Shown in pieces: positions 1-64,000 of a stretch of DNA of 64,000 bases (position 1 is its first letter; each line of letters opens with the position of its first letter). Origin of the DNA: Helicobacteraceae bacterium (GTDB lineage Bacteria > Campylobacterota > Campylobacteria > Campylobacterales > Sulfurimonadaceae). The notes under the pieces were generated by a model. That model had not been told where the DNA came from and made no database searches. It worked only from the letters and a program-made list of their open reading frames with translations. The DNA is taken from positions 1-64,000 of the forward strand of contig WTBY01000025.1 in the NCBI GenBank assembly GCA_013138865.1. The letters are read 5' to 3'. Made by a program: the position numbers and the translations under genes.

Positions 1-126
1 ATGACTATAATAATTATAGACCTCACTCAACTTTAGGTAAATTAAGCCCTATTGAATATTTAGATAAGTATCATTTAGAGATGAATTATTCCGTTTGAAC
101 TAGTATGGTTTAAGGGGAGGCTTACA
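1..126 (+). mobile_element. Right end of an IS3-family insertion sequence (partial)
   Basis: The window opens inside an insertion sequence. The plus strand encodes the C-terminus of an IS3-type transposase (stop at 96-98), followed by a short noncoding tail that I place as ending in ...GGCTTACA at about 126. A terminal CA on the right matches the TG...CA ends usual for the IS3 family. The left end and most of the transposase gene lie outside the window, so the other inverted repeat and any target duplication cannot be checked. The element sits inside a minus-strand sensor gene and ends its reading frame. Confidence 0.75.
3..98 (+). CDS. IS3-family transposase OrfB, C-terminal 31 residues (partial)
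   Basis: Reading from base 3 gives 31 residues and a TGA stop. They contain YNNYRPHSTLG followed by LSPIEYL, the signature that follows the last catalytic glutamate in the rve integrase domain of IS3/IS150 OrfB transposases (usual form YNxxRPHSxLGxLSPxEF). The DDE catalytic residues lie upstream, outside the window. The gene was probably intact up to the window edge, but this cannot be seen. It runs opposite to, and overlaps, the false C-terminal extension of the truncated sensor gene. Confidence 0.8.
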   Translation, partial: DYNNYRPHSTLGKLSPIEYLDKYHLEMNYSV

Positions 127-803
127 GTATATGGAAAAAACTCTATAAAAATTCCAGCTTGTGTCATAGTAAAAATACTAAGACTAAATACCATTCCAAA
201 AAAATAGACGTACTGTATATGTCTTAATGCAAAATATAGGTAACTGTTGTAAATTAAAAGAGCAAATATCGCTCCTATAAAAATAGCAAACATTATGTGC
301 ATATTCTTTTTGGAATTATAATAATTTTGTTCATTAAAAATATTTATATGAACTATTATAGAATTTTTTGTAGAGTATTTTGCTAAAAAAGTGTAAGTTT
401 CTCCTTTTTTGACATCTACTTTTAGTAATGCATCATAACTATTAGTCTCTTTGTTTTGAATGCCACTTTGTACCTTTTTTAAAAGTTTTTTATCTTTCAA
501 AAAATAGAGCTCTATGTTCGTAACACTTACTGTATCTATATGTTGAATATATAATTTTTTTATATCGCTGGTAACATAAATATCTGTTTTAACCCATAAA
601 ACCTTACCTTTACTAAGTCCAAATGAACGTTTGTTTACGGTGGTTTTTGTAAATTTTTGGTTTAAAATAGTGCCGATATTGTATTGATTATTTGTATCTT
701 CAAGGTACTTGAGTTGAAAGTCTGTTATATTTACATTTGTATGATTCACCTCTACGGCAAAAAGAATATAAGTAAAAGATATAAGTAATAGTAAAAATTT
801 CAA
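75..803 (-). pseudogene. 7TM-DISM sensor protein, 3' end lost to an IS insertion
   Basis: The product starts with a signal peptide (residues 1-16), followed by a periplasmic beta-rich region of about 150 residues resembling the 7TMR-DISM extracellular domain, then the first membrane helices of a 7TM-DISM module (from about residue 168). About 225 residues are native. The last 17 are read from the insertion-sequence end (bases 75-126) and stop at 75-77. Family members normally have seven helices and a cytoplasmic kinase, GGDEF or phosphatase output, all missing here. A residual membrane fragment could be made, but signalling is very likely lost. The rest of the gene should lie on the far side of the element, outside the window. 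Confidence 0.75.
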
Positions 804-1083
804 AAAAACCTCTTGAGTAATAATTTACATATTATAATATCATATTGAGGTCTCAATGAGGTTTATTCATTAACACCATAATAGTTTTAGCTTCTATTAA
901 GTCGTATTTGATACTAATTTTGAAAAAGATTATATTGATTTATAATATGGTTTATGACAAAATTTTTCATTAAGCTGTACAAGAGAAACAAGAGAGTTCT
1001 AAGAAAGAAACTAAAATATTTCCTTGAAAGTAATATATGAGTATAATAAAGCTCTTAGAAATTATTATAAAAGGTAAAATTAA
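804..1083. other. Intergenic region between the sensor relic and kdsA
   Basis: This is 280 bases of AT-rich DNA between divergent genes. No open frame, repeat or convincing hairpin was seen apart from the kdsA -10 box listed separately. The promoter of the truncated sensor gene should also lie here on the minus strand, but no clear box was picked out. Confidence 0.5.
1042..1047 (+). promoter_or_regulatory. TATAAT -10 box for kdsA-ribH-nusB
   Basis: A perfect TATAAT lies 36 bases before the kdsA start codon in AT-rich DNA, without an obvious -35 box, as is usual for sigma-70 promoters in Campylobacterota. Confidence 0.55.
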
Positions 1084-1878
1084 ATGATTTTATTAGCAGG
1101 ACCGTGTGTGATCGAGAGTGAAGAGCAACTTTTTAAAATTGCACATTCATTAAAAGAGTACCAAGATAATGACAAAATAGATTTTTACTTTAAAGCTAGT
1201 TTTGATAAGGCAAATAGAACTTCATTAGAGAGCTTTAGAGGACCTGGTTTAGAAGAGGGTTTAAGACTGCTACAAAAAGTTAAAGATGAGTTTGGTTACA
1301 AGATCGTAACAGATGTACATGAAAGTTCACAAGTTAAAGCGATCGCAGAAGTAGCTGATATAATTCAAATACCAGCTTTTCTTTGTCGCCAAACAGACCT
1401 TTTAGTTGCTGCTGCAAAAACAGATCTGATCGTAAATATAAAAAAAGGTCAGTTTATAAACCCAGTTGATATGCAGTACTCAGCTTTGAAAGTTTTAAAA
1501 ACTAGAGGTTGTGATGAGCTCTCGTATGAGAACTCAAAAAAGCATAAACTTCTTCTTTGTGAGCGAGGTAGTAGTTTTGGTTACAACAACTTAGTTGTAG
1601 ATATGCGTTCACTTGTGATCATGAGAGAGTTTGCACCAGTTATTTTTGATGCTACTCACTCTGTGCAGATGCCAGGAATGGGTGGAAAAACAGGCGGAGA
1701 CAGCTCAATGGTTCCACATCTAGCTAAAGGTGCAGCTGCTATTGGTGTTGATGGTTTCTTTTTTGAAACACATTTTGATCCAAGTGTTGCTTTGAGTGAT
1801 GGTGCAAATATGCTAAAATTAGACCAATTAAAAAAATTAACTTTCAAACTTCTTGAAATAGAAGAAGTTTCAAAATAA
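1084..1878 (+). CDS. kdsA: 3-deoxy-8-phosphooctulonate synthase (KDO-8-P synthase)
   Basis: KdsA condenses phosphoenolpyruvate with arabinose 5-phosphate to KDO-8-phosphate, the first committed step to the KDO of lipopolysaccharide, in the cytosol. The 264 residues begin directly with LAGPCVIES, the N-terminal PEP-binding strand of the family, and carry [12 protein letters not shown], the CRQTDLL segment and a C-terminal [10 protein letters not shown]. Length is close to the usual 265-285. The ATG at 1084 follows AAAAGGTAAAA. It is the first gene of a tight run with ribH (14-nt gap) and nusB. Assignment is firm. Confidence 0.96.
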
Positions 1879-1892
1879 AAAGGAAATAGAAA

Positions 1893-2366
1893 ATGAAAAT
1901 TATAGAAGGTAACTTAAGCTTAAAAGGACACGAAAAGGTTCTTATTATTAATGGTAGATTTAACCATATTATCACAGATCGTCTTGTTGAGGGTGCACGT
2001 GATGCATTTATTCGTCATGGTGGAAATGATGACAATTTAGATCTTATTTTAGTTCCTGGTGCTTTTGAAGTTCCTTTCGCTCTCTCAAAAGCTGTTGAGA
2101 GTAGTAAGTATGATGCTATTTGTTGTGTTGGTGCAGTTATTCGTGGTTCTACTCCACATTTTGACTATATCTCCGCTGAGGCTACAAAAGGGATCGCTAC
2201 TGTTGGTATTAGTGCAGGTATTCCTGTTTCTAATGGCGTTTTAACTACTGACACTATTGAGCAAGCGATCGAGAGAGCTGGTTCTAAAGCTGGTAACAAA
2301 GGTGGCGAAGCTATGGTTACGATCATAGAGATGCTTGATCTTTATGCAAATATGAAAGCTAACTAA
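1893..2366 (+). CDS. ribH: 6,7-dimethyl-8-ribityllumazine synthase
   Basis: RibH joins 5-amino-6-ribitylaminouracil with 3,4-dihydroxy-2-butanone 4-phosphate to give the riboflavin precursor; the enzyme assembles into icosahedral or pentameric particles. The 157 residues show the substrate loop GAFEVPFAL, then [13 protein letters not shown] with the catalytic histidine, and [11 protein letters not shown] near the C-terminus. Start ATG is preceded by AAGGAAATAG. The stop overlaps the nusB start by one base (TAATG), so the two are translationally coupled, a pairing common in bacteria. ribA lies far away in this window, at 54.9 kb. Confidence 0.96.
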
Positions 2367-2764
2367 TGGCAACTCGTCATCATGCTAGAATGGCAGTAGT
2401 TTCACTACTGTACGCTTACGACCTAGGTAATAAAGAGATAGGTGAATACTCTGATGAAATTTTAGAAGAGAAGAAAATTCGTAATAAACAACGAGAGTTC
2501 GCAAATGGACTTTTTCATGGAGTTATGGAGAACTTAGAAGCTGTAGATATTGCGATCGAGAAACATCTAAAAGACTGGGACTTTGAGCGTCTTGGTGCTA
2601 TCGAGAGAGCTACACTTCGTCTTGCTGGTTACGAAATTATTTTTGGTGATTTAGATGATCCTGTAGTTATAAATGAAGCTATAGAAATTACTAAAGCTTT
2701 TGGTAGCGAGCAGTCTCCCAAGTTTATAAATGGTGTACTTGACGCTATCTCTAAAGATAAATAA
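2366..2764 (+). CDS. nusB: Transcription antitermination factor NusB
   Basis: NusB is a small all-helical RNA-binding protein that with NusE (ribosomal protein S10) binds boxA and supports antitermination of rRNA operons. At 132 residues it has the usual size. It shows the basic N-terminus MATRHHARM, the DWDFERLGAIERATLRLA helix and the C-terminal PVVINEAIEITKAFG motif that mark the family. It begins on the ATG overlapping the ribH stop and ends only 3 nt before the multiheme cytochrome gene. Confidence 0.95.
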   Translation: MATRHHARMAVVSLLYAYDLGNKEIGEYSDEILEEKKIRNKQREFANGLFHGVMENLEAVDIAIEKHLKDWDFERLGAIERATLRLAGYEIIFGDLDDPVVINEAIEITKAFGSEQSPKFINGVLDAISKDK

Positions 2765-2767
2765 AAT

Positions 2768-5158
2768 ATGAAAATCATTACCCTTTTACTTTTAGCTACT
2801 ATAGCTTTTGCTGAGCCTAAAAATAGCTGTATAGAGTGTCATAAAGGGATTGAAGATATTAGAGATAAAGACTCTGGTATGATGAAAGCAATTTACGATA
2901 TGGCTGAAATGGCTGGCGTAAAGGGTAATGATTGTGTTGTTTGTCATGGTGGTAATCCATCAGCTTCTAAAAAAGATTTAGCACACTCTTCGTCGCTTAA
3001 ATTCTTTTTAGAGAATGAAGGTCCTAAAGAGTTCTATCCATCCCCAAGTTCACCTTGGATCAATGAAAACAGTTGTGGTGTATGTCACCCAGAACAAGTT
3101 GGTGCACAACACAACTCGCTTATGCAGACAGAGCAGGGAAAAATTCAAGGAGCACTTTGGAGTTTTGGTGCTATGAATGGTTACAAACATGATATAGGTA
3201 CTTATGACACAAATAACTCTACTGATCCTCATACAAGGTTAGGAACACAGAAATATAGATCATATATGAATAAGCTATCAGAGTTAGAGCCAAATGTATT
3301 TCCTAAACAGATGCGTCAACTTCCCCAAGCTCCAACAGCTGAAGAGGTTGAAAAAGATCCTACACTTGCAGTTTACACTTACTTGCGTCAAGATTGTCTA
3401 CGTTGTCATACTGGTTCAAAAGGTCGTAAAGCATTTGGTGACTATAGAGGAGTAGGTTGTGCTTCTTGTCATATACCTTATTCAAACTCTGGACTATATG
3501 AAGGTGCTGATAAGTCAATAGATAAAAAAGAAGCAGGTCACCTGCTTGTGCACTCTATACAGAGTTCAAGAAAAGCTAAAGTAAAAGTTGGCGACGTTGA
3601 ATACTCGGGTATTCCAGTTGAGACATGTTCAACTTGTCACAATCGTGGAAAAAGAATTGGTGTTTCATACCAAGGTCTAATGGAGACAGAATATAACGCT
3701 CCATATGATGAAAAAGGTAATGCACAAAAGAAGCTCCATACAAAAAGATACCTTCATATGAAAGAGGACATTCACTACTCTAAGGGTATGTTATGTCAAG
3801 ACTGTCATACTTCAAATGATATGCATGGAGATGGTTTTTTAGGTGGAACGACACTAGCCGCAGTTGAGATCGAGTGTCAAGACTGTCATGGAACAACTTC
3901 TAAATATCCATGGGAATTACCATTAGGCTATTCTGATGAATTTAACACAACTGCAAAAACTGGTAAGCCTCGTGGTGTCGCCCAAGATGTTGCAAAGTAT
4001 CTTAAAAAAGGTCATGTGCCAGAAAAAAAAGATGGCTATTTATTAACAGCTCGTGGAAATCCACTTCATAAAGCAGTTCGCAAAGGTGACAAAATTATTA
4101 TGCACCTAGCGAGTGGAAAAAATATAACTCTAACTCCTCTTAAAAAGCTTAAAGAAGAAAAGAAGATCTCTAAAAAAGGTCTGATCGCAATGGATCAAAT
4201 TAGCGCTCATACTGATAAGTTAGAGTGTTATACTTGTCATGCAACTTGGGCACCGCAATGTTATGGTTGTCATGTTAAAATTGACTACTCTAAAGGTCAA
4301 CAGAATGTTGACTACCTAAAAGCTTCTCATGATCACGATATACATGGTGCTACTGGCGATATGAAAAAAGACTTACGTGAGTATTTAGTAGATGGAAAAG
4401 TAACCGAAACTAGATCATTCCTTCGTTGGGAAGATCCAGCTCTTTCGCAAAATGGTGAAGGACGTGTTTCACCTACTGTTCCAGGGTGTCAAACTACGAT
4501 CACAGTTATAGGAAAAGATGGAAATGCACTTCTGCAAAACCATATTTTTAAAATACCAAATGTTGAAGGTGCAGGTGAAGAGGGACAGTTGGCTATTGAT
4601 ATGTCACCTATTCAGCCACACACTATTCAAAAAGAGGCTCGAGAGTGTGAAAGCTGTCACACTAACCCTAAAGCTTTAGGTTATGGTATTGGTAATAACA
4701 AACTTATGGCTGATCCTTCTAAACCAACTATTATAGACCTTATGAGTGCAGATGGTAAGCCAATACCTAAAATTTATAACACTCAAATTCAAGCTATACC
4801 AAACTTGAAAATGGAGTACTCTAAGTTTGTAGATGAGAATGGAACACAACGCCAAACAGTAGGACATCACTGGAAACTTTCACAACCACTTACTAACCTA
4901 CAGCGATCTATTATTGATCGTGAAGGTGTATGTATCTCTTGTCATCAAAGTATACCTCGTGGTGACATAGCTATGAGTCTTATCTCTTTTATGGCAGAAA
5001 AAAGTGGAATAGTGATAGATAATAATTTTCATAAATCACTTCTTCATAGACTTCTTTTAGAGTCTGCATGGTTAGAGGTTTTAGGCGGAGTTTTTGTAGG
5101 ATTATTTATTCTGTATAAAATTTTACAAAGAAGAAAAGATAAAAAAAGATGGAAATAG
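2768..5158 (+). CDS. Twelve-heme membrane-anchored c-type cytochrome
   Basis: A 796-residue multiheme cytochrome. I count twelve CXXCH heme-attachment motifs, from CIECH near residue 21 to CISCH near residue 730. A signal peptide (MKIITLLLLATIAFA) and one C-terminal helix (about residues 765-783) followed by RRKDKKRWK indicate a periplasmic body anchored in the inner membrane with a short basic cytoplasmic tail. It is probably an electron-transfer protein or reductase using quinol electrons; the substrate cannot be read from sequence. The gene runs without a gap into mqnC (menaquinone synthesis), which fits a respiratory role. A related multiheme reductase subunit is possible. Confidence 0.8.
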   Translation: MKIITLLLLATIAFAEPKNSCIECHKGIEDIRDKDSGMMKAIYDMAEMAGVKGNDCVVCHGGNPSASKKDLAHSSSLKFFLENEGPKEFYPSPSSPWINENSCGVCHPEQVGAQHNSLMQTEQGKIQGALWSFGAMNGYKHDIGTYDTNNSTDPHTRLGTQKYRSYMNKLSELEPNVFPKQMRQLPQAPTAEEVEKDPTLAVYTYLRQDCLRCHTGSKGRKAFGDYRGVGCASCHIPYSNSGLYEGADKSIDKKEAGHLLVHSIQSSRKAKVKVGDVEYSGIPVETCSTCHNRGKRIGVSYQGLMETEYNAPYDEKGNAQKKLHTKRYLHMKEDIHYSKGMLCQDCHTSNDMHGDGFLGGTTLAAVEIECQDCHGTTSKYPWELPLGYSDEFNTTAKTGKPRGVAQDVAKYLKKGHVPEKKDGYLLTARGNPLHKAVRKGDKIIMHLASGKNITLTPLKKLKEEKKISKKGLIAMDQISAHTDKLECYTCHATWAPQCYGCHVKIDYSKGQQNVDYLKASHDHDIHGATGDMKKDLREYLVDGKVTETRSFLRWEDPALSQNGEGRVSPTVPGCQTTITVIGKDGNALLQNHIFKIPNVEGAGEEGQLAIDMSPIQPHTIQKEARECESCHTNPKALGYGIGNNKLMADPSKPTIIDLMSADGKPIPKIYNTQIQAIPNLKMEYSKFVDENGTQRQTVGHHWKLSQPLTNLQRSIIDREGVCISCHQSIPRGDIAMSLISFMAEKSGIVIDNNFHKSLLHRLLLESAWLEVLGGVFVGLFILYKILQRRKDKKRWK

Positions 5159-6208
5159 ATGAGTAGATTAACCAAAGAAGAAGCACTTGATTTAATTCAA
5201 AATGCAGATCTTAAAGATCTAGGTATTATGGCTTCTAAAGTAAAAAAAGACAAACATCCCAAGGGTATCACAACTTTTGTGATTGATCGTAACATTAACT
5301 ACACTAACATATGTTGGGTTGATTGTAAATTTTGTGCATTTTATAGACATGAAAAAGATGAAGATGCTTATGTACTTACTTTTGAAGAGATAGATGAAAA
5401 AATAGATGAACTTCTAGAAATTGGTGGAACTCAGATTCTTTTTCAAGGTGGAGTTCATCCAAAGTTAAAAATAGAGTGGTACGAAAATTTAGTAGAGCAT
5501 ATTCACTCTAAATACCCAGAACTTACTATTCATGGTTTCTCTTCGATCGAGCTTGATTATATAGCTAGAATCTCTAAAATAAGCATTAAAGAGGTTTTGA
5601 CTCGTCTAAAGGCTAAAGGTTTAGCTTCTATACCAGGAGCTGGTGCTGAGATCTTGAATGATGAAGTACGTGATCTTATTGCCCCACGCAAAATAGATAC
5701 TTCTGTATGGTTAGATGTTCATGAGGTAGCACACTCTTTAGGAATAAAGTCAACTGCAACTATGATGTATGGAACATTAGAAAGTGATGAGCAGATAATA
5801 GAGCATTTTGACGTAGTACGAGAGTTACAAGATAAAACAGGTGGTTTTCGTGCTTTTATAATGTGGTCTTTTCAAGGTGAAAATACTCAACTTTTAGCAG
5901 AGCATCCAGAGATAAAAAAACAGTCAGCTTCACGTTACTTAAGACTTTTAGCAGTGGCACGTCTTTATTTAGATAATTTTGATAATATTCAAAGTTCATG
6001 GGTAACACAGGGTGCGTATATTGGACAGTTAGCATTAAAATTTGGAGCAAATGATTTAGGATCAACAATGATGGAAGAAAATGTAGTAAAGAGTGCTGGA
6101 GCTTCATTTAGGTTGGCTTCGGATGAGTTGATAGAACTTATAAAAGGTGTTGGTGAAATAGCAGCAATCAGAAATACCGCATATAAAACATTAAAAGTGT
6201 GTAAATGA
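5159..6208 (+). CDS. mqnC: Cyclic dehypoxanthinyl futalosine synthase (menaquinone, futalosine pathway)
   Basis: A radical SAM enzyme converting dehypoxanthinyl futalosine to its cyclic form in the futalosine route to menaquinone. The 349 residues carry the cluster-binding cysteines C52-x3-C56-x2-C59 (NYTNICWVDCKFCAFYR) and the MqnC-like stretches GGTQILFQGG and SIPGAGAEIL. MqnE, the close paralogue, normally has a different loop (NKCRFCAF), so MqnC is preferred. ATG at 5159 comes directly after the cytochrome stop. Its stop overlaps the next gene by 4 nt (ATGA). Confidence 0.92.
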   Translation: MSRLTKEEALDLIQNADLKDLGIMASKVKKDKHPKGITTFVIDRNINYTNICWVDCKFCAFYRHEKDEDAYVLTFEEIDEKIDELLEIGGTQILFQGGVHPKLKIEWYENLVEHIHSKYPELTIHGFSSIELDYIARISKISIKEVLTRLKAKGLASIPGAGAEILNDEVRDLIAPRKIDTSVWLDVHEVAHSLGIKSTATMMYGTLESDEQIIEHFDVVRELQDKTGGFRAFIMWSFQGENTQLLAEHPEIKKQSASRYLRLLAVARLYLDNFDNIQSSWVTQGAYIGQLALKFGANDLGSTMMEENVVKSAGASFRLASDELIELIKGVGEIAAIRNTAYKTLKVCK

Positions 6209-7497
6209 AATTTTTAATAGCAATTGTATTAATAGGACAGATAATTATGGCAGCAGTAATAGAAAAAGTAAATGTTAAAGATATAGAAGTTCCTCTTATT
6301 TATGAGGAAGATAAAAGATTACCAATAGTCACTATAAAAGTCGTTTTCAGAGTAAGCGGATCTAGTCAAGATGAAAAAAATAGTGGTCTTGCAAAACTAT
6401 CAGCAAAAATGATGAGTGAGGGAACACTAAAAAAAGGTGCTATTGCATTTGCTGAAGAGTTAGACTCTAAAGCTATTCATTTAGGCGTTGGTGCCGGTGT
6501 TGAGACTTTTAGTTTTGATATTGATGTTTTAAAAGATGAATACACTAGTGCAGTTGATCTTTTTAAAGAGCTTTTAGAAGATCCAAACTTAAGTAAAAAG
6601 ACATTAGAAAAAGTTAAAAAAATAACTATAGGCTCTCTTACAAGAAAAGAGAACGACTTTGATTATACAGCTTCTGCAGAGCTGAAAAAGCTTCTATTTA
6701 GTGGAACACTCTCAGAGCCGCAATTAGGTACAATTGAGAGTGTAGAGAATATAAAACTCTCAGAAGTTAAAAAGTTTTTAAAAGATCACCTTGTTATATC
6801 TCGCGCTATGGTTGTGATAGGTGGAGATATTTCACTTAGTGAAGCTAAAGCCGCAATGAAGAGTATTTTAAAACTATTAGCTAAAGGTAAGAGTTCTGAA
6901 CTTATGCACCAAATAGCAAGCTCATCTGAAAAAGAGAGTGTCTTAGAACGTAAGACTGAACAAGCATATATCTATTTTGGAGCGCCTTATAATATGGACA
7001 AAAACTCTAAAGAGTACTATAAAGCTCGTGTTAGTATGTTTGTTTTAGGTGCAGGTGGTTTTGGTAGTCGTCTTATGGAAGAGATTAGAGTTAAACGTGG
7101 ACTTGCTTACTCGGCGTACTGCTATACACGCATAACAAAAAGTACAAGCTCGTTTAATGGACATATGCAGACTAAACTAGACTCCATGGATGAGGCTAAA
7201 AAAGTTACACAAGAGGTAATATCTAATTTTGTTAAAAATGGTATAACAGCTAAAGAGTTAGACCAAGCTAAAAAATATCTTCAAGGTAGTGAGCCACTAA
7301 GAACTGAGACACTTGCTCAAAGATTAGGACGTACTTTTGGTGAGTATTATGATGGCCTTCCTCTTGGAAATTCAGCTATAGAGTTAGAAAAAATTGCTAA
7401 ATTAACTTTAGAAGATATTAACAAATTTATAAAAGAACATAGTGAAATTAATAAACTCTCATTTGCGATCGTAACTAATGAAAGTAAAAAGAAGTAG
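6205..7497 (+). CDS. M16-family peptidase-like protein lacking the zinc motif
   Basis: The 430 residues follow the M16 (insulinase/PqqL) fold order: signal peptide (about 1-16), N-terminal domain, then a C-terminal domain with the characteristic SRLMEEIRVKRGLAYS segment. Where active members have HxxEH this protein has GLAKLSAKMMSEGT (residues 61-74), so all zinc ligands at that site are replaced. This resembles the inactive subunits that pair with an active M16 partner; no partner is in the window. Export is inferred from the signal peptide. ATG overlaps the mqnC stop by 4 nt; an M-A-A start at residue 15 would remove the signal. Confidence 0.8.
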   Translation: MKFLIAIVLIGQIIMAAVIEKVNVKDIEVPLIYEEDKRLPIVTIKVVFRVSGSSQDEKNSGLAKLSAKMMSEGTLKKGAIAFAEELDSKAIHLGVGAGVETFSFDIDVLKDEYTSAVDLFKELLEDPNLSKKTLEKVKKITIGSLTRKENDFDYTASAELKKLLFSGTLSEPQLGTIESVENIKLSEVKKFLKDHLVISRAMVVIGGDISLSEAKAAMKSILKLLAKGKSSELMHQIASSSEKESVLERKTEQAYIYFGAPYNMDKNSKEYYKARVSMFVLGAGGFGSRLMEEIRVKRGLAYSAYCYTRITKSTSSFNGHMQTKLDSMDEAKKVTQEVISNFVKNGITAKELDQAKKYLQGSEPLRTETLAQRLGRTFGEYYDGLPLGNSAIELEKIAKLTLEDINKFIKEHSEINKLSFAIVTNESKKK

Positions 7498-7502
7498 AGA
7501 AA

Positions 7503-8171
7503 ATGAAAAAAATATTAATGATCGAAGATGACTTAGAACTTGCAGAAATTTTAAGTGAGTTTTTAGAGTCGATAGAGTGTAAAATAGATGTAGAAGACGA
7601 CCCATTTAATGCACTAAGCCGTCTAAAACTACAAAGTTACGATCTTGTTATTTTAGATCTAACACTTCCTGGTATGGATGGTTTGGAAGTTTGTGAAGCT
7701 ATTCGTGAAAAACATAATATCCCTATTATTATCTCTTCTGCTAGATCGGACATTAATGACAAACTAAAAGCTCTTGAGTTAGGTGCAGATGACTACCTAC
7801 CTAAACCTTATGATCCAAGGGAGCTAGAAGCAAGAATTCACACTATTATGCGTCGCTACTATCCAACAAAGAGTGCATCTGCAAAAGATGAGTTTCATAG
7901 TGATTATGAACTAAATGAAGAAGAGATAACTATAAAATATAAGAATAGAGTTTTAGATCTTACCTTAGCAGAGTATGGAATACTAAAATGTCTTATCAAT
8001 AAACAAGGTATAGTAGTTTCACGAGAAGAGATTATTTCGAGTGTTAATGAGATTAATGATGACTCAACAAACAAGAGTATAGACGTTATGATAGGACGTA
8101 TAAGAGCAAAGCTCGTAGATAAATTGCTGATTGAATCAGTAAGAGGAATAGGTTACAAACTTCTTAGATGA
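7503..8171 (+). CDS. OmpR-family response regulator, ArsR-like
   Basis: The 222-residue protein has a receiver domain (about residues 1-118) with acidic E8-D9-D10, phosphoacceptor D52 in LVILDLTLPGMDG and lysine in LPKPYDP, followed by a winged-helix output domain (about 130-222) ending in VRGIGYKLLR. It acts as a DNA-binding regulator controlled by phosphorylation. Its stop overlaps the histidine-kinase start by 4 nt (ATGA). The partner kinase has the H-box style of the epsilonproteobacterial ArsS group (acid response in Helicobacter), but the signal sensed here is unknown. Confidence 0.92.
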   Translation: MKKILMIEDDLELAEILSEFLESIECKIDVEDDPFNALSRLKLQSYDLVILDLTLPGMDGLEVCEAIREKHNIPIIISSARSDINDKLKALELGADDYLPKPYDPRELEARIHTIMRRYYPTKSASAKDEFHSDYELNEEEITIKYKNRVLDLTLAEYGILKCLINKQGIVVSREEIISSVNEINDDSTNKSIDVMIGRIRAKLVDKLLIESVRGIGYKLLR

Positions 8172-9469
8172 ACTATTTAAAACATCGTGCAGTGCTTCTT
8201 ACCGTACTTTTTGCACTCAGTGTTTCACTTTTTAGTATAAGTTATACATTTTATAAATTTTATGAGAGTAATAATAGTAGTTATGTTGATAGTATTTTTA
8301 CAAGATATTCCGTAATTACTCAAATTTTAAGAGAACATACTCAAAAAAGCTCTCCAGTAGCAGTTCTTGAAGCTAATCTTGCACTTTATAAACTCTCCTT
8401 AATAGACAATAGTGATGAGGTTCAAATTATTATTAAACTCTCAAAAGTTTTAAAACGTGAAGGTTTTCAAGCCATAGAAGAGGCACTCTTTCAAGATAAA
8501 ATGGGAGTTTATGAGCAACAAATTATTCATGATATGCGTGCTTCTATGCTTGAGTACAACAAGGAAATATACTTTTATATAGAATCATCACAAAGTGCAA
8601 CACTTATAAAAGATGAAACAATTACACCATATATGCCTTTAAAACTTCTCTATACTTTTTTAATAATTATTTTTGTTATAACATCATCCTTTTTACTTAT
8701 TTTGTCTCGTATTCGACCACTTCGTGATTTACGACAACGTATTGCTCTTTTTGGTGAAGGTAAAATGGATATAAGTTTTGCTCTTAAAGGAAGTGATGAA
8801 ATTGCACTAGTTTCAAATGAACTAGAAAATACAAGAAGTAAAATTAATGTACTTTTAGAGTCAAGAACTCTGTTTATGAGAAATATTATGCATGAGTTAA
8901 AGACTCCGATCACAAAAGGGCGTATTGCTTCAGAAATGCTACCAACCGATAAACAACGAGAACGTTTTAGTGGTATCTTTTTGCGTTTGGAAGAGTTGAT
9001 CGCAGAGTTTGCTCTTATAGAAGAGCTTACATCTGCTCAAGAGAGAATAGAGTTAAAAGAGTATAAAGTTATAGACTTAATAGATGCTGCGGTCGACATG
9101 GCAATGGTCTCAAAACATGAGGTTGCAGTAGAAATAGATGAAAATGGTAAACTTTTAGTTGATTTTAAATTTTTTACAACAGCTATAAAAAATATGATCG
9201 ATAACGGTATAAAGTACTCAAGTGATTCTAAAGTTAGTGTCAAGATGATAAATAAGTCACTATATTTTGAAAGTAAAGGAGTGGAGTTAAAACATAAACT
9301 AAGTTACTATATAGAACCATTTACTAAAGATGTAGGTGCAACAAATAGTTTTGGTTTGGGTCTTTACCTAGTGGACACTATTTTAAAAATTCATAAATTT
9401 AACTTAGAGTACAAATACCAAGATGAAAGTAATATTTTTATTTTTAACTTTAAAACTTTAAAACTTTAA
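8168..9469 (+). CDS. Sensor histidine kinase, ArsS-like
   Basis: A 433-residue membrane kinase: TM1 about residues 9-30, a periplasmic loop of roughly 125 residues, TM2 about 158-180, a HAMP-like linker, an H-box with H242 in MHELKTPITKGR, and an ATPase domain with N-box MIDNGIKYSS and G-box SFGLGLYLVD. The ITKGR variant is what I know from ArsS-type kinases of Helicobacter and Campylobacter. It is coupled to the upstream response regulator by a 4-nt overlap, so the two form a cognate pair. No gene following it belongs to the operon, and a new -10 box appears at 9506. Confidence 0.9.
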   Translation: MNYLKHRAVLLTVLFALSVSLFSISYTFYKFYESNNSSYVDSIFTRYSVITQILREHTQKSSPVAVLEANLALYKLSLIDNSDEVQIIIKLSKVLKREGFQAIEEALFQDKMGVYEQQIIHDMRASMLEYNKEIYFYIESSQSATLIKDETITPYMPLKLLYTFLIIIFVITSSFLLILSRIRPLRDLRQRIALFGEGKMDISFALKGSDEIALVSNELENTRSKINVLLESRTLFMRNIMHELKTPITKGRIASEMLPTDKQRERFSGIFLRLEELIAEFALIEELTSAQERIELKEYKVIDLIDAAVDMAMVSKHEVAVEIDENGKLLVDFKFFTTAIKNMIDNGIKYSSDSKVSVKMINKSLYFESKGVELKHKLSYYIEPFTKDVGATNSFGLGLYLVDTILKIHKFNLEYKYQDESNIFIFNFKTLKL

Positions 9470-9505
9470 GTTAACAATAAAGTATTTTAAGGCACTCTTA
9501 GTTAG

Positions 9506-9511
9506 TATAAT
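9506..9511 (+). promoter_or_regulatory. TATAAT -10 box for the SiaC-like gene
   Basis: A perfect TATAAT stands 44 bases before the DUF1987 start codon, in an 85-base gap after the kinase gene. A purine-rich AAAAGG precedes the ATG. Confidence 0.5.
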
Positions 9512-9554
9512 AGTTATTAAACTTACTAAAACAAATAATTAAAAGGTTAACTAT

Positions 9555-9935
9555 ATGAAGACTTACACAATTGAAGAAACAAAGTGTACACCATCTATTA
9601 GTTTAGATCCAAGTGGTGTTATATCTTTATCTGGTAGATCATTTCCAGAAAATACATTTAAATTTTATACTCCTATGATGGAGTGGTTAGAGGAGTATTT
9701 TGAAAACTCCCCAGCAGAAAAAACAGTCGTTAGCTTAAATATTATATACATTAATTCAAGTAGTTCAAGACAATTTTTTGATTTTTTTGATCTATTAGAA
9801 GAGAACTGTGAAGAGCACAAGATAGAAATTAGTTGGATATATGATGAAGGTAATGATAGTGGTTTGGAGGCTGGTGAAGATTATCAAGATGACTTCCCAA
9901 ATTTAAATATTAAGCTTGTAGAAAAACCGAACTAA
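9555..9935 (+). CDS. SiaC-family (DUF1987) regulatory phosphoprotein
   Basis: The 126 residues match the DUF1987/SiaC layout: N-terminal strands with SLDPSGVISLSGRSFPEN, the helix MMEWLEEYFE, then LNIIYINSSSSRQFFDFFDLL, equivalent to the family's conserved YFNTSSSK motif. In Pseudomonas SiaC a threonine (recalled as Thr68) in this motif is phosphorylated by SiaB and dephosphorylated by the PP2C phosphatase SiaA; here Ser68 to Ser71 occupy the spot. The acidic C-terminal segment is typical. Its stop overlaps the next gene by one base (TAATG). A SpoIIE/PP2C phosphatase lies 1.6 kb downstream on the other strand. No SiaB-like kinase was recognised in the window. Confidence 0.85.
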   Translation: MKTYTIEETKCTPSISLDPSGVISLSGRSFPENTFKFYTPMMEWLEEYFENSPAEKTVVSLNIIYINSSSSRQFFDFFDLLEENCEEHKIEISWIYDEGNDSGLEAGEDYQDDFPNLNIKLVEKPN

Positions 9936-11479
9936 TGATTTATCAGTATGTAAAACGTTATTTAAAAGAGACTTTTAACGAACCAAGTGAAGACATGGTG
10001 TGGTCAAACCTTGATAATATTGCATTTTTAACTTATATAGAAAAAAGATATACTTTTAAAGAACTTACACATGAAATTTCCGAAGTAAAAGAGGCATTTA
10101 AAGACTTTTACAGTCCGATAGGTGCAATACTTTTTAGATATAAAGAGAGTGATGGGATTAGGTTTAAAATATTTCCATACAGGGCAGAACCTAAAAATTC
10201 GAAATATTTAAAAGATATTTTAACAATTTTAAATTCAAATAGAAAATATATCAAATATCCTTATGAAGAACAAAATGATCAAATAGCTGTATTAGGTAAA
10301 ATTAGGCGTCTGATTAATGCTAAGATAGACGATATAGAAGAGTCTGTAAATAAAAATGAACTTGTAAACTATGCTATACGTAAGTCATTGGGTTTAAACG
10401 ATAAAGACATTATTGTAAAACTAAAACGTATTTATCTTATAAAAATATTTGAGCAAAATAAGATACTAGAAGCAAAAAATGCAGAGGTTAAAAAAAGAAC
10501 TGGTATAGACAACAGATACAATGGCTATACAAAAGAGCAAGTCGATGGAATTTATGCAGACCTTTTTAAGAAAAATAATATAGAAAACTTTCTTTCAGAA
10601 GTTATGAAAAAAGTATTAAATAATGACCTTAACTTTACAAAAATTAGTAATAAATTTTATGATCTTAATGCTCTAAAGATTATACATAACCAAGTTGCTT
10701 CTGATCTAAAAAATTATGTTGAGCTTGAGAGTGATTTTGTTAACGGTTTTGCAGGTTATATAATGAGAGAGCACTTTAAAGAGATACATGGATTTATAGC
10801 AGAAAATCTTCTTGAAGCAATACATAGTAAAAGTGAAAATGCTAGACAGTTTCTACTCTATTTTAATGGTAAAGTCATAGTAGAAGATGGCAAAAGATAC
10901 ACTATCCCTTCACTAGAAACAGAAGATGGAAAGCAGTGGAATAATTCAGCTATTATGGGTATATGTGCACTTTGGGTTGATGCAAGGCAAAAGAAAAAGC
11001 TGTATGAAACTAGACTAACTGAAATTAATGAAAAAATTAATGAAGTGAGTAAAAGTTTAAGACCAATCGAGGAGCAAAAAGATAAGGATCTCTCTATAGT
11101 AGGTGCTAATAAAGAAAAAATACAAAGAATTAGACAGATCATATCGTCTAAAGAGCTTAAAATAAACTCTTTCAAACGTAGTGGTGTTGGTGATAGTATA
11201 GAAGAAGAAAAATTAAGTATACAGATAATCCATAATGAACAAGAGGTTGGACAGCTTCTAAATATGAACAAAGAGTTATTAAGAGATATAGAGAAAGCAC
11301 ATGATGACAATATAGAGTATTACGATACACTAGACTATTATAACCAACAGCTAGCACAAATTACTAAAGAATCTAAAATTCATGAGTTAAATATGGTAAC
11401 TAACTCAAAAAAATTAAATGAAATTCTTGAGTCGTTGATTAATACACTTATGTCTAGACGAAAGATTTTAATAAATTGA
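9935..11479 (+). CDS. Uncharacterised coiled-coil protein coupled to the SiaC-like gene
   Basis: I do not recognise this 514-residue protein. It has no signal peptide or membrane segment, so it is probably cytosolic. The first 340 residues are mixed, lysine-rich and helical, with a GAILFRYKESDG strand region near residue 65. From about residue 345 to 505 the pattern is that of long coiled coils, broken near residue 415. No nucleotide-binding or catalytic motif is evident. The start codon overlaps the SiaC-like stop (TAATG), so the two proteins are made together and may form a complex. It could be an effector controlled by SiaC phosphorylation, or a divergent kinase; both ideas are inference. 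Confidence 0.6.
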   Translation: MIYQYVKRYLKETFNEPSEDMVWSNLDNIAFLTYIEKRYTFKELTHEISEVKEAFKDFYSPIGAILFRYKESDGIRFKIFPYRAEPKNSKYLKDILTILNSNRKYIKYPYEEQNDQIAVLGKIRRLINAKIDDIEESVNKNELVNYAIRKSLGLNDKDIIVKLKRIYLIKIFEQNKILEAKNAEVKKRTGIDNRYNGYTKEQVDGIYADLFKKNNIENFLSEVMKKVLNNDLNFTKISNKFYDLNALKIIHNQVASDLKNYVELESDFVNGFAGYIMREHFKEIHGFIAENLLEAIHSKSENARQFLLYFNGKVIVEDGKRYTIPSLETEDGKQWNNSAIMGICALWVDARQKKKLYETRLTEINEKINEVSKSLRPIEEQKDKDLSIVGANKEKIQRIRQIISSKELKINSFKRSGVGDSIEEEKLSIQIIHNEQEVGQLLNMNKELLRDIEKAHDDNIEYYDTLDYYNQQLAQITKESKIHELNMVTNSKKLNEILESLINTLMSRRKILIN

Positions 11480-11520
11480 ACTTTTTTAAACTTCTTTAAT
11501 TGTTTGTAAGTCAGGCATAA

Positions 11521-14500
11521 TTATATTTTAAATGCTACAAAGGTAACATCATCATTTCTATCCCAATCACCTTGATACTGAGCAAGTTTATTTAAAAATA
11601 TATCTTCTTGCTTCGACATTATTTCTGTGTAGTGTTCTTTAAGGATGTTTGAAAACTTTTTCTTACCAAAAGGGAAGCCCTTTTCTCCACCATTTTGATC
11701 TAAGTATCCATCAGTAGTGAGGTAAAACTGCATTCCCTCTTTTACATCTATACTATGTTCTTTATACTCATAGTCCATAGTACATTTTTTATAACCAACA
11801 GAGTACCTATTGCCCTTGATTATTTTTAGTTCATCATTTTCCACATAAAAAAGTGGTGTTTCAGCTCCTGCAAACTTTATAATTTTATCTTTTTTATTAT
11901 AGTAAATTATTCCTCCATCAAATCCTGCATTAGAGATGCTATCTGATGTTTCTTGCTTAAGAAGCTGTTTCATATTTCTGTTAAAAATACTAAGAATTTT
12001 TGCTGGACTTACGACTTCATCGCTATTGTTTATTTGTGCAGTAATTTGTCTTTCTATTGCTTTAACAAGCATTGTTACAAATGCGCCCGGAACTCCATGT
12101 CCTGTACAGTCTATAACCATAAGTAAACACTCTTCTTCTCTTAACTCTTCAAAAAGATAAACATCCCCACCTACCGTATCTTTTGGTTGCCATACAGTAA
12201 AATAGTCTTGAAAATAATTTCTAAACAATGTATTATCAGGGATAAGAGCACTTTGAATTAATGAAGCATACTCTATAGAGTCTCTTGTATGTTTATTTAT
12301 CTCTTCTATCTCAAGTTTTGCGTTTTCCATTTCAGTTATATTTGTAAATACAGCTGATTTTAAACCTTCATTTCCTGGAAGTTTTGCAGCAGTAACAGAA
12401 AAAATGAAATCAACACTACCCATACTAATCATTACTTTATGATTGTTATCAAAAGAACGAGAGATAGCATAATCTATCCATGTTTCCCTTCCCATCGTAA
12501 TTTGCAGGTAGCCCTCTGGTGCATTAGTATTAAATGTATCACATACACATTTAGCATCATAGGTTTGGATAAATTCTTCTACAGTATCAACTGCATAAAA
12601 ATCAAAAAATGTTTCATTTGCCGTGAGTAAAGTTTCCCCATCTGTGGTAATGATAAGTTGCTCTTGTGAGTCTAAAAGAGTTTTATTAAATTTTCTCTCT
12701 TTTTCTATCTCTTTTGTTCTCTCTTCAATTTTCACTTCAAGATTAGCAGTTAAATCTTCCACCTCTTTTTGCGCTGTAATATCATGACGAATCGCACTGT
12801 AACCAATAGCTATGCCATCTTTATCAAAATCAGGAGAAATTATTGCATCAACCCAATAAAAACCACCATTCTTTTTAAGGTTTTTAACTTCACCTCTCCA
12901 AACTTTACCTGATTTGATAGTTTTCCATAAATCTTCAAACGCTTCTTTTGGCATATCTGGATGTTTTACAATATTATGAGGTTTTCCCACGAGATCTTCT
13001 CGTGAATGTTCACATATATCTACAAACGCATCACTAACATAGGTTATCTTTCCTCGTAAATCAGTCTTACTCGCAATAATATTTTTATCAAAATCTTCTA
13101 GTAGGGAACTTATCTCTTTTGTTTTATCTTTAACCATAAGATTTAGTTTTCTATTATTCCATAAAATAAAAAGAAATATCATCAAAACAACAATTCCGAT
13201 CTGTCCTACAAGAACCCAATCTGTTTTACTTTGTACTTTAATATTGACAGTTTTATTATAAATATGATTGAGTTCTTGTTCCGATATGCTATCAAGAGAT
13301 TTATTTATAATTGAGAGTAGCTCTTTAGGCAAAGTATTTTGAACAGCCATTTTAAATTCAAAAAAAGTATCTATGCTTGTAGCAATTTTTGTTTTATCAA
13401 AATCTTTTATTTGAATATAATATTTACCTGTTGATTTATTGACAGCGAACATATCAATTTTACCATTAGTAACTTTCTCAAAACCTTCCCGTACAGAAGA
13501 TAATTCTACAAAGTTAAAGTTAGGATATTTTTTCAATAATTTCTTATGCATAGCTCTCCCTGCAACTATACCTATACTCTTTTCTTCTAAATCAAACTTT
13601 ACATTTTCATAAATATTTTTATCATCTATATGCGTTATAAATACAACTGGAACTTTAAATAATGTTCTATTGCTAAAGTCTAAATATTCTTTTCGTTTTT
13701 CATTTTCAATGACAAAACTAAATATATCAGCTTTTTTATCTTTCATCAATTGTGTTGATTTTTTCCAACTCTTAGTTGTAATTGCTTCAAATTTTAAAGA
13801 GCTTTTTTTAGATATTAGATTCATTATCTCTGCTGTTGTACCACTATGAACACCTAATCCATTTGTATATTCAAATGGTTCTCTATTTGGGTCATACACA
13901 TATTTTATAACTTGATTTTTTTCTAACCACGCTTCTTCTTCTTTTGAAAGATTAATTTTGTTATTATCTTCTTCAAACCACTTATTTAAAATAGCATTAA
14001 TTTGGGCTTGAGTAATATCATCAAGAGCTTTATTTACTATTTGAGTTAAAATAATTTGTTCTTTATTGATTCCTATATGCAAAGCGTTTTGATTATATAT
14101 AATCGGTAAAACCGCTTTTATACCTGTTTGCATTGTTGAAGCCAAATAAAACTTGACAACAGCATAGGCATCAATATAAACATCTGCTTTATTTAAAATA
14201 ACAGCATCAACTCCCTCTTGAAGTGATTTAACTTTATGAAACTGCATCTTCGGATATTTCTTTTTCAAACTTTCTAATGTGGCATAACCATCAATAACTG
14301 CTACTTTTTTAAATTCTAACTCATCTAAAGACTCAATTGCTTTGTCATCTGTACGCATAAAGACATAATCTTTTACTTTAAAATAAGGTTTTGTATAAGC
14401 AGTAAAGGCTTCACGCTCTTCACTTTTATACATGGCAGGCAAAATATCAAGTTTCCCAATTTTAAAATCTTCTAATAGCTCTTTCCATGTTTGACCAACT

Positions 14501-16224
14501 TTATATTCAAGTTTTAAGCCTGTCTTTTGTGCAACTAAATCAAGAATATCTTTAGAAATACCTTGATATTTTCCATTGTTTCCTACAAAATCAAAAGGTT
14601 TCCAGTCCAGTTCTCCACCAACTAAAACGGTATTGTTTTGTATCCATTCTTTCTCTTTTTTTGTAAGAGGTACTTTTTTTATTTGCTCTTCTTCTTTTTC
14701 AGAGTTAACCCATTTACTTGCAAGTTTGAAAAAAACATCTTCTGGTAATTGCTCCATTGCTTTTTTTAATATAGTGTGTAGTTCTGGCCAATCTTTTCTT
14801 ATAGCGATTTTAATGTAATCTGCTTTTTCCATACTTGGAAAAGTAGGATCGCCTGCAAGTTTTAAATCTGTAAAATTGTATTTCTTCAAGAGGTATGATA
14901 CGACTGAGCTATTTTCTAAGAGTGCATCAACTTCTCCATAGGAGAGCTTTTTCAAACCTTCAACAGCATCATCAACGAGAACCATTTTTATTTGAGGGTA
15001 AGATTCAGAAATGACTTTTTCCTCTTCATACCCTCTAATAATTGCTACTTTTTTTCCAAATAAATCTTTATAGTCTTTTAAAAAAGGGGCATCTTTTTTT
15101 ATGACAATTGATTCAAACATAGTTAAGTAGGATTGGGTAAATAAAGCAAATTCTTTTCGTTCTTTGTTTTCCTCCAAAGCTGTCATAATATCAAGCTTTT
15201 TTTCTTTAAATTGTCCTACAAGGTCATCCCATGAGTTATCTTGGATAAATTCAAGTTTTAAACCTGCAAGACTTGCCAAAGCTCTTAGATAGTCCATACT
15301 AAAACCTTTGGCTTTGCCATTTTCATAAAAATCAAATGGAGGCCATTCTTTATCATTTGCTACTTTTATAATAGGATGCGCAGTAAGCCAATCTTTTTCC
15401 TTTTGCGTTAAATCAAGCTGACTATATTGTTTATTTTTCCCCGAAGTCCATTTATCTTCAATAGCTTTTCTTTCTTCAAAGCTTATACTCTCAATAGCTT
15501 TTTGTATTGCAGAATGAAGATATTTTTTATCTTTAATGATACCTACATGTAATGAGATGTCATTTTGTTGTTTCCTGTCTGGATCAAGATACTCCACAAG
15601 TTCTATATTTGTAATTTGGTTCTCTTTTGCATAATGTAGAAAAAGAAGAGGATTTCCAATAATGGCATCAAGTTTTTTTGTTGCTAGTGCTTGTGTCAGT
15701 TTTGAGTTATTTTTCAATTCAATGAGAGTAATATTTGGTAATAGTGCTTTTATGATAGGGATACTTCCATCTGATTCTTGAACACCAATCTTTAGATTGA
15801 TTAAATCTTTTACAGAGGAAATAGTATTGTCTTCTGCTCGTGTGAATACTCCTAGTTTCCCTTTGTGATAAGGTGTAGTAAAATTTGTAAACTCTTTTCG
15901 TTTTTCATTTTTATACAAAGCTGGTAAAACATCAATTTGTTCTTCTTTAAACATTTGTAATAATTGGGGCCAAGTAAACCCATGAATAAATTCAATATTA
16001 AGATCTAATTTATTTGCAATGAGTTTAATATAATCAATACTTAAACCTCTAGGCTTTCCAAATTCATTATAATCAAAGGGAGGCCAATCCATCTCATTTG
16101 CAACTTTTATTGTTGGGTTAGCTTTTAGCCATGTAGTTTCTTTTACACTCAGCGCTAATGAATTATCTTGAGTATTGGCAAACAGAAGGGTACTTAGAAG
16201 TAAAATATAAATTAATTTTTGCAT
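11521..16224 (-). CDS. Membrane PP2C/SpoIIE phosphatase with four periplasmic solute-binding domains and PAS
   Basis: A 1567-residue receptor phosphatase. After a signal peptide (1-17) come four tandem SBP_bac_3-type modules starting near residues 38, 291, 533 and 773, each opening with a version of IKVANDxEWPPFDF and followed by DILPALYKNEKRKEF-like text. One transmembrane helix (about 1000-1022) leads to a PAS domain (about 1046-1155), a coiled coil, a PAS-like segment (about 1185-1300) and a SpoIIE/PP2C phosphatase (about 1330-1567) with DTVGGDVYLF, IDCTGHGVPGAF and a final NDDVTFV. Likely role: dephosphorylating a partner protein, plausibly the DUF1987 protein, according to periplasmic ligands. 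Its ATG overlaps the porin stop by one base (TAATG). Confidence 0.85.
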   Translation of the reverse strand: MQKLIYILLLSTLLFANTQDNSLALSVKETTWLKANPTIKVANEMDWPPFDYNEFGKPRGLSIDYIKLIANKLDLNIEFIHGFTWPQLLQMFKEEQIDVLPALYKNEKRKEFTNFTTPYHKGKLGVFTRAEDNTISSVKDLINLKIGVQESDGSIPIIKALLPNITLIELKNNSKLTQALATKKLDAIIGNPLLFLHYAKENQITNIELVEYLDPDRKQQNDISLHVGIIKDKKYLHSAIQKAIESISFEERKAIEDKWTSGKNKQYSQLDLTQKEKDWLTAHPIIKVANDKEWPPFDFYENGKAKGFSMDYLRALASLAGLKLEFIQDNSWDDLVGQFKEKKLDIMTALEENKERKEFALFTQSYLTMFESIVIKKDAPFLKDYKDLFGKKVAIIRGYEEEKVISESYPQIKMVLVDDAVEGLKKLSYGEVDALLENSSVVSYLLKKYNFTDLKLAGDPTFPSMEKADYIKIAIRKDWPELHTILKKAMEQLPEDVFFKLASKWVNSEKEEEQIKKVPLTKKEKEWIQNNTVLVGGELDWKPFDFVGNNGKYQGISKDILDLVAQKTGLKLEYKVGQTWKELLEDFKIGKLDILPAMYKSEEREAFTAYTKPYFKVKDYVFMRTDDKAIESLDELEFKKVAVIDGYATLESLKKKYPKMQFHKVKSLQEGVDAVILNKADVYIDAYAVVKFYLASTMQTGIKAVLPIIYNQNALHIGINKEQIILTQIVNKALDDITQAQINAILNKWFEEDNNKINLSKEEEAWLEKNQVIKYVYDPNREPFEYTNGLGVHSGTTAEIMNLISKKSSLKFEAITTKSWKKSTQLMKDKKADIFSFVIENEKRKEYLDFSNRTLFKVPVVFITHIDDKNIYENVKFDLEEKSIGIVAGRAMHKKLLKKYPNFNFVELSSVREGFEKVTNGKIDMFAVNKSTGKYYIQIKDFDKTKIATSIDTFFEFKMAVQNTLPKELLSIINKSLDSISEQELNHIYNKTVNIKVQSKTDWVLVGQIGIVVLMIFLFILWNNRKLNLMVKDKTKEISSLLEDFDKNIIASKTDLRGKITYVSDAFVDICEHSREDLVGKPHNIVKHPDMPKEAFEDLWKTIKSGKVWRGEVKNLKKNGGFYWVDAIISPDFDKDGIAIGYSAIRHDITAQKEVEDLTANLEVKIEERTKEIEKERKFNKTLLDSQEQLIITTDGETLLTANETFFDFYAVDTVEEFIQTYDAKCVCDTFNTNAPEGYLQITMGRETWIDYAISRSFDNNHKVMISMGSVDFIFSVTAAKLPGNEGLKSAVFTNITEMENAKLEIEEINKHTRDSIEYASLIQSALIPDNTLFRNYFQDYFTVWQPKDTVGGDVYLFEELREEECLLMVIDCTGHGVPGAFVTMLVKAIERQITAQINNSDEVVSPAKILSIFNRNMKQLLKQETSDSISNAGFDGGIIYYNKKDKIIKFAGAETPLFYVENDELKIIKGNRYSVGYKKCTMDYEYKEHSIDVKEGMQFYLTTDGYLDQNGGEKGFPFGKKKFSNILKEHYTEIMSKQEDIFLNKLAQYQGDWDRNDDVTFVAFKI

Positions 16225-17516
16225 TAAAAAGTATATCCTAAAATAGTTCTAAAAAGAAGATTTTGATCTCCATGTTCTAAAACTCTTTGTCCTAGTTTCA
16301 TAGTCCAAGATAATCTCTTGTTGTACGTATAGTTCCCACTTACACCATAAGCATGCATAAAGCCATCTCCATTTATACTCTCACCAATGTATCCGCCTTT
16401 TGTATAGTCACTATTTAAATCATAGTAAGCATAAAGTAATGTTAGATTGTATGCATTTTCCCCATTTGTAAAATCAAATGATGGGGTAAGTGAATATATG
16501 TTTGCATCTCTAAGTGAAGTAGAAAAGTAAGTTACCATCATTCCATAGGCAAACTCTGGATACCCACCTGCTGTTCCAAAGAAATGGATTGAAGGGGTGT
16601 CTGTTATTCCTGTATATGCTAGTTTAACTTTATAGTTATCTGATGCTATTTGAGCTTTAGCACTGTATGTTGCATAGTCCACAACTGCATCAGGATTAGA
16701 GTTATTTTTTAAAGCTCCGATAGCGTCATATTTTATGTATTGTGCTGCTAATAGTAACTCTTTACCAGATATAGAAGAAGTATAATCTATTTGAGTAAAA
16801 ATAGAATTATATGCATCAAGCATTATATGGTCATATAATTGTAACTTGAGTTTATCTTTTTCGTACTCAACTCCGAGGTATCCCATCCCTGCATTATCTA
16901 CGCCTAAGTCATCTACAAGATTGTAGTAAGTTTCACTTCCTGTATCTGCTCTATGCGCCCACGCTTGTTTAGTCATCGAGTTAAATGTTGCTCCATCATA
17001 AGCACTATCCCAAGCACCACTCATTTGTGAGATAAACCCGAGTCTAAAGTTATAGTTTTCTATCTCTTTTATATCTGCGTGAATACCTTGAAAACTGTTT
17101 GATAATGCAAAATAATCATCAGAAGAGATTAGAGGTGTTTCAAGTTCAAATCTACCCAACTCTATAAGACTCTTAGAATAAGTGTATTTTAAAAATGCTT
17201 GATGCAGTATAGAGAAGTTATTTTTATCTTTATCAAAAAGATAAGCCATATTTCTTTTTTTCTCGAGCTTATCATAATCTTTAATGCCTAAATCTTGGAC
17301 TGTACCAAAGGCAATGCCACCTGTTAAACCTTTAAGTATTTCTTGTTCATATTTGATTTTTAAACTTGTTGCAAAAGCATCTGCATCAGGGAAACCTTTG
17401 TCATAATTATAGTTTACATATACTGCCCGAACATCAACTGATAAGTTATTTAAATAATTTGTTTCATTTGAGAAAAGTGATGTAAAACTAAGTAGTAAGA
17501 AGTGTATTTTTTTCAT
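16224..17516 (-). CDS. OprD-like outer-membrane porin
   Basis: The 430-residue product has a signal peptide (MKKIHFLLLSFTSLFS) and then beta-strand-rich sequence to a C-terminal aromatic residue (ILGYTF), as in outer-membrane barrels. ELGRFELETPLISSDD followed by NSFQGIHADI resembles the GRQxxxTPL...TFEG motif of OprD/Opr porins also seen in the three other porins here. I start it at 17516 rather than at upstream ATG 17594: the later start has GGAGAAG 5-9 nt ahead and gives a clean signal peptide, while the longer form runs through an inverted repeat. It is coupled to the phosphatase gene, suggesting it admits the ligands sensed by the solute-binding domains. Confidence 0.8.
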   Translation of the reverse strand: MKKIHFLLLSFTSLFSNETNYLNNLSVDVRAVYVNYNYDKGFPDADAFATSLKIKYEQEILKGLTGGIAFGTVQDLGIKDYDKLEKKRNMAYLFDKDKNNFSILHQAFLKYTYSKSLIELGRFELETPLISSDDYFALSNSFQGIHADIKEIENYNFRLGFISQMSGAWDSAYDGATFNSMTKQAWAHRADTGSETYYNLVDDLGVDNAGMGYLGVEYEKDKLKLQLYDHIMLDAYNSIFTQIDYTSSISGKELLLAAQYIKYDAIGALKNNSNPDAVVDYATYSAKAQIASDNYKVKLAYTGITDTPSIHFFGTAGGYPEFAYGMMVTYFSTSLRDANIYSLTPSFDFTNGENAYNLTLLYAYYDLNSDYTKGGYIGESINGDGFMHAYGVSGNYTYNKRLSWTMKLGQRVLEHGDQNLLFRTILGYTF

Positions 17517-17530
17517 ATCTTTACTTCTCC

Positions 17531-17562
17531 AAAAAATTACGAGGTGCCCCTTGAGGGTATAA
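17531..17562 (-). repeat. Left arm of a perfect 32-bp inverted repeat
   Basis: Bases 17531-17562 are the exact reverse complement of 17653-17684 (core GAGGTGCCCCTTGAGGG). The arms are 90 nt apart. This arm ends 14 nt before the porin start codon, so it lies in the leader of the porin-phosphatase mRNA. It may be an IS or MITE terminal repeat, or a regulatory palindrome. Confidence 0.85.
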
Positions 17563-17652
17563 ATTAATAATAAGAGCCACTTGCAGATTCCCACAAAAGC
17601 AGCTAATTTAAACTTTTAGTAGTTCAAAAAGTTGAATCTAATTTCAAATAAG

Positions 17653-17684
17653 TTATACCCTCAAGGGGCACCTCGTAATTTTTT
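17653..17684 (+). repeat. Right arm of a perfect 32-bp inverted repeat
   Basis: This is the exact reverse complement of 17531-17562. It lies 34 nt before the ATG of a decayed transposase gene, the position expected of an IS left terminal repeat. A further shorter pair, GTTGAATCT at about 17631 and AGATTCAAC at about 17710, brackets this arm. Confidence 0.85.
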
Positions 17685-17718
17685 ACGACAAAAATCTAAC
17701 AGAAAAGAGATTCAACTT

Positions 17719-18018
17719 ATGTCTAAAATTATATCTTCATTTTCAAAAATGTGGCTTAAAGTTAAAAACCTAGAGAGCTCGTTATTCCCACAACTACAAG
17801 AGCAGTTAGGTGTATTAAGTACTAAAGAGCAACGACTTGTGAAAATTTTAGATTTTGCAGAGATAGAGAAAAATATCACAGTTATATCTATTACTAACAT
17901 CCCAAAAGATAGAGAGCAAATTGCACGAGCTTTTATAGCTGAGAGTGTTTATAACATGCAAACAACAAGAGACTTAATTGATAGACTTCGTATTTGTGAA
18001 CAGAGGAGTGAAAGGTAG
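17719..18018 (+). pseudogene. Decayed transposase N-terminal fragment
   Basis: The 99 residues resemble the N-terminus of a DDE transposase group in which PQLQEQLG...LSTKEQRLVKIL is followed by DREQIARAFIAESVYNM and TTRDLIDRLR. Intact proteins as I remember them continue through roughly SDxxLRRICGW; here LIDRLR jumps straight to ICEQRSER and a stop, implying a small in-frame deletion and then truncation. No catalytic residues remain. I use ATG 17719 (after GAGATTCAAC); the upstream ATG at 17632 would add 29 residues read out of the inverted repeat. The fragment supports an IS origin for the 32-bp repeat. It could instead be a small cellular protein. Confidence 0.6.
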
Positions 18019-18090
18019 CAGTATGAAAGTAGTATTTTTATACTCACTTTTTAGATAGAATACTAATAAAATAATTTTAGGTAATTTAAT

Positions 18091-18861
18091 ATGAAAACAA
18101 TTTTAGTAACAAATGATGACGGTTATGAGTCTAAAGGCCTTCTTGAGCTGGTAAAAAGTTTAAGAGAAATAGCAAATGTGATCGTAGTAGCTCCTGCAAA
18201 TGAGAAGTCTGCTTGTGGACACTCACTAACTCTAACAAGACCATTACGCTTTGTGAGTGTTGATGATGATTTTTACAAACTAGATGATGGAACACCAAGT
18301 GACTGTATCTACTTAGCTCTTAACTCTCTTTTTAAAGATGGAGATAGACCTGACTTAATAGTGAGCGGAATAAATAGAGGCTCAAATATGGGTGAAGATA
18401 TAACTTACTCAGGAACTTGTGCAGGAGCAATGGAAGGTGTACTGCATGACGTCCCTTCAATTGCAATTTCTCAAGTTGTTGACTTTAGTGAGCCATATGT
18501 CGACTATACGCTTGCTTGTAAAACTATTAAAAATTTAGTTACTAAAATTTTAAATAGTGAATTTCCTTTGCCAGAACGAGAGTTTTTGAATATTAATATT
18601 CCAATGAATCTAAAAGAAGCACCATTAGAAGTTACTTATGCTGGTTATCGTTTTTATGGTAATGAGGCACAAATACATAGAAACCCTAGAGGTGAAGAGC
18701 ATATTTGGTTAGGGCTTCACCCTCTCTCATTTAAAAAGCGTGATGGTGTCGATGGACTTTGTGACTATGACGCAATAGAGAAAGGAAGTGTATCAATTAC
18801 ACCAATTATGTTAGACTTGAGCGCTTATAAAAGTATCGACAAATTAAAAAGGTGGCTCTAA
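18091..18861 (+). CDS. surE: 5'/3'-nucleotidase SurE (survival protein)
   Basis: SurE is a metal-dependent nucleoside monophosphatase linked to stationary-phase survival. The 256 residues begin with ILVTNDDGYESKGL, whose paired aspartates bind metal, and continue with VVAPANEKSACGHSLT, DGTPSDCIYLAL, SGINRGSNMGEDITYSGT and, near the C-terminus, SVSITPIMLDLSAY, all family hallmarks. Length is typical. The stop overlaps the ThiF-like gene start by one base. Confidence 0.96.
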   Translation: MKTILVTNDDGYESKGLLELVKSLREIANVIVVAPANEKSACGHSLTLTRPLRFVSVDDDFYKLDDGTPSDCIYLALNSLFKDGDRPDLIVSGINRGSNMGEDITYSGTCAGAMEGVLHDVPSIAISQVVDFSEPYVDYTLACKTIKNLVTKILNSEFPLPEREFLNINIPMNLKEAPLEVTYAGYRFYGNEAQIHRNPRGEEHIWLGLHPLSFKKRDGVDGLCDYDAIEKGSVSITPIMLDLSAYKSIDKLKRWL

Positions 18862-19502
18862 TGAAATATGATCGTTTAAGAATACTATTTGGTGAAGATT
18901 TTGAAAAGTTTAAAAATACCAAAATTTTACTTTTAGGAGTTGGTGGTGTTGGAACTTTTTGTTTAGACTGCTTGTATAGAAGTGGAATTACAGACATAAC
19001 GATCGTAGACTTTGACACTTTTGATGTAACTAACCAAAACCGTCAAATGCACTCTGAACTTCATGAGGGAGAGAGTAAAGTTGAGGGTTTATGGTGGCAT
19101 TATACAACAACTACAACTATAGATAAAAAAATAGATGTCGAGTGGGTAGAGAGTTTTGACTTTGAGCCTTACGATATTATTTTAGATGCGATCGATGACT
19201 TTGAGCCAAAAATTGCACTTATTCAGAAGTGTCACAAAAAAATGATTAGCTCTATGGGCTCAGCTAAAAAGATGGATCCAACTAAAATAGAAGTTATTGA
19301 TGTTTTTGAAACTCATGGAGACAAATTTGCTTCTAAAATAAGAGCAGAGTTGCGCAAACGTGAGTTTAAGGGTAGACTTACAACTATATTTTCATCAGAA
19401 GAGCCACTTTGTAAAGAAAAAGGTAGTTTTGTTGGGGTAACGGGTGCATTTGGTTTAGCTATGTGTGCTGAGACTATAAAGCAGATTATAAATAAAAATT
19501 AA
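18861..19502 (+). CDS. tcdA: ThiF/HesA-family protein, probable tRNA threonylcarbamoyladenosine dehydratase
   Basis: An E1-like adenylating enzyme. The 213 residues start RLRILFGEDFEKFKN, the TcdA opening (normally RFxRLFG...), followed by the nucleotide-binding loop LLGVGGVGTF and the ATP-site DFDTFDVTNQNRQ. TcdA dehydrates t6A37 of tRNA to its cyclic form. The protein is shorter than E. coli TcdA (268), missing part of the C-terminus, as is usual in Campylobacterota as far as I recall. I prefer the ATG at 18861, overlapping the surE stop, to the in-frame GTG at 18852. Another ThiF-type role cannot be excluded. Confidence 0.8.
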   Translation: MKYDRLRILFGEDFEKFKNTKILLLGVGGVGTFCLDCLYRSGITDITIVDFDTFDVTNQNRQMHSELHEGESKVEGLWWHYTTTTTIDKKIDVEWVESFDFEPYDIILDAIDDFEPKIALIQKCHKKMISSMGSAKKMDPTKIEVIDVFETHGDKFASKIRAELRKREFKGRLTTIFSSEEPLCKEKGSFVGVTGAFGLAMCAETIKQIINKN

Positions 19503-19504
19503 GT

Positions 19505-19510
19505 TATAAT
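19505..19510 (+). promoter_or_regulatory. TATAAT -10 box in the greA leader
   Basis: A perfect TATAAT lies just after the tcdA stop. Transcription would start near 19517, right before the hairpin at 19521-19538. Confidence 0.5.
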
Positions 19511-19516
19511 ACACTT

Positions 19517-19655
19517 GTCTCTAACTCGCAAGAGTTAGGACAAATCACAAAATAAGGCTAACCTATGAAAAGGTTTAAGCTAAAGTTGAAATTCAACCTT
19601 TTAGGTTTTATATTCAGCTTTAAAGTAAAGAGGTACTAGCCTCTTTACTCTCTTA
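19517..19655 (+). ncRNA. Candidate structured small RNA or attenuated greA leader
   Basis: Between tcdA and greA a -10 box (19505-19510) is followed by a hairpin CTAACTC-GCAA-GAGTTAG (19521-19538), internal pairable segments (AAAAGGTT with AACCTTTT) and a 9-bp stem GTAAAGAGG-TACTAG-CCTCTTTAC (19625-19648) followed by a short T/C-rich run, terminator-like. The unit would be about 130 nt. A 24-codon frame (19565-19639) lies inside it but has no clear ribosome site. E. coli greA has a leader giving short terminated RNAs (GraL), so attenuation of greA is one reading; no sequence likeness is claimed. I recognised no known RNA family. Confidence 0.4.
19625..19655 (+). terminator. Terminator-like hairpin before greA
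   Basis: A nine-base-pair stem GTAAAGAGG/CCTCTTTAC with loop TACTAG, then TCTCTTA. The T-run is weak, so partial termination or attenuation is more likely than a full stop. Confidence 0.45.
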
Positions 19656-19695
19656 TGGCGTGATTATATCATAGAATTATTAGGAATAAAAAATT

Positions 19696-20187
19696 ATGGA
19701 ACAAAAACAGCCAATGACTGCATATGGTCATAAAAAACTATCAAATGAATTTAACCATTTAAAAACAGTAGAGCGTCCTTCTATTGTAGTAGCGATCGAA
19801 GAAGCACTAGAACACGGAGATTTAAAAGAGAACTCAGAATACCATGCAGCAAAAGAGAAACAGCGTCTTACTGATGGTCGTTTAAATGAGCTTAGCGATC
19901 TATTATCACAAGCACAAATTATAGATCCATCAGTACTAGCACATAAAAAAGTTAGTTTTGGATCAACCGTAGTTCTTTGTGATTTAGATTCAGATGAAGA
20001 GTTAATGTATGTGATCGTAGGTGGATGTGAAAGCTCACCTGAGAGAGGATTAATCTCTTTTAATTCACCTTTAGCTAAACAGCTTTTAGGAAAAGAAGAG
20101 GGTGATGAGTTTGTAGCAAAACTTCCTCGTGGAAATAGTGAGTATGAAGTTCTATCTGTAAAATATGAAAAGATTATTTTTGAGTAA
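19696..20187 (+). CDS. greA: Transcription elongation factor GreA
   Basis: GreA binds the RNA polymerase secondary channel and stimulates cleavage of backtracked RNA. The 163 residues show the N-terminal coiled coil with acidic tip DLKENSEYHAAKEKQ, preceded by ERPSIVVAIEEALEHG, and a C-terminal FKBP-like domain with ISFNSPLAKQLLGKEEGDEF. Length is typical. ATG is preceded by TTAGGAATAAAA. The end overlaps the argC frame by about 23 nt if the upstream argC ATG is used. Confidence 0.96.
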   Translation: MEQKQPMTAYGHKKLSNEFNHLKTVERPSIVVAIEEALEHGDLKENSEYHAAKEKQRLTDGRLNELSDLLSQAQIIDPSVLAHKKVSFGSTVVLCDLDSDEELMYVIVGGCESSPERGLISFNSPLAKQLLGKEEGDEFVAKLPRGNSEYEVLSVKYEKIIFE

Positions 20188-21184
20188 AATCAATGTAGCA
20201 GTAATCGGTGCTAGTGGCTACACAGGCGTAGAGCTTCTTAAAATGCTTATAGCTCACCCTATTTTTAATATTAATTATGTAGCAACGAGTGAGGGTGATG
20301 TAAAGCTAAGCGATCTTCATCCATCTTTGTTGGATGTCTTTGAGTGTGATGTTCAAAAAGCCTCTTCTAAAGAGGTATCTGAAAAAGCAGAATTAGTATT
20401 TTTGGCTCTTCCACATAAAACTGCAATGGTTTTTGTAAAAGAGCTAATGGAGTTAAATGTTAAAGTAGTTGATCTCTCAGCTGATTATAGATTAAAATTA
20501 GAAACTTATGAGAAGCACTACACAGCGCATACTGATAGTGCAAATTTAAAAAATGCTGTCTATGGTATAAGCGAATTAAATCGTGAAGAGATTAAAAAAG
20601 CTTCACTTGTTGCTAACCCAGGCTGTTACCCCACAAGTACAATTTTAGCAACACTTCCATTTATGGACTATAGAGTTAAAAATTCACCTATTATAATTGA
20701 CGCAAAGAGTGGAGTAAGTGGAGCAGGAAAAAAATGTATAGCAACCACTCACTATGTAAGTATTAACGAAAATATGTTCTCTTATAACCCTTTTGGACAT
20801 CGTCATGCTCCAGAAATTGCAGAAAAACTAAATATTAGTGAAGATGAGGTTAATTTTATTCCTCACTTATGCCCAGTTACTCGTGGAATGTTAAGCTCTA
20901 TTTATCTTCAAGTTGAGGGTGAGTTTGATCCTCTTAAAGTATTAAAAGAGTTTTATAAAAATGAACCATTTGTAAGAGTTAGAGAGACTCCAGTAGATAT
21001 GAAAAGTGTAGCAGGAACTCATTTTTGCGATCTTTATGCTCAAAAGAAAAATAATGTACTTTTTATAACTTCAGCAATTGATAACTTGCTTCGTGGAGCA
21101 AGTTCAGCTGCGATCGCAAATGCAAACTTAATGATGGGGCTTGAGGAAGAGACAGCACTTCCAACTATAGCGTATGTACCATAA
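20165..21184 (+). CDS. argC: N-acetyl-gamma-glutamyl-phosphate reductase
   Basis: ArgC reduces N-acetylglutamyl phosphate with NADPH, the third step of arginine synthesis. The 339 residues show the Rossmann loop VAVIGASGYTGVELLKML, the active-site ANPGCYPTSTIL with the catalytic cysteine, and SGVSGAGKK. Two starts are possible: ATG 20165, which overlaps greA by 23 nt, or TTG 20180, which gives MSKINVAVIGASG and overlaps greA by 8 nt. The TTG form matches the normal N-terminus better, but neither has a strong ribosome site. The end overlaps the next gene by 11 nt. Confidence 0.93.
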   Translation: MKRLFLSKINVAVIGASGYTGVELLKMLIAHPIFNINYVATSEGDVKLSDLHPSLLDVFECDVQKASSKEVSEKAELVFLALPHKTAMVFVKELMELNVKVVDLSADYRLKLETYEKHYTAHTDSANLKNAVYGISELNREEIKKASLVANPGCYPTSTILATLPFMDYRVKNSPIIIDAKSGVSGAGKKCIATTHYVSINENMFSYNPFGHRHAPEIAEKLNISEDEVNFIPHLCPVTRGMLSSIYLQVEGEFDPLKVLKEFYKNEPFVRVRETPVDMKSVAGTHFCDLYAQKKNNVLFITSAIDNLLRGASSAAIANANLMMGLEEETALPTIAYVP

Positions 21185-21929
21185 CATAAATGATGGTGCG
21201 ATCATTATTGCTGATGCGCACTATTCACTTAAAAACTTTCAACTTTTAGAGTTTCTACAAGCTATAGAATCTAAAAAAATTCTAACAACACAACTAATTT
21301 TACTTGGAGATATTTTTGATCTTCTATTTTCACAAATTAAAAATTCTATAAAACGAAATGAAAAAGTTATAAGTATTATAAATAAGTTATCTGAGCAAAT
21401 AGAAGTTATATATTTGGAAGGAAACCATGACTTTAATATAGCACCTATATTTAAAAATGTTAAAGTTTTGCAACTGCAAGATCAGCCTCTGCTGTGTAAA
21501 TATAAAAATAAAAATATTTTCTTAGCACATGGTGACTGGGGTGTTGATCTGAAATACAAACTTTATACTTCTATTATAAGATCACCAATTGTGATGAAAT
21601 TTTTATCCTTTTTGAATAATACTTTCAATAATATAATAATTAAAAAGCTAGACAACTATTTAGATCTTAAAGATGATTGTAAAGAGTTTAAAGGTTTTGA
21701 AGAGTATATTAAAAAAAGAATAATCTCTATAAATACCAATGAAATAGACTATTTCATAGAGGGACATTTTCATCAAGGAAAATCATTTAAAATAGATAAC
21801 TTGTTATATACAAATATAGACTCTTTTGCGTGTAATCAAAGTTATTATATTGTACAATTACAACCAAATAGTGAAATTTTAATACAAAAAAATTTTAAAA
21901 AGGAGTCATATGCTAGAGAAAAAAGATAA
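21174..21929 (+). CDS. LpxH-like metallophosphatase
   Basis: The 251 residues carry the calcineurin-type two-metal signature in order: ADAHYS (D14, H16), LLGDIFDLL, LEGNHDFN, AHGDWG and EGHFHQG. This set and the length match UDP-2,3-diacylglucosamine hydrolases (LpxH), which make lipid X in lipid A synthesis at the inner membrane face. That function is likely since waaC, lpxL and kdsA show lipopolysaccharide is made, but a different phosphoesterase is possible. The gene overlaps argC by 11 nt and its last 20 nt overlap cheV, an unusual link between lipid A and chemotaxis genes. Confidence 0.75.
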   Translation: MYHNINDGAIIIADAHYSLKNFQLLEFLQAIESKKILTTQLILLGDIFDLLFSQIKNSIKRNEKVISIINKLSEQIEVIYLEGNHDFNIAPIFKNVKVLQLQDQPLLCKYKNKNIFLAHGDWGVDLKYKLYTSIIRSPIVMKFLSFLNNTFNNIIIKKLDNYLDLKDDCKEFKGFEEYIKKRIISINTNEIDYFIEGHFHQGKSFKIDNLLYTNIDSFACNQSYYIVQLQPNSEILIQKNFKKESYAREKR

Positions 21930-22866
21930 AGCTCTTACAGTTGGAAACAATGAAATGGAACTTGTAGACTTTCGTATTTCAAAAATAGAAAATGGCGAAA
22001 TTTATGAGGGTGTTTACGGAGTTAACGTATCTAAAGTACGTGAAATTATCCGTATACCAGAAGTTACTGAATTGCCAGGTGTACCTAGCTATATAGAAGG
22101 TATTTTTGATCTTCGTGGTGTAGTAATTCCAGTTGTAAATTTAGCTAAATGGATGAACCTAGAAACACCAGAATCAGTTGTCAAAACATCACGTGTAATT
22201 ATCGCAGAGTTTAACAATGTGCTTATAGGCTTTGTTGTTCATGACGCAAGAAGAATTCGCCGTATTAGTTGGGCTGATATTGAACCAGCATCATTTAACG
22301 TAAGCGGTGATAGTTCAGATGCAAATAAAATTACAGGCATGACTAGAATTGAAAATGAACAAGTTCTTCTAATTTTGGATCTTGAGAGTGTTGTTCAAGA
22401 CTTAGGTTTATACACACCAAGCACTGATATGACTGATAATGATACGAAAAAATTTGCTGGAACAGCTCTACTATTAGATGACAGTTCAACTGCTAGAAAA
22501 ATTATTAGTGATGGTCTTAAACATATGGGTTTTAGAGTTGTAACAGCTACTGATGGCGAAGATGGTCTTTCAAAACTAAATGATCTTCATTCAAGCTATG
22601 GCGATAATTTACAAAAAGAGCTAAGAATAATTGTCTCTGATATAGAGATGCCACTTATGGATGGTTTTACATTTGCTGCAAATGTGAAAGCTGATGGTAG
22701 GTATAAAGACATTCCTATCGTCTTTAGTTCATCAATTAGCGATCATTTTAGTGAAAATAGAGGTAGGGAAGCTGGTGGTGAGGCTTATTTAGTTAAGTTT
22801 GATGCTAGTACATTTTATAAAGAAGTAACACGTGTACTTGAATCACATGAAGAAAAAGGAGCATAA
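21910..22866 (+). CDS. cheV: Chemotaxis coupling protein CheV (CheW-receiver)
   Basis: CheV couples chemoreceptors to CheA and can be modulated by phosphorylation. The 318 residues hold a CheW-like domain (about 12-170) with GVNVSKVREIIRIPEVT and GIFDLRGVVIPVVNL, then a receiver domain (about 190-318) with LLLDDSSTARK and the phosphoacceptor in VSDIEMPLMDGFTF. The ATG has a strong AAGGAG 6 nt upstream. It starts the chemotaxis run cheV-cheA-cheW, with a 2-nt gap to cheA. Confidence 0.94.
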   Translation: MLEKKDKALTVGNNEMELVDFRISKIENGEIYEGVYGVNVSKVREIIRIPEVTELPGVPSYIEGIFDLRGVVIPVVNLAKWMNLETPESVVKTSRVIIAEFNNVLIGFVVHDARRIRRISWADIEPASFNVSGDSSDANKITGMTRIENEQVLLILDLESVVQDLGLYTPSTDMTDNDTKKFAGTALLLDDSSTARKIISDGLKHMGFRVVTATDGEDGLSKLNDLHSSYGDNLQKELRIIVSDIEMPLMDGFTFAANVKADGRYKDIPIVFSSSISDHFSENRGREAGGEAYLVKFDASTFYKEVTRVLESHEEKGA

Positions 22867-22868
22867 AT

Positions 22869-25229
22869 ATGGATGAATTTGAAGAGATACTACAGGATTT
22901 TTTAGTTGAAGCATTTGAGCTTTTAGAACAACTTGATCAAGATTTGGTTGAGTTAGAAAATGCACCAGAAGACCTTGAATTATTAAATAGAATTTTTAGA
23001 GTTGCACACACTATTAAGGGTGCTTCATCATTTCTTAATTTCGATGTTTTAACTCACTTAACACACCATATGGAAGATGTTTTAAATAAAGCACGTCATG
23101 GTGAACTAGTTCTTGATGCAGATATTATGGATGTTGTTTTAGAATCAATTGACCTAATGAAAGCACTGCTAATAACTATCCGTGATACAAGTAAAGATCA
23201 AGGTGTTGAGCTAGGTGATATAGTTAGCCGGCTTGATAAAATTTCAGGTGGTGATGGAGATGTACCAGCTCCTGTTGTTGAAGCTGAAGCTACTCCTTCC
23301 CCACAAGCTGTAAAAGCAGCATCAACAGAAGAAGAAATTGATTATAGTGAACTAAGTGAAGATGATATTGAAGCAGAAATTCAAAGACTTTTAGTTGAGA
23401 GACAAGAGTCTGATAAAGCTAAACGTGCTGCTAAAAAAGCAGCAGGAGAGAGTGTACCTGAAATACCAGATACGCCTTCTTCAGAACCTGAGAAAAGTTC
23501 TGCACTAGCACCTGTAGCTGCGCCAGTAGTAGCTAAAAAAGTGGAGCCAAAATCAGATGACAGCAAAGCTCCTGCACCAGCTGCAAAAGCAACTGTAGTT
23601 GAGCAGACTATTCGTGTTGATGTAAAAAGACTTGATCACCTTATGAACCTTATCGGTGAGTTAGTTCTAGGTAAAAATAGACTTATAAAAATTAATGATG
23701 ATGTTGAAGAGCGTTATGAGGGTGAAGAGTTTCTTGAAGAGCTTAACCAAGTTGTAAGTATTGTCTCTCTAGTAACAACTGATTTACAAATTGCAGTTAT
23801 GAAAACACGTATGCTTCCGATCGGAAAAGTATTTAACAAATTTCCTCGTATGATTCGTGACCTTTCGCGAGAGCTTAATAAAAAAATAGAGTTAGTTATA
23901 GATGGTGAAGACACTGAGCTTGATAAGTCTATCGTCGAGGAGATAGGTGATCCTTTAGTTCATATTATCCGTAACTCTTGTGACCATGGTATTGAAATGC
24001 CAGCAGTTAGAGCAGCAGCTGGTAAGCCTGAACTAGGAATTATTACTCTTAAAGCTTATAATGAAGGTAACCATATTGTTATTCAAATTGATGACGATGG
24101 TAAAGGCCTTGACGCTGATATGCTTAGAACTAAGTCAATAGAAAAAGAGATTATCACAGAAAAAGAAGCTGATAACATGAGTGATAAAGAAGCTTTTGGT
24201 CTTATATTTAAACCAGGTTTCTCAACTGCTGCACAAGTTACAAATGTATCTGGTCGTGGAGTTGGTATGGATGTTGTAAAAACAAACATAGAAAGACTTA
24301 ATGGTATTATTGATATAGAGTCAAAAGTTGGAGTTGGTACAGAGATGAAACTTAAAATTCCTCTTACTCTTGCTATTATTCAAGCTCTACTTGTTGCTGT
24401 ACAAGAAGAGTTTTATGCTATTCCTCTTGCTTCAGTTTTAGAGACTGTTAGAATCTCTAAAGAAGAGGTTTATACAGTTGAAAACCGTTCAGTTATGCGT
24501 CTTCGTGAAGAGGTACTATCTCTTGTTCATATTGGTGATATTTTTGAAGTTGAACGTATTTTTGACCATAACGAATACTCCTACGTCGTAGTGATTGGAC
24601 TTGCTGAGTCAAAACTAGGTCTTATAGTTGATTCACTTGTTGGTCAAGAAGAGATCGTTATTAAATCACTTGGAGAATACTTAAAAGGTATAGAGGGAAT
24701 TGCTGGAGCTACTATACGTGGTGATGGTGGCGTTACACTTATTTGTGATGTCGCTGCACTTATGCAGATGGCAACAACAGTTAAGTCTACTGTTGCTATT
24801 AGTGGTGGTGATGATGATGAACCTACTGAAAAAAATAAACCAAGTGACTATAAAGTTCTGATCGTAGATGACTCTAAAACAGATAGATTAATTATGAGTA
24901 AATCATTAGCACCTTTAGGAATAACTTTAGTTGAAGCTTCTGACGGACTAGAAGCTCTTAATATTCTAAAATCTGGTGAGCACTCTTTTGATGGAATGTT
25001 AATAGATATTGAAATGCCAAGAATGGATGGTTACACATTAGCAGGAGAGATTAAAAAATATAGCAAATATAAACATATTCCACTAATTGCGGTAACGTCA
25101 AGAACTGGTAAAGCAGATAGAATGCGTGGTGTAGAAGCTGGAATGGTTGAGTATATTACTAAACCATACTCACCTGATTACTTAATGAGCGTTGTTAAAC
25201 GTAACATTAAAATGACTATGGAAGCGTAA
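22869..25229 (+). CDS. cheA: Chemotaxis histidine kinase with fused receiver (CheA-Y)
   Basis: The 786 residues run: HPt domain with H47 in RVAHTIKGASSF, an Ala/Pro/Glu-rich linker (about 130-240), the dimerisation helix pair, the ATPase domain with HIIRNSCDHGIE, DDGKGLD and GRGVGMDVVK, a CheW-like domain (about 515-650), and a C-terminal receiver (about 664-786) with VDDSKTDR and LIDIEMPRMDGYTL. Receiver-fused CheA (CheAY) is the usual form in Helicobacter and Campylobacter, where the receiver may act as a phosphate sink. cheY itself is not in the window. Confidence 0.95.
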   Translation: MDEFEEILQDFLVEAFELLEQLDQDLVELENAPEDLELLNRIFRVAHTIKGASSFLNFDVLTHLTHHMEDVLNKARHGELVLDADIMDVVLESIDLMKALLITIRDTSKDQGVELGDIVSRLDKISGGDGDVPAPVVEAEATPSPQAVKAASTEEEIDYSELSEDDIEAEIQRLLVERQESDKAKRAAKKAAGESVPEIPDTPSSEPEKSSALAPVAAPVVAKKVEPKSDDSKAPAPAAKATVVEQTIRVDVKRLDHLMNLIGELVLGKNRLIKINDDVEERYEGEEFLEELNQVVSIVSLVTTDLQIAVMKTRMLPIGKVFNKFPRMIRDLSRELNKKIELVIDGEDTELDKSIVEEIGDPLVHIIRNSCDHGIEMPAVRAAAGKPELGIITLKAYNEGNHIVIQIDDDGKGLDADMLRTKSIEKEIITEKEADNMSDKEAFGLIFKPGFSTAAQVTNVSGRGVGMDVVKTNIERLNGIIDIESKVGVGTEMKLKIPLTLAIIQALLVAVQEEFYAIPLASVLETVRISKEEVYTVENRSVMRLREEVLSLVHIGDIFEVERIFDHNEYSYVVVIGLAESKLGLIVDSLVGQEEIVIKSLGEYLKGIEGIAGATIRGDGGVTLICDVAALMQMATTVKSTVAISGGDDDEPTEKNKPSDYKVLIVDDSKTDRLIMSKSLAPLGITLVEASDGLEALNILKSGEHSFDGMLIDIEMPRMDGYTLAGEIKKYSKYKHIPLIAVTSRTGKADRMRGVEAGMVEYITKPYSPDYLMSVVKRNIKMTMEA

Positions 25230-25239
25230 GGAGGCTATT

Positions 25240-25734
25240 ATGAGCGAAAAATTACAACAAATAATTAATAAACAACAGATTCAAGATGATCCATCATTAA
25301 CTGATTTAGATGATATAGTTCAACTAGTTGGTTTTGTAATTGGTGATGAGGAATATAGTGTGCCTATTCTTTCTATTCAAGAGATTATTAAGCCTATAAG
25401 TTGGACTAGAGTTCCTCAAACACCAAACTATGTTTTAGGTGTTTTTAACTTACGTGGTTCTGTTATTCCACTTATAGATCTTCGTATGCGTTTTGGTCTT
25501 CGTGAACAAAAGCACACTGAAGATACACGATTTATAGTCATAAAAGATGAAGACGAAGTTGCAGGTTTTGTAATAGATCGTCTAACAGAAGCTATACGTC
25601 TTAGTAAAAGAGATATAGGACCAGCTCCTGAAGCTGCTCAAACTTCTGACACTATGATCGAGGGTGTTGGTAAGCAAAAAGATAAAATTTTAACAATTTT
25701 AAAAGTTGCTAAACTACTAGAGAGAACTTTTTAG
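25240..25734 (+). CDS. cheW: Chemotaxis coupling protein CheW
   Basis: The 164-residue CheW scaffolds CheA to receptors. It contains VGFVIGDEEYSVPILSIQEII, which fits the CheW beta-barrel core, and GVFNLRGSVIPLIDLRMRFG, near-identical in layout to the CheV domain upstream. ATG is preceded by AAGGAGGC. A hairpin overlapping the stop codon ends the operon. Confidence 0.95.
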   Translation: MSEKLQQIINKQQIQDDPSLTDLDDIVQLVGFVIGDEEYSVPILSIQEIIKPISWTRVPQTPNYVLGVFNLRGSVIPLIDLRMRFGLREQKHTEDTRFIVIKDEDEVAGFVIDRLTEAIRLSKRDIGPAPEAAQTSDTMIEGVGKQKDKILTILKVAKLLERTF

Positions 25735-25744
25735 TCTCTCTTTT
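25719..25744 (+). terminator. Terminator at the end of cheW
   Basis: Stem AGAGAG(A)ACT / AGTCTCTCT with a TTTT loop and one bulged A, followed by TTTTAG. It overlaps the cheW stop codon (25732-25734). Confidence 0.7.
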
Positions 25745-25767
25745 AGCACAACGCCTAAAACTTCTAC

Positions 25768-27045
25768 ATGAACCCTCACAAAATAAATAGAGATAATTTT
25801 TTAAACTGCATGAGTTATGGTGTAGCCATAATAACCTCTTCTACATACAAAACACGATCAAACGATACCGACTATCCATATAGAGCTGATAGCAATTTTT
25901 GGTATTTGAGTGGTTTTGAAGAAGATAATTCTACTCTTGTTTTTATAAAAACAAAAAAGAAGAGTAGAGTTATTCTATTTGTTCAAAAAAGAGATAAAAC
26001 TCAAGAGCTTTGGAATGGTGAGAGACTAGGCGTCAAACGAGCTAAAAAAAAGTTTGATGTTGATAAAACATATTCAATAGATAAACTGCAAAATAAGTTA
26101 GCTGAGTATTTAAAAGATAGCCATAGGCTATATTTAGACCTTTATAGCCAAAACAGCAGACTCTTAGAAATTAAGAAAGTAGCAAAAAAGTCTAAAGTAA
26201 ACAGACTTACAAATATTATTCCTATTGTACAAAAACTACGTCTTATAAAAAGTGAACATGAAATAACACTAATTAAAAGAGCTATAGAGATCACAAAAAA
26301 GGCACATCATAGTGCTATGAAAAAAGCCTCTTCTAAACTGCATGAATATCAACTTCAAGCAGACATAGAACACACTTTCAAATCTAATGGCGCTTATAGT
26401 GATGCTTACACGAGTATAGTCGCTGGTGGAAATAGTGCAAATACTCTTCACTACATTACTAATGCTAATAAACTTTGTGATGGTGAGCTAGTTTTAATAG
26501 ATGCAGGTTGTGAATACAAAATGTACGCAAGTGACATAACAAGAACTTTTCCAGTAAATGGTAAGTTTAGCTCCGCTCAAAGTGAACTATATGAACTAGT
26601 TCTTCATACTCAAGAAGAGGTTATAAAAGCTATTAAGCCAAATGTAACTAAAGTAATTTTGCAAGATCTCTCAGTTAAACTTTTAACTAAAGGTATGATC
26701 GCACTTGGTATTTTAAAAGGTGACTTAGAAGAACTTATTAAAAAAGACAAATATAAAAAATACTATCCTCACGGTATAGGTCATTGGATGGGAATAGATG
26801 TTCATGATCCTTGCCCGTACAAAGACAAAAAAAATAGAGATATAGTTTTTAAAGAGGGTATGGTATTAACAATAGAACCAGCTCTTTATGTAGAAAAAAA
26901 TGATAAAAAAGTACCACTAAAATATAGAGGTATAGGTATACGAATAGAGGACAATATTTTAGTAACTAAAAAAGGTTATGAAAATTTAAGTGAAAGTATT
27001 GTTAAGAGTGTGGAAGATGTTGAGCAAATGTGTAGAGCCATATAG
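25768..27045 (+). CDS. pepP: Xaa-Pro aminopeptidase
   Basis: A dimetal M24B peptidase removing N-terminal residues before proline. The 425 residues have an N-terminal creatinase-like domain with DYPYRADSNFWYLSGF, a PepP hallmark, and a pita-bread catalytic domain with metal ligands in LIDAGCEYKMYASDITRTF, GIGHWMGIDVHD, LTIEPAL and GIRIEDNI. Start ATG at 25768 comes 34 nt after cheW, beyond its terminator, and has no strong ribosome site. It ends convergent to a lipoprotein gene. Confidence 0.93.
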   Translation: MNPHKINRDNFLNCMSYGVAIITSSTYKTRSNDTDYPYRADSNFWYLSGFEEDNSTLVFIKTKKKSRVILFVQKRDKTQELWNGERLGVKRAKKKFDVDKTYSIDKLQNKLAEYLKDSHRLYLDLYSQNSRLLEIKKVAKKSKVNRLTNIIPIVQKLRLIKSEHEITLIKRAIEITKKAHHSAMKKASSKLHEYQLQADIEHTFKSNGAYSDAYTSIVAGGNSANTLHYITNANKLCDGELVLIDAGCEYKMYASDITRTFPVNGKFSSAQSELYELVLHTQEEVIKAIKPNVTKVILQDLSVKLLTKGMIALGILKGDLEELIKKDKYKKYYPHGIGHWMGIDVHDPCPYKDKKNRDIVFKEGMVLTIEPALYVEKNDKKVPLKYRGIGIRIEDNILVTKKGYENLSESIVKSVEDVEQMCRAI

Positions 27046-27053
27046 GCTCTTTT
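27034..27053. terminator. Terminator shared by convergent pepP and lipoprotein genes
   Basis: Stem AGAGCC-ATATA-GGCTCT followed by TTTAGTTTT on the plus strand, lying between and overlapping the two gene ends. Confidence 0.65.
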
Positions 27054-27600
27054 AGTTTTCACCTATAACAGGCATAGTTTTCATTTTACCAACTAAACCA
27101 GTTTTATTTGGATCATCTGGATGAGCTTTGTTGTATTCACTCCATCTGTCTATATACTTTTGTAGTGTAAATGGTGTTTGCTCCTCTTTTTCAAAAGCCT
27201 CTTTATTCTCTTCTTTAGAGAAAAATGGAACCCACTTTTTTTCTACCCAAGAGTCTAAGTTCTTTTGCATATAGCCTTTTTCATTATTTATAGCAGTTGC
27301 AGACATAACAGCAGTAGTATTTACTCTTGCATTATACTCTTCAACTTCTTTAGGTTCAGCTTGGGCGTTAACTACTACATTGCGCGGCTCTTCAGTATCA
27401 TCAACTGCTTCAACTTTTAAAGGAGTACTAATTTGAGTAGTTTGCTCTTCTTTTAAAACCTCTTTTGCTGTAACAGCTCTAGGTTCTTGATCTTTTTTGT
27501 TAAAATAACCATCTGCATAATCTTGAAGTGTGTGACCACTACAACCGCTTAAAGCTATAAATGTTACTAAACTTGTTAATGTTAAAGTGACTTTATTCAT
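27052..27600 (-). CDS. Putative lipoprotein
   Basis: The 182-residue protein has a lipoprotein signal with lipobox LSGC at C20. The mature part is charged and Glu/Lys rich, with no recognised domain: a Thr/Val/Glu-rich spacer (about 40-95), then a segment with two Trp-containing helices (YMQKNLDSWVEKKWVPFF and IDRWSEYNKAHPDD). A periplasmic, membrane-tethered role is likely, but the function is unknown. ATG is preceded by AAGGAATTAC. It converges on pepP and diverges from the first porin. Confidence 0.75.
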   Translation of the reverse strand: MNKVTLTLTSLVTFIALSGCSGHTLQDYADGYFNKKDQEPRAVTAKEVLKEEQTTQISTPLKVEAVDDTEEPRNVVVNAQAEPKEVEEYNARVNTTAVMSATAINNEKGYMQKNLDSWVEKKWVPFFSKEENKEAFEKEEQTPFTLQKYIDRWSEYNKAHPDDPNKTGLVGKMKTMPVIGEN

Positions 27601-27670
27601 GTAATTCCTTAAATTTTTAAATGGTAAATAGATATATCGTCATTAAATAAACAAATATAAAATTAATAAA

Positions 27671-27676
27671 ATTATA
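27671..27676 (-). promoter_or_regulatory. TATAAT -10 box for the lipoprotein gene
   Basis: A minus-strand TATAAT 70 nt before the lipoprotein start, about 60 nt from the opposing porin -10 box. Confidence 0.45.
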
Positions 27677-27734
27677 GCACAAACAACCCCATTTATAGGC
27701 ATTTGGACTTAGTTTTGTTTAAGAAAACTATTGC

Positions 27735-27740
27735 TATAAT
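27735..27740 (+). promoter_or_regulatory. TATAAT -10 box for porin 1
   Basis: TTGCTATAAT 48 nt upstream of the porin start, in AT-rich DNA. The other two porin genes have similarly placed boxes. Confidence 0.6.
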
Positions 27741-27788
27741 GAGCTCGACAAAATAAATCTTGGGTCAAGCTAAACTAAGGAGAAATAT

Positions 27789-29021
27789 ATGAAATTAGCA
27801 AAACTAAGCCTAGCGGCTGTATTAATAATGGGTGCGAACGCGTTCGCAATAGACAACGTAAAAGTAAATGGTGCTACAAAGCTTATTTACCAAACTACTG
27901 ATAAAAGTGGTTCATTTGAAGATAACAATGATATGTTTAGCAAAGAAAGTGCACAAGCACAAGTTTCTGCAACTTTAGGTGTAAGTGCTAACTTAATTGA
28001 TGGTGTTTCTGCTGGTATGGAAATGCAAGCTCTTTCTACTTTAGGTCTTGAAAATCAACTAGTTATGGGTGTTATGAATGATACACTTCCTGGTGGAGCT
28101 GGTACTGATGATGCATGGAATGTTTCTCAAATGTGGATTGCTACTACTTTAGGTAACACAACTGCTAAAATAGGTCGTCAAGAACTTAACACTCCATTAG
28201 CGTTTACTGAAAAATGGAATATTGTTAAAAATACTTTTGAAGCAGCTGTTTTAATTAACTCTGACGTTCCTAAGACTACTTTAGTTGGTGCTTATGTTGG
28301 TGGTAGCAATGCTGACACTGCTAAAGGTCTTACTACAGTTAATATGCCAAGTGATGGAAGCACAGGTTTCTCTCAATTTTATGGTGGAGCTTACGCTGCT
28401 GGTGCAATCACTACTGCAATTCCTATGACAACTGCTCAAGCATGGTACTATGATGTAAATACTGTTGCAACTGCAACATTCTTTCAAACTGATACTAAAA
28501 TTGACATGATTACAGGTAGTCTTCAATATGCTACTGTTGATCAAGTTGCTGCAGGTGCTGAATCTAATGATGTTATGGCTGCTAAAATTGCTGCTGATTT
28601 AGGTGTTGTTAAATTATATGGTGCTTATTCTCAAACAGGTAAGTCTAATACAGCTGTTAAAGTTGGTATTAATACTGCTACTTTAGATAAAACTAAAATC
28701 TTTACAGGTGCTGGTTCAATTTACTTTGATGGTAACACTGCTCTAACTAATAATACAAGTGCTTTTAAACTTGGTGTTAGTGGTAAAGTTGGAAGCTTTG
28801 GTTTAAGTGCTGCTTATGCACAAGCTAAACAAGAAGCTGATGCTACAAGAGCTAACAATAGCGCTTATGATAATGACAGTTCAGTTGTTGACTTAGTTGT
28901 TAAGAACAACATTGGTCCTGTTGCAGTTAAAGCAGTTTATACTTCTTATAAAACTGATACATCTGCTTCAACTGATGGAACAAATAATACTTTACGTATT
29001 TACGCTACACTTAAATTCTAG
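27789..29021 (+). CDS. OprD-like outer-membrane porin, paralogue 1
   Basis: The 410 residues begin with a signal peptide (MKLAKLSLAAVLIMGANAFA) and continue as a beta-barrel ending in an aromatic strand (RIYATLKF). IGRQELNTPLAFTEKWN followed by NTFEAAVLINSDVPKTTLVG is shared almost word for word with the porins at 35.8 and 37.2 kb and resembles the GRQ...TP...TFEG motif of Opr-type porins. It lets small solutes cross the outer membrane; the substrate is unknown. AAGGAGAAAT precedes the ATG, and a hairpin follows the stop. Confidence 0.85.
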   Translation: MKLAKLSLAAVLIMGANAFAIDNVKVNGATKLIYQTTDKSGSFEDNNDMFSKESAQAQVSATLGVSANLIDGVSAGMEMQALSTLGLENQLVMGVMNDTLPGGAGTDDAWNVSQMWIATTLGNTTAKIGRQELNTPLAFTEKWNIVKNTFEAAVLINSDVPKTTLVGAYVGGSNADTAKGLTTVNMPSDGSTGFSQFYGGAYAAGAITTAIPMTTAQAWYYDVNTVATATFFQTDTKIDMITGSLQYATVDQVAAGAESNDVMAAKIAADLGVVKLYGAYSQTGKSNTAVKVGINTATLDKTKIFTGAGSIYFDGNTALTNNTSAFKLGVSGKVGSFGLSAAYAQAKQEADATRANNSAYDNDSSVVDLVVKNNIGPVAVKAVYTSYKTDTSASTDGTNNTLRIYATLKF

Positions 29022-29040
29022 TCAACTCTAGAACTTAATA

Positions 29041-29062
29041 TTATGAGCCTTTTGGCTCATAA
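29041..29062 (+). terminator. Hairpin after porin 1
   Basis: Perfect 9-bp stem TTATGAGCC-TTTT-GGCTCATAA shortly after the porin stop. The following T-run is poor (GTATTTC). Confidence 0.6.
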
Positions 29063-29116
29063 GTATTTCAACCCTTCTTCAAAAACTTCACAATTTCTTT
29101 TTAAACTATTTTTATA

Positions 29117-29122
29117 TATAAT
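29117..29122 (+). promoter_or_regulatory. TATAAT -10 box placed for a leaderless transcript
   Basis: TATAAT ends 6 nt before the ATG at 29129, so a normal start site would fall on or beside the start codon. No ribosome site is present between them. Confidence 0.4.
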
Positions 29123-29128
29123 ACTTAC

Positions 29129-29362
29129 ATGGCAGATTTAGATAGAGCAAAAGATTTTATTAACAATATAAGATTATATATGACAATGTCACTTGCATTA
29201 ATTATCTCTTTAGGTTCTGGTGTACTAAAATTGTATACTGACGAAAATTTTACATATATATTTTTTATAGGAAATATTTTACTATTACTATTATTATTTA
29301 TATTTCTTTTTTTGGCTAAAAAGTTACATCAAAAAACTGATGAATTGAAGGATATAAAATGA
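29129..29362 (+). CDS. Small two-helix membrane protein
   Basis: The 77 residues contain a short charged N-terminus, two hydrophobic helices (about 16-34 and 42-62) and a Lys-rich tail, suggesting an inner-membrane hairpin. No family is recognised. No Shine-Dalgarno sequence precedes the ATG, but a -10 box is 6 nt upstream, consistent with leaderless translation. Its stop overlaps the next micro-frame by four bases (ATGA), which supports both being real. Confidence 0.6.
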   Translation: MADLDRAKDFINNIRLYMTMSLALIISLGSGVLKLYTDENFTYIFFIGNILLLLLLFIFLFLAKKLHQKTDELKDIK

Positions 29363-29451
29363 ATATAGAAACAATAACAATAACAATAACCGCAATTACA
29401 TTTATAACTATATTCGCATATGGTGCATATGAAGTTACAAAAACAACATAA
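29359..29451 (+). CDS. 30-residue membrane micropeptide
   Basis: ATG at 29359 overlaps the stop of the preceding small membrane protein gene (ATGA). The 30 residues are a single hydrophobic, Thr/Ile-rich helix (ETITITITAITFITIFAYGA) with a short polar tail. The function is unknown. The coupling suggests a partner of the upstream protein. The downstream flagellin gene is convergent, ending 14 nt away. Confidence 0.45.
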   Translation: MNIETITITITAITFITIFAYGAYEVTKTT

Positions 29452-29465
29452 ATACTTTTAGGTTA

Positions 29466-32400
29466 TTACTGTAAAAGTTTTAAAACATTCTCTTGTGTAG
29501 TATTTGCTTGACTCATCGCAAACATTCCACTTTGAGCTAATATGTTATGTTTTGAAAAGTTAGCGGACTCACTTGCAAAGTCAACATCTCTTATAGTTGA
29601 CTCAGCATCTTTTGCATTTACCTCTGTTGTAGAGATATTATTTACTATACTTTTAAGTTGATTTTGAGCGCTACCAACATCTGCACGAACTGCCAACAAA
29701 TCTTTAAGTGCCGAGTCTAGTATTAAAATACTATCTTGACGAGTTTTATTAGAAGTAGTTAAATCTATATCAGACAAATTTTTAGTTGTACGAGTAAAGT
29801 TATCATTTTCACGCATTCCAATTAAATGTAAGTTAGTTCCACTTACATTAACATCAGCAAAATTAGAGCTAGACAACTCAAACTCTCCAACATTAATATA
29901 ACCAGCATTGTCATCAAATTCCCAATCAGCAGTGATCGTATCTGCTGTACTAGCACCTAAGGTTACATAATCTTTTTGCCAAGTAGCACTAACTGTGTCT
30001 TGATTTGATCGGATAGTTGCAAAGTTCTCATTCCATGTTCCCTTAAACTCAAAGTTACCATTAATATTTTCTGCTTGAAAAGCAATTTTTACACTTTCAG
30101 CTATTCCATTTGTTACTATTTGATTATTTACTTGTGTAGGATCAAAAGTAATAGTTCCACCACTAGGTACATTAAGTGTTTGAATACCGCCACTGTAGGC
30201 AAATGTTGAACTTCCACCAGAGTGGTAAAGTCTGATAGAATAATCATCAGCACCAGCCACAGCACCATCAATATTTATACTCATATTGGGAGAAGCACTA
30301 TTAAGTGTGATCATATCAGTAAGTGCGGTGTAATTTATTACTGCTGATAAGTACTCATCTCCACCAGCATTAGCATTATTAACAGCACCACTATGTGCAA
30401 TAGCATCTAAGGCTTGATTAGCTTGAACTTTAATAGTAAATTCACCGCTAGTGCTAGTAACATTTAATGTTGCACTTGCAGGTTTGTTATTTATATACTG
30501 AAATGTTCCAATACCAGCAATTGCAACAGTTTCATTTGCTCCACTAACACTAAAAGAGTCAACTAAATTATTTCCAGAATTGTAAATATTGATAACATCA
30601 TTTTGTTTTGCAGATCTATCTCCCCAGTTAGTAATACTAAAACTTGTATCTTCAGCCCTTGAAGGTATTACTACTAAATCTTGTTCATTATTACTTTCTG
30701 ATGTTGTGTATATATACGTATCTTGATTTATAGCAGATCTATTAATTGAACCATTAGCACTAGCCAAAGTAACTTGGGTATTGTTATTATAATACTTCAT
30801 AGATACATCCATAGAATTTACTACATTTGTAAATTCTATGGTTGAAATATGTGTTGCAGCATTAGTACTATAATGAATTGTTCCATGTTCAGTTTGCCAT
30901 GTTTGATTTGCTTCATCAGCCCAGAAATCTGTAATAGCTGTGCCATCTTCTAATGTAATAAATATTTTTTCTATATTTTCAATTGATGTTGTATCTGTAT
31001 TATGTATAGCAAAAGTAGCATCCTTTTGAGAAGATGGTACATTAAAAATTATCTCTGTGGCATCAACTGTATTATCAATTTGATTTACGATTGTAGATGA
31101 TGTTGAAATATTTGCACTATCAAGATTAACTTTTGCCTTCAATTCAGCAGTAATATTTTCTATAGTGATAGTTGCACTATCTTTGTAACCATTTCCATCA
31201 CTATCTATTTTAGTATATGTAACTGTTCCATATAAGCTATTTACAACTTTATCATTTTCATCACTCTTTATGGTGGCTAGTGCTGTTCCATCTTCATGAT
31301 AAACTATAAACTCATCTACTTCTTGTGTACTATTCCAATCATCAAGAGTAAATGTTACATCTTTAGCTCCGATCGGAATTTCAAGTAGATCGTGTTCTAC
31401 TCCGTCATATTGTAAAGGTGTGTTAGCAGTGAAAGTTTGAGAAGCTAGATTAACACTTCCATCATAAGGAACAAAGGTAGTATTTACTCCTTCTGGAGAT
31501 ATTTTCATATCTATTAGCTGTTGCATATTTCCTGAAAATAGTTTTATAACTCTTCCATCAACACTATCAAGTCTTAATGCTCCAAGTTCATCTATTGAAG
31601 CTTTTACTCCAGTCTCATTTACTCGATCATTTACTGCTGTTATAAATGCCGCATTAGAGTCATTATCTAAAACATCTATTTTACCTAATAATACATCATT
31701 AATACTAAAGTCACTAGGTGTTGTTCCAGCTTCTATAGGCTCATCAGGATCAGCAAATTTATGTATAACCTCATATGAAGCATGAACACCAGTTGTATTA
31801 GCATTTTTATTTACAACATCTGCTAAAGCACCTAGACCTTCACCTATGTTATAGCCTATTTTAACTGACTCAAGCTCATAACTATCAGCTCCGTTTATAT
31901 CATCTAAAGAGAGTTTAATATCCCCAAGTGAAACAGTCGGATCAAGTGGTAACTTTTCACTTCTTATAAAAGCAGTATTACCTAGTTTCACACTACTTGT
32001 TGAGCCTATAGAGAGTTCAACCTTTTGGTTAGAGTCTGCACCTATTTGATAGACGTTGTTCGTATACATGCCACTTAAAAGTGTTTTGCCATTATAACTT
32101 GTAGTATTTGAGATATTATCAAACTCTTCTCTAAGTCTATTAATATCATTTTGTAATATTCTTCTTGAAGCTGATGTTTGCCCATCTTGAGCAGCTTGAA
32201 TAGTTTTAACTCTTATAGAGTTTAAAATATTTACTTGTTCACTCATAGCTTGATCAGCTATTTGCATAACAGAGATACCATCATTTGCATTTTTAATAGA
32301 TTGCGTTAAAACTGCTGACTGCGATCGAAGTGCATCTGCTATGAGAAGACTAGAAGAATCATCTGCAGCAGAAGTAACTCTAATTCCAGAACTAAGCTTT

Positions 32401-32486
32401 GCTAAAGAGTTATCAATAGCTTTATTATTCAAAGTAGAATTAACATTAACATTCATGGCAGTAATATTACTATTAATTTTAAACAT
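29466..32486 (-). CDS. Giant flagellin with an Ig-like repeat insert
   Basis: The 1006 residues have conserved flagellin ends: N-terminal D0/D1 (about 1-160; INSNITAMNVN, LAKLSSGIRVTSAADDSS, NANDGISVMQIADQA) and C-terminal D1/D0 (about 910-1006; RADVGSAQNQL, ESTIRDVDFASES, ending LKLLQ). Most flagellins have 300-580 residues; here an insert of about 700 occupies the surface-exposed middle. It contains repeats of roughly 110-125 residues starting near 362, 474 and 600 (consensus IPxxAxDxTFxIxNW ... DGT ... GTxxY) and a weaker one near 722. The insert should project from the filament. A sigma-54-like site lies just upstream but no ribosome site is seen. Confidence 0.9.
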   Translation of the reverse strand: MFKINSNITAMNVNVNSTLNNKAIDNSLAKLSSGIRVTSAADDSSSLLIADALRSQSAVLTQSIKNANDGISVMQIADQAMSEQVNILNSIRVKTIQAAQDGQTSASRRILQNDINRLREEFDNISNTTSYNGKTLLSGMYTNNVYQIGADSNQKVELSIGSTSSVKLGNTAFIRSEKLPLDPTVSLGDIKLSLDDINGADSYELESVKIGYNIGEGLGALADVVNKNANTTGVHASYEVIHKFADPDEPIEAGTTPSDFSINDVLLGKIDVLDNDSNAAFITAVNDRVNETGVKASIDELGALRLDSVDGRVIKLFSGNMQQLIDMKISPEGVNTTFVPYDGSVNLASQTFTANTPLQYDGVEHDLLEIPIGAKDVTFTLDDWNSTQEVDEFIVYHEDGTALATIKSDENDKVVNSLYGTVTYTKIDSDGNGYKDSATITIENITAELKAKVNLDSANISTSSTIVNQIDNTVDATEIIFNVPSSQKDATFAIHNTDTTSIENIEKIFITLEDGTAITDFWADEANQTWQTEHGTIHYSTNAATHISTIEFTNVVNSMDVSMKYYNNNTQVTLASANGSINRSAINQDTYIYTTSESNNEQDLVVIPSRAEDTSFSITNWGDRSAKQNDVINIYNSGNNLVDSFSVSGANETVAIAGIGTFQYINNKPASATLNVTSTSGEFTIKVQANQALDAIAHSGAVNNANAGGDEYLSAVINYTALTDMITLNSASPNMSINIDGAVAGADDYSIRLYHSGGSSTFAYSGGIQTLNVPSGGTITFDPTQVNNQIVTNGIAESVKIAFQAENINGNFEFKGTWNENFATIRSNQDTVSATWQKDYVTLGASTADTITADWEFDDNAGYINVGEFELSSSNFADVNVSGTNLHLIGMRENDNFTRTTKNLSDIDLTTSNKTRQDSILILDSALKDLLAVRADVGSAQNQLKSIVNNISTTEVNAKDAESTIRDVDFASESANFSKHNILAQSGMFAMSQANTTQENVLKLLQ

Positions 32487-32497
32487 AATGTAAAATT

Positions 32498-32513
32498 AGC
32501 AAAATCTATTCCT
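32498..32513 (-). promoter_or_regulatory. Possible sigma-54 site before the giant flagellin
   Basis: On the minus strand AGGAATAGATTTTGCT has GG and GC with the correct -24/-12 spacing. The predicted transcript start would be within a few bases of the start codon, so this site is doubtful or the mRNA is nearly leaderless. Confidence 0.35.
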
Positions 32514-32554
32514 ATTGGAGTATTTCAAATTAGATTAATATTTAGAAGTATAAA

Positions 32555-32571
32555 TGGAACATCTTTTGCTT
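32555..32571 (+). promoter_or_regulatory. Sigma-54 promoter for flgB-flgC-fliE
   Basis: TGGAACATCTTTTGCTT matches the TGGCACN5TTGCW consensus with exact GG-GC spacing, 30 nt before the flgB start. Rod genes of Campylobacter and Helicobacter are classically RpoN-dependent, so regulation by RpoN and FlgR-type activators is expected. Confidence 0.75.
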
Positions 32572-32600
32572 AATTCAGTTAATTATATAAAAGGAAGAAA

Positions 32601-33023
32601 ATGGAAATATCTCGCGCTCATGACTTAATGGCTTCAGCACTAGACTATCGCTCTGCTCGTCAAGATATTATTAGCTCAAATATAGCTAATGCAGATACTC
32701 CATTTTATAAAGCTCGTGATATAAGCTTTAGTGACATGTTAGCAAATCAAAGAGCTGAAACTTTTAGAGACAGATCAAATGAACTTCCAATGGCAAAAAC
32801 TAGTGCCTCTCATTTACGTTCATATGATGAGAAAATAAATGATAAAGCTATAACTTTTTATAGAGATGGACATGCAATGGGAAATGATGGTAATACGGTA
32901 GATATAGATGTAGAGACTACAGAGATGTCTAAAAATAATATTATGTTTAATGCTGTTGTAATGGCTCTTAAAAAAGAGGTTACAGGTTACAAAGATATGC
33001 TTATGAGCGTAAGTAAACCATAA
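32601..33023 (+). CDS. flgB: Flagellar proximal rod protein FlgB
   Basis: The 140-residue FlgB forms part of the rod crossing the periplasm. The N-terminus has ALDYRSARQDIISSNIANADTPFYKARD, the ANxxTPGY-like rod signature, and the C-terminus has VDIDVETTEMSKNNIMFNAVV. It is the first gene of the block flgB-flgC-fliE. AAGGAAG precedes the ATG, and a sigma-54 promoter lies at 32555. Confidence 0.95.
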   Translation: MEISRAHDLMASALDYRSARQDIISSNIANADTPFYKARDISFSDMLANQRAETFRDRSNELPMAKTSASHLRSYDEKINDKAITFYRDGHAMGNDGNTVDIDVETTEMSKNNIMFNAVVMALKKEVTGYKDMLMSVSKP

Positions 33024-33040
33024 TGAGTAAGGAAAAATAG

Positions 33041-33532
33041 ATGGCATTTTTAAGTAGTTTTGACATTAGTGGTTATGGTCTTTCAGCTCAAAGAGCTCGC
33101 GTAAATGTAATAAGTTCTAACATTGCTAATGCACAAACAACTAGAACTGAAGAAGGTGGACCTTACCGTCGTCGCGAAGTTGTTTTTCGTGCTGTAGATT
33201 TTGGCAAAGTGTTACAAGATAAGATGCAAAAAAACAGTGATTCTCTTCCTTATAGTGATCCTATTGACGCTGGTGGTTATGGAAAAAAAGTTGATCCTTT
33301 GCTTATGAGTGTTATAGTAGACAAAATTGCTCGTGATGACACTGCACCCAAGATGAAATTTGAGCCAAATCATCCTGATGCTGATGCAAATGGTTATGTT
33401 GCATACCCAAATGTTAATCCTGTTATAGAAATGGCCGATTTAGTAGAAGCAACAAGATCATATCAAGCAAATGTTGCAGCATTCCAAAGTACGAAAGATA
33501 TGGCAACAAAAGCCATTATGCTTTTACAATAA
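33041..33532 (+). CDS. flgC: Flagellar proximal rod protein FlgC
   Basis: The 163-residue FlgC is a rod subunit exported by the flagellar type III apparatus. It shows SSFDISGYGLSAQRARVNVISSNIANAQTTRT, the YRRREVVF segment and the C-terminal VEATRSYQANVAAFQSTKDM helix typical of the family. It follows flgB by 17 nt with TAAGGAAA upstream of the ATG. Confidence 0.95.
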   Translation: MAFLSSFDISGYGLSAQRARVNVISSNIANAQTTRTEEGGPYRRREVVFRAVDFGKVLQDKMQKNSDSLPYSDPIDAGGYGKKVDPLLMSVIVDKIARDDTAPKMKFEPNHPDADANGYVAYPNVNPVIEMADLVEATRSYQANVAAFQSTKDMATKAIMLLQ

Positions 33533-33544
33533 TAGGAGATAGAG

Positions 33545-33844
33545 TTGGCTGATATAACACCAATATCCCCGATATCATCGGATATTATCACTAAAAAAAC
33601 TGATACCTTACCTAAAATAGAGGGTGAAGGTTTTGCAGATCAATTAAAATCTGCACTAGGTGAAGTTAACGATATGCAAATTGGTAAAGAGAACGCTATG
33701 GCAGATCTTGCTACTGGTCAAGTAAAAGATCTTCACCAAGCTGCTCTTGCTATTGATAAAGCAGAACTTAGCATGAAACTTATGCTAGAAGTACGCGGTA
33801 AAGCACTATCTGCATATCAAGAAATTTCTAAAACTCAAATGTAA
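33545..33844 (+). CDS. fliE: Flagellar hook-basal body protein FliE
   Basis: FliE (99 residues) joins the MS ring to the rod. The C-terminal half FADQLKSALGEVNDMQ ... QVKDLHQAALAIDKAELSMKLMLEVRGKALSAYQEI fits the conserved region. The start is TTG at 33545, preceded by AATAGGAGATAGAG, a good ribosome site; no ATG in this frame precedes it. It ends the flagellar block, followed by a hairpin and ftsI, the same gene order as in Helicobacter pylori. Confidence 0.92.
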   Translation: MADITPISPISSDIITKKTDTLPKIEGEGFADQLKSALGEVNDMQIGKENAMADLATGQVKDLHQAALAIDKAELSMKLMLEVRGKALSAYQEISKTQM

Positions 33845-33868
33845 TAAATAGCACTATGTGCTATTTAT
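33844..33868 (+). terminator. Hairpin between fliE and ftsI
   Basis: Eleven-bp perfect stem ATAAATAGCAC-TAT-GTGCTATTTAT directly at the fliE end. It lacks a T-tract, so it may be a weak terminator or an mRNA stabiliser. Confidence 0.45.
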
Positions 33869-33884
33869 ACGTTATACTCCTTTT

Positions 33885-35672
33885 ATGATCAACCAAACTA
33901 AATCCAAAAAAGTAATTTTATTATATATTGTACTAATGTTAGGTTTTCTAATATTTTTAGGTGACATGTTTAAAAATGCAACTATAAGTCGTCAAAATCC
34001 GTCTCTTTTTACTGCACAAACTCTTCAAGCTGAACGTGGTAGTATAATTAGTGCTGATGGTTATAGTGTAGCAACAACAGCAAAACTTTACAAAGCCGTC
34101 GTAAATCGAAGTTTTATAGATCCAAAAAAGCTTACACTATTTGTAGAACTTTTTAGCATATATAGTGGTATGAGTACAAAAGAGATTTATACAAAACTAT
34201 CTGCAAAAAAACGACATATTACGCTTAGTAATAGCATATCATCCAAAAATGCCCAATACTTAAAAGCATTATCTCATGAGTTAGTAAAACTTGGTGTATT
34301 TATTAAGAAAAAAAATAGACGTGGTGTTTATATCCGTCAAGGTTTAGACATTATAGAACATGGCGAAGAGAGAGTTTACCCTTTTGGTAATTTACTTACA
34401 CCACTTATAGGTTATCCAAGAGTTTTAACTGAAAATAACTATAGAAAAATACATGGTATAAAAGGGATAGAAAAATTTTATGATGAAGACCTTAGTTCTG
34501 ATCAAAATGGAAGACTTAGATCTAAACGAGATGTTAATAGCTATCTGATTTTAAATAATGAAGCTACAAATACAGAAGTTGAGCATGGTCTTAATGTTAA
34601 GTTAACTATACCCTTAACACTTCAAACTAGAATAGAAAAAATTGTAGATAAGATGAAAAAAAAACTAGATGCAAAAGAGATTATGGTAGTTATTATGAAC
34701 TCTAAAAATGGAAATATACTCTCACTTGCTAGTTCAAATAGGTATTTACCAAAAAGTATAAAAAGGAGCGACTATGGCTCTTTAAATACAAGTGCGATCG
34801 AATATGCTTTTGAGATAGGTTCTGTTATGAAGCCTATTACTTTTGCACTTCTGTTAGAGGATAGACTTATTAACCCGTATGATCTAGTAAATGGGCATAA
34901 TGGTAAATTTAAAGTAGGACGTAAAACGATCACAGATGAACATAAATTTGATTGGTTGTCGGCTGAAAATGTGATCGTACATAGTTCAAATATTGGAATT
35001 GCTCAACTTGCTCAAAAACTTAACGCAATAGAGTATAGTGATGGTTTTCAAAGGTTTGGTTTTACACATAAAACTGAAATTGATCTGCCTTATGAAAAAA
35101 GAGGTTCTATTCCAACGCTTAACCAGTTAAAGTCTGAAACATATAAAGCCACTACATCTTATGGTTACGGTATGACAGCAACTCTTATGCAATTAGTAAA
35201 AGCATATAGTGTATTTAATAATGGTGGAAAAATATTAACTCCCAAAGTTACCTCTTCACTTTTTGATGATAAAAATAATATATACCCAATTGAAACACCA
35301 GACCCAGTAGAAGTTATATCTCCAAGAACAGCAAATCAAATGAAAAAAATTCTTATAAAGACAGTCAATCAAGGAACAGGTATAGGAACTAGAACTGAAG
35401 GTCTAGAAGTAGGTGGAAAAACAGGAACAGCTCACATAGCTAGAAAAGGAAGGTATATAAATGAGTACCATACATCGTTTATAGGTTTTGCTAATGATCT
35501 TAAAAGAAGGTACATTATTGGTGTTACTGTAGTAGAGCCACAAACACAGCATTTCGCGTCATTAACAGCTGTCCCAGTCTTTAAAAATGTTGTAGATACT
35601 TTAGTACAAGAGGGTTATCTACATAAGTCTAAAAAGTTCAAACTACCACCTTATGTAAAATTAGAACACTAA
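33885..35672 (+). CDS. ftsI: Peptidoglycan transpeptidase FtsI (PBP3-like, class B)
   Basis: A class B penicillin-binding protein crosslinking septal peptidoglycan. Of 595 residues, an N-terminal membrane helix (about 9-26) anchors a dimerisation domain with LQAERGSIISADG, followed by the transpeptidase with catalytic SVMK (S313), SSN in VHSSNIGIA, and KTG (K512) in GGKTGTAH. I start at ATG 33885, which gives a short cytoplasmic tail; the upstream ATG at 33858 would lie inside the hairpin. Position after fliE matches Helicobacter, where the neighbour is annotated ftsI. Confidence 0.88.
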   Translation: MINQTKSKKVILLYIVLMLGFLIFLGDMFKNATISRQNPSLFTAQTLQAERGSIISADGYSVATTAKLYKAVVNRSFIDPKKLTLFVELFSIYSGMSTKEIYTKLSAKKRHITLSNSISSKNAQYLKALSHELVKLGVFIKKKNRRGVYIRQGLDIIEHGEERVYPFGNLLTPLIGYPRVLTENNYRKIHGIKGIEKFYDEDLSSDQNGRLRSKRDVNSYLILNNEATNTEVEHGLNVKLTIPLTLQTRIEKIVDKMKKKLDAKEIMVVIMNSKNGNILSLASSNRYLPKSIKRSDYGSLNTSAIEYAFEIGSVMKPITFALLLEDRLINPYDLVNGHNGKFKVGRKTITDEHKFDWLSAENVIVHSSNIGIAQLAQKLNAIEYSDGFQRFGFTHKTEIDLPYEKRGSIPTLNQLKSETYKATTSYGYGMTATLMQLVKAYSVFNNGGKILTPKVTSSLFDDKNNIYPIETPDPVEVISPRTANQMKKILIKTVNQGTGIGTRTEGLEVGGKTGTAHIARKGRYINEYHTSFIGFANDLKRRYIIGVTVVEPQTQHFASLTAVPVFKNVVDTLVQEGYLHKSKKFKLPPYVKLEH

Positions 35673-35728
35673 AATTAATATGATTAAAAATTAACCACAA
35701 AAAAATATACATATCTTCATTTTTCTAA

Positions 35729-35734
35729 TATAAT
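35729..35734 (+). promoter_or_regulatory. TATAAT -10 box for porin 2
   Basis: TATAAT 25 nt before the start codon of the second porin, after an AT-rich stretch. Confidence 0.55.
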
Positions 35735-35759
35735 AGTACTAAACATTTAAGGAGAAGAA

Positions 35760-36965
35760 ATGAAATTAGCAAAACTTAGCTTAGCAGCTGTATTAATTAT
35801 GGGTGCAAATGCATTCGCAATAGATAATGTAAAAGTAGATGGTACTGCATCACTTTATTACACAACACAAGATGATACAACAAACGATCTTTTTGATAAG
35901 AGTGGTGCCGCAGCACAAACTGGTGTAAATGCAGGTGTTTCTGCTAACCTAGTAGAGGGTGTAAGTGCAGGAGCAAGAGTTCAAGCTCTTTCAACATTAG
36001 GTTTAGAAAATCAATTAGTTGATAATGTGTGGGCTGGTGGAACTCAAGATCAATGGTGGATGTCAGACTTATGGATGGCAGCTACTCTTGGAAATACTAC
36101 TGCAAAAGTTGGTCGCCAAGCAATTGATACACCTTTAGCTTTTACTGAAACATGGAACATAGCTTACAATACTTTTGAGGCAGCTGTTCTTTTAAATACA
36201 GATCTTCCTAATACTACTTTAGTTGGTGCTTATGTTGGTGCTACAAATAGTTCAAACAATGGTACAGTAACTAAAAATAGTTCTGATGGTAGTTCACCAT
36301 TTGAAAAATTTGGTAATACTTTAGCTCAACAATATTTAGGTACAGGAACAGCAGTCGTTGGTAATGGTGCTTATGCTGCAGGTATAGTTAATGCTTCAAT
36401 TCCTGATACAACAGTTCAAGGTTGGTACTATGCAATTAATCAACTGGCTAATGCTTATTGGTTACAAGGTGACACAAAAATATCTATTGTTACTTTAGGT
36501 GCACAATATTCTGATATTGATCCAAATGGTCAGTTAGATGCTCTTAAAAATTCAACTGCTTATGCTTTTAAAGCAGGTGTAGATCTTTCAGGTGTTGCTC
36601 TTGAAGCTGCTTACTCTTCAACAGATGAAGATGGTACATTAAGAGTACAAAATACTGCTGGTACAGAATCAAAACTATATACTGAAGCATGGTGGAATTT
36701 TGAAAAAGTCTCTCAGCCAGGTACTAGCTCTTACAAAGTAACTGCTGCTTATGATGCTAGTTTTGCTTCACTATATGCTTTATATGTAAATGCTGATCAA
36801 AAAGCTTCAAATGGTGATAATGATTTAACAGAAATTACTCTTACTGCAACTAAAAGTTTTGGCGCATTAGAAAGTACACTTGCTTATATCTCTACAGAGG
36901 CAAAAGGTACTAATAACGGTGATCAGTACAACACGATCCAAGCTTACCTAACTTTAAACTTCTAA
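35760..36965 (+). CDS. OprD-like outer-membrane porin, paralogue 2
   Basis: The 401 residues share the exact signal peptide and first mature residues of paralogue 1 (through AIDNVKV) and the VGRQAIDTPLAFTETWN / NTFEAAVLLNTDLPNTTLVG motifs, ending in AYLTLNF. It resembles paralogue 3 more closely than paralogue 1: both have the insert TNSSN..G.VTK.SSDGSSPFE and NTAGT/NTAGN near the C-terminal half. AAGGAGAAGAA precedes the ATG, and a strong terminator follows. The substrate is unknown. Confidence 0.85.
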   Translation: MKLAKLSLAAVLIMGANAFAIDNVKVDGTASLYYTTQDDTTNDLFDKSGAAAQTGVNAGVSANLVEGVSAGARVQALSTLGLENQLVDNVWAGGTQDQWWMSDLWMAATLGNTTAKVGRQAIDTPLAFTETWNIAYNTFEAAVLLNTDLPNTTLVGAYVGATNSSNNGTVTKNSSDGSSPFEKFGNTLAQQYLGTGTAVVGNGAYAAGIVNASIPDTTVQGWYYAINQLANAYWLQGDTKISIVTLGAQYSDIDPNGQLDALKNSTAYAFKAGVDLSGVALEAAYSSTDEDGTLRVQNTAGTESKLYTEAWWNFEKVSQPGTSSYKVTAAYDASFASLYALYVNADQKASNGDNDLTEITLTATKSFGALESTLAYISTEAKGTNNGDQYNTIQAYLTLNF

Positions 36966-36980
36966 GAGTAAAAAGTTTAT

Positions 36981-37013
36981 TTAGCAGTACCTTTTGGTGC
37001 TGCTAATTTTTTT
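36981..37013 (+). terminator. Intrinsic terminator after porin 2
   Basis: Eleven-bp stem TTAGCAGTACC-TTTT-GGTGCTGCTAA (one G-T pair) followed by seven T. This is the best terminator in the window. Confidence 0.85.
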
Positions 37014-37118
37014 ACTACTGTATTTTACTTTGCTAACTCATTATTTTAGTTTGACCCAAAATTATGCATGTCTTGACTTGTCATCATTACTAATTAGCAA
37101 AATGCAGTAGTAAAAAAA
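37007..37118. repeat. Interrupted inverted repeat between porins 2 and 3
   Basis: The segment 37007-37036 (TTTTTTTACTACTG ... TTTGCTAA) is nearly the reverse complement of 37093-37118 (TTAGCAAAATGCAGTAGT ...), with one mismatch and a 4-nt insertion. The arms flank about 56 nt and end 14 nt before the porin 3 -10 box, so an operator or leader fold is possible. Confidence 0.5.
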
Positions 37119-37132
37119 TTATAATTCTTCGC

Positions 37133-37138
37133 TATAAT
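37133..37138 (+). promoter_or_regulatory. TATAAT -10 box for porin 3 and glnK
   Basis: GCTATAATAT 28 nt before the porin 3 start, immediately downstream of the interrupted inverted repeat. Confidence 0.6.
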
Positions 37139-37166
37139 ATCCGCAATAATACTTACTGGAGAATCT

Positions 37167-38387
37167 ATGAAACTAACAAAATTAAGTTTAGCAACTTCAC
37201 TATTAATGGCTGTATCAGCTTCTGCCATAGATAATGTAAAAGTAGATGGTAATGCAAAACTATATTACTATACAGATGATAAGTCAAACATATCTCTGTT
37301 TGATAAAAAAAGCTCAAGAGCTCAATCGAGTATAAATGTAGGTTTAAGTGCTAACTTAATCGACAAAATTACTGTAGGTGCAAGAGTTCAAGCTCTTTCA
37401 ATGTTAGGTTTAGAAAACCAACTTGCAGATCAGCCATGGAGTGGTAGCACTAAAGATCAGTGGTGGATGTCAGACTTATGGTTAGCTTCAACAATAGGTA
37501 ATACAACAACAAAAGTTGGTCGTCAAAAACTTGATACTCCTTTAGCATTTACTGAGGGTTGGACTACTGCGTACAATACATTTGAAGCAGCAGTACTTTT
37601 AAATAGTGATTTACCAGATACAACACTTGTTGGAGCATTTTTAGGTGCGACAAATAGTTCAAATGATGGTTGGGTAACTAAAGATAGCTCTGATGGTAGC
37701 TCGCCTTTTGAAACATATGGTAATGCTCTACTTCGACAATATCTAGGTGATGCAACAGCTCTTAGAGGTAATGGTGCATATGCAGCAGGTGTTATAAACA
37801 AGTCACTCCCTGACACAGCTTTACAAGCTTGGTATTATGATGTAAACAATATTGTAACCGCTTTATGGCTACAAGGTGACACAACTTTAGCTGGAATAAC
37901 ATTAGGTGCTATGTACGCAGATCTTGACCCTACTGGACAATTAAGTCAATTTAAAAATACAACAGGTTATGCACTACAAGCCAAATATAATTTAAGCATT
38001 GTAGATCTAAAAGCAGCTTACTCTAATATAGATGGTGATGGAACTTTAAGTGTAAAAAATACAGCTGGTAATGGAACTAAACTATATACAGAAGCATGGT
38101 GGTGGACAGGTTTTGTATCAACTCCTGGTGCTTCTTCTTATAATATTTCTGCAACCTTTAAGACAGAGTATGCAGAAATTCTTGCTTCATATGTTTCAAC
38201 TAATGGAGCTAAAAAATCTACTGCAGGTGAAACAGACTTTAAAGAGATAGCTTTAGTAGCTACTAAAAGTTATGGAGCTCTTGAAACAAGTATTGCGTAT
38301 ATTAACGATACAGTTACAGGCGCAGACAAAGAGAACAATGGTGACTCTATTAACTCTGTTCAATTATACTTAACACTAAACTTTTAA
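37167..38387 (+). CDS. OprD-like outer-membrane porin, paralogue 3, linked to glnK
   Basis: The 406 residues have a diverged signal peptide (MKLTKLSLATSLLMAVSASA) but the same barrel motifs as the other two: VGRQKLDTPLAFTEGW, NTFEAAVLLNSDLPDTTLVG and terminal LYLTLNF. The gene is followed after 11 nt by glnK with no terminator between, so porin and PII protein are probably co-transcribed, and amtB comes next. This context suggests a nitrogen source as cargo or nitrogen-dependent expression. ACTGGAGAAT precedes the ATG. Confidence 0.85.
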   Translation: MKLTKLSLATSLLMAVSASAIDNVKVDGNAKLYYYTDDKSNISLFDKKSSRAQSSINVGLSANLIDKITVGARVQALSMLGLENQLADQPWSGSTKDQWWMSDLWLASTIGNTTTKVGRQKLDTPLAFTEGWTTAYNTFEAAVLLNSDLPDTTLVGAFLGATNSSNDGWVTKDSSDGSSPFETYGNALLRQYLGDATALRGNGAYAAGVINKSLPDTALQAWYYDVNNIVTALWLQGDTTLAGITLGAMYADLDPTGQLSQFKNTTGYALQAKYNLSIVDLKAAYSNIDGDGTLSVKNTAGNGTKLYTEAWWWTGFVSTPGASSYNISATFKTEYAEILASYVSTNGAKKSTAGETDFKEIALVATKSYGALETSIAYINDTVTGADKENNGDSINSVQLYLTLNF

Positions 38388-38395
38388 GGGGATAA

Positions 38396-38737
<342 letters not shown>

Positions 38738-38789
38738 ATTTTATACAACTTATTTGTACATCAGCTGCAAGTAAATTTCTCTCTCACAT

Positions 38790-38814
38790 TAACTGCCTAA
38801 ATAAATGGCAGTTA
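38790..38814 (+). terminator. Hairpin between glnK and amtB
   Basis: Stem TAACTGCC / GGCAGTTA with a 9-nt AT loop and no T-tract. Possibly a partial terminator before the separate amtB promoter. Confidence 0.4.
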
Positions 38815-38831
38815 TTATACACACTCTTTGG

Positions 38832-38837
38832 TATAAT
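38832..38837 (+). promoter_or_regulatory. TATAAT -10 box for amtB
   Basis: GGTATAATTTC 29 nt before the amtB start. amtB therefore has its own promoter besides any read-through from glnK. Confidence 0.55.
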
Positions 38838-38866
38838 TTCATTAAATATTTTAAAAAGGTACTCTA

Positions 38867-40042
38867 ATGCTTGAAACAGATTTTACATATATAGTTGACA
38901 CACTCTTTATACTATTCTCAATGACACTTATCATTTTTATGGTTCCAGGTTTTGCTATGCTAGAAGCTGGGCTTGTAAGAACTAAAAATGTGGCTGCTGT
39001 TTTAACAGTAAATGTTATGATTTATGCAACTGCATCTATGGCATTTTTACTTATTGGTTATGAGTACGCTTTTGGAACATGGGAAAATGAGAGCATGAGT
39101 AAGTGGGCTTTCTTTATGTTTCAAATGGCATTTGTTGGGAAAACTGTAAACATTATGAGCGGTGGAGTAAGTGAGCGTAGTCGTATTATTCCTCTTGCTA
39201 TGTTTACTGTTGTTATGGGTGCTTTAATATACCCAACAGTTGTAAATGTCTCATGGGGTGCTGATTTTTTAGATGGTACTTTTTTAGATCTTAATATGTA
39301 CGATCTTGCAGGATCAACTGTTATACACTCAACTGGTGGTTGGGCACTTTTAGCAGCTATTTTAATAATAGGAAATAGAAAAGGTCGTTATATTAAAAAT
39401 GCGATTAGAGTTATTCCTGCTTCAAATATTCCACTTGTTGTTCTAGGTGCTCTTCTTCTTTGGATCGGTTGGTTTGGTTTTAATGGCGGTAGTGTTGGAA
39501 GTATAGCTTCTAAAGATAATGCTGACGCAGTTGCACTTACTATTATGAATACAAACACAGCAGGACTAAGTGGTGCGATCGTAGCAGGACTTCTCATGTT
39601 TGTACGTTATGGTAAGTTTGATATTACTATGATTTTAAATGGTGCACTTGGTGGGCTCGTTGCAGTAACAGCTGGTCCAGATCTTTATGATGTTTATACA
39701 CCTATTTTAATAGGTTTAATTGGTGGTGCTTTAGTGGTGATTGCTGTTCCTATTTTTGATAAGTTTAAGTTAGATGATCCTGTTGGAGCACTCTCTGTTC
39801 ACTTAGTAAATGGTATTTGGGGAACTTTAGCAGTTGGTATATTTGTAGCTGACATATCTTTTATTGATCAGCTTAAAGGTGTTGTAGTAGTAGGTATTTT
39901 TGCTTTTACTTCTTCATATGCTGTACTTTTTATTATTAATAAATTTTCTAAATTTAGATCTGATGATGACGAGCAGATGGAAGGGCTTGATGTTCATGAG
40001 TGTGGACTTGAAGCTTACCCTGAGTTTAAAAGAGCAATATAA
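38867..40042 (+). CDS. amtB: Ammonium transporter
   Basis: The 391-residue inner-membrane channel conducts ammonium and is blocked by GlnK. Sequence shows about eleven helices, the selectivity-gate stretch MVPGFAMLEAGLVRTKN, DLAGSTVIHSTGGWA with the first pore histidine, WFGFNGGS, and LSVHLVNGIWGTLAVG with the second pore histidine. Length is slightly short compared with E. coli (428 with signal). AAAAAGGTACTCTA precedes the ATG. Function is firm. Confidence 0.95.
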   Translation: MLETDFTYIVDTLFILFSMTLIIFMVPGFAMLEAGLVRTKNVAAVLTVNVMIYATASMAFLLIGYEYAFGTWENESMSKWAFFMFQMAFVGKTVNIMSGGVSERSRIIPLAMFTVVMGALIYPTVVNVSWGADFLDGTFLDLNMYDLAGSTVIHSTGGWALLAAILIIGNRKGRYIKNAIRVIPASNIPLVVLGALLLWIGWFGFNGGSVGSIASKDNADAVALTIMNTNTAGLSGAIVAGLLMFVRYGKFDITMILNGALGGLVAVTAGPDLYDVYTPILIGLIGGALVVIAVPIFDKFKLDDPVGALSVHLVNGIWGTLAVGIFVADISFIDQLKGVVVVGIFAFTSSYAVLFIINKFSKFRSDDDEQMEGLDVHECGLEAYPEFKRAI

Positions 40043-40109
40043 ATGCTAAATTAAACATAATAACTTCTTATTAATGCTATATTTAGGTATATAAAATAAG
40101 GAGTTAATT

Positions 40110-40319
40110 ATGTGTATCCCTCATGGAAAAACTACCTCTGCAGTTGGAGTTTCAAGAACAATAAAAGATGATAAGCCTGCTAAACATATAGAGTTTGATG
40201 AAAAAAATATGAAAGCTGATCCAGACTTTGTGGATGAGCGAACTTCTGAGTACACCCCAAAAGAGAAATTTAACAATATGTGTGATCAGGTTGCTGACTT
40301 TTTTATGGAAAAAAAATAG
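40110..40319 (+). CDS. Small hypothetical protein after amtB
   Basis: The 69 residues are polar and charged (MCIPHGKTTSAVGVSRTIKD ... CDQVADFFMEKK), with two cysteines and no membrane segment or known domain. AAGGAGTTAATT before the ATG is a strong ribosome site, so it is probably real. It precedes two other small genes by 3 nt, perhaps a three-gene operon following amtB. Confidence 0.65.
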   Translation: MCIPHGKTTSAVGVSRTIKDDKPAKHIEFDEKNMKADPDFVDERTSEYTPKEKFNNMCDQVADFFMEKK

Positions 40320-40322
40320 TAC

Positions 40323-40589
40323 GTGAAAAATATTATAGGTAAAAGTAAAAATATTTTTATTAGTGCTGTAAAGTTACCTGCAACAAAAGTTAAAATAGCT
40401 ATACGATCGAGAGCAACAGCACAGGTTGCAAAAGAGTGTCTTAAAAACGATATAGACATTGAAAAAATGAGTGTTGAAGACTTTGAGTATTTAGTGGCAG
40501 ACAAAGAGAAAGAGATAGTTCAAAAAATTAAAAATATGAGTGTAGGTGTGCTTACTGCGTACTTAGGTTTTGAAGCTGTTGGTGGTTAA
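40323..40589 (+). CDS. Small hypothetical protein, basic N-terminus
   Basis: The 88 residues start at GTG 40323, 3 nt after the previous stop. The first third is basic and amphipathic (KSKNIFISAVKLPATKVKIAIRSR), the middle acidic (IEKMSVEDFEYLVADKEKE), and the end hydrophobic (GVLTAYLGFEAVGG). No family is recognised. Its stop overlaps the next start by one base (TAATG), supporting translation. Confidence 0.6.
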   Translation: MKNIIGKSKNIFISAVKLPATKVKIAIRSRATAQVAKECLKNDIDIEKMSVEDFEYLVADKEKEIVQKIKNMSVGVLTAYLGFEAVGG

Positions 40590-41005
40590 TGTTTAAATTT
40601 GTTTTCAAGTCAACACTATACTATTACTTAGTCAAAAAGTATAAATCAAAGATCATATCAACGATATTTTTTATACTTTTGCTTCTTGTAACTACGCTAC
40701 TTTATAGCGATATAGTAGAGTACCTTGCACTTAATAACCTAAAAGAAGAAGTTTTGTATCTACTGTTGCTTAAGTGGTCTATATATGCACTTTCATCTTA
40801 TAAAATATATTCCAATTTAAAATCTATTTTTATAGGCGATAGTGATGATGACAAAGAGTTTAAAAAGCAAGTTAGTAGTGATGAGAAGTATATAGACGAA
40901 GTTATAAATGAGAAAATAAACTATAAGTATGAGAAGATCAAAGATAAGCCAATTTTAAAGAGTAGAAAAGAGAGTATTTATGCTAATGAAGAGTATAAAC
41001 TATAG
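40589..41005 (+). CDS. Small hypothetical membrane protein
   Basis: The 138 residues contain two hydrophobic helices (about 20-42 and 55-75) and then a soluble acidic/basic tail (KEFKKQVSSDEKYIDEVINEKI). It begins on the TAATG overlapping the previous gene, so the pair is co-translated. Unknown function; an inner-membrane hairpin with a cytoplasmic tail is the simplest topology. The waaC gene follows after 35 nt. Confidence 0.6.
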   Translation: MFKFVFKSTLYYYLVKKYKSKIISTIFFILLLLVTTLLYSDIVEYLALNNLKEEVLYLLLLKWSIYALSSYKIYSNLKSIFIGDSDDDKEFKKQVSSDEKYIDEVINEKINYKYEKIKDKPILKSRKESIYANEEYKL

Positions 41006-41040
41006 AAACTACTAAAGAGTATTTTGCTAACATTACAACA

Positions 41041-42006
41041 ATGAAAAAAATAGCAATAGTAAGACTTAGTGCACTTGGTGACATAATAAACACATCTGTA
41101 GTGTTACAGTTTATAAAAAAGAAGTATCCGCATATTAAGATAGATTGGATCACAGAAGAGATCTTTGCTCCACTGCTAAAAGATCATCCACATATAAATG
41201 AAGTTCATACTATTTCACTAAAAACTATTAAAAAAGAGAAAAGTTTAACACTTTTAAAAACAACTATTAAAAAATTGCGCTCACTTGGAAAGTATGACTT
41301 AGTTATAGATATGCAAGGACTTTTAAAGTCTGCGATCGTAGCTCGTTTAGTTGGCTCAAATGTTTATGGTTACGATCGCAACTCTGCAAGGGAGAGTATA
41401 GCTTCGCTTTTTTATAGAAATAGCTCTTTTATAGAGTACAAAGAGAGCATAATTAAGCGAAATTGCACTCTTGTGGCAGATGCTTTAGCGTTTAAAATTA
41501 GCGAAGAAGAGATTATAAATAAAGAAGCTACATTTAGTATTGAACCACAAGAGTGTAAAGATATATGTTTTGTGATCGGAGCTTCATGGAAGTCCAAAAT
41601 TTACCCAAAAGAGAGCTATTCTAAACTATCAACTCTTTTAAGTGAGCCTGTATGCGTAGTCTGGGGAAGTGAGCAAGAGAGAGAAGTTGCTATGTATATA
41701 GCTCGAAACTCCGTAAATGCTTATGTAAGTAAAGAGCTAAATTTAACTCAGCTAAAAAATGTAATAGGAAGCTCAAAATTAGTGATCGGAAACGATACAG
41801 GTCCAACACATTTAGCATGGGCACTAAACGTACCCTCAATTACACTTTTTGGACCTACAAATGAGAGAATGATGTTTGAGACAAAACTAAATATAGCTAT
41901 AAATTCACCATCAACTGTTGACATAAATAAAATTAATAAAAAAGACTTTTCGATTATAGAGATAACACCTGAAGAGATATATGAAAAAGCAAAGGCTCTA
42001 TTATAA
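41041..42006 (+). CDS. waaC: Lipopolysaccharide heptosyltransferase I
   Basis: WaaC adds the first L-glycero-D-manno-heptose to KDO of the LPS inner core, at the cytoplasmic face. The 321 residues have the GT9 N-terminus MKKIAIVRLSALGDIINTS, DLVIDMQGLLKSAIVARL, and the donor-binding C-terminal VIGNDTGPTHLAWALNVPSITLFGPTN. Length fits. The family is certain; the order-specific assignment (I rather than II) rests on DMQGLLKSA. lpxL follows at once, the usual LPS gene pairing. Confidence 0.9.
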   Translation: MKKIAIVRLSALGDIINTSVVLQFIKKKYPHIKIDWITEEIFAPLLKDHPHINEVHTISLKTIKKEKSLTLLKTTIKKLRSLGKYDLVIDMQGLLKSAIVARLVGSNVYGYDRNSARESIASLFYRNSSFIEYKESIIKRNCTLVADALAFKISEEEIINKEATFSIEPQECKDICFVIGASWKSKIYPKESYSKLSTLLSEPVCVVWGSEQEREVAMYIARNSVNAYVSKELNLTQLKNVIGSSKLVIGNDTGPTHLAWALNVPSITLFGPTNERMMFETKLNIAINSPSTVDINKINKKDFSIIEITPEEIYEKAKALL

Positions 42007-42881
42007 TATTATTTAAAATTTTTAAAATTTTGGAGTTTTTTCTACTCCTCTTACCTCAAAGTAAAAGAAAAAACTTTTTCTTTTTTTTAGCAAAAGTAGC
42101 TTTCTATTTAGATAAAAAACATAAAAATGTTATTAATACTAATTTAGATATTGCAGGAATTACAGATTTAAAAGTACGTAATGAGTGTATGAGTTACTGT
42201 TATAAAAATTTACTTCTTAACTTTTTTCAAACACTCGATAATAAACTTGTAAAAAAAGATGAAGCCTTTAAAAAAATAACTACTAAAAACCAAGATATAG
42301 TTGATGTAATCACAAAAGAAAATAGACCTATAATTTTTGTAACAGCGCACTACGGAAACTGGGAGTTTATTGGTATGGCGCTTATGAAGTGCGTACCTAA
42401 GCTCAGTATTGTCTATAAAAAACTAAATGATGAACATTTTGATAAATATTTACACGACATACGAGTAAGTACTGGTGTAAAGATGATTGAGAAGCGTGGT
42501 GCACTAAGAGGTGTTACAAAAGTTTTAAAAAATGGAGAGTCGCTAGGGCTTTTGATAGACCAAAATACATCCATAAGAGATGGAATAGTAGTTGATTTTT
42601 TCTCAAAAACTGCTAGAGCAAGCGCAACTGCCGCACAAATTGCTAGAAAATATGACGCTGTGATCGTACCTGTTTTTATAACAACTGAAGATGAAGACGA
42701 ATATGTTGTTAACTTTAAAGAACCAATTATAGTAGATAAAACAGAGAATATAGAAGCTGATATTCTAAAAGCAACACAAGCTCAGGCAACTGCAATTCAA
42801 ATGCAGATAAAAGAGCAACCAAAGTTCTGGTTTTGGTGTCATAAAAGGTGGAAAACAGAGCACCCTGAACTTTATAAATAA
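42000..42881 (+). CDS. lpxL: Lipid A biosynthesis acyltransferase (LpxL/HtrB family)
   Basis: This enzyme transfers a secondary acyl chain to the lipid A precursor at the inner membrane. Conserved parts are the catalytic VTAHYGNWEFIG (HX4E) and the GLLIDQNT segment. The true start is unclear: the frame is open from 41985, contains no ATG or GTG before the conserved region, and the only usual start is TTG 42030, which has no ribosome site and cuts into the expected N-terminal helix. ATT 42000, ATA 42003 or ATA 42006 lie 4-10 nt after AAAGG and overlap the waaC stop. I draw the gene from 42000; from 42030 it would be 283 residues. Confidence 0.75.
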   Translation: MIILFKIFKILEFFLLLLPQSKRKNFFFFLAKVAFYLDKKHKNVINTNLDIAGITDLKVRNECMSYCYKNLLLNFFQTLDNKLVKKDEAFKKITTKNQDIVDVITKENRPIIFVTAHYGNWEFIGMALMKCVPKLSIVYKKLNDEHFDKYLHDIRVSTGVKMIEKRGALRGVTKVLKNGESLGLLIDQNTSIRDGIVVDFFSKTARASATAAQIARKYDAVIVPVFITTEDEDEYVVNFKEPIIVDKTENIEADILKATQAQATAIQMQIKEQPKFWFWCHKRWKTEHPELYK

Positions 42882-42924
42882 ATATTTATTAAAGCCCTTA
42901 ATATGCACCTAAACTACTTTTTAA

Positions 42925-42930
42925 TATAAT
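42925..42930 (+). promoter_or_regulatory. TATAAT -10 box for alaS
   Basis: TTAATATAATG 27 nt before the alaS start, in a 76-nt gap after lpxL. Confidence 0.55.
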
Positions 42931-42957
42931 GACTTAATTATACAAACAGGAATAGTC

Positions 42958-45507
42958 ATGGATATTAGAGAAGCATACCTAGAATTTTTTGAATCAAAAA
43001 AACACGATAGAGTTGAGAGTGCACCGCTTACACCAGATGATGCTACACTACTATTTAACAATGCGGGTATGGTTCCATTTAAATCCATCTTTACAGGTGA
43101 AGTTCCAACTCCTTCAAACCCAAGAGCAACTTCTTGTCAAACATGTATTCGTGCAGGTGGAAAACATAACGATTTGGAAAATGTAGGTCACACTGCTCGT
43201 CACCATACTTTTTTTGAGATGCTTGGAAACTTTAGTTTTGGCGACTACTTTAAAGAAGAAGCTATTGACTATTCTTGGGAATTTGTAACTACAGTTTTAG
43301 AACTACCAACTGAAAAACTATATGCAACTGTTCACGAAAGTGATGATGAAGCTTTTAAAATGTGGGAAAAATATCTACCAGCTGAGAAGATCAAGCGTTT
43401 AGGTGATGCTGACAACTTTTGGGCAATGGGTGACACTGGTGCTTGTGGACCGTGTTCTGAAATTTTTTACGATCAAGGTGCAGAAAATTTTAACACAGAT
43501 GAGGACTATTTAGGAGGAGAGGGCGATCGTTTCTTAGAGATATGGAACCTTGTTTTTATGCAATACGATCGTAACTCAAAAGGTGAACTAAATCCTCTAC
43601 CTAAGCCTTCTATTGATACAGGAATGGGTTTAGAGCGTGTAGTTGCTATTAAAGAGGGTAAAGTTAGTAACTATGATAGTTCACTGTTTATGCCAATTAT
43701 AAATAGAGTTGAAGAGATTATAGCTAAAAAATATGAGTACGCAGGTGGTGCATCTTATCGTGTGATCGCTGATCATATTAGAACTACTTCTTTTCTTTTA
43801 GCTCAAGGTATTAACTTCTCAAATGAGGGTCGTGGTTACGTTCTTAGACGTATTTTAAGACGTGCTGTGAGACATGGTTACTTGCTTGGATTTAGAAAAC
43901 CATTTATGTATGAGTTAGTAGACGTGGTAGTAAAACTTATGAGTAAAACTTATCCTTATCTAGCTGAGAAACAAAAAGTAATTACAGAACAGATCTTTTT
44001 AGAAGAAGAACGTTTCTTTAAAACGATCGCAGATGGTATTTCACTTTTTAATGAAGAGTTAAAAAATACTGATACTGTTTTTAGTGGTGAAGTCGCATTT
44101 ACTCTTTACGATCAGTGTGGTTTCCCATTAGACTTGACTGAAGATATGTTAAAAGAGAAAAATATAGCACTAGATACTGATAAGTTTGATGAGCTAATGT
44201 TAGAGCAACGTACTCGTGCTAAAGCTGCTTGGAAAGGTAGTGGAGATGAAGCTAAACATGGAGATTTTAAAACTCTTTTAGAGAAGTTTGGTGAGAATGA
44301 GTTTATAGGTTATGAAAACTTAGAAGCTGAGGTTAAAGTTTTAGCACTATTAAGTGAAAACTTTGACACAATAGAGACACTTCATAAGTCACACAGTGGT
44401 TGGGTTCTTTTAGAACAAACACCTTTTTACGCTATGGGTGGTGGACAGTGTGGAGATAGTGGAGTTTTAGTTGATAGTGCAAATGTAGAAGATACTAAAA
44501 ATTTCTATGGTCTTAACCTTTCACAAATAAAAGCAACAGCGAATATAACTGTAGGCGACACACTAACAGCTAGAGTAGATGTTAGTAGAAATGAGATCGA
44601 AAAGCATCATTCAGCTACACATATACTTCACTCGGTTTTATATAAGAACTTAGGTGATCATATTTCACAAGCTGGATCATTAGTTGAAGCTAATCGTCTT
44701 CGTTTTGATTTCTCTCATCCTAAAGCTCTTAGTAATCAAGAGATAGCTGCTATTGAAGAAGAGGTAAATCACCATATTATGCATGCTATTAGAAACTATA
44801 CCGCTGTTATGAGCATAGAAGAAGCGAAAATGAGTGGCGCTAAAGCTCAGTTTGGTGAGAAGTATGGTGAAGATGTACGTGTAGTAGAATTTGGAACTGT
44901 CTCAACTGAGTTTTGTGGGGGTTGTCATGTTGATAACTTAGCAAATATTGGAACATTTGTGATCACTAAAGAGAGTGGTGTTAGTGCAGGAGTTAGACGT
45001 ATAGAAGCTATATGTGGAAATGCTTCTTATAACTACTTAAAAAAACAGCGTCATATTTTAAATGTAGCTACTGAAGAGATCAAAAACAGAGATTTACTTG
45101 TTGGTATAGAGAAGTTAAAAGAACAAATTAAAACTCTTAAACAAGAGGTTAAAGAGGCTTCTGACTCTTCTAAAGAAGAACTTCATGCCGAAGTTGTAAA
45201 TGGTGTAGAAGTTTTTGTAGAAGAGGTAAGTGGTGGAGATATTAAAGAACACATAGATGAGTTAAAAAATGCACATGATAAAGTATGTGTTATGCTTTTT
45301 CAAGTTAAAGGCGATAAAGTACTTATAGCTTGTGGTGTTAAAAATGCATCTCTTAAAGCAGGTGATTGGATCAAGAAAATTGCACCTATTTTAGGTGGTG
45401 GAGGTGGCGGTCGACCTGACTTTGCGCAAGCTGGTGGAAAAGATATAACTAAAATTGCAGAAGCTAAAGTTGCGTCACTAGAGTTTGTTAAAGAGTCTCT
45501 ACAATGA
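42958..45507 (+). CDS. alaS: Alanine--tRNA ligase
   Basis: AlaS charges tRNA-Ala. The 849 residues follow the class II order: the catalytic core with [15 protein letters not shown] and [33 protein letters not shown]-like [11 protein letters not shown], the anticodon-independent tRNA domain with [13 protein letters not shown], an editing domain with zinc ligands in [12 protein letters not shown] and CGGCHVDN, and a C-terminal C-Ala domain ending in [15 protein letters not shown]. It overlaps the next gene by 4 nt. Confidence 0.97.
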
Positions 45508-46001
45508 AAGATTTTTTAGTAGAACTATTTCACAATTATGCAAACTTAATACTTTTCGTCCATGTTTTAAGTGCGATCATATGGGTTGGCGGAATGTTTA
45601 CTATCCGTTACGCAGTTCATCCTGCTATGCAGCACATTGAAGATCCTAAAGTTAGGTTAGCAAGAACACTCGAGATCTTAAAGAGTTTTTTTGAAGTTTT
45701 AAAGTATGTAGTTCTATTGTCACTTTTGAGTGCGATCGTACTTATAGTTGGACTTAACTTTAAAGGTGGAGATCCATATTTACAAACTATAGTCTATGTT
45801 AAAGAGGCTATATGGGTTGCGATGGCTATAGTATTTTCAATAGCTTGTATGAGAAGAAATAGAGCTGAAAAACTTTTTATAAGTGGCGACTTAGCTGGTA
45901 CAAAAAAATATCTTTCTACTCTTCCCTCTATTTTAGTTCCTCTTAACATAGCGCTTGGGCTTATGGCACTTTATTTAGGTGGAACATTAAGAGGTTTTTA
46001 G
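45504..46001 (+). CDS. Four-helix integral membrane protein (CopD/DUF2269-like)
   Basis: The 165 residues form about four membrane helices. The first holds [15 protein letters not shown], the His-containing motif shared by CopD-like, DUF2269 and HemJ-type membrane proteins. Basic MRRNRAEK follows helix three. A heme- or metal-linked role is possible from that histidine, but I cannot choose between families. ATGA overlap with alaS and direct abutment with maf (next base) indicate one operon. Confidence 0.7.
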
Positions 46002-46550
46002 ATGTTAAGACTCTGCTCAAGCTCTGAAACTCGTGCTTCTCTTTTGAAAAAAGCCAATATTGAGTTTACTCAAAATGGTGTTAATTTTGATGAAGATAGT
46101 ATTGTAGCAACAACAGCTAAAGAGTTTGTATATAAAGCAACAATAGGCAAATACAAAGAAGCATTGAAACAGTTTGATTTTCAAGAGTTACCTCTTCTTG
46201 TAGCCGATACTGTAGTAACTTCAAACTCTAAAATTCTTCGTAAAGCTTACTCAAAAGAGCAGGCAAAAGAGATCCTTTTAACTCAAAGCAACTCACAAAC
46301 TTCGATCATAACTTGCATGATATATAAAAGCCACAAAATAGAACTTATAGATATTTCAAGTACAACTTACTTCTTTAGAGAGTTTGATGAAGATAGTTTA
46401 AATGAGTATTTAAACTCTGAGTTGTGGAGAGGAAAAGCAGGTGCTTGTATGGTTGAAGGCTTTTGCAAAGAGTATATTCAAGAAGTTCGTGGAGCTGAGA
46501 GTACTGCTATGGGTCTACATACTGAGTTACTTAAAGAGTTTGTGGATTAA
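46002..46550 (+). CDS. maf: Maf-like nucleoside triphosphate pyrophosphatase
   Basis: Maf proteins hydrolyse dTTP/UTP or modified nucleotides to monophosphates. The 182 residues start MLRLCSSSETRASLLKKANI, a variant of the usual LASxSPRRxELL, and keep the general-base aspartate in LLVADTVV, the KAYSKEQAKEIL helix, ITCMIY and AGACMVEGFC ... RGAESTAMGLH. The proline of the SPRR loop is replaced. Start immediately after the preceding stop. The family is fairly certain; substrate preference is not. Confidence 0.88.
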   Translation: MLRLCSSSETRASLLKKANIEFTQNGVNFDEDSIVATTAKEFVYKATIGKYKEALKQFDFQELPLLVADTVVTSNSKILRKAYSKEQAKEILLTQSNSQTSIITCMIYKSHKIELIDISSTTYFFREFDEDSLNEYLNSELWRGKAGACMVEGFCKEYIQEVRGAESTAMGLHTELLKEFVD

Positions 46551-46551
46551 A

Positions 46552-47319
46552 ATGAGAAAGTTATTTTTTGCTATATTAACACTTTTTACATTAGCTATAT
46601 TTTCAGGATGTACATCAAGTAGTTCTCAACAAGGTCAGTTTGTAAAGTCCATTTTCCAGACTAATGGGGCTAGTTCTATTGTTAAACATACAAGTAGTTT
46701 GACCAAGTCACTCTTAAAGTACTCATCAAAACTAAATAAGAGAAATCCTAGCTACTACTCCAAAAAGTATGCGCAAATAATTAAGCAAGATATTAAAAAA
46801 AATGTAAATACAATTAGACTTCCACTAATAAAGAATAGCTCTAACTCTTACGAAGAGTATTTAACTATAGCTTTTAGTAAAAATTATGTTAAAAATAGAA
46901 ATGACTACCTAATTTTAGGAATATATAAAATGCTATATTTTACTTATGATAGAGATAGAGGACATACAGTAACAACTATGCAGTATGAAATTGAAAAGCT
47001 TCAAGAGGCAAATAAATTACTTCAAGTAATTCGTTATAAAATTAATAATGCAAAAGATAAAAATGGAAACTATCTCTTTATAACATGGCAAAGAAAGTGG
47101 CAAATTGATCTACTTAAAAATATAAACAGTTCTAAAAAAATGACAAAACTTTCATTAAACAAAAAAAATACTAAACTTTTACTAGAGAGATCAAATATGA
47201 GTTATCAAGTTATTTTGTCTGATATGATCTTTACGGTTCAAAAATCGATCATCGTTCTTGGAGGTGAGGTCAATAACCTGGGCGCGCAAACAATAAAAAC
47301 TTTCATATTCTTTATATAA
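46552..47319 (+). CDS. Putative lipoprotein
   Basis: The 255 residues begin with a lipoprotein signal and lipobox IFSGC (C20). I start at ATG 46552, one base after the maf stop, not at the long upstream frame inside maf. The mature protein is Lys/Asn/Ser rich and predominantly helical, with KLQEANKLLQVIRYKINNAKD and WQRKWQIDLLKN, and no known domain. It probably sits in the periplasm tethered to a membrane. Convergent with the carbonic anhydrase-like gene, 5 nt away. Confidence 0.75.
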   Translation: MRKLFFAILTLFTLAIFSGCTSSSSQQGQFVKSIFQTNGASSIVKHTSSLTKSLLKYSSKLNKRNPSYYSKKYAQIIKQDIKKNVNTIRLPLIKNSSNSYEEYLTIAFSKNYVKNRNDYLILGIYKMLYFTYDRDRGHTVTTMQYEIEKLQEANKLLQVIRYKINNAKDKNGNYLFITWQRKWQIDLLKNINSSKKMTKLSLNKKNTKLLLERSNMSYQVILSDMIFTVQKSIIVLGGEVNNLGAQTIKTFIFFI

Positions 47320-47324
47320 AAGTT

Positions 47325-47849
47325 TTATATATAATCATTCTTAAAAGAGACATAACGCTCAGCTGAAGCGTAAAGTTCTTTTATCTCTTCAGTGTTCAGT
47401 TCACGTACAACTTTTGCAGGGCTACCCATAATAAGGCTACGTGGTGGAAATTTCTTATTTTTAGTTACTAAACTACCAGCACCGACAATAGACTCTTCAC
47501 CTATAACCGCTCCATCTAAAATAGTTGCACTCATGCCGATCAGACAAGCATTCTCGATCGTACAGCCATGTAACATTACACGGTGTCCTATAGTGACATC
47601 ATCACCTATAATTGTAGGGTTGCCATCACTCATATCTGCTTTTTTATGGTGAGTTACATGAACCATACTAAGGTCTTGTATAGAGGTGCGATCGCCTATT
47701 TTTATGTAGTGAACATCTGCTCGAACTACACTACCAAACCAAATAGAGCAATCCTTACCTATTTCAGCACGTCCGATCACATCAGCGCTCTCAGCTACCC
47801 AGGTATTTTTACCTAGGGTTGGTTTATACTCTTTATAGTTCATAAGCAT
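47325..47849 (-). CDS. Gamma-carbonic anhydrase family protein (YrdA-like)
   Basis: A left-handed beta-helix trimer protein. The 174 residues show hexapeptide repeats and the three metal histidines of the gamma-CA family: one in MVHVTHH and two in IGHRVMLHGC. It also has DCSIWFGSVVRADVHYIKIG, the proton-shuttle region. Carbonic anhydrase activity is possible, but several YrdA-like members lack proven activity. The ATG overlaps the ppk stop (TAATG) and has AAAGGAG ahead, so it is coupled to ppk; a second ATG is two codons in. Confidence 0.85.
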   Translation of the reverse strand: MLMNYKEYKPTLGKNTWVAESADVIGRAEIGKDCSIWFGSVVRADVHYIKIGDRTSIQDLSMVHVTHHKKADMSDGNPTIIGDDVTIGHRVMLHGCTIENACLIGMSATILDGAVIGEESIVGAGSLVTKNKKFPPRSLIMGSPAKVVRELNTEEIKELYASAERYVSFKNDYI

Positions 47850-49945
47850 TATGACTCCTTTAGAAGTTTTGAAGCTAACTGTTGAGCGTAAGATGTACCA
47901 TTCTTTTTAGTGATTTTTTGTGCTTTTGCAACATGTGACTCTATTAGTGCTTGGTTATCTATAATACTATTTTCATCAGTTTTTATTTTTTTGTAGTTAC
48001 CATCAACTTGCAATTCATGTGCTAAAACATTGTCAGAACACTGCAGTTGCAGAAGTTGAAGAAGTTTAGTTACAGACTCATCATCTTCAATACCACTTAA
48101 TAACTCTATTCTTTTCACAAGGTTTCTAGGCATCCAGTCAGCTGAACTAATATACATTTTTACAGCTTCATTTTTAAAATACATAATACGAGCGTGTTCT
48201 AAATATTTACCTATTATAGAAATAACACGTATATTTTCGCTAACACCTTCAATACCAGGTTTTAGACAACATATGCCACGAATAATAAGTTCTATTTTAA
48301 CACCAGCTTGAGAGGCTCTATATAATGAACGAATTACATCTTCATCAACCAAAGAGTTCATCTTTGCAATTATATGCCCATTCTTACCTTGTCTAGCTTC
48401 ATTATCGATCATAGATAGAATTTTAGGTTTCATCTGTGTTGGCGCCATATAGAGTTTATCTAGCTTACCTTTTTTAGAAAAACCAGTTAAGAAGTGAAAG
48501 AAACGAGTTAGATCATTTGTGATCTCTACATTAGAAGTCATATAGCTAGTATCTGTATATATTTTAGCAGTTGCAGGGTTATAGTTACCAGTTCCAAGAT
48601 GAGCATATTGACGTAGTTTACCGTTTACACGTTTTGTTACTAGTGCCGCTTTTGCATGAACTTTAAAACCACTAATCCCATAAATAACATGTGCTCCAGC
48701 TTTTTCAAGTGCTTTAGCCCAAATAACGTTATTCTCTTCATCAAACCTTGCTTTTAGCTCAACCATTACTGTTACTTGTTTTCCAGACTCAGCGGCACTC
48801 ATAAGAGCTGTTACGATCGGAGAATTTGAACCTGAACGATAGAGTGTCATCTTAATACTAACAACATCTTTATCTTTTGAAGCACTCTGAATCATCTTAA
48901 CAATAGGCTCAAAACTCTCATAAGGGTGGTAAAGTAAAACATCTTGTTTATCTAAAACATTAAATATATTTCCACTACTCTCAAAAGGTGGAAGAATTCT
49001 AGGCTTAAAAGATGGTGAAAGTAAGTGAGCAAAGTTTTTATTGCCAACTATTTGCCAAAGTGAACTTAGGTTTAAAAATGTTGAAAAACGGTAAATATCA
49101 TCTTTAAAAATATTTGTATGACGATTTAAAAAACCTACAAGGTCATCATCTGAATTAAATCCAAGTTCAAGTCTTACCATTTCCCCACGGTTACGAAGAC
49201 GAAGACCCTCTTCAAGGATCTCCATAAAGTCGTCCGCTTCTTCTTCTTCGATCTCCATATCTGCATTTCTTGTTACTCTAAAAATTGCATATTTTATAAG
49301 TTCATAACCAGGAAAAAGATCACTAATATGTTCAGCAACAACACTCTCAATAGGAATGTAAGTAGCACTATGTTCTAGTTGAATAAAACGCTCTAACACT
49401 CTAGGTATACGGATTATTCCAAAACGTTCAGCACCTTCTAGCTCAGTATCTCTAAGTTGTACTATTAGACCAAAACTTAAATTATTTAACGGTGGGAAAG
49501 GGTGTGTAGCATCAACAGCGATAGGAATTACAACTGGGTAAATATTTTCATAAAAGAATGTATTTAAGTACCCTTTGTCTTGTGTACTTACGTCCGCGTA
49601 ATTTTTTACAAACATTCCTTCTTCTTCAAGCTTTTTTAAAATACTGTTCATACAATACTCTAAAACTTGTAGCTCTTGGTGTAGGTAGTTTCTTATTCCA
49701 CGTAGTTGTTGAAGGGGTGTTAGTTTGTCTGCACCGGAGACGATCACACCAGCACTAAAGAGTTTTTTTAGACCAGCAACTCTGATCATATAAAATTCAT
49801 CTAAATTTGTTCCATAGATAGCTAAAAATTTAAGTCTCTCTAAAAGTGGAAGTGATTCATTTTGTGCTTGTTTTAAAACTCTAGTATTAAATTGTAACCA
49901 TGATAGTTCACGATTGTTATAGTGTGTAGGATCTTTTAAATTCAT
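47849..49945 (-). CDS. ppk: Polyphosphate kinase 1
   Basis: PPK1 makes polyphosphate from ATP and reverses the reaction. The 698 residues begin with the family N-terminus (RELSWLQFNTRVLKQA, NLDEFYMIRVAGL), with SVVAEHISDLFPGY in the head domain, and PLD-like catalytic domains with the phosphoacceptor histidine in KVHAKAALVTKR and a second histidine in YLEHARIMYF. Length is typical. Expressed with the gamma-CA gene by a one-base overlap; -10-like TATAAA lies about 20-25 nt upstream of the start. Confidence 0.95.
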   Translation of the reverse strand: MNLKDPTHYNNRELSWLQFNTRVLKQAQNESLPLLERLKFLAIYGTNLDEFYMIRVAGLKKLFSAGVIVSGADKLTPLQQLRGIRNYLHQELQVLEYCMNSILKKLEEEGMFVKNYADVSTQDKGYLNTFFYENIYPVVIPIAVDATHPFPPLNNLSFGLIVQLRDTELEGAERFGIIRIPRVLERFIQLEHSATYIPIESVVAEHISDLFPGYELIKYAIFRVTRNADMEIEEEEADDFMEILEEGLRLRNRGEMVRLELGFNSDDDLVGFLNRHTNIFKDDIYRFSTFLNLSSLWQIVGNKNFAHLLSPSFKPRILPPFESSGNIFNVLDKQDVLLYHPYESFEPIVKMIQSASKDKDVVSIKMTLYRSGSNSPIVTALMSAAESGKQVTVMVELKARFDEENNVIWAKALEKAGAHVIYGISGFKVHAKAALVTKRVNGKLRQYAHLGTGNYNPATAKIYTDTSYMTSNVEITNDLTRFFHFLTGFSKKGKLDKLYMAPTQMKPKILSMIDNEARQGKNGHIIAKMNSLVDEDVIRSLYRASQAGVKIELIIRGICCLKPGIEGVSENIRVISIIGKYLEHARIMYFKNEAVKMYISSADWMPRNLVKRIELLSGIEDDESVTKLLQLLQLQCSDNVLAHELQVDGNYKKIKTDENSIIDNQALIESHVAKAQKITKKNGTSYAQQLASKLLKES

Positions 49946-50013
49946 TGTTATCTCGCTTTAATTTTTATACTCTAACATAAGTTTATATCAGTTTGGTAAC
50001 AAACTAAAAAAGT

Positions 50014-51597
50014 TTATTTGATATATGTTTTATAGTTGGGTTTTATTGTAGGTTCTCCTAATAGATATCCTTGCATATATGTGACACCTAGCTCTTTTAC
50101 AGTCTCTAAAATAGCGTCAGAGTGAATAAACTCAGCTACACTATCAACACCTATCTCTTCGCAAAAGTTAAGAATGGTTTTTGTTATTAAGTAGGAGTTT
50201 TGGTTTGTATCTATATCTTTTATAAGTGAACCATCTATTTTTACTATGTCAGGACGAAGCATTAAGACATTTGAGTAGTTTGAAAAACCACTTCCAAAGT
50301 CATCTATAGAGATTTTTACACCCTTTTTTTGCATAAGCTCCACAAACTCTAGAACCTTTTCAAAGTTTAAAATCTCTTCACTCTCTACAATTTCAAAAAT
50401 TGTTTTAGAAGCCATATTATAATGATCCATTCTCTCAATAATAAACTTAACGATCTCTTCACTTACTATGTCCTTGTAAACTAAATTAATAGAGACACTT
50501 TCACTTCTATTCTCAAACTCTTTAAAAACAGATTCGACCATTATTTTAGTAAGCTGAGCATATTTACCTATTTTTTTAGAAACTTCTAAAAAGTAGTAAG
50601 GAGATATAACACCATCATCGTTTTTGATCCGCATTAATGCTTCGTATTTAACAATACCATCAAAAGATACTATAGGTTGGTAAAATGGAACTACTTGCCC
50701 ATTTTTTATAGCTTCGGAGATAATTTTTGTGTACTTCATATCATCTTTATAAATTTTTTCTAGGTTAAGTGATTCACTATAAGTAAGAACTTTTATATGC
50801 TCTTTTTTAGCATAGTTCATAGCCATGTGAGCATGTTCTAGTGGTGTCTTAGTATTACTTGCTATGGTGACCATAATATTTAACTCAACATCAAAAGAAA
50901 ATTCATCTTTTGTGATCGTAGTTGTGATCTGCTCTAAGTTCTGTATTAGTTTTTTAGCCACGTCTTCATAATACTCTTTGCTATTATCTTCATAACAAAG
51001 AAGCACAAACTCATCACCGCCTAAGTTGTAAACACCCCAGTCAGTTCCAGCAAAATGGTAAAGAAAAGTTGTAAAAGATTGTAGGACTTCATCCCCATAC
51101 TCATTTCCAAAAAGATCATTTATATTTTGAAAACCTTGTATATCTATGTACAGAAGACCAAACTTATCAAGTTTTTTTAGATCCTTTTTAAGTGCTAGTC
51201 TATTTGGCAAGCCTGTTAAATGGTTTGTATAGATCTGTTTTTTAAGTAGTTTATTAATTGTAAAAAGTTCACTATTTCTGTCTAGAACATGCTGTGTATA
51301 GTGCTTATTTGTATAGTTTATGTTTTGTTGAACTTGGTGCATAAATTTACTTATTTCTAGGTCTATTGAACCTATGTGAAAAGTTATTGTAATACTTTTT
51401 TCTTTTATATTTATAACACGTAAAGTTATGGCGTCTTTCAACACTTTAGAAACAAATGTTTCTATCTTTGTACACTTCACTGCATTCTTAGAGTTTGATG
51501 AGAGGACAACAAGCACTAGCGCTTTGTTGTCTATGTTATTAGTGATGTATTCAGATAGTTCTAATTCATTAGAAAACTTAATTTGTAAATGTTTCAT
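50014..51597 (-). CDS. GGDEF-EAL c-di-GMP protein
   Basis: The 527 residues have an N-terminal region of about 125 residues of unknown fold, then a GGDEF domain (about 125-270) with intact LGGDEFVLLC and an EAL domain (about 280-527) with YEALMRIKND, DDFGSGFSN and KIDGSLIKDI, all appearing catalytically complete. It can in principle both make and degrade c-di-GMP. No membrane segment or signal peptide was seen, so it is cytosolic. A TATAAT lies 8 nt before the ATG with no ribosome site, suggesting leaderless translation. Confidence 0.9.
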   Translation of the reverse strand: MKHLQIKFSNELELSEYITNNIDNKALVLVVLSSNSKNAVKCTKIETFVSKVLKDAITLRVINIKEKSITITFHIGSIDLEISKFMHQVQQNINYTNKHYTQHVLDRNSELFTINKLLKKQIYTNHLTGLPNRLALKKDLKKLDKFGLLYIDIQGFQNINDLFGNEYGDEVLQSFTTFLYHFAGTDWGVYNLGGDEFVLLCYEDNSKEYYEDVAKKLIQNLEQITTTITKDEFSFDVELNIMVTIASNTKTPLEHAHMAMNYAKKEHIKVLTYSESLNLEKIYKDDMKYTKIISEAIKNGQVVPFYQPIVSFDGIVKYEALMRIKNDDGVISPYYFLEVSKKIGKYAQLTKIMVESVFKEFENRSESVSINLVYKDIVSEEIVKFIIERMDHYNMASKTIFEIVESEEILNFEKVLEFVELMQKKGVKISIDDFGSGFSNYSNVLMLRPDIVKIDGSLIKDIDTNQNSYLITKTILNFCEEIGVDSVAEFIHSDAILETVKELGVTYMQGYLLGEPTIKPNYKTYIK

Positions 51598-51605
51598 TTG
51601 TTAGA

Positions 51606-51611
51606 ATTATA
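51606..51611 (-). promoter_or_regulatory. TATAAT -10 box for the GGDEF-EAL gene, near-leaderless
   Basis: Minus-strand TATAAT ending 8 nt before the ATG at 51597, so transcription would start at or one to two bases before the start codon. Confidence 0.4.
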
Positions 51612-51631
51612 ACATTTTAATTTTTAATTGA

Positions 51632-51637
51632 TATAAT
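51632..51637 (+). promoter_or_regulatory. TATAAT -10 box for the TPR gene
   Basis: Plus-strand TATAAT 24 nt before the TPR protein start, back to back with the box of the divergent GGDEF-EAL gene. Confidence 0.5.
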
Positions 51638-51661
51638 TTACAAAATACTTAAGGAAACTTT

Positions 51662-52294
51662 GTGAATACATTACAAATAATCATGTTAGCCGCCGCAGGA
51701 TACTTCGCTTTTAAAGTTTATGAACACGTCTTAACATTAGATGATAAAGAAAAAAAAGTAGAAAAAAAAGATACTTCAACCATAGAAGGTAATGAAGAGA
51801 AAGAGGAAGTTGCTAAACCACTTACTCTTATAGATGCTGAGTATCTAATAACTCAGGCTGATGAAGCTTTTAAAAATGATGATATTGATAGAGCAGAAGA
51901 GCTACTTGAAGAGGCTTATGAAAAGGATTCTAAACACTTAGATGTAATAAATAAACTAGCTTTTATTAATGCAAAAAAAGGTAATAGTGAAAAAGCTATA
52001 GAACTTTACAATAGTTCTATCGAGTTAGACTATTCAGATGATCTGGTTCATAATGCTATCGCTTCTTTATATAAAGAAAATAAAAATTACTCTAAAGCTA
52101 AAGAGCATTATGAACTAGCACTTAAAATAGACAATGAGTATGCTGTTACGTACTATAACTATGCAAACCTTTTAGTTCTAACAGATGAGCTTGATCGTGC
52201 AATAGAGTACTATCGCAAAGCTATAGAGCTAGATAGTGATCTTGAAGAAGCTCAGAGTGAACTAGAAAAGCTTGAATCTAAACAGCTAGACTAA
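51662..52294 (+). CDS. TPR-repeat membrane-anchored protein
   Basis: The 210 residues begin at GTG with TAAGGAAACT upstream. An N-terminal hydrophobic helix (about 3-20) is followed by a charged Lys/Glu linker and then about four tetratricopeptide repeats (about 60-205), for example AYEKDSKHLDVINKLAFI and YYNYANLLVLTDELDRAIEY. TPRs bind partner proteins; the partner is unknown. It is probably anchored in the inner membrane. The end overlaps the next convergent gene by 4 nt. Confidence 0.8.
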   Translation: MNTLQIIMLAAAGYFAFKVYEHVLTLDDKEKKVEKKDTSTIEGNEEKEEVAKPLTLIDAEYLITQADEAFKNDDIDRAEELLEEAYEKDSKHLDVINKLAFINAKKGNSEKAIELYNSSIELDYSDDLVHNAIASLYKENKNYSKAKEHYELALKIDNEYAVTYYNYANLLVLTDELDRAIEYYRKAIELDSDLEEAQSELEKLESKQLD

Positions 52295-52488
52295 ACTTTT
52301 ACATTTATGATGTTTATGCCAAACTTGTCTATTGAAAAGTTTGCAAAACGATCGTATTGTGAAAATTCTGACGAACTATTTAATAGATCCACTCCATCAT
52401 GGTGAACTAATTCACTCTCCTTAAAAAAGTTATTTTTTTGAATATTATGTGTGTAGTAGTTAAAGCTACTAGTTGCAGATATAGTCAT
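52291..52488 (-). CDS. Small hypothetical protein
   Basis: The 65 residues are polar with no signal peptide or membrane helix (MTISATSSFNYYTHNIQKNN ... FGINIINVKV). AAGGTTGAAAT before the ATG is an acceptable ribosome site. No family is recognised. It overlaps the TPR gene end by 4 nt and may be a real short gene, though length and lack of homology leave doubt. Confidence 0.45.
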   Translation of the reverse strand: MTISATSSFNYYTHNIQKNNFFKESELVHHDGVDLLNSSSEFSQYDRFANFSIDKFGINIINVKV

Positions 52489-52596
52489 ATTTCAACCTTA
52501 AATGTTATTTATGGTTGAAGTATAATTGATTTTATGACAAAATGTAAAAAGTATTGCATTTTGTCATATTTTTACTTTAATTTAATGACAAGTACT

Positions 52597-53856
52597 TTAT
52601 GTGTTATGTATTATAACTCTATTTCTTCCGTTGTCTTTAGCTTCATACAGAGCGTTGTCTGAGACCTTTATTAGTTCGTTAATATCGTTACATTTACCAT
52701 AAGCAACACCTAAAGAGACAGTGTACTTTAAAGTTAGTTCGTCTATTTTGATCTCATTTTCTTCAAAATTCAGACGAATTTTTTCAAATAGTGCAAATGT
52801 ATCGTCTTCAGATATATCTTCAAGTAAAATACAGTACTCTTCACCACCAAAACGAGCTGCAAGATCTGAGTCTCTTAATGTTTTGTCTAAAACTTTAGCA
52901 ATCTCTTGAATTGCCACATCACCAACATCATGGCCATGAGTGTCATTAACTCTTTTAAAGTGATCTATATCTAGTGTTGCTACCGCGACAGGACTATCTT
53001 TTCTAACATTTTTAGCTACGATCATCTCACTTGCTTCAAAAAAGTACCTTCTATTGTAAGAGCCAGTTAAAAAGTCTTTGTTTGCAAGATCTTTTGTTTT
53101 TTGGAAAAGATCTAAAATATCTAGGTTTGAGTTTACACGAACATTTAACTCTTCAAACTTATGAGGTTTTGTTATAAAGTCATTAGCACCGGCTTTAATA
53201 AATTCAGAGAGTGCACGATTGTCATCAGTTGCTGATAGTGCAATGATTGAGAGTGAATCTTTGTCATACTTTTCTCTAAGTTTAGAAGTTAGCTCAATTC
53301 CATCGACATTAGGCATATTGTAATCAGTTAAAATAAGTGATACATTTTGTTCATTATCTTCCATAATATCCAGAGCCTCTTGACCGTCTTTAGCTTCTAG
53401 AACATTAATATGGAGTTTTTTTAAATCTTTTGCAAATGCATCTCTAAAAAGTTGTGAGTCATCAACTACTAACGCAGTGGTTAAACTATTTCTAATAATT
53501 TTACTTATTAAGTTTGCAATGTATTTTCCAGCATTAGGACTATCTTTTCTAATATAGTCTAAAATCTCTTTCTCAAGTAAAACTTTTTTTAAATTAACAT
53601 CGTCATTAGCTGTTAAAACTATTGTTGGAATTTTGTGAGAGAGTGTCAGTAAAACAGCCTTCCCATCGTCACAATCAGGAAGAGCTAAATCAACAACAGC
53701 AATAAATATATCATCTTTATGTCGTCTAATAATATTACTAGCCTCGCTAAAGGAGTAAGCAATTAAAATTTCTATATCATGAATGAGTAAGTCTATATCA
53801 ATTTTTAAAGATGATATGATAGTTTTAGAATCATCTATAAGTAAAATTTTTTTCAT
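52597..53856 (-). CDS. Tandem-receiver diguanylate cyclase (REC-REC-GGDEF)
   Basis: The 419 residues hold a first receiver (about 1-115; IDDSKT, VVDLALPDCDDG), a second (about 125-245; VVDDSQLF, phosphoacceptor in LILTDYNMPNVDG) and a GGDEF domain (about 255-419) with ARFGGEEYCIL. RDSD five residues before GGEEY is an RxxD inhibitory site, so product feedback is likely. Architecture is like PleD. It follows hemB by 9 nt on the same strand, so it may share its transcript. Confidence 0.92.
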   Translation of the reverse strand: MKKILLIDDSKTIISSLKIDIDLLIHDIEILIAYSFSEASNIIRRHKDDIFIAVVDLALPDCDDGKAVLLTLSHKIPTIVLTANDDVNLKKVLLEKEILDYIRKDSPNAGKYIANLISKIIRNSLTTALVVDDSQLFRDAFAKDLKKLHINVLEAKDGQEALDIMEDNEQNVSLILTDYNMPNVDGIELTSKLREKYDKDSLSIIALSATDDNRALSEFIKAGANDFITKPHKFEELNVRVNSNLDILDLFQKTKDLANKDFLTGSYNRRYFFEASEMIVAKNVRKDSPVAVATLDIDHFKRVNDTHGHDVGDVAIQEIAKVLDKTLRDSDLAARFGGEEYCILLEDISEDDTFALFEKIRLNFEENEIKIDELTLKYTVSLGVAYGKCNDINELIKVSDNALYEAKDNGRNRVIIHNT

Positions 53857-53865
53857 CTGTTAATC

Positions 53866-54843
53866 CTAAGTATTTTTTTTTAAAAGTAAAGCTACTTCTT
53901 TAGCATGGTAAGAGATAATTATATCTGCACCAGCTCGTTTAAAAGCTACCATAGTCTCCATCATAACACGATCGTAGTCTATTAGCCCTGAATTACCTGC
54001 ATTTTTAAGCATAGCGTACTCACCACTAACATTATAAACTGCTAATGGGCTTGAAGTATTTTCTTTAACATCACGAATAATGTCCAAATAAGCAAGTGCA
54101 GGTTTTACCATTAAAATATCAGCACCTTGTGCCTCATCTTCAATACTCTCATTTATAGCTTCACGCCTATTTGCTGGATCCATTTGGTAAGTTGTGCGAT
54201 CGCCAAAGCTTGGAGTTGACTCAGCAACATCACGAAATGGTCCATAGTAACCGCTTGAAAACTTAGTTGAGTATGCCATGATCGGTAGGTTTTCGTAGCC
54301 ATTTTGATCAAGTGTTGATCTAAGAGTTTCTATTATCCCATCCATCATACCACTAGGTGCGATCATATCTGCACCAGAAGCTGCGTGAATAAGTGCTTGT
54401 TTAGCTGATATTTCAAGTGTTGCGTCATTATTTACAGTCTGTTTTTCTTCGTCTATGATCCCACAATGACCATGATCTGTATATTCACAAAAACAGAGGT
54501 CTGTAACTACAAACATATCACTATGAGCTTTTTTAATCTCTTTGATCGCAGTTGCTATGATCCCGTGATCACAAAGTGAATCACTCCCAATCGAGTCTTT
54601 GACGTCAGGAATACCAAAAAGAATAATAGAGTAGATACCTAAAGCTTTAAGCTCTTCACACTCTTTGATCGCAACATCTATACTCATTTGAAAAACACCA
54701 GGCATAGAACCTACTTCATTTTTAATGTTTTGACCACTCTTTATAAATAGTGGATATATAAAATCTTCAACTCTTACATGAGTCTCACGCACCATTGCAC
54801 TTAAGTAAGTATTTAGTCTAGTTCTTCTTAATCTCTTAAACAT
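53866..54843 (-). CDS. hemB: Delta-aminolevulinic acid dehydratase (porphobilinogen synthase)
   Basis: HemB condenses two 5-aminolevulinates to porphobilinogen for heme, needed here by the multiheme cytochrome. The 325 residues show [17 protein letters not shown] with the zinc cysteines, the Schiff-base lysines in [15 protein letters not shown] and [11 protein letters not shown], and SPSGMMDG-like APSGMMDG. Length is typical. The upstream gap to divergent ribA is 81 nt and contains an 11-bp tandem repeat. Confidence 0.96.
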
Positions 54844-54868
54844 TGTATGAAATACCTTAATTTTTAGT

Positions 54869-54874
54869 TATAAT
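54869..54874 (+). promoter_or_regulatory. TATAAT -10 box for ribA
   Basis: GTTATAATTC 50 nt before the ribA start, in the hemB-ribA divergent gap. Confidence 0.45.
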
Positions 54875-54879
54875 TCTTG

Positions 54880-54901
54880 CCATAATAATACCATAATAAT
54901 A
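54880..54901. repeat. Two perfect tandem copies of CCATAATAATA
   Basis: The 11-mer CCATAATAATA occurs twice in direct succession in the hemB-ribA gap. It lies between the -10 box and the ribA start, so repeat-number change would alter the leader length. Confidence 0.6.
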
Positions 54902-54924
54902 CAATTAGCAAAGATGACAAACTA

Positions 54925-55488
54925 ATGAACATAATTTTTTCCAACACCGCAAATCTTCCATCTCGTTTTGGAGATTTTAAAATACAAGCCTTCAAAGAAG
55001 GACACAAAGAGCACCTAGTAATTTACAAAGACGATCTAGTAGAAACTCCGATCGTAAGGGTACACTCAGAGTGTTTAACTGGAGATGCGATCGGATCACT
55101 TAAATGTGACTGTGGAGATCAACTAGAGTTTGCTTTAGAGTCTATAAATGAGCATGGAGGAATGGTAATATACCTTCGCCAAGAGGGCAGAAACATAGGC
55201 CTTTTAAACAAAATAAATGCTTATGCTCTTCAAGACAAAGGTGCAAATACTGTTGAAGCAAACCATCAACTAGGCTTCAAAGCTGACGAGAGAACTTACG
55301 AGATCGTAAGTGAAATACTTAACCACTTTAATATTAAAAAAATAAAACTTTTAACAAATAACCCAGACAAAATAAGCTCACTAGATGGTATAGAAATAGT
55401 AGAGAGATTACCTATAATTATGAAAAGCAACAAACATAATGAAGACTATTTAAAAGTTAAAAAAGATGAGATGGGTCATTTACTATAA
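54925..55488 (+). CDS. ribA: GTP cyclohydrolase II
   Basis: RibA opens the GTP ring in the first step of riboflavin synthesis. The 187 residues carry the zinc cysteines in VHSECLTGDAIGSLKCDCGDQ, then YLRQEGRNIGLLNKINAYALQD and, near the C-terminus, LLTNNPDKISSLDGI, all standard. It is a free-standing GTP cyclohydrolase II, without a fused RibB domain. The start is ATG 54925, with no strong ribosome site. Confidence 0.95.
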   Translation: MNIIFSNTANLPSRFGDFKIQAFKEGHKEHLVIYKDDLVETPIVRVHSECLTGDAIGSLKCDCGDQLEFALESINEHGGMVIYLRQEGRNIGLLNKINAYALQDKGANTVEANHQLGFKADERTYEIVSEILNHFNIKKIKLLTNNPDKISSLDGIEIVERLPIIMKSNKHNEDYLKVKKDEMGHLL

Positions 55489-55510
55489 ACTAGTCATAAA
55501 TATTTTTAGC

Positions 55511-55516
55511 TATAAT
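55511..55516 (+). promoter_or_regulatory. TATAAT -10 box for leuC
   Basis: AGCTATAATAAC 30 nt before the leuC start. Confidence 0.5.
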
Positions 55517-55546
55517 AACTTCATTATTAATTAAAGGTAACAATTT

Positions 55547-56815
55547 ATGGCTCAAACTATAACAGAAAAGATCTTCTCTGAGCACGCTGGTCGTGATGTA
55601 TATGCAGGAGAGATCATAAGAGTTCCGATCGATATGGTGATCGGAAATGACATAACAACACCTATCTCTATAAAAGCTTTTGAAGAGTCAAGTTTTGAAA
55701 AACTTGCGAATCCTGATGCTTTCTCGATCGTTCTTGATCACTTTATACCTGCAAAAGATATAGCTTCTGCTAACCAAGCACGTATAAGTCGTGACTTTGC
55801 TAAAAAACATAAGTTAAAAAACTTTTTTGATGAGAAAGATATGGGGATTGAGCATGCTCTTTTACCTGAAAAAGGTCTTGTTTCACCTGGTGATGTAATC
55901 ATAGGTGCAGATTCGCACACTTGTACTCATGGAGCTCTTAGTGCTTTTTCAACTGGTATGGGTTCAACTGACATCGCATTCGCAATGATGACTGGTGGAA
56001 ACTGGTTTAAAGTTCCTGAGACTATAAAAGTAGTATTTAGTGGTAAACCATCAAAGTACGTAACGGGTAAGGATCTTATTTTAGAGATTATTCGTCTTAT
56101 AGGTGTTGATGGTGCGCTTTACCAAACTTTAGAGTTTACTGGAAGTACGATCAAACACTTAAATATGGACGATCGTTTTTCACTTTGTAACATGGCTATT
56201 GAAGCTGGTGCAAAGAGTGGAATAGTAGCTTATGATGAGACTACAAAAGAGTTTTGTGATGAGGTAGGACTTGTTCGTCCTGCTAAAATTCACTACTCAG
56301 ATGATGATGCAACTTATGTAAGAGTTTTAGAGATTAACGTAGCTGAGTTAGAACCTGTAATAGCATACCCATTTTTACCATCAAATGGTCACTCAGTTAC
56401 TCAAGCTGTAGCAGATAAGATCAAAGTTGATCAGGCATTTATAGGTAGCTGTACAAATGGTCGTTTAGGTGATCTGAAAATTGCATCTGAGATCTTAAAA
56501 GGTAAAAGGGTACATGAAGATGTACGTCTGATCGTAACACCAGGCACACAAAAAATACTTCGTGAAGCAAACCATTTAGGCTATATTGACATTATTGTTG
56601 ATGCAGGTGGAGTTGTAAGTAACCCTACTTGTGGCGCTTGTTTGGGTGGTTACATGGGAATTTTAGGTGACAACGAGGTAGCGATCTCTACAACTAACAG
56701 AAACTTTGTTGGTCGTATGGGTTCTCGTAGCTCTAAAGTCTATTTAGCAAATACTGCAGTAGCTGCAATATCTGCAATAACTGGTTACATTAGTGACCCA
56801 AATAGTGCCCAATAG
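55547..56815 (+). CDS. leuC: 3-isopropylmalate dehydratase large subunit
   Basis: LeuC, with LeuD, isomerises isopropylmalate in leucine synthesis. The 422 residues belong to the short-chain class (about 420 rather than 465). The aconitase-fold [4Fe-4S] cysteines are in ADSHTCTHG, FIGSCTNGR and NPTCGACLGG. Homoaconitase-like enzymes share this form, so broader substrate use is possible. leuD is not adjacent. AAAGGTAACAATTT precedes the ATG. Confidence 0.93.
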   Translation: MAQTITEKIFSEHAGRDVYAGEIIRVPIDMVIGNDITTPISIKAFEESSFEKLANPDAFSIVLDHFIPAKDIASANQARISRDFAKKHKLKNFFDEKDMGIEHALLPEKGLVSPGDVIIGADSHTCTHGALSAFSTGMGSTDIAFAMMTGGNWFKVPETIKVVFSGKPSKYVTGKDLILEIIRLIGVDGALYQTLEFTGSTIKHLNMDDRFSLCNMAIEAGAKSGIVAYDETTKEFCDEVGLVRPAKIHYSDDDATYVRVLEINVAELEPVIAYPFLPSNGHSVTQAVADKIKVDQAFIGSCTNGRLGDLKIASEILKGKRVHEDVRLIVTPGTQKILREANHLGYIDIIVDAGGVVSNPTCGACLGGYMGILGDNEVAISTTNRNFVGRMGSRSSKVYLANTAVAAISAITGYISDPNSAQ

Positions 56816-56940
56816 GGCTAAATGTGACTTCATAATTGATTGCTCATGCTTCGCGCACTGAGTCTTTTAGAATTAGAAGTAAACAAATTCTACTCATAGC
56901 TTTCAGCTAAAGAGTGAATTTACTTAAGGAGATTAAAATT

Positions 56941-57951
56941 ATGAAAAAATTACTACTAATACCTGCACTTGTAAGTGCTTTAATGAGCTCGGATTACGAC
57001 TATGAGCTAACACCACTAATTGGTTATAACTATGCAGGAAGTGATCTTCAACAGCGAAATGCTACTGTTGGTGGAGCTGAGATGCTATTTAAAAATATTG
57101 GTGAATATATTCACCCTGAGCTTTCAGCATTTTACTCAAACTCAGATTTTAAACATAGTGATGCAAGTACAAATATTTACAATGTTGCATTAAATGGCGT
57201 TTATGAGTTTGAAAAAGTTGGCGTTTTAATACCTTCAATAAAAGCTGGTATTGGTTATGAGACTATGAATATTCATCCTGATGGTGATAATGATGGAGCT
57301 TATGTTGACGCTGGTGTTGCTGTTAAATATCCTTTTTATAAAGATGTTGCTTTAAAGTTAGAAGCTATCTATAATATGAATGATACTATCGGAAGAAATG
57401 ATGACAACATAGCTATTTTTGCTGGTATAACTATTCCTTTTGGTTACTCAAAACCAGCTCCTGTAGCAACTGAAGAAGTTATAGTAGTTGAGACTCCAAC
57501 TGCAATCGCAGTTATTATAATTGATGCTGATAATGATGGTGTTGATGATGCTATAGATCAGTGTCTTAATACTCCAGCTGGTTATGTAGTTGATGAACTA
57601 GGTTGTCTTCAAAAAGTAAACTTAGATATAAATTATGAGTTTGATTCTGATGTTATTCATAGTGAGTCAATTCCTAATGTTCAAGCATTTGCAGACTTTT
57701 TAGAAGTAAACCCAGAACACAAAACTTTAATTGTTGGTCATACTGATAGCAAAGGGGCTGCATCTTACAACATGAAGTTATCTGAGAGAAGAGCTTTATC
57801 AGTTGAAAAAATGTTAGTTAAAATGGGAATTAATACAGATAGAATTGAGACAAAAGGTTTAGGTGAGAGTGATCCACTAGTTTCAAATAAGACTTCTGCT
57901 GGACGTGCACAAAATAGAAGAATTAACGCTAGACTTTTAGTTACAGAGTAG
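56941..57951 (+). CDS. OmpA-family outer-membrane protein with TSP3 repeat
   Basis: I start at ATG 56941 (TAAGGAGATT 8 nt ahead) rather than at 56914, giving 336 residues. Signal peptide MKKLLLIPALVSALMSS is followed by an eight-strand-like barrel domain (about 18-170), then a thrombospondin type 3 stretch DADNDGVDDAIDQC with calcium-binding aspartates and a disulfide-capable cysteine pair, then an OmpA peptidoglycan-binding domain (about 215-336) with VGHTDSKGAASYNMKLSERR and RAQNRRINA. It ties the outer membrane to peptidoglycan. It runs into mobA with a 3-nt gap. Confidence 0.9.
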   Translation: MKKLLLIPALVSALMSSDYDYELTPLIGYNYAGSDLQQRNATVGGAEMLFKNIGEYIHPELSAFYSNSDFKHSDASTNIYNVALNGVYEFEKVGVLIPSIKAGIGYETMNIHPDGDNDGAYVDAGVAVKYPFYKDVALKLEAIYNMNDTIGRNDDNIAIFAGITIPFGYSKPAPVATEEVIVVETPTAIAVIIIDADNDGVDDAIDQCLNTPAGYVVDELGCLQKVNLDINYEFDSDVIHSESIPNVQAFADFLEVNPEHKTLIVGHTDSKGAASYNMKLSERRALSVEKMLVKMGINTDRIETKGLGESDPLVSNKTSAGRAQNRRINARLLVTE

Positions 57952-57954
57952 AAT

Positions 57955-58524
57955 ATGTTTCAGATGCCTTGTGTAATATTTGCAGGTGGTAGAAGTAGCC
58001 GAATGGGAGAAGATAAATCTCTTCTTCCTTTTGCTAACTTTGAAACACTAAGTGAATTTCAATACACAAGACTTCAAAAAATATTTAAAAATGTCTATAT
58101 CTCTACAAAAAGTAGAGATAAGTTTAACTTTGAGGCTAATTTTATAGAAGACCCTAAAGAGTGTGAAACTTTTGCTCCAACTGCTGGTTTTGTCTCTATA
58201 TTTGAAAAGCTGAAAAGTAATCAAATTTTTGTGTTAAGCGTTGATACTCCTTTTGTAGGTAGTGAAGAGATAGCTAAACTATTAAATGAAGAAAATTTTG
58301 ACGCAGTGATTGCAAAAAGTGGAAGTGGTACACATCCAATGTGTGGTGTTTACAGTCGTTCACTAGAATTTGAATTTAAAAAGATGCTCAAAGAGGGCAA
58401 CCATAAGTTAGGTATGTTACTTAAAAACTCTAACACTAAGTTTGTAGAGTTCAAAGACGAAGAGCCTTTTTTAAATTTAAATCATAAGCATGAGTATGAA
58501 GAAGCATTACGGAGAGTGAAATGA
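57955..58524 (+). CDS. mobA: Molybdenum cofactor guanylyltransferase
   Basis: MobA attaches GMP to molybdopterin for molybdoenzymes. The 189 residues show the nucleotidyltransferase loop [18 protein letters not shown], the metal aspartate in LSVDTPFV, and [13 protein letters not shown]. Length matches MobA. With moaC nearby, it marks a molybdenum cofactor group. It overlaps the next small gene by 4 nt. Confidence 0.92.
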
Positions 58525-58706
58525 AATATTTACAATATATAGTTTTACTATTAACACTAGTTATTTTTAGTGGCTGTGGTATTGGTTCTTTGGTAGCAGC
58601 ACCTTTTCATATAACTGGTTCGCTTGTAAATATTGTAGCACCTGATGTTGTAGGAAATAGTATTTCAACTGTAGGATCTGCAGCTGATGCTGCCATACCA
58701 TTTTAA
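58521..58706 (+). CDS. Small lipoprotein (DUF6726-like)
   Basis: The 61 residues have a signal and lipobox FSGC, then a Gly/Val/Ala-rich hydrophobic mature part ([22 protein letters not shown] ...), reminding me of short DUF6726-type lipoproteins. It overlaps mobA by 4 nt (ATGA) and is followed 14 nt on by moaC. Function is unknown. Confidence 0.7.
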
Positions 58707-58720
58707 GTAAAAGGAAGAAA

Positions 58721-59191
58721 ATGAGTTTAACGCACCTAGATGAAAATGATAGACCAAAAATGGTTGATGTCTCAGACAAAAATGACACAACAAGAGTAGC
58801 CATTGCAAGTGGAACTATAGAGATGAGCCAAGAAGCATTTAACGCTATAGTAAGCGAGAAGACAAAAAAAGGTCCAGTTCTACAAACTGCTGTGATCGCT
58901 GCTATTATGGGTGTGAAAAAAACAAGTGAACTTATTCCTATGTGTCACCCACTACTTTTAAGCGGTATTAACTGTGACGTTGAACAACTAGACTCTCTTC
59001 CAGGGTTTAAACTTATAGTTACTACGAAACTAAAAGGTCAAACAGGCGTTGAAATGGAAGCACTAACAGGTGTTAGCCTTGGTCTATTAACTATTTATGA
59101 CATGGTAAAAGCGATAGACAAAGGCATGATCATAAGAAATGTACAACTAGAAAATAAGAGCGGAGGCAAAAGTGGAGACTACAAACGATAA
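58721..59191 (+). CDS. moaC: Cyclic pyranopterin monophosphate synthase
   Basis: MoaC completes the second step of molybdenum cofactor synthesis after MoaA. The 156 residues include [47 protein letters not shown] and the C-terminal [12 protein letters not shown], with the active-site lysine and histidine in place. AAAAGGAAGAAA precedes the ATG. Its end overlaps the DUF493 gene by 20 nt. Confidence 0.96.
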
Positions 59192-59441
59192 GTTACCAAA
59201 GCTTGAACTTGAATACCCTTGTAGCTGGAAATATAAACTAATAGGTCATGAAAAAGTGGCTATTGAGAAAGCTATAAAAGATGTTATTTTAGAGCGTGAA
59301 CACTCAGTTGAACACTCTAAAGCTTCTAAAGGTGGAAAATACGTAAGTATGAATTTGGATCTTCTTGTTCAAAATGAAGATGAGAGAACATTTATTTATG
59401 AAGCTTTAAAAGCTCATAACAACATAAAAATGGTACTATAA
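59172..59441 (+). CDS. DUF493 (YbeD-like) protein
   Basis: The 89 residues start at GTG inside the end of moaC, with GGAGG about 9 nt upstream. [23 protein letters not shown] and [21 protein letters not shown] ... [14 protein letters not shown] match the small alpha/beta DUF493 family, whose E. coli member YbeD sits next to lipB/dacA. The function is unknown; an ACT-like regulatory fold has been described for it. Confidence 0.85.
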
Positions 59442-59461
59442 ACAAATTAAAAAGGTAAAAA

Positions 59462-60625
59462 ATGCACTTTAGCGCCCCACTTAAAAGTAACTCAAAAAAA
59501 ATAATGCTTCTAGGCTCTGGTGAGCTTGGAAAAGAAGTAGCGATCGAGGCTCAACGTCTTGGAATTGAAGTTGTTGCAGTTGATAGATATGCGAATGCTC
59601 CTGCACACCAAGTTGCACATAAATATTATGTTGTAGATATGCAAAATTCTAATGCAATTTTAGAGATCATTAGAGCTGAAAAGCCTGACTTTATACTGCC
59701 AGAGATCGAAGCTATTAGTATAGATGCTCTTTTTAAAGCAGAAGAAGAGGGTTTCAATGTAATTCCTAATGCAGAAGCTGTTAATAAGACTATGAACAGA
59801 AAAAATATTCGTACATTCGCAGCAGAAGATCTTGGTCTTTTAACAAGTCCTTACCACTTCGTTAGTACTTTTGAAGATATGAAAAGTGCTGCCATTGACG
59901 TAGGTTTTCCTTGTGTAATTAAGCCAGTTATGAGTAGCTCAGGACATGGTCAGTCAATTGCACGTAGTGAAGACGATCTTCAAAACTCTTGGGATATTTC
60001 AAAAGAGGCGCGTGGAGATGCAAGTGAGTTAATAGTTGAAGGTTTTGTAAACTTTGACTATGAGATCACTCTTTTAACAGTAAAAAATGACACTCAAACT
60101 ATTTTTTGTGAACCTATTGGTCATATTCAACGTGATGGTGATTATGTATTCTCATGGCAACCAATGCAGATGAGTGAAATAGCACTACAAAAGTCTCAAG
60201 ATATGGCTAAAAAAATTACTGATGGTTTAGGTGGTCGTGGTCTTTTTGGTGTAGAGCTTTTCATAGCTGGTGATGAAGTTTACTTTAGTGAAGTTAGTCC
60301 TCGTCCACATGACACAGGACTTGTTACACTTATAACTCAGTCACAAAGTGAGTTTGCACTTCATGTAAGAGCAGTTTTAGGACTTCCACTTGATTTTACT
60401 TTTTATGGAGATGGTGCTTCTGCTGCATTTAAGTCTGAAAAATATTCTCACGCTCCTGTAGTTGATGTTGATGATAGTTGTTTTAGTGCTAACTCTTATG
60501 TAAGAGTATTCTCAAAACCAGAGTCTCACGTAGGGCGAAGAATGGCAGTTGCTTTAGTTTTCGATGAACAAGAAAAAGCTTTAAAAAAAGCAGAAGAGCT
60601 TATAAAAGGTATAAAAGACGTATGA
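59462..60625 (+). CDS. purT: Formate-dependent phosphoribosylglycinamide formyltransferase
   Basis: PurT is an ATP-grasp enzyme using formate to make formyl-GAR in purine synthesis. The 387 residues start with [20 protein letters not shown], and have the ATP-grasp lysine in [17 protein letters not shown], and metal ligands in [24 protein letters not shown]. Length typical. AAAAAGGTAAAAA precedes the ATG. It overlaps the dehydrogenase gene by 4 nt. Confidence 0.96.
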
Positions 60626-61557
60626 GAATAGTTCTTTTAGATACATTAACTTTTGGTGAAACTTCACTGGAAGGATTTAATGAGCTTGGCGAAGTAGAAG
60701 TTTTTCAAACTACTTCAAGAGATCAGACATTAGAGCGTGTTAAAAATGCAGATGTGATCGTAACTAACAAAGTTGTTATAGACGATGCTATTATGAGTGA
60801 GAGTAAAAATCTAAAATTAATATGTGTTGCAGCAACTGGAACTAACAATATAGATCACGACTCAGCCTTAAAACATAATGTTGAAGTAAAAAATGTAGCT
60901 GGTTACTCTAGTGACTCAGTTATACAACACACTTTTTCTATGCTGTTCTATCTACTTGGATACTCTCGTTATTATGATGAAGTAGTAAAGAGTGGCGCAT
61001 ATTCAAGAAGTCCTATTTTTACAGATGTTTCTAAACCTTTTTTTGAATTAAAGGGAAAAAAATATGGTGTAATCGGATTAGGTGAAATTGGTCGTGGTGT
61101 AGCTACGATCGCTAAAGCTTTTGGAGCTGAAGTACTTTACTACTCTACAAGTGGTAAAAATAGGACAGATGATTTTCAAAGAGCTGACTTAAGTGATCTT
61201 CTTCGTGAGTGTGACGTTATCTCTATTCACTCACCTTTAAATGATAAAACTAAAAACCTAATCAACCAAGAAAATTTAAAACTACTAAAAGCAAATGCAA
61301 TAATTCTAAATCTTGGACGTGGTGGGATAATAAACGAAGAAGATTTAGCAATTGCACTTGATTCACAAGAGCTATATGCAGGTTTAGATGTTTTAGAGCG
61401 TGAACCTATGAGAGAAGATCACCCATTTTTAAAAGTTAAAAATAGTGACAAACTCTATATAACTCCTCATATTGCTTGGACTTCGATCGAAGCTAGAGAT
61501 AAACTTATAGCGGGTGTTATAAATAATATTAAAGAATTTAAAAACAAGGTTAACTAA
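60622..61557 (+). CDS. D-2-hydroxyacid dehydrogenase (glycerate/hydroxypyruvate type)
   Basis: The 311 residues have the NAD-binding loop [13 protein letters not shown] and the catalytic trio: Arg in [13 protein letters not shown], Glu in LDVLEREPM and His in TPHIAWTS. This matches the hydroxypyruvate/glycerate dehydrogenase (HprA) branch better than 3-phosphoglycerate dehydrogenase, which has a C-terminal extension. Substrate is inferred. It shares its last base with the glyQ start (TAATG). Confidence 0.85.
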
Positions 61558-62438
61558 TGATCACATTTAGCGACTTACTACTAAAACTACAACAATATTG
61601 GGCAGAGCAGGGGTGTGCGATCGTACAACCTTATGATGTAAGTGCAGGAGCTGGAACATTTCACCCTGCAACATTTTTACGATCACTTGACTCTAAACCT
61701 TGGTCGGTTGCTTATGTTGCACCATCACGTCGTCCAACTGACGGTCGTTATGGTGAGAACCCTATGAGACTTGGAAGTTACTATCAGTTTCAAGCTCTGA
61801 TCAAACCATCACCCGATAATATCCAAGAGCTTTATCTTAAAAGTTTAGAGTATTTAGGACTTAATTTAAAAGATCATGATATTCGTTTTGTAGAAGATAA
61901 CTGGGAATCACCAACACTTGGTGCTTGGGGTCTTGGTTGGGAAGTTTGGCTAAATGGTATGGAAGTGACTCAGTTTACTTACTTTCAACAAGTTGGCGGA
62001 ATTGCTTGTGAACCAGTTGCTGTTGAGATCACTTATGGTGCTGAGAGACTTGCCATGTACTTACAAGGTGTAGATAATATTTTTGACATTCTTTGGAGTG
62101 AGAATAAACATGGAAAAACTTATTATAGAGATATTCATAAAGAGAGTGAAATAGAGTTCTCGAAATATAACTTTGAAGTTGCAGATGTTGATATGTTATT
62201 TGCAGAGTTTGAAGCAAAGTCAAAAGAGTGTAAAAGAACTTTAGAAGCAGGACTTCCACTCCCTGCATACGACTTATGTATGTCAGCATCAAATACATTT
62301 AATGTTTTAGATGCAAGAAAAGCGATCTCTCAAACAGAACGTGCAAACTACATTCTAAAAATTCGTGATCTATCTCGTGGTTGTGCAGAGCTATATAAAG
62401 CACAAGAAGAAGATCGTAATGAACGTGTAAAAGCATAA
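61557..62438 (+). CDS. glyQ: Glycine--tRNA ligase alpha subunit
   Basis: GlyQ carries the catalytic site of bacterial alpha2-beta2 glycyl-tRNA synthetase. The 293 residues start [32 protein letters not shown]-like, then [22 protein letters not shown] and [20 protein letters not shown]. Length typical. The beta subunit glyS is not adjacent, so the two genes are separated in this genome. Confidence 0.96.
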
Positions 62439-62475
62439 TATTTTAAATACTCGGATTTAAATAGTACTATTGTGA

Positions 62476-62481
62476 TATAAT
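62476..62481 (+). promoter_or_regulatory. TATAAT -10 box for the HD-GYP gene
   Basis: TGATATAATTTTT 24 nt before the start codon; AAAGG follows closely as ribosome site. Confidence 0.55.
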
Positions 62482-62505
62482 TTTTATAATTACAAAGGTT
62501 TTTAA

Positions 62506-63606
62506 ATGTTTGAAAAACATAGTACTAATTTAAAATCAGTTGACTCATATATTCGTATTATTCTTGCTACATTTATTCTCTTTTATTCATTCAATTCATC
62601 TTCGTATTTCATTGCAATACTAAGTATTCCTCTGTATTACACTGCTTTTACAGGGTTCTGTTTTACTTACTATTTTTTAAATATCAATGAAAGATTTAGC
62701 AAAGATAATTACTACCTTTCACTTTTACCTAAGTACAATCCATCTTCTGTTTTTATTTTTGATAAAAAGGGAAAACTTGTCTTTAAAAATAGAGTAGCAA
62801 CTCATGAGTTTTCAAAAGTTTTATCTGCTAAATGTATTGGTATTTCTAAGCATCATCATCTTATAGAGAACTCTTCTACTGAAAATATTATGCTAGAACA
62901 CGAAGAAAAATATTATCAAATTGAGTTACAGGGTCTATCTAAAGAAGAGATTTTATTAGTGTATTTGACAGATGTTACTGAAGTTGTTGAGTTAAATGAT
63001 GAGATAGAAGATACACAAAGAGAAGTGATATATGCCATGGGAGAAATTGGTGAAACACGCTCCAAAGAGACTGGCAATCATGTAAAACGTGTAGCCCTTT
63101 ACTCTAAAGAGTTAGCACTCTTGTATGGCTTGTCATCTAAAGAAGCAGATATACTGCAGATGGCATCACCAATGCATGACATAGGTAAGGTTGGAATTCC
63201 TGATGCTATTTTAAATGCTCCTAGGAAGCTAGAGTTAGATGAGTGGAAAATAATGCAAACACATGCGAAACTAGGTTTCGAGATGTTGAAAAATTCTAAT
63301 AAACCTATACTTCAAGCAGCTGCCATTGTTGCAAATGAACATCATGAGAAATTTGATGGATCAGGTTATCCAAATGCAAAAGTAGGGGATGATATACATA
63401 TTTATGGTCGTATTACTGCTGTTGCTGATGTTTTTGATGCTTTAGGAAGTGAGAGAGTTTATAAAAAAGCTTGGGAGCTTGAGGCTATTTTAGGACTATT
63501 TAAAGAAGAGAGTGGTAAACATTTTGATCCAAAATTAGTAACACTTTTTTTAGAAAATCTTGATAACTTTTTAGTTATAAGAGATCGATTTATGGATACA
63601 CAATAA
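62506..63606 (+). CDS. Membrane HD-GYP phosphodiesterase with an N-terminal DUF2892 hairpin
   Basis: The 366 residues start with two membrane helices (about 14-32 and 35-55) in the DUF2892 style: VDSYIRIILATFILFYS ... TGFCFTYYFLNI. A PAS-like segment (about 80-160) follows, then an HD-GYP domain (about 170-366) with HD at H224-D225 in MHDIGKVGIP and HHEKFDGSGYP, both intact. It probably degrades c-di-GMP. DUF2892 usually accompanies rhodanese or stands alone, so this fusion is unusual. Cytoplasmic catalytic domain is inferred. Confidence 0.88.
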   Translation: MFEKHSTNLKSVDSYIRIILATFILFYSFNSSSYFIAILSIPLYYTAFTGFCFTYYFLNINERFSKDNYYLSLLPKYNPSSVFIFDKKGKLVFKNRVATHEFSKVLSAKCIGISKHHHLIENSSTENIMLEHEEKYYQIELQGLSKEEILLVYLTDVTEVVELNDEIEDTQREVIYAMGEIGETRSKETGNHVKRVALYSKELALLYGLSSKEADILQMASPMHDIGKVGIPDAILNAPRKLELDEWKIMQTHAKLGFEMLKNSNKPILQAAAIVANEHHEKFDGSGYPNAKVGDDIHIYGRITAVADVFDALGSERVYKKAWELEAILGLFKEESGKHFDPKLVTLFLENLDNFLVIRDRFMDTQ

Positions 63607-63620
63607 GCTTTGGTAGTCTA

Positions 63621-63641
63621 AATATTGCATAATGCAATATT
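63621..63641. other. Short perfect hairpin after the HD-GYP gene
   Basis: AATATTGCA-TAA-TGCAATATT, a 9-bp stem shortly after the stop, without T-tract. Possibly a weak terminator. Confidence 0.35.
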
Positions 63642-63734
63642 CATGTATAAATGATTATAACTAGTATATAATTATGAAACTTCTATTTAACATAATGTAG
63701 AAGCATAAAAATATTTTATACAATAGGTTTTATT

Positions 63735-64000
63735 TTGAGCACAACTCTTATAGGTCAAATAGAGAAAATCCTTTTTAGTGATGACTCTTTTTTTATAGCT
63801 GTTTTAAAAAATGGAGAAAAAGTTAGTGGAAGTTATTATGAGAGTGATGTTAAAAACCTTGTAGGTTCTGCTGTAACACTTAAAGGTATTTATGAAGAAC
63901 ACAAAAAATATGGTAAAACTTTCAAATTTGAGACTCTTAATGTAAATCAAAATGAACTCTTCTTCTTTTTAAATAAAGTCATAAAAGGTTTTACAAAAAA
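63735..64000 (+). CDS. RecD2/TraA-like helicase, N-terminus (runs off the window)
   Basis: The 88 visible residues start at TTG 63735 and are open to the window edge. STTLIGQIEKILFSDDSFFIAVLKNGEKVSG ... VTLKGIYEEHKKYGKTFKFE matches the N-terminal OB-like domain of RecD2-type helicases (usual pattern GxVExIxFxxExxFxVLxx ... GxWxxHxKYGxQFK). RecD2 acts in repair and fork processing. The Walker motifs would lie downstream, so the helicase call rests on this domain only. Confidence 0.7.
   Translation, partial: MSTTLIGQIEKILFSDDSFFIAVLKNGEKVSGSYYESDVKNLVGSAVTLKGIYEEHKKYGKTFKFETLNVNQNELFFFLNKVIKGFTK

Follow-up and report, generated by a model that had tools for sequence, protein, structure and literature searches.

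The window is the whole stretch of 64,000 nucleotides that was analyzed here, and its source bacterium is related to Sulfurimonas. Positions 9555-17516 hold a cassette of two convergent gene pairs, in which a SiaC-like gene and its neighbor on the plus strand face a phosphatase gene and an OprD-like porin gene on the minus strand. The SiaC-like phosphoprotein (PF09345, 126 aa, 9555-9935) is followed by a 514-aa protein (9935-11479), for which we use the working name CC514, and the start of CC514 overlaps the SiaC stop by one base (TAATG). On the opposite strand, the outer membrane porin (16224-17516) precedes the SiaA-like phosphatase (1567 aa, 11521-16224), and its stop overlaps the phosphatase start in the same way. 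The four genes and both one-base overlaps were found at the places given in the earlier note, and each of the four genes has an uninterrupted reading frame. The porin may start at the ATG at 17516 or at the first GTG at 17594. An inverted repeat with two perfectly matching 26-bp arms (17537-17562 and 17653-17678) is located between the porin and an N-terminal transposase fragment on the plus strand (17719-18018), with which the cassette is bordered on its right. When positions 9300-18100 were scanned for promoters and terminators, there was no excess over shuffled sequence.

The phosphatase starts with a signal peptide and has one membrane span near residues 1020-1040, both recognized by eye. 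The four solute-binding modules proposed previously were recovered by Pfam, where SBP_bac_3 matched in four stretches (289 bits). Together with alignment, this places module 1 at residues ~37-262 (15439-16116, minus strand, as are all domains of this protein), module 2 at ~284-508 (14701-15375), module 3 at ~529-756 (13957-14640) and module 4, by way of the Pfam four-stretch count, at ~781-1012 (13189-13884), the limits of modules 1, 3 and 4 being set by hand. In a PDB search with the phosphatase, the tandem-SBP chains of BvgS and EvgS (4q0c and 9ilw) were among the matches, and module 2 was BvgS-like. Pfam also identified a PAS domain at residues 1054-1151 (12772-13065) that was absent from the earlier description. 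The C-terminal SpoIIE-type PP2C domain (11524-12132; 64 bits in Pfam) resembles that of SiaA (6k4e, E 1.8e-55) and has counterparts of the SiaA active-site residues as listed in PMC7647112. Its GGD, DCTGHG, TDG and DD motifs align with those of 6k4e, showing that the PP2C metal motifs are intact. The protein falls below the SiaA equivalog NF038263 (261.7 bits vs. an NCBIfam cut-off of 700), with a match confined to residues 1286-1567. The porin belongs to the OprD family, as had been suggested (43.6 bits vs. a Pfam cut-off of 25).

The SiaC-like protein, previously assigned to DUF1987, matched this family under its present name SiaC/PF09345 with 121 bits (cut-off 24.5), and phmmer related it to Pseudomonas aeruginosa SiaC (6kko/6k4f, E about 9e-15). 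In P. aeruginosa, the context of this protein is biofilm control. The window SiaC scored below the SiaC equivalog NF038265 (91.3 bits vs. an NCBIfam cut-off of 150). Its N67-S68-S69 aligns over the N-T-S of the solved P. aeruginosa SiaC, so that a phosphorylatable residue, S68 (codon at 9756-9758), stands at the position of T68, and S68 within NSS was found in 16 of 16 aligned SiaC sequences.

CC514 gave no Pfam family above cut-off, and Pfam, NCBIfam, PHROGs and PADLOC offered weak or single-member matches only; a GGDEF domain was sought in Pfam and NCBIfam with no match, and none of the searches returned a relative of known function. Among the matches listed in a PDB profile search (60 of 139 listed) were coiled coils. 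An AlphaFold model from five sequences (mean pLDDT 80, pTM 0.45) predicted an N-terminal alpha/beta part followed by long C-terminal helices (model residues 337-512). With this model Foldseek returned nothing at E <= 0.001, and the same was true for the N-terminal part alone (342 aa, predicted fold with pLDDT 68). VIA-align rows fell mostly on residues 332-506, with Z values up to 12.4 that are in the range expected for long helices, while other parts were barely probed. We do not take the missing structural match as a sign of a new fold, and no function was read from the models.

All four genes were found together in Sulfurimonas sp. SAG-AH-194-I05, accompanied by SiaB and HD-GYP genes, which bears out the co-occurrence in relatives that the earlier note had named as a check. 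This one locus with all four (L132) contains a porin (OprD, 33.8 bits), an SBP, an SBP-PP2C, SiaB, SiaC, HD-GYP, a second SiaC and CC514. In three further loci (L109, L112 and L121, the last on the same contig as G005:C6), PP2C, SiaB, SiaC, HD-GYP and CC514 form a single cluster. Including the window, a second contig of its own genome (C12) and G016, seven loci from six genomes have CC514 next to Sia genes, a count that excludes a CC514 fragment in L115. The CC514 proteins of the window, L132 and L112 form one clade (support 100/99). In 1.12 Mb of loci fetched by the phosphatase domain alone there were four full CC514 genes, where 0.09-0.45 would be expected at assumed densities of 0.08 and 0.4 per Mb (post hoc Poisson P 2.5e-6 to 1.2e-3). 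Among 397 genomes of the class, a CC514 relative was present in 60, SiaC in 22 and both in 9, the genes being adjacent in 2 of the 9; these nine were read from lists, with G189 counted via a sub-cut-off SiaC match. In a set of 60 relatives, CC514 and SiaC were both present in 10 genomes and close together in 3. The first look of the class survey was limited to three candidates per genome and may miss paralogues (it took in three of the four in the window's own genome). The SiaC tree gave no sign of co-inheritance, as the CC514-linked SiaCs were unclustered (126 of 500 shuffles as low), and outside Sia loci no constant gene was seen among the CC514 neighbors listed.

The earlier note held that SiaB and SiaD are absent locally. 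This is correct for the locus, as no SiaB was found on the window's contig (C77) and no SiaD-type GGDEF output with a docking stalk in the locus, but the kinase is encoded in the genome. The search for a SiaB/DUF6272 homologue elsewhere, as had been proposed, revealed six such domains, unlinked to the cassette, on C17, C12, C76 (three) and C3; SiaC genes in the genome also number six. On C76 the three SiaB domains stand without any SpoIIE match, and C77 shows the reverse. Identity between C76 and L112 is 73% for HD-GYP, 60% for SiaB and 78% for SiaC.

The gene content, the intact motifs, the co-occurrence in relatives and the setting of the cassette as one block between genes that otherwise neighbor each other are directly established. 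Our preferred reading, to which we give a probability of about 0.6, is that the cassette is a split Sia-type partner switch with an SBP array as sensor, a kinase acting in trans, and a SiaC that acts on several partners including CC514. The ligand, the phosphorylation, the binding of CC514 by SiaC and the use of the C76 kinase are steps that we infer. The four-module phosphatase would sense periplasmic small molecules, possibly admitted by the adjoining porin, and this would set how fast SiaC is dephosphorylated at S68 by the PP2C domain. The kinase that works against it would come in trans, most likely from the SiaB genes of C76; the SiaC, SiaB and HD-GYP of that contig match their counterparts in L112, where the system lies in a single row. 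SiaC without phosphate would then bind its partners. The translationally coupled CC514, a coiled-coil protein without a recognized catalytic domain, is most likely its local target or co-effector; we only infer a role as output, since most genomes with a CC514 relative are without SiaC. Docking-helix proteins, e.g. HD-GYP c-di-GMP phosphodiesterases, are probably further targets of such a SiaC within the same cell. The overall interpretation of the earlier note is partly supported, having held at the PP2C motifs, the phosphosite and the co-occurrence, where it could have failed.

Most SiaC genes in the related loci adjoin proteins with an N-terminal helix like the SiaC-docking stalk of SiaD. 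When a profile was made from proteins of the relatives, its best PDB chain was SiaD (7e6g, E 0.0034), and the helix is most often carried on HD-GYP domains (32 of 54 proteins, four short or partial ones of the 58 distinct proteins being excluded). In 78 phosphatase loci, SiaC was located <=3 kb from 46 of 50 docking-helix domains, and such a domain <=3 kb from 39 of 50 SiaC genes, counted in six frames (in L174 and L178, SiaC was masked by antisense frames). This tight pairing would also suit a SiaC whose targets are docking-helix enzymes encoded away from it, for instance the HD-GYP of C33 or C76, with CC514 as an accessory or passenger, an explanation we regard as possible but rather unlikely. 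It would agree with the presence of an HD-GYP gene besides CC514 in L109, L112, L121 and L132. Our preferred reading has against it that SiaC is lacking from most genomes with a CC514 relative, and that CC514 itself did not match the docking-helix profile (E 460); for the stalk motif I-x3-S-D-[KR]-x-Q it offers one loose S-D at residue 72 that lacks K/R and Q. The passenger explanation would also give a place to the orphan HD-GYP on C33, a contig without SiaC, SiaB or SpoIIE match, although the docking-helix match of this protein is weak (E 0.0011) and the own genome otherwise yielded, besides four profile-building proteins, only two at E 0.16 and 0.54. Against this explanation, CC514 is coupled to SiaC by TAATG here, its start follows the second SiaC of L132 at a distance of 4 bp and the SiaC of C12 at 7 bp, the second SiaC-CC514 pair of L132 is separate from the HD-GYP, and the HD-GYP of L121 fails the docking profile (E 7.8).

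The cassette is a block between two otherwise neighboring genes, a histidine kinase gene and surE, which in 10 of 22 genomes of the same family occur together within a short stretch. The transposase fragment at its border is 68% identical to an annotated transposase, and a longer frame on C62 of this genome matches it with 78% identity across 91 residues. Cassette GC (0.26 to 0.33 per kb) showed no clear difference from the flanks. The kinase before SiaC was considered as a part of the system and rejected, because CC514-adjacent kinases elsewhere (L223, L224, L229 and L240) are only 21-24% identical to it over 175-275 residues; we take it as the conserved kinase of the kinase-surE neighborhood. 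This setting, a contig without SiaB and the long branch of the window SiaC (0.83 vs. a median of 0.41) could indicate a horizontally acquired, half-lost Sia system that left SiaB and HD-GYP behind and no longer signals, but open frames with kept overlaps, intact PP2C and S68 motifs and kinase genes in trans make such decay improbable. Equally doubtful is that the two pairs are unrelated neighbors: they are convergent and therefore separate transcripts, and a homologue of the window porin occurs in only 2 of 78 phosphatase loci, but SiaC is known as the substrate of a SiaA-type PP2C enzyme (PMC7647112) and the four genes share one cluster in L132 as they share one place here.

The split partner switch that we prefer may be part of a broader picture, which we put forward tentatively and rate somewhat below even odds. 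Here, SiaC would be a plug-in hub, a small phosphoprotein under the control of a solute-sensing phosphatase and of kinases encoded elsewhere, and would drive many kinds of effector by way of a docking helix that they have in common (phosphodiesterase, cyclase, histidine kinase, CheA-like, secretion adaptor). This lineage would have gained a second, different kind of partner, CC514, and with it a switch output outside both the sigma factors and the second-messenger enzymes. If true, the Sia switch widens from one Pseudomonas diguanylate cyclase to a general adaptor, periplasmic solute sensing is coupled to many outputs both in free-living Campylobacterota and elsewhere among bacteria, and a short docking helix lets SiaC targets be read from sequence. 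The unnamed CC514 family gains a testable context, and the arrangement suggests a phosphatase and a kinase from two places in the genome that meet only via their common substrate.

The tandem periplasmic SBP modules are shared with BvgS and EvgS, sensors that drive a histidine kinase, whereas the cassette has four modules and would drive a PP2C phosphatase. The earlier note called the system undescribed, which is only partly right, since control of c-di-GMP enzymes by PP2C, stas_STYK and STAS proteins in Campylobacterota was proposed in 2022 (PMC9239204). Those pathways likewise combine a periplasmic-sensor PP2C, a kinase and a STAS-type protein; the passages of that study on these pathways make no mention of SBP arrays, of a docking helix in common, of CC514 or of an unlinked kinase. 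Another of the closest known systems is SiaABCD of P. aeruginosa (PMC7647112, PMC8457831). Common to both systems are the SiaA-type PP2C, the SiaC phosphosite at the T68 position in N67-x-S69 and the STAS-like switch, and the docking stalk of SiaD is picked up by the profile from relatives' proteins. Unlike SiaABCD, the cassette has four SBP modules as sensor, a SiaC coupled to CC514 and a locus without SiaB or SiaD, and the relatives' docking-helix proteins are mostly HD-GYP phosphodiesterases with one motif each (two motifs in 0 of 54 by our own pattern), whereas SiaD has two.

The four genes that the earlier note had placed on this DNA, which belongs to contig C77 of a 3.03-Mb genome in 82 contigs, were confirmed in the sequence together with both TAATG overlaps: a SiaC gene (9555-9935, plus strand), the gene for a 514-residue coiled-coil protein (CC514; 9935-11479, plus strand), a phosphatase gene (11521-16224, minus strand) and an OprD-like porin gene (16224-17516, minus strand). 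SiaC scores 121 bits against PF09345, and in Pfam the phosphatase has four SBP_bac_3 stretches, a PAS domain and a SpoIIE-type PP2C domain, the porin matches OprD and CC514 has no family over the cut-off. The best relatives of the PP2C domain are titled Sulfurimonas or other Campylobacterota, and gammaproteobacteria occur beside these. The domain has kept its GGD, DCTGHG, TDG and DD motifs, aligned to P. aeruginosa SiaA (6k4e, E 1.8e-55), and by this alignment the motifs are taken as probable counterparts of the conserved SiaA residues listed in the accessible part of PMC7647112. The phosphosite is likewise present, as residues 6-114 of the window SiaC align with P. aeruginosa SiaC structures and place N67-S68-S69 over N-T-S. 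All three residues are invariant across 16 SiaC sequences (alignment A2), and a scan permitting S or T at position 68, which misses part of the SiaC genes, gave S in 43/43 pattern-matching proteins.

The histidine kinase gene before SiaC and the surE gene behind the cassette are found within a single short stretch in 10/22 genomes of the same family, directly adjacent in five, as surveyed in flanks of only about 1.5 kb, by which further cases may be missed. In the window they are separated by 8 kb of Sia genes, and the right border of the cassette carries an N-terminal transposase fragment next to a perfect 26-bp inverted repeat (17537-17678). Because 8 kb thus lies between otherwise neighbouring genes, with a transposase fragment and repeat at the border, the data fit a joint insertion of the four genes. 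Alternatively, the transposase could have come to the border later than the genes. A genome search that allowed up to 3 mismatches found no further copy of the 24-bp core of the repeat, and by eye the repeat is absent upstream of the transposase frame on contig C62.

A phosphatase-domain scan of named genomes gave, for the best 80 of 84 relatives, 78 loci, in which SiaC, the kinase SiaB and docking helices (N-terminal helices like the SiaC-binding stalk of P. aeruginosa SiaD) were counted in six frames with our own HMMs. There were 50 SiaC in 49/78 loci, with SiaB within 3 kb of 46/50 and a docking helix within 3 kb of 39/50; SiaC was not found in 29/78 loci, several of which are short contigs. 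Full-length CC514 was present in four of the 78 (L109, L112, L121 and L132; L121 and the G005 contig are the same and were counted once) and as a fragment in L115. The proposed co-occurrence of all four genes held in L132, from Sulfurimonas sp. SAG-AH-194-I05, but phmmer found homologues of the window porin in only 2/78 loci, L132 and L159. The L132 order is porin, SBP, SBP-PP2C, response regulator (by eye), SiaB, SiaC, HD-GYP, a 140-aa gene, second SiaC and CC514, and Pfam confirms OprD, the free SBP, SBP with SpoIIE, and HD-GYP. The 140-aa protein (13405-13827 of L132) has no Pfam family. With the SiaB-SiaC-CC514 order found on contig C12 of the same genome as the window and in genome G016, CC514 stands at Sia genes in seven loci of six genomes (window, C12, G016, L109, L112, L121 and L132). 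An OprD-like protein with 30% identity to the window porin was also seen in genome G015 (L256, 1-701), right before the same response regulator-kinase pair.

SBP modules were found with our HMM on 36/89 PP2C proteins of the named loci, several cut by contig ends, with one module in 12 proteins, two in 15, three in six, four in two and seven in one (L123, 2916 aa; five separate SBP stretches by Pfam). As four modules occur in two of these 36 proteins and seven in one, the four-module sensor is unusual, not unique. Among PDB structures, the window modules have BvgS, EvgS and amino-acid binding proteins as neighbours. A 1590-aa chain in L119 (6995-11767) joins sensor, phosphatase and kinase, with three SBP modules, PAS, PP2C and a SiaB domain.

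SiaB is indeed missing beside the cassette SiaC on C77, as the earlier note had suggested, but six SiaB domains lie on other contigs of the genome, which has six SiaC genes and ten SpoIIE-type domains in total. Four SiaC genes have a SiaB (C17, C12, C76 and C3) and two have none (C77 and C52). The C52 copy (L031, 6538-6927), next to a response regulator (by eye), is the least similar to the window SiaC among the other five (35%). On C76 (L029, 5375-13388) SiaC and an HD-GYP gene are clustered with two SiaB genes, a LapG-like (Peptidase_C93) gene and two genes for LapD-like proteins, one of which, of periplasmic-GGDEF-EAL build, is fused to a further SiaB domain. The cluster is a possible Sia-Lap adhesion link; this contig has no SpoIIE match. 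In L112 a PP2C protein with two SBP modules, truncated at the contig end, shares one row with HD-GYP, SiaC, SiaB and CC514, and C76 is 73% identical to L112 in HD-GYP, 60% in SiaB and 78% in SiaC. The two CC514 closest to that of the window are those of L112 (44%) and L132 (50% over 401 residues). Given these identities and this relationship, the simplest reading would be that a system kept in a single row in L112 is divided between C76 and C77 here. The SiaB of C76 would then serve as kinase for the window SiaC. Two presumed ATP-binding elements, an E-x2-QN box and a G-x-G-x-GF loop, are retained by all three C76 copies in the SiaB alignment.

SiaC-adjacent genes in relatives frequently start with a similar helix, and a profile made from 12 SiaC neighbours, with SiaD left out, has SiaD as its top PDB chain (7e6g, E 0.0034), in an alignment that by our count spans the published SiaC contacts V78, S82, D83 and Q86. 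Domains were counted on 54 of 58 distinct docking-helix proteins (four short or partial ones omitted; categories overlap): HD-GYP 32, HATPase_c 13, Hpt 3, response regulator 3, GGDEF 2, nucleotide cyclase 2, SpoIIE 1 and HlyD 1. In 53/54 the centre reads S, G or A and then aspartate; the remaining protein, from L119, has TD. SiaC lies within 3 kb of 46/50 docking helices in the phosphatase loci, a sample biased by a profile built from SiaC neighbours and loci fetched by phosphatase. Because the helix recurs on varied SiaC-neighbour domains, HD-GYP being the commonest, SiaC appears to be an adaptor that serves many outputs, phosphodiesterases being the most frequent. The profile does not match CC514 (window CC514, E 460). 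Its strong matches in the genome are the four proteins from which it was made, and there is one weak match on C33. That contig, with no SiaC, SiaB or SpoIIE match, encodes an orphan HD-GYP protein (L219, 727-1644) with two docking-like motifs in its first 100 residues (by eye). On C17 (L032, 3997-8772) a SiaA-like PP2C, SiaB and SiaC are followed by a docking-helix CheA-like/CheX protein and two response regulators (by eye). On C3 (L030, 4658-13030) a REC-PAS-PP2C-SiaB fusion and SiaC are followed by TolC-like and ABC transporter genes (by eye) and by an HlyD-type adaptor whose N-terminal part is a docking helix and PAS, and this secretion system is a possible Sia output.

By profile search, a CC514 relative occurs in 60/397 genomes of the class and SiaC in 22/397 (21 above the cut-off); as read from the lists, nine have both, adjacent in two. 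A set of 60 relatives gave CC514 in 21, SiaC in 15, both in 10 and the two close together in three. In a CC514 tree of 21 rows the seven Sia-linked rows require three changes, as low as in 2/500 shuffles; the window, L132 and L112 proteins form one clade (100/99) and the C12 copy groups with the Sia-unlinked copy on C59. The CC-linked label did not cluster in the SiaC tree. From this distribution and these trees, the CC514 family seems to have become linked to Sia loci on more than one occasion, one of its clades being attached to them.

The accessible part of PMC8457831 suggests that DUF1987 proteins modulate adjacent proteins. SiaD of P. aeruginosa carries two docking motifs, whereas by our pattern 0/54 of the relatives' docking-helix proteins have two. 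A literature search, with most subscription papers outside it and CC514 unsearchable by name, found no description of CC514, an SBP-array SiaA or the docking helix on HD-GYP proteins. The system had been called undescribed, which holds for CC514 and the SBP-array SiaA within that search but not for PP2C/STYK/STAS control: PMC9239204 (2022), in its accessible part, proposes for several Campylobacterota that a periplasmic-sensor PP2C and stas_STYK control a c-di-GMP enzyme via a STAS protein. A CC514 paralogue on C59 (L028, 5768-11586) is oriented divergently from genes for a 95-aa protein that is STAS-like by eye but matches nothing in Pfam, an NIT-type chemoreceptor and a REC-SpoIIE-HATPase protein, an arrangement that resembles the PP2C-STYK chemoreceptor pathway described in that part of PMC9239204.

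Follow-up and report, generated by a model that had tools for sequence, protein, structure and literature searches.

A giant flagellin of 1006 amino acids, P0001, is encoded at positions 29466-32486 on the minus strand of the window, which is the whole 64-kb stretch of DNA that was analysed. The balance of the evidence leans towards P0001 being a lineage-specific minor flagellin that is made early, together with the rod and hook genes, and that builds or decorates the hook-proximal segment of the filament with a thick acidic outer layer. Giant flagellins have already been described in many bacteria, and since these include repeat-bearing examples (PMC6248924), P0001 is a new member rather than a new kind. 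It is notable mainly for its repeats, for which no relative has been detected, and for a putative promoter that ties the gene to early flagellum assembly.

The giant flagellin gene and its surroundings

The reading frame of P0001 runs through 1006 codons uninterrupted by stops or frameshifts, on a strand that the original prediction had not given, and its GC content is 0.327, compared with 0.329 for the 64-kb window. Flagellin families of both Pfam and NCBIfam match the protein. In Pfam, Flagellin_N is found at residues 4-142 (1e-33; 116.8 bits against a curated cut-off of 26.6) and Flagellin_C at residues 922-1005 (1.6e-23; 83.2 bits against a curated cut-off of 23), so that both end domains exceed the cut-offs for a bacterial flagellin. 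The original prediction of a flagellin with conserved D0/D1 ends is borne out by these matches and by the intact frame, and the C-terminal KLLQ that it pointed out is indeed the end of the protein. With 1006 amino acids and an enlarged central region, P0001 also falls within the giant flagellins, which are those of more than 1000 amino acids (PMC6248924). A metallopeptidase domain, as present in flagellinolysin (PMC5595980), was looked for in the central region, and no peptidase family was found in the Pfam and NCBIfam scans.

The rod genes that had been noticed nearby were identified as flgB (32601-33023, plus strand; TIGR01396, 7.9e-34), the divergent neighbour of the giant flagellin gene, and flgC (33041-33532, plus strand; TIGR01395, 1.2e-51). 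In related genomes, a flagellin gene divergent from flgB within 1.5 kb was present at none of 29 flgB loci, which rules out a shared arrangement. Elsewhere in the window, a 796-aa multihaem cytochrome with an MtrC/MtrF-like domain (2768-5158, plus strand) suggests extracellular electron transfer. In addition, a 1567-aa sensor (11521-16224, minus strand) contains four solute-binding family 3 stretches, a PAS domain and a SpoIIE phosphatase domain.

Domain layout and the inserted block

Five parts can be distinguished in P0001, all encoded on the minus strand. The N-terminal D0/D1 core (residues 1-172; 31971-32486) is delimited by Flagellin_N, the helices of the structural model and the profile alignment. 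It is followed by the outward limb of D2/D3 (residues 173-317; 31536-31970), which is homologous to Campylobacter jejuni FlaA and Helicobacter pylori FlaA/FlaB, contains a Flagellin_IN motif at residues 197-238 and is predicted with confidence in the full-length model. The inserted block (residues 318-864; 29895-31535) corresponds to the gap between two FlaA-homologous blocks and to a gap in the profile alignment. After this block come the D2/D3 return strand (residues 865-911; 29754-29894), in which NVGEFELSSSNFADVNVSGTNLHLIGM matches FlaA in the phmmer alignment to 6x80, and the C-terminal D1/D0 core with the stop codon (residues 912-1006; 29466-29753), recognized by Flagellin_C and a helix at residues 913-1005.

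A profile built from 72 mostly Campylobacterota flagellins aligns with residues 1-328 (366 bits) and 833-1006 (144 bits). In the phmmer comparison with C. jejuni FlaA (6x80), residues 2-317 correspond to FlaA 3-310 and residues 912-1006 to FlaA 482-576. The return strand, residues 865-905, corresponds to FlaA 326-366 and contains NVSGTNLHLIGM; this match reaches only 8 bits by itself, and the assignment is supported by its position, which falls in the expected order between the two flanking matched blocks. The insert is thus placed before the return strand, with D0/D1 and the outward limb of D2/D3 retained, and comprises about 547 residues where C. jejuni FlaA has about 15. The earlier figure of about 700 extra residues is therefore too high, also in comparison with the usual paralogues, which P0001 exceeds by about 500 amino acids. 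FlaA residues 367-481, about 115 residues after the return strand, are missing in P0001. The C. jejuni and H. pylori proteins (6x80, 9ygu and 9yh1), which are the best matches in sequence and in the fold of the core, are 508-576 amino acids long and do not have the insert.

In the full-length model, helices at residues 3-32, 44-99, 105-128 and 913-1005 are predicted to form the helical D0/D1 core from both ends of the protein. These conserved ends would be exported and would polymerise into the filament core. Most of residues 327-905 have a pLDDT below 50, and the model says little on the insert beyond the second repeat. The insert is rich in Thr, Asn and Ser, contains no cysteine and has a net charge of about -47 (residues 320-862); in the assembled filament it would form an outward acidic layer.

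Three tandem repeats in the insert, predicted as beta domains

Three related repeats are present in the insert, all on the minus strand: R1 (residues 345-458; 31113-31454), R2 (residues 465-577; 30756-31094) and R3 (residues 582-692; 30411-30743). The local alignment score is 97 for R1/R2 (shuffled maximum 61) and 84 for R1/R3 (shuffled maximum 67), neither of which was reached in 500 shuffles, and 57 for R2/R3, which was reached in 4 of 500. These scores confirm the three repeats of the original prediction and, with them, a flagellin whose outer domain is large and repeated. The motif IPxxAxDxTFxIxNW, by which the repeats had been recognized, is common to all three in a degenerate form, with VPSSQKDATFAIHNT in R2, and it is located at residues 370, 483 and 607 instead of 362, 474 and 600. 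A weaker fourth repeat near residue 722 had been proposed as well. This segment (residues 701-806; 30069-30386, minus strand) scores above chance against R3 only, with 53, which was reached in 3 of 500 shuffles for one of 15 pairs tested, and a profile made from R1-R3 finds exactly three copies in P0001 and misses it. It is thus not supported as a repeat.

AlphaFold2 predicts R1 as a domain of eight strands (pLDDT 75, pTM 0.70) from an alignment of R1-R3 only, and the full-length model, based on a different alignment, shows R2 with the same strand order at moderate confidence. The expectation that the repeat units would be alike in predicted structure is thus supported for R1 and R2 by two separate predictions, compared by strand order. 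The best PDB fold match of the R1 model is a jelly-roll-type domain of the protease CspB (TM 0.59, E 8e-3), while T-cell-receptor Ig (V) domains reach a TM of about 0.48; therefore, R1-R3 are named only beta domains, predicted to be eight-stranded, and Ig membership is left aside. The description of the repeats as Ig-like is unproven: neither of these is a confident fold match for R1, and the best Ig/Big family match of the repeats in Pfam, Big_11, has an E of 0.044, below the cut-off. No match of the repeats exceeded the cut-off in Pfam, PHROGs or PDB sequences, the last giving none at E <0.04, and no confident match to the R1 fold was found in a viral structure library.

Tandem surface-exposed beta domains are common in adhesins. 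In line with this, adhesion was suggested in the original prediction, the repeats turning the filament into an adhesin or ligand-binding surface, and two repeats match Big_11 and the repeat profile matches a bacillolysin domain (E 0.3), all weakly and below threshold. Family scans of P0001 and its repeats matched no adhesin family, binding motif or catalytic domain above the cut-off, and the net charge of the insert is also compatible with a plain layer for solubility or shielding, which makes an adhesive function quite improbable.

No relative of the insert or the repeats was found in 228 genomes of the family, 397 genomes of the phylum, or among the genome contigs, viral contigs, plasmids and phages searched. 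Among 399 genomes of the order none was accepted; a single match (E 4.4e-4) lies in a frame of 166 with three internal stops and was taken as chance. In the collections searched, R1-R3 thus form a domain family without a detectable sequence relative.

Paralogues and origin of the giant flagellin

Five further flagellins are encoded in the same genome: a tandem pair of 504 amino acids each, and proteins of 502, 646 and 498 amino acids. The proposed comparison with the other flagellins of the genome therefore yields five paralogues of normal size (498-646 amino acids) beside the giant, which makes it probable that P0001 is neither the only nor the principal subunit of the filament. In the same family, the listed flagellins have lengths from below 300 to 846 amino acids, and relatives in Desulfobacterota reach 1419. 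Large flagellins of Desulfobacterota (for example 1311, 1254 and 1419 amino acids at L044, L070 and L075) share the type of enlargement and the D0/D1 family with P0001, but their inserts do not match its repeats.

In a tree of D0-D2 and the C-terminus, the giant flagellin is placed with a support of 99/96 in a 12-row set with flagellins of its own genome and family, and its branch (1.4) is the longest of all. From the families to which its relatives in the tree belong, the genome is probably one of Sulfurimonadaceae. A grouping with the Desulfobacterota giants meets a mild rejection when the longer alignment is used (p-AU 0.036) and is not rejected with the shorter D0/D1 alignment (p-AU 0.64), and a horizontal origin from these giants is, on this weak rejection, not favoured. 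The favoured but unproven origin is a lineage-specific divergence from an ordinary flagellin: a paralogue would have diverged strongly, and its D2/D3 outer domain would have gained about 547 residues, among them the three tandem beta-domain copies. P0001 keeps 90 of 105 nearly invariant D0/D1 positions; its 15 departures, mostly conservative changes, are the most in the set and, together with the long branch, could mean relaxed constraint.

Other large flagellins were observed in this survey. A genome of the same family (G003, contig C122, locus L126) encodes tandem large flagellins with open frames of 819 and 813. By their D0/D1, these group with a large flagellin (829) from G278, a genome of a different family, and are adjacent to the Desulfobacterota giants. 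In the same order, a frame of 2470 amino acids (L122:682-8091, minus strand; genome G575, contig C1) has intact Flagellin_N (4e-33) and Flagellin_C (1e-14) domains. Its insert of roughly 2100 residues contains no internal repeats by blastp, its length is far above that of any other flagellin observed, and in the tree it sits on a very long branch.

A putative sigma-54-type promoter and the probable timing of expression

The gap between the giant flagellin gene and flgB (32487-32600) is 114 bp long and contains two GGAAN6TTGC elements, one on each strand, where 1.36 would be expected by chance over the whole 64-kb window. On the minus strand, GGAATAGATTTTGC (32499-32512) is located 12 bp before the ATG of the giant flagellin and a Shine-Dalgarno sequence is absent; on the plus strand, GGAACATCTTTTGC (32556-32569) is located 31 bp before flgB, where a Shine-Dalgarno sequence is present. 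GGAATAGATTTTGC is of the GG-N10-GC type common to hook and rod genes, which places the giant flagellin among the putative sigma-54-type genes. Elements of this kind are also found before the three hook genes, fliK, flgL, flgF/G, flgB and the second of the tandem 504-aa flagellins, while the first 504-aa flagellin and those of 646 and 498 amino acids have sigma-28-like sites instead. In the genome, the GGAANNNNNTTTGCTT form of the motif is counted 11 times and the TTGCTA form 10 times, compared with one occurrence of each in the reversed control.

Since this promoter type is common to rod, hook, FlgL and flaB-like genes, and since sigma-28-like sites precede three or more of the other flagellins, the giant flagellin would most likely be transcribed by sigma-54 and produced early and in modest amounts. 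The shared promoter type, together with the conserved D0/D1 positions, also makes the originally proposed use in a filament plausible. Most sigma-54-type genes here have the element 30-53 bp before the ATG, and most of these have a Shine-Dalgarno sequence; the giant flagellin departs from them in both respects. If the promoter is real, the transcript would have no leader or almost none; this suggests a low output, and the protein may be poorly translated.

A promoter nearly on the start codon and the missing Shine-Dalgarno sequence would also fit a decaying or barely expressed paralogue without a present role, as would the long branch, the number of departures from conserved positions and the lack of an orthologue in relatives. 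Such decay is improbable in view of the uninterrupted frame of 1006 codons, a GC content like that of the window, the 90 of 105 nearly invariant positions that are kept with mostly conservative changes in the rest, and the intact promoter-like element.

Proposed placement in the filament

In C. jejuni, FlaB is produced early with the hook and rod genes, from a sigma-54-type promoter as proposed for P0001; it makes up the initial 250-1000 nm of the filament, and this stretch is stiffer (PMC7332011). H. pylori FlaB is also located near the hook (PMC12880188), and Shewanella putrefaciens has a hook-proximal minor flagellin too (PMC6299084). By analogy with these minor flagellins, the giant subunit would be incorporated hook-proximally in a mixed filament, where its bulky outer layer may widen, stiffen or shield that part. 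Thickening of the filament is an effect shown for other giant flagellins in two species (PMC6248924).

Three FlgE-type hook genes are present in the same genome, encoding proteins of 858 (L159:1633-4206, plus strand), 712 (L159:4634-6769, plus strand) and 871 amino acids (L160:2824-5436, minus strand). The first two are a stand-alone tandem pair, and sigma-54-type elements are found before all three. In the main rival explanation, P0001 would instead build a thick filament of its own, possibly on a dedicated hook, for use in different conditions or a different cell type. The stand-alone pair beside the 871-aa hook gene would suit such a filament, and two marine species have filaments of 30 nm or more in thickness that are built from giant flagellins (PMC6248924). 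However, no flagellin besides the giant is predicted in those two species, which have been studied experimentally, and this differs from the present genome. The genome also has a single strong flgB match and a single FlgK above the cut-off, and the promoter class of the giant is that of the rod and hook genes in general rather than of a distinct cluster. A separate filament is thus unlikely, yet better supported than adhesion or decay, and hook-proximal incorporation remains the preferred reading.

Comparison with known giant flagellins

Giant flagellins occur in several phyla, including the delta/epsilon group (PMC6248924). Those of Bermanella marisrubri, Oleibacter marinus and others resemble P0001 in having more than 1000 amino acids, conserved D0/D1 domains and an enlarged centre, and some have internally duplicated domains (PMC6248924). 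P0001 differs from them in that its three repeats are of a different domain without a detected relative, set in a retained Campylobacterota-type D2/D3, and in that it occurs among five ordinary flagellins. The outer-domain-sheath filaments of Escherichia coli O157:H7 and Achromobacter also have large outer domains that, as in P0001, could layer round the core; sheath formation in these depends on domain dimerisation (PMC8931119), and no sequence relation to P0001 was seen.

A more specific version of the hook-proximal reading combines sigma-54 timing, a leaderless or nearly leaderless mRNA that keeps the amount low, and an outer layer of orphan tandem beta domains into a short thick collar near the hook of an otherwise ordinary filament; this combination is possible but doubtful. 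The advantage of flagellins of double size is unclear according to the authors who described the giant flagellins (PMC6248924). Here, one genome holds a giant and five ordinary flagellins, and the promoter class predicts the place of the giant in the filament, so that the role of flagellin size could be tested inside one filament.
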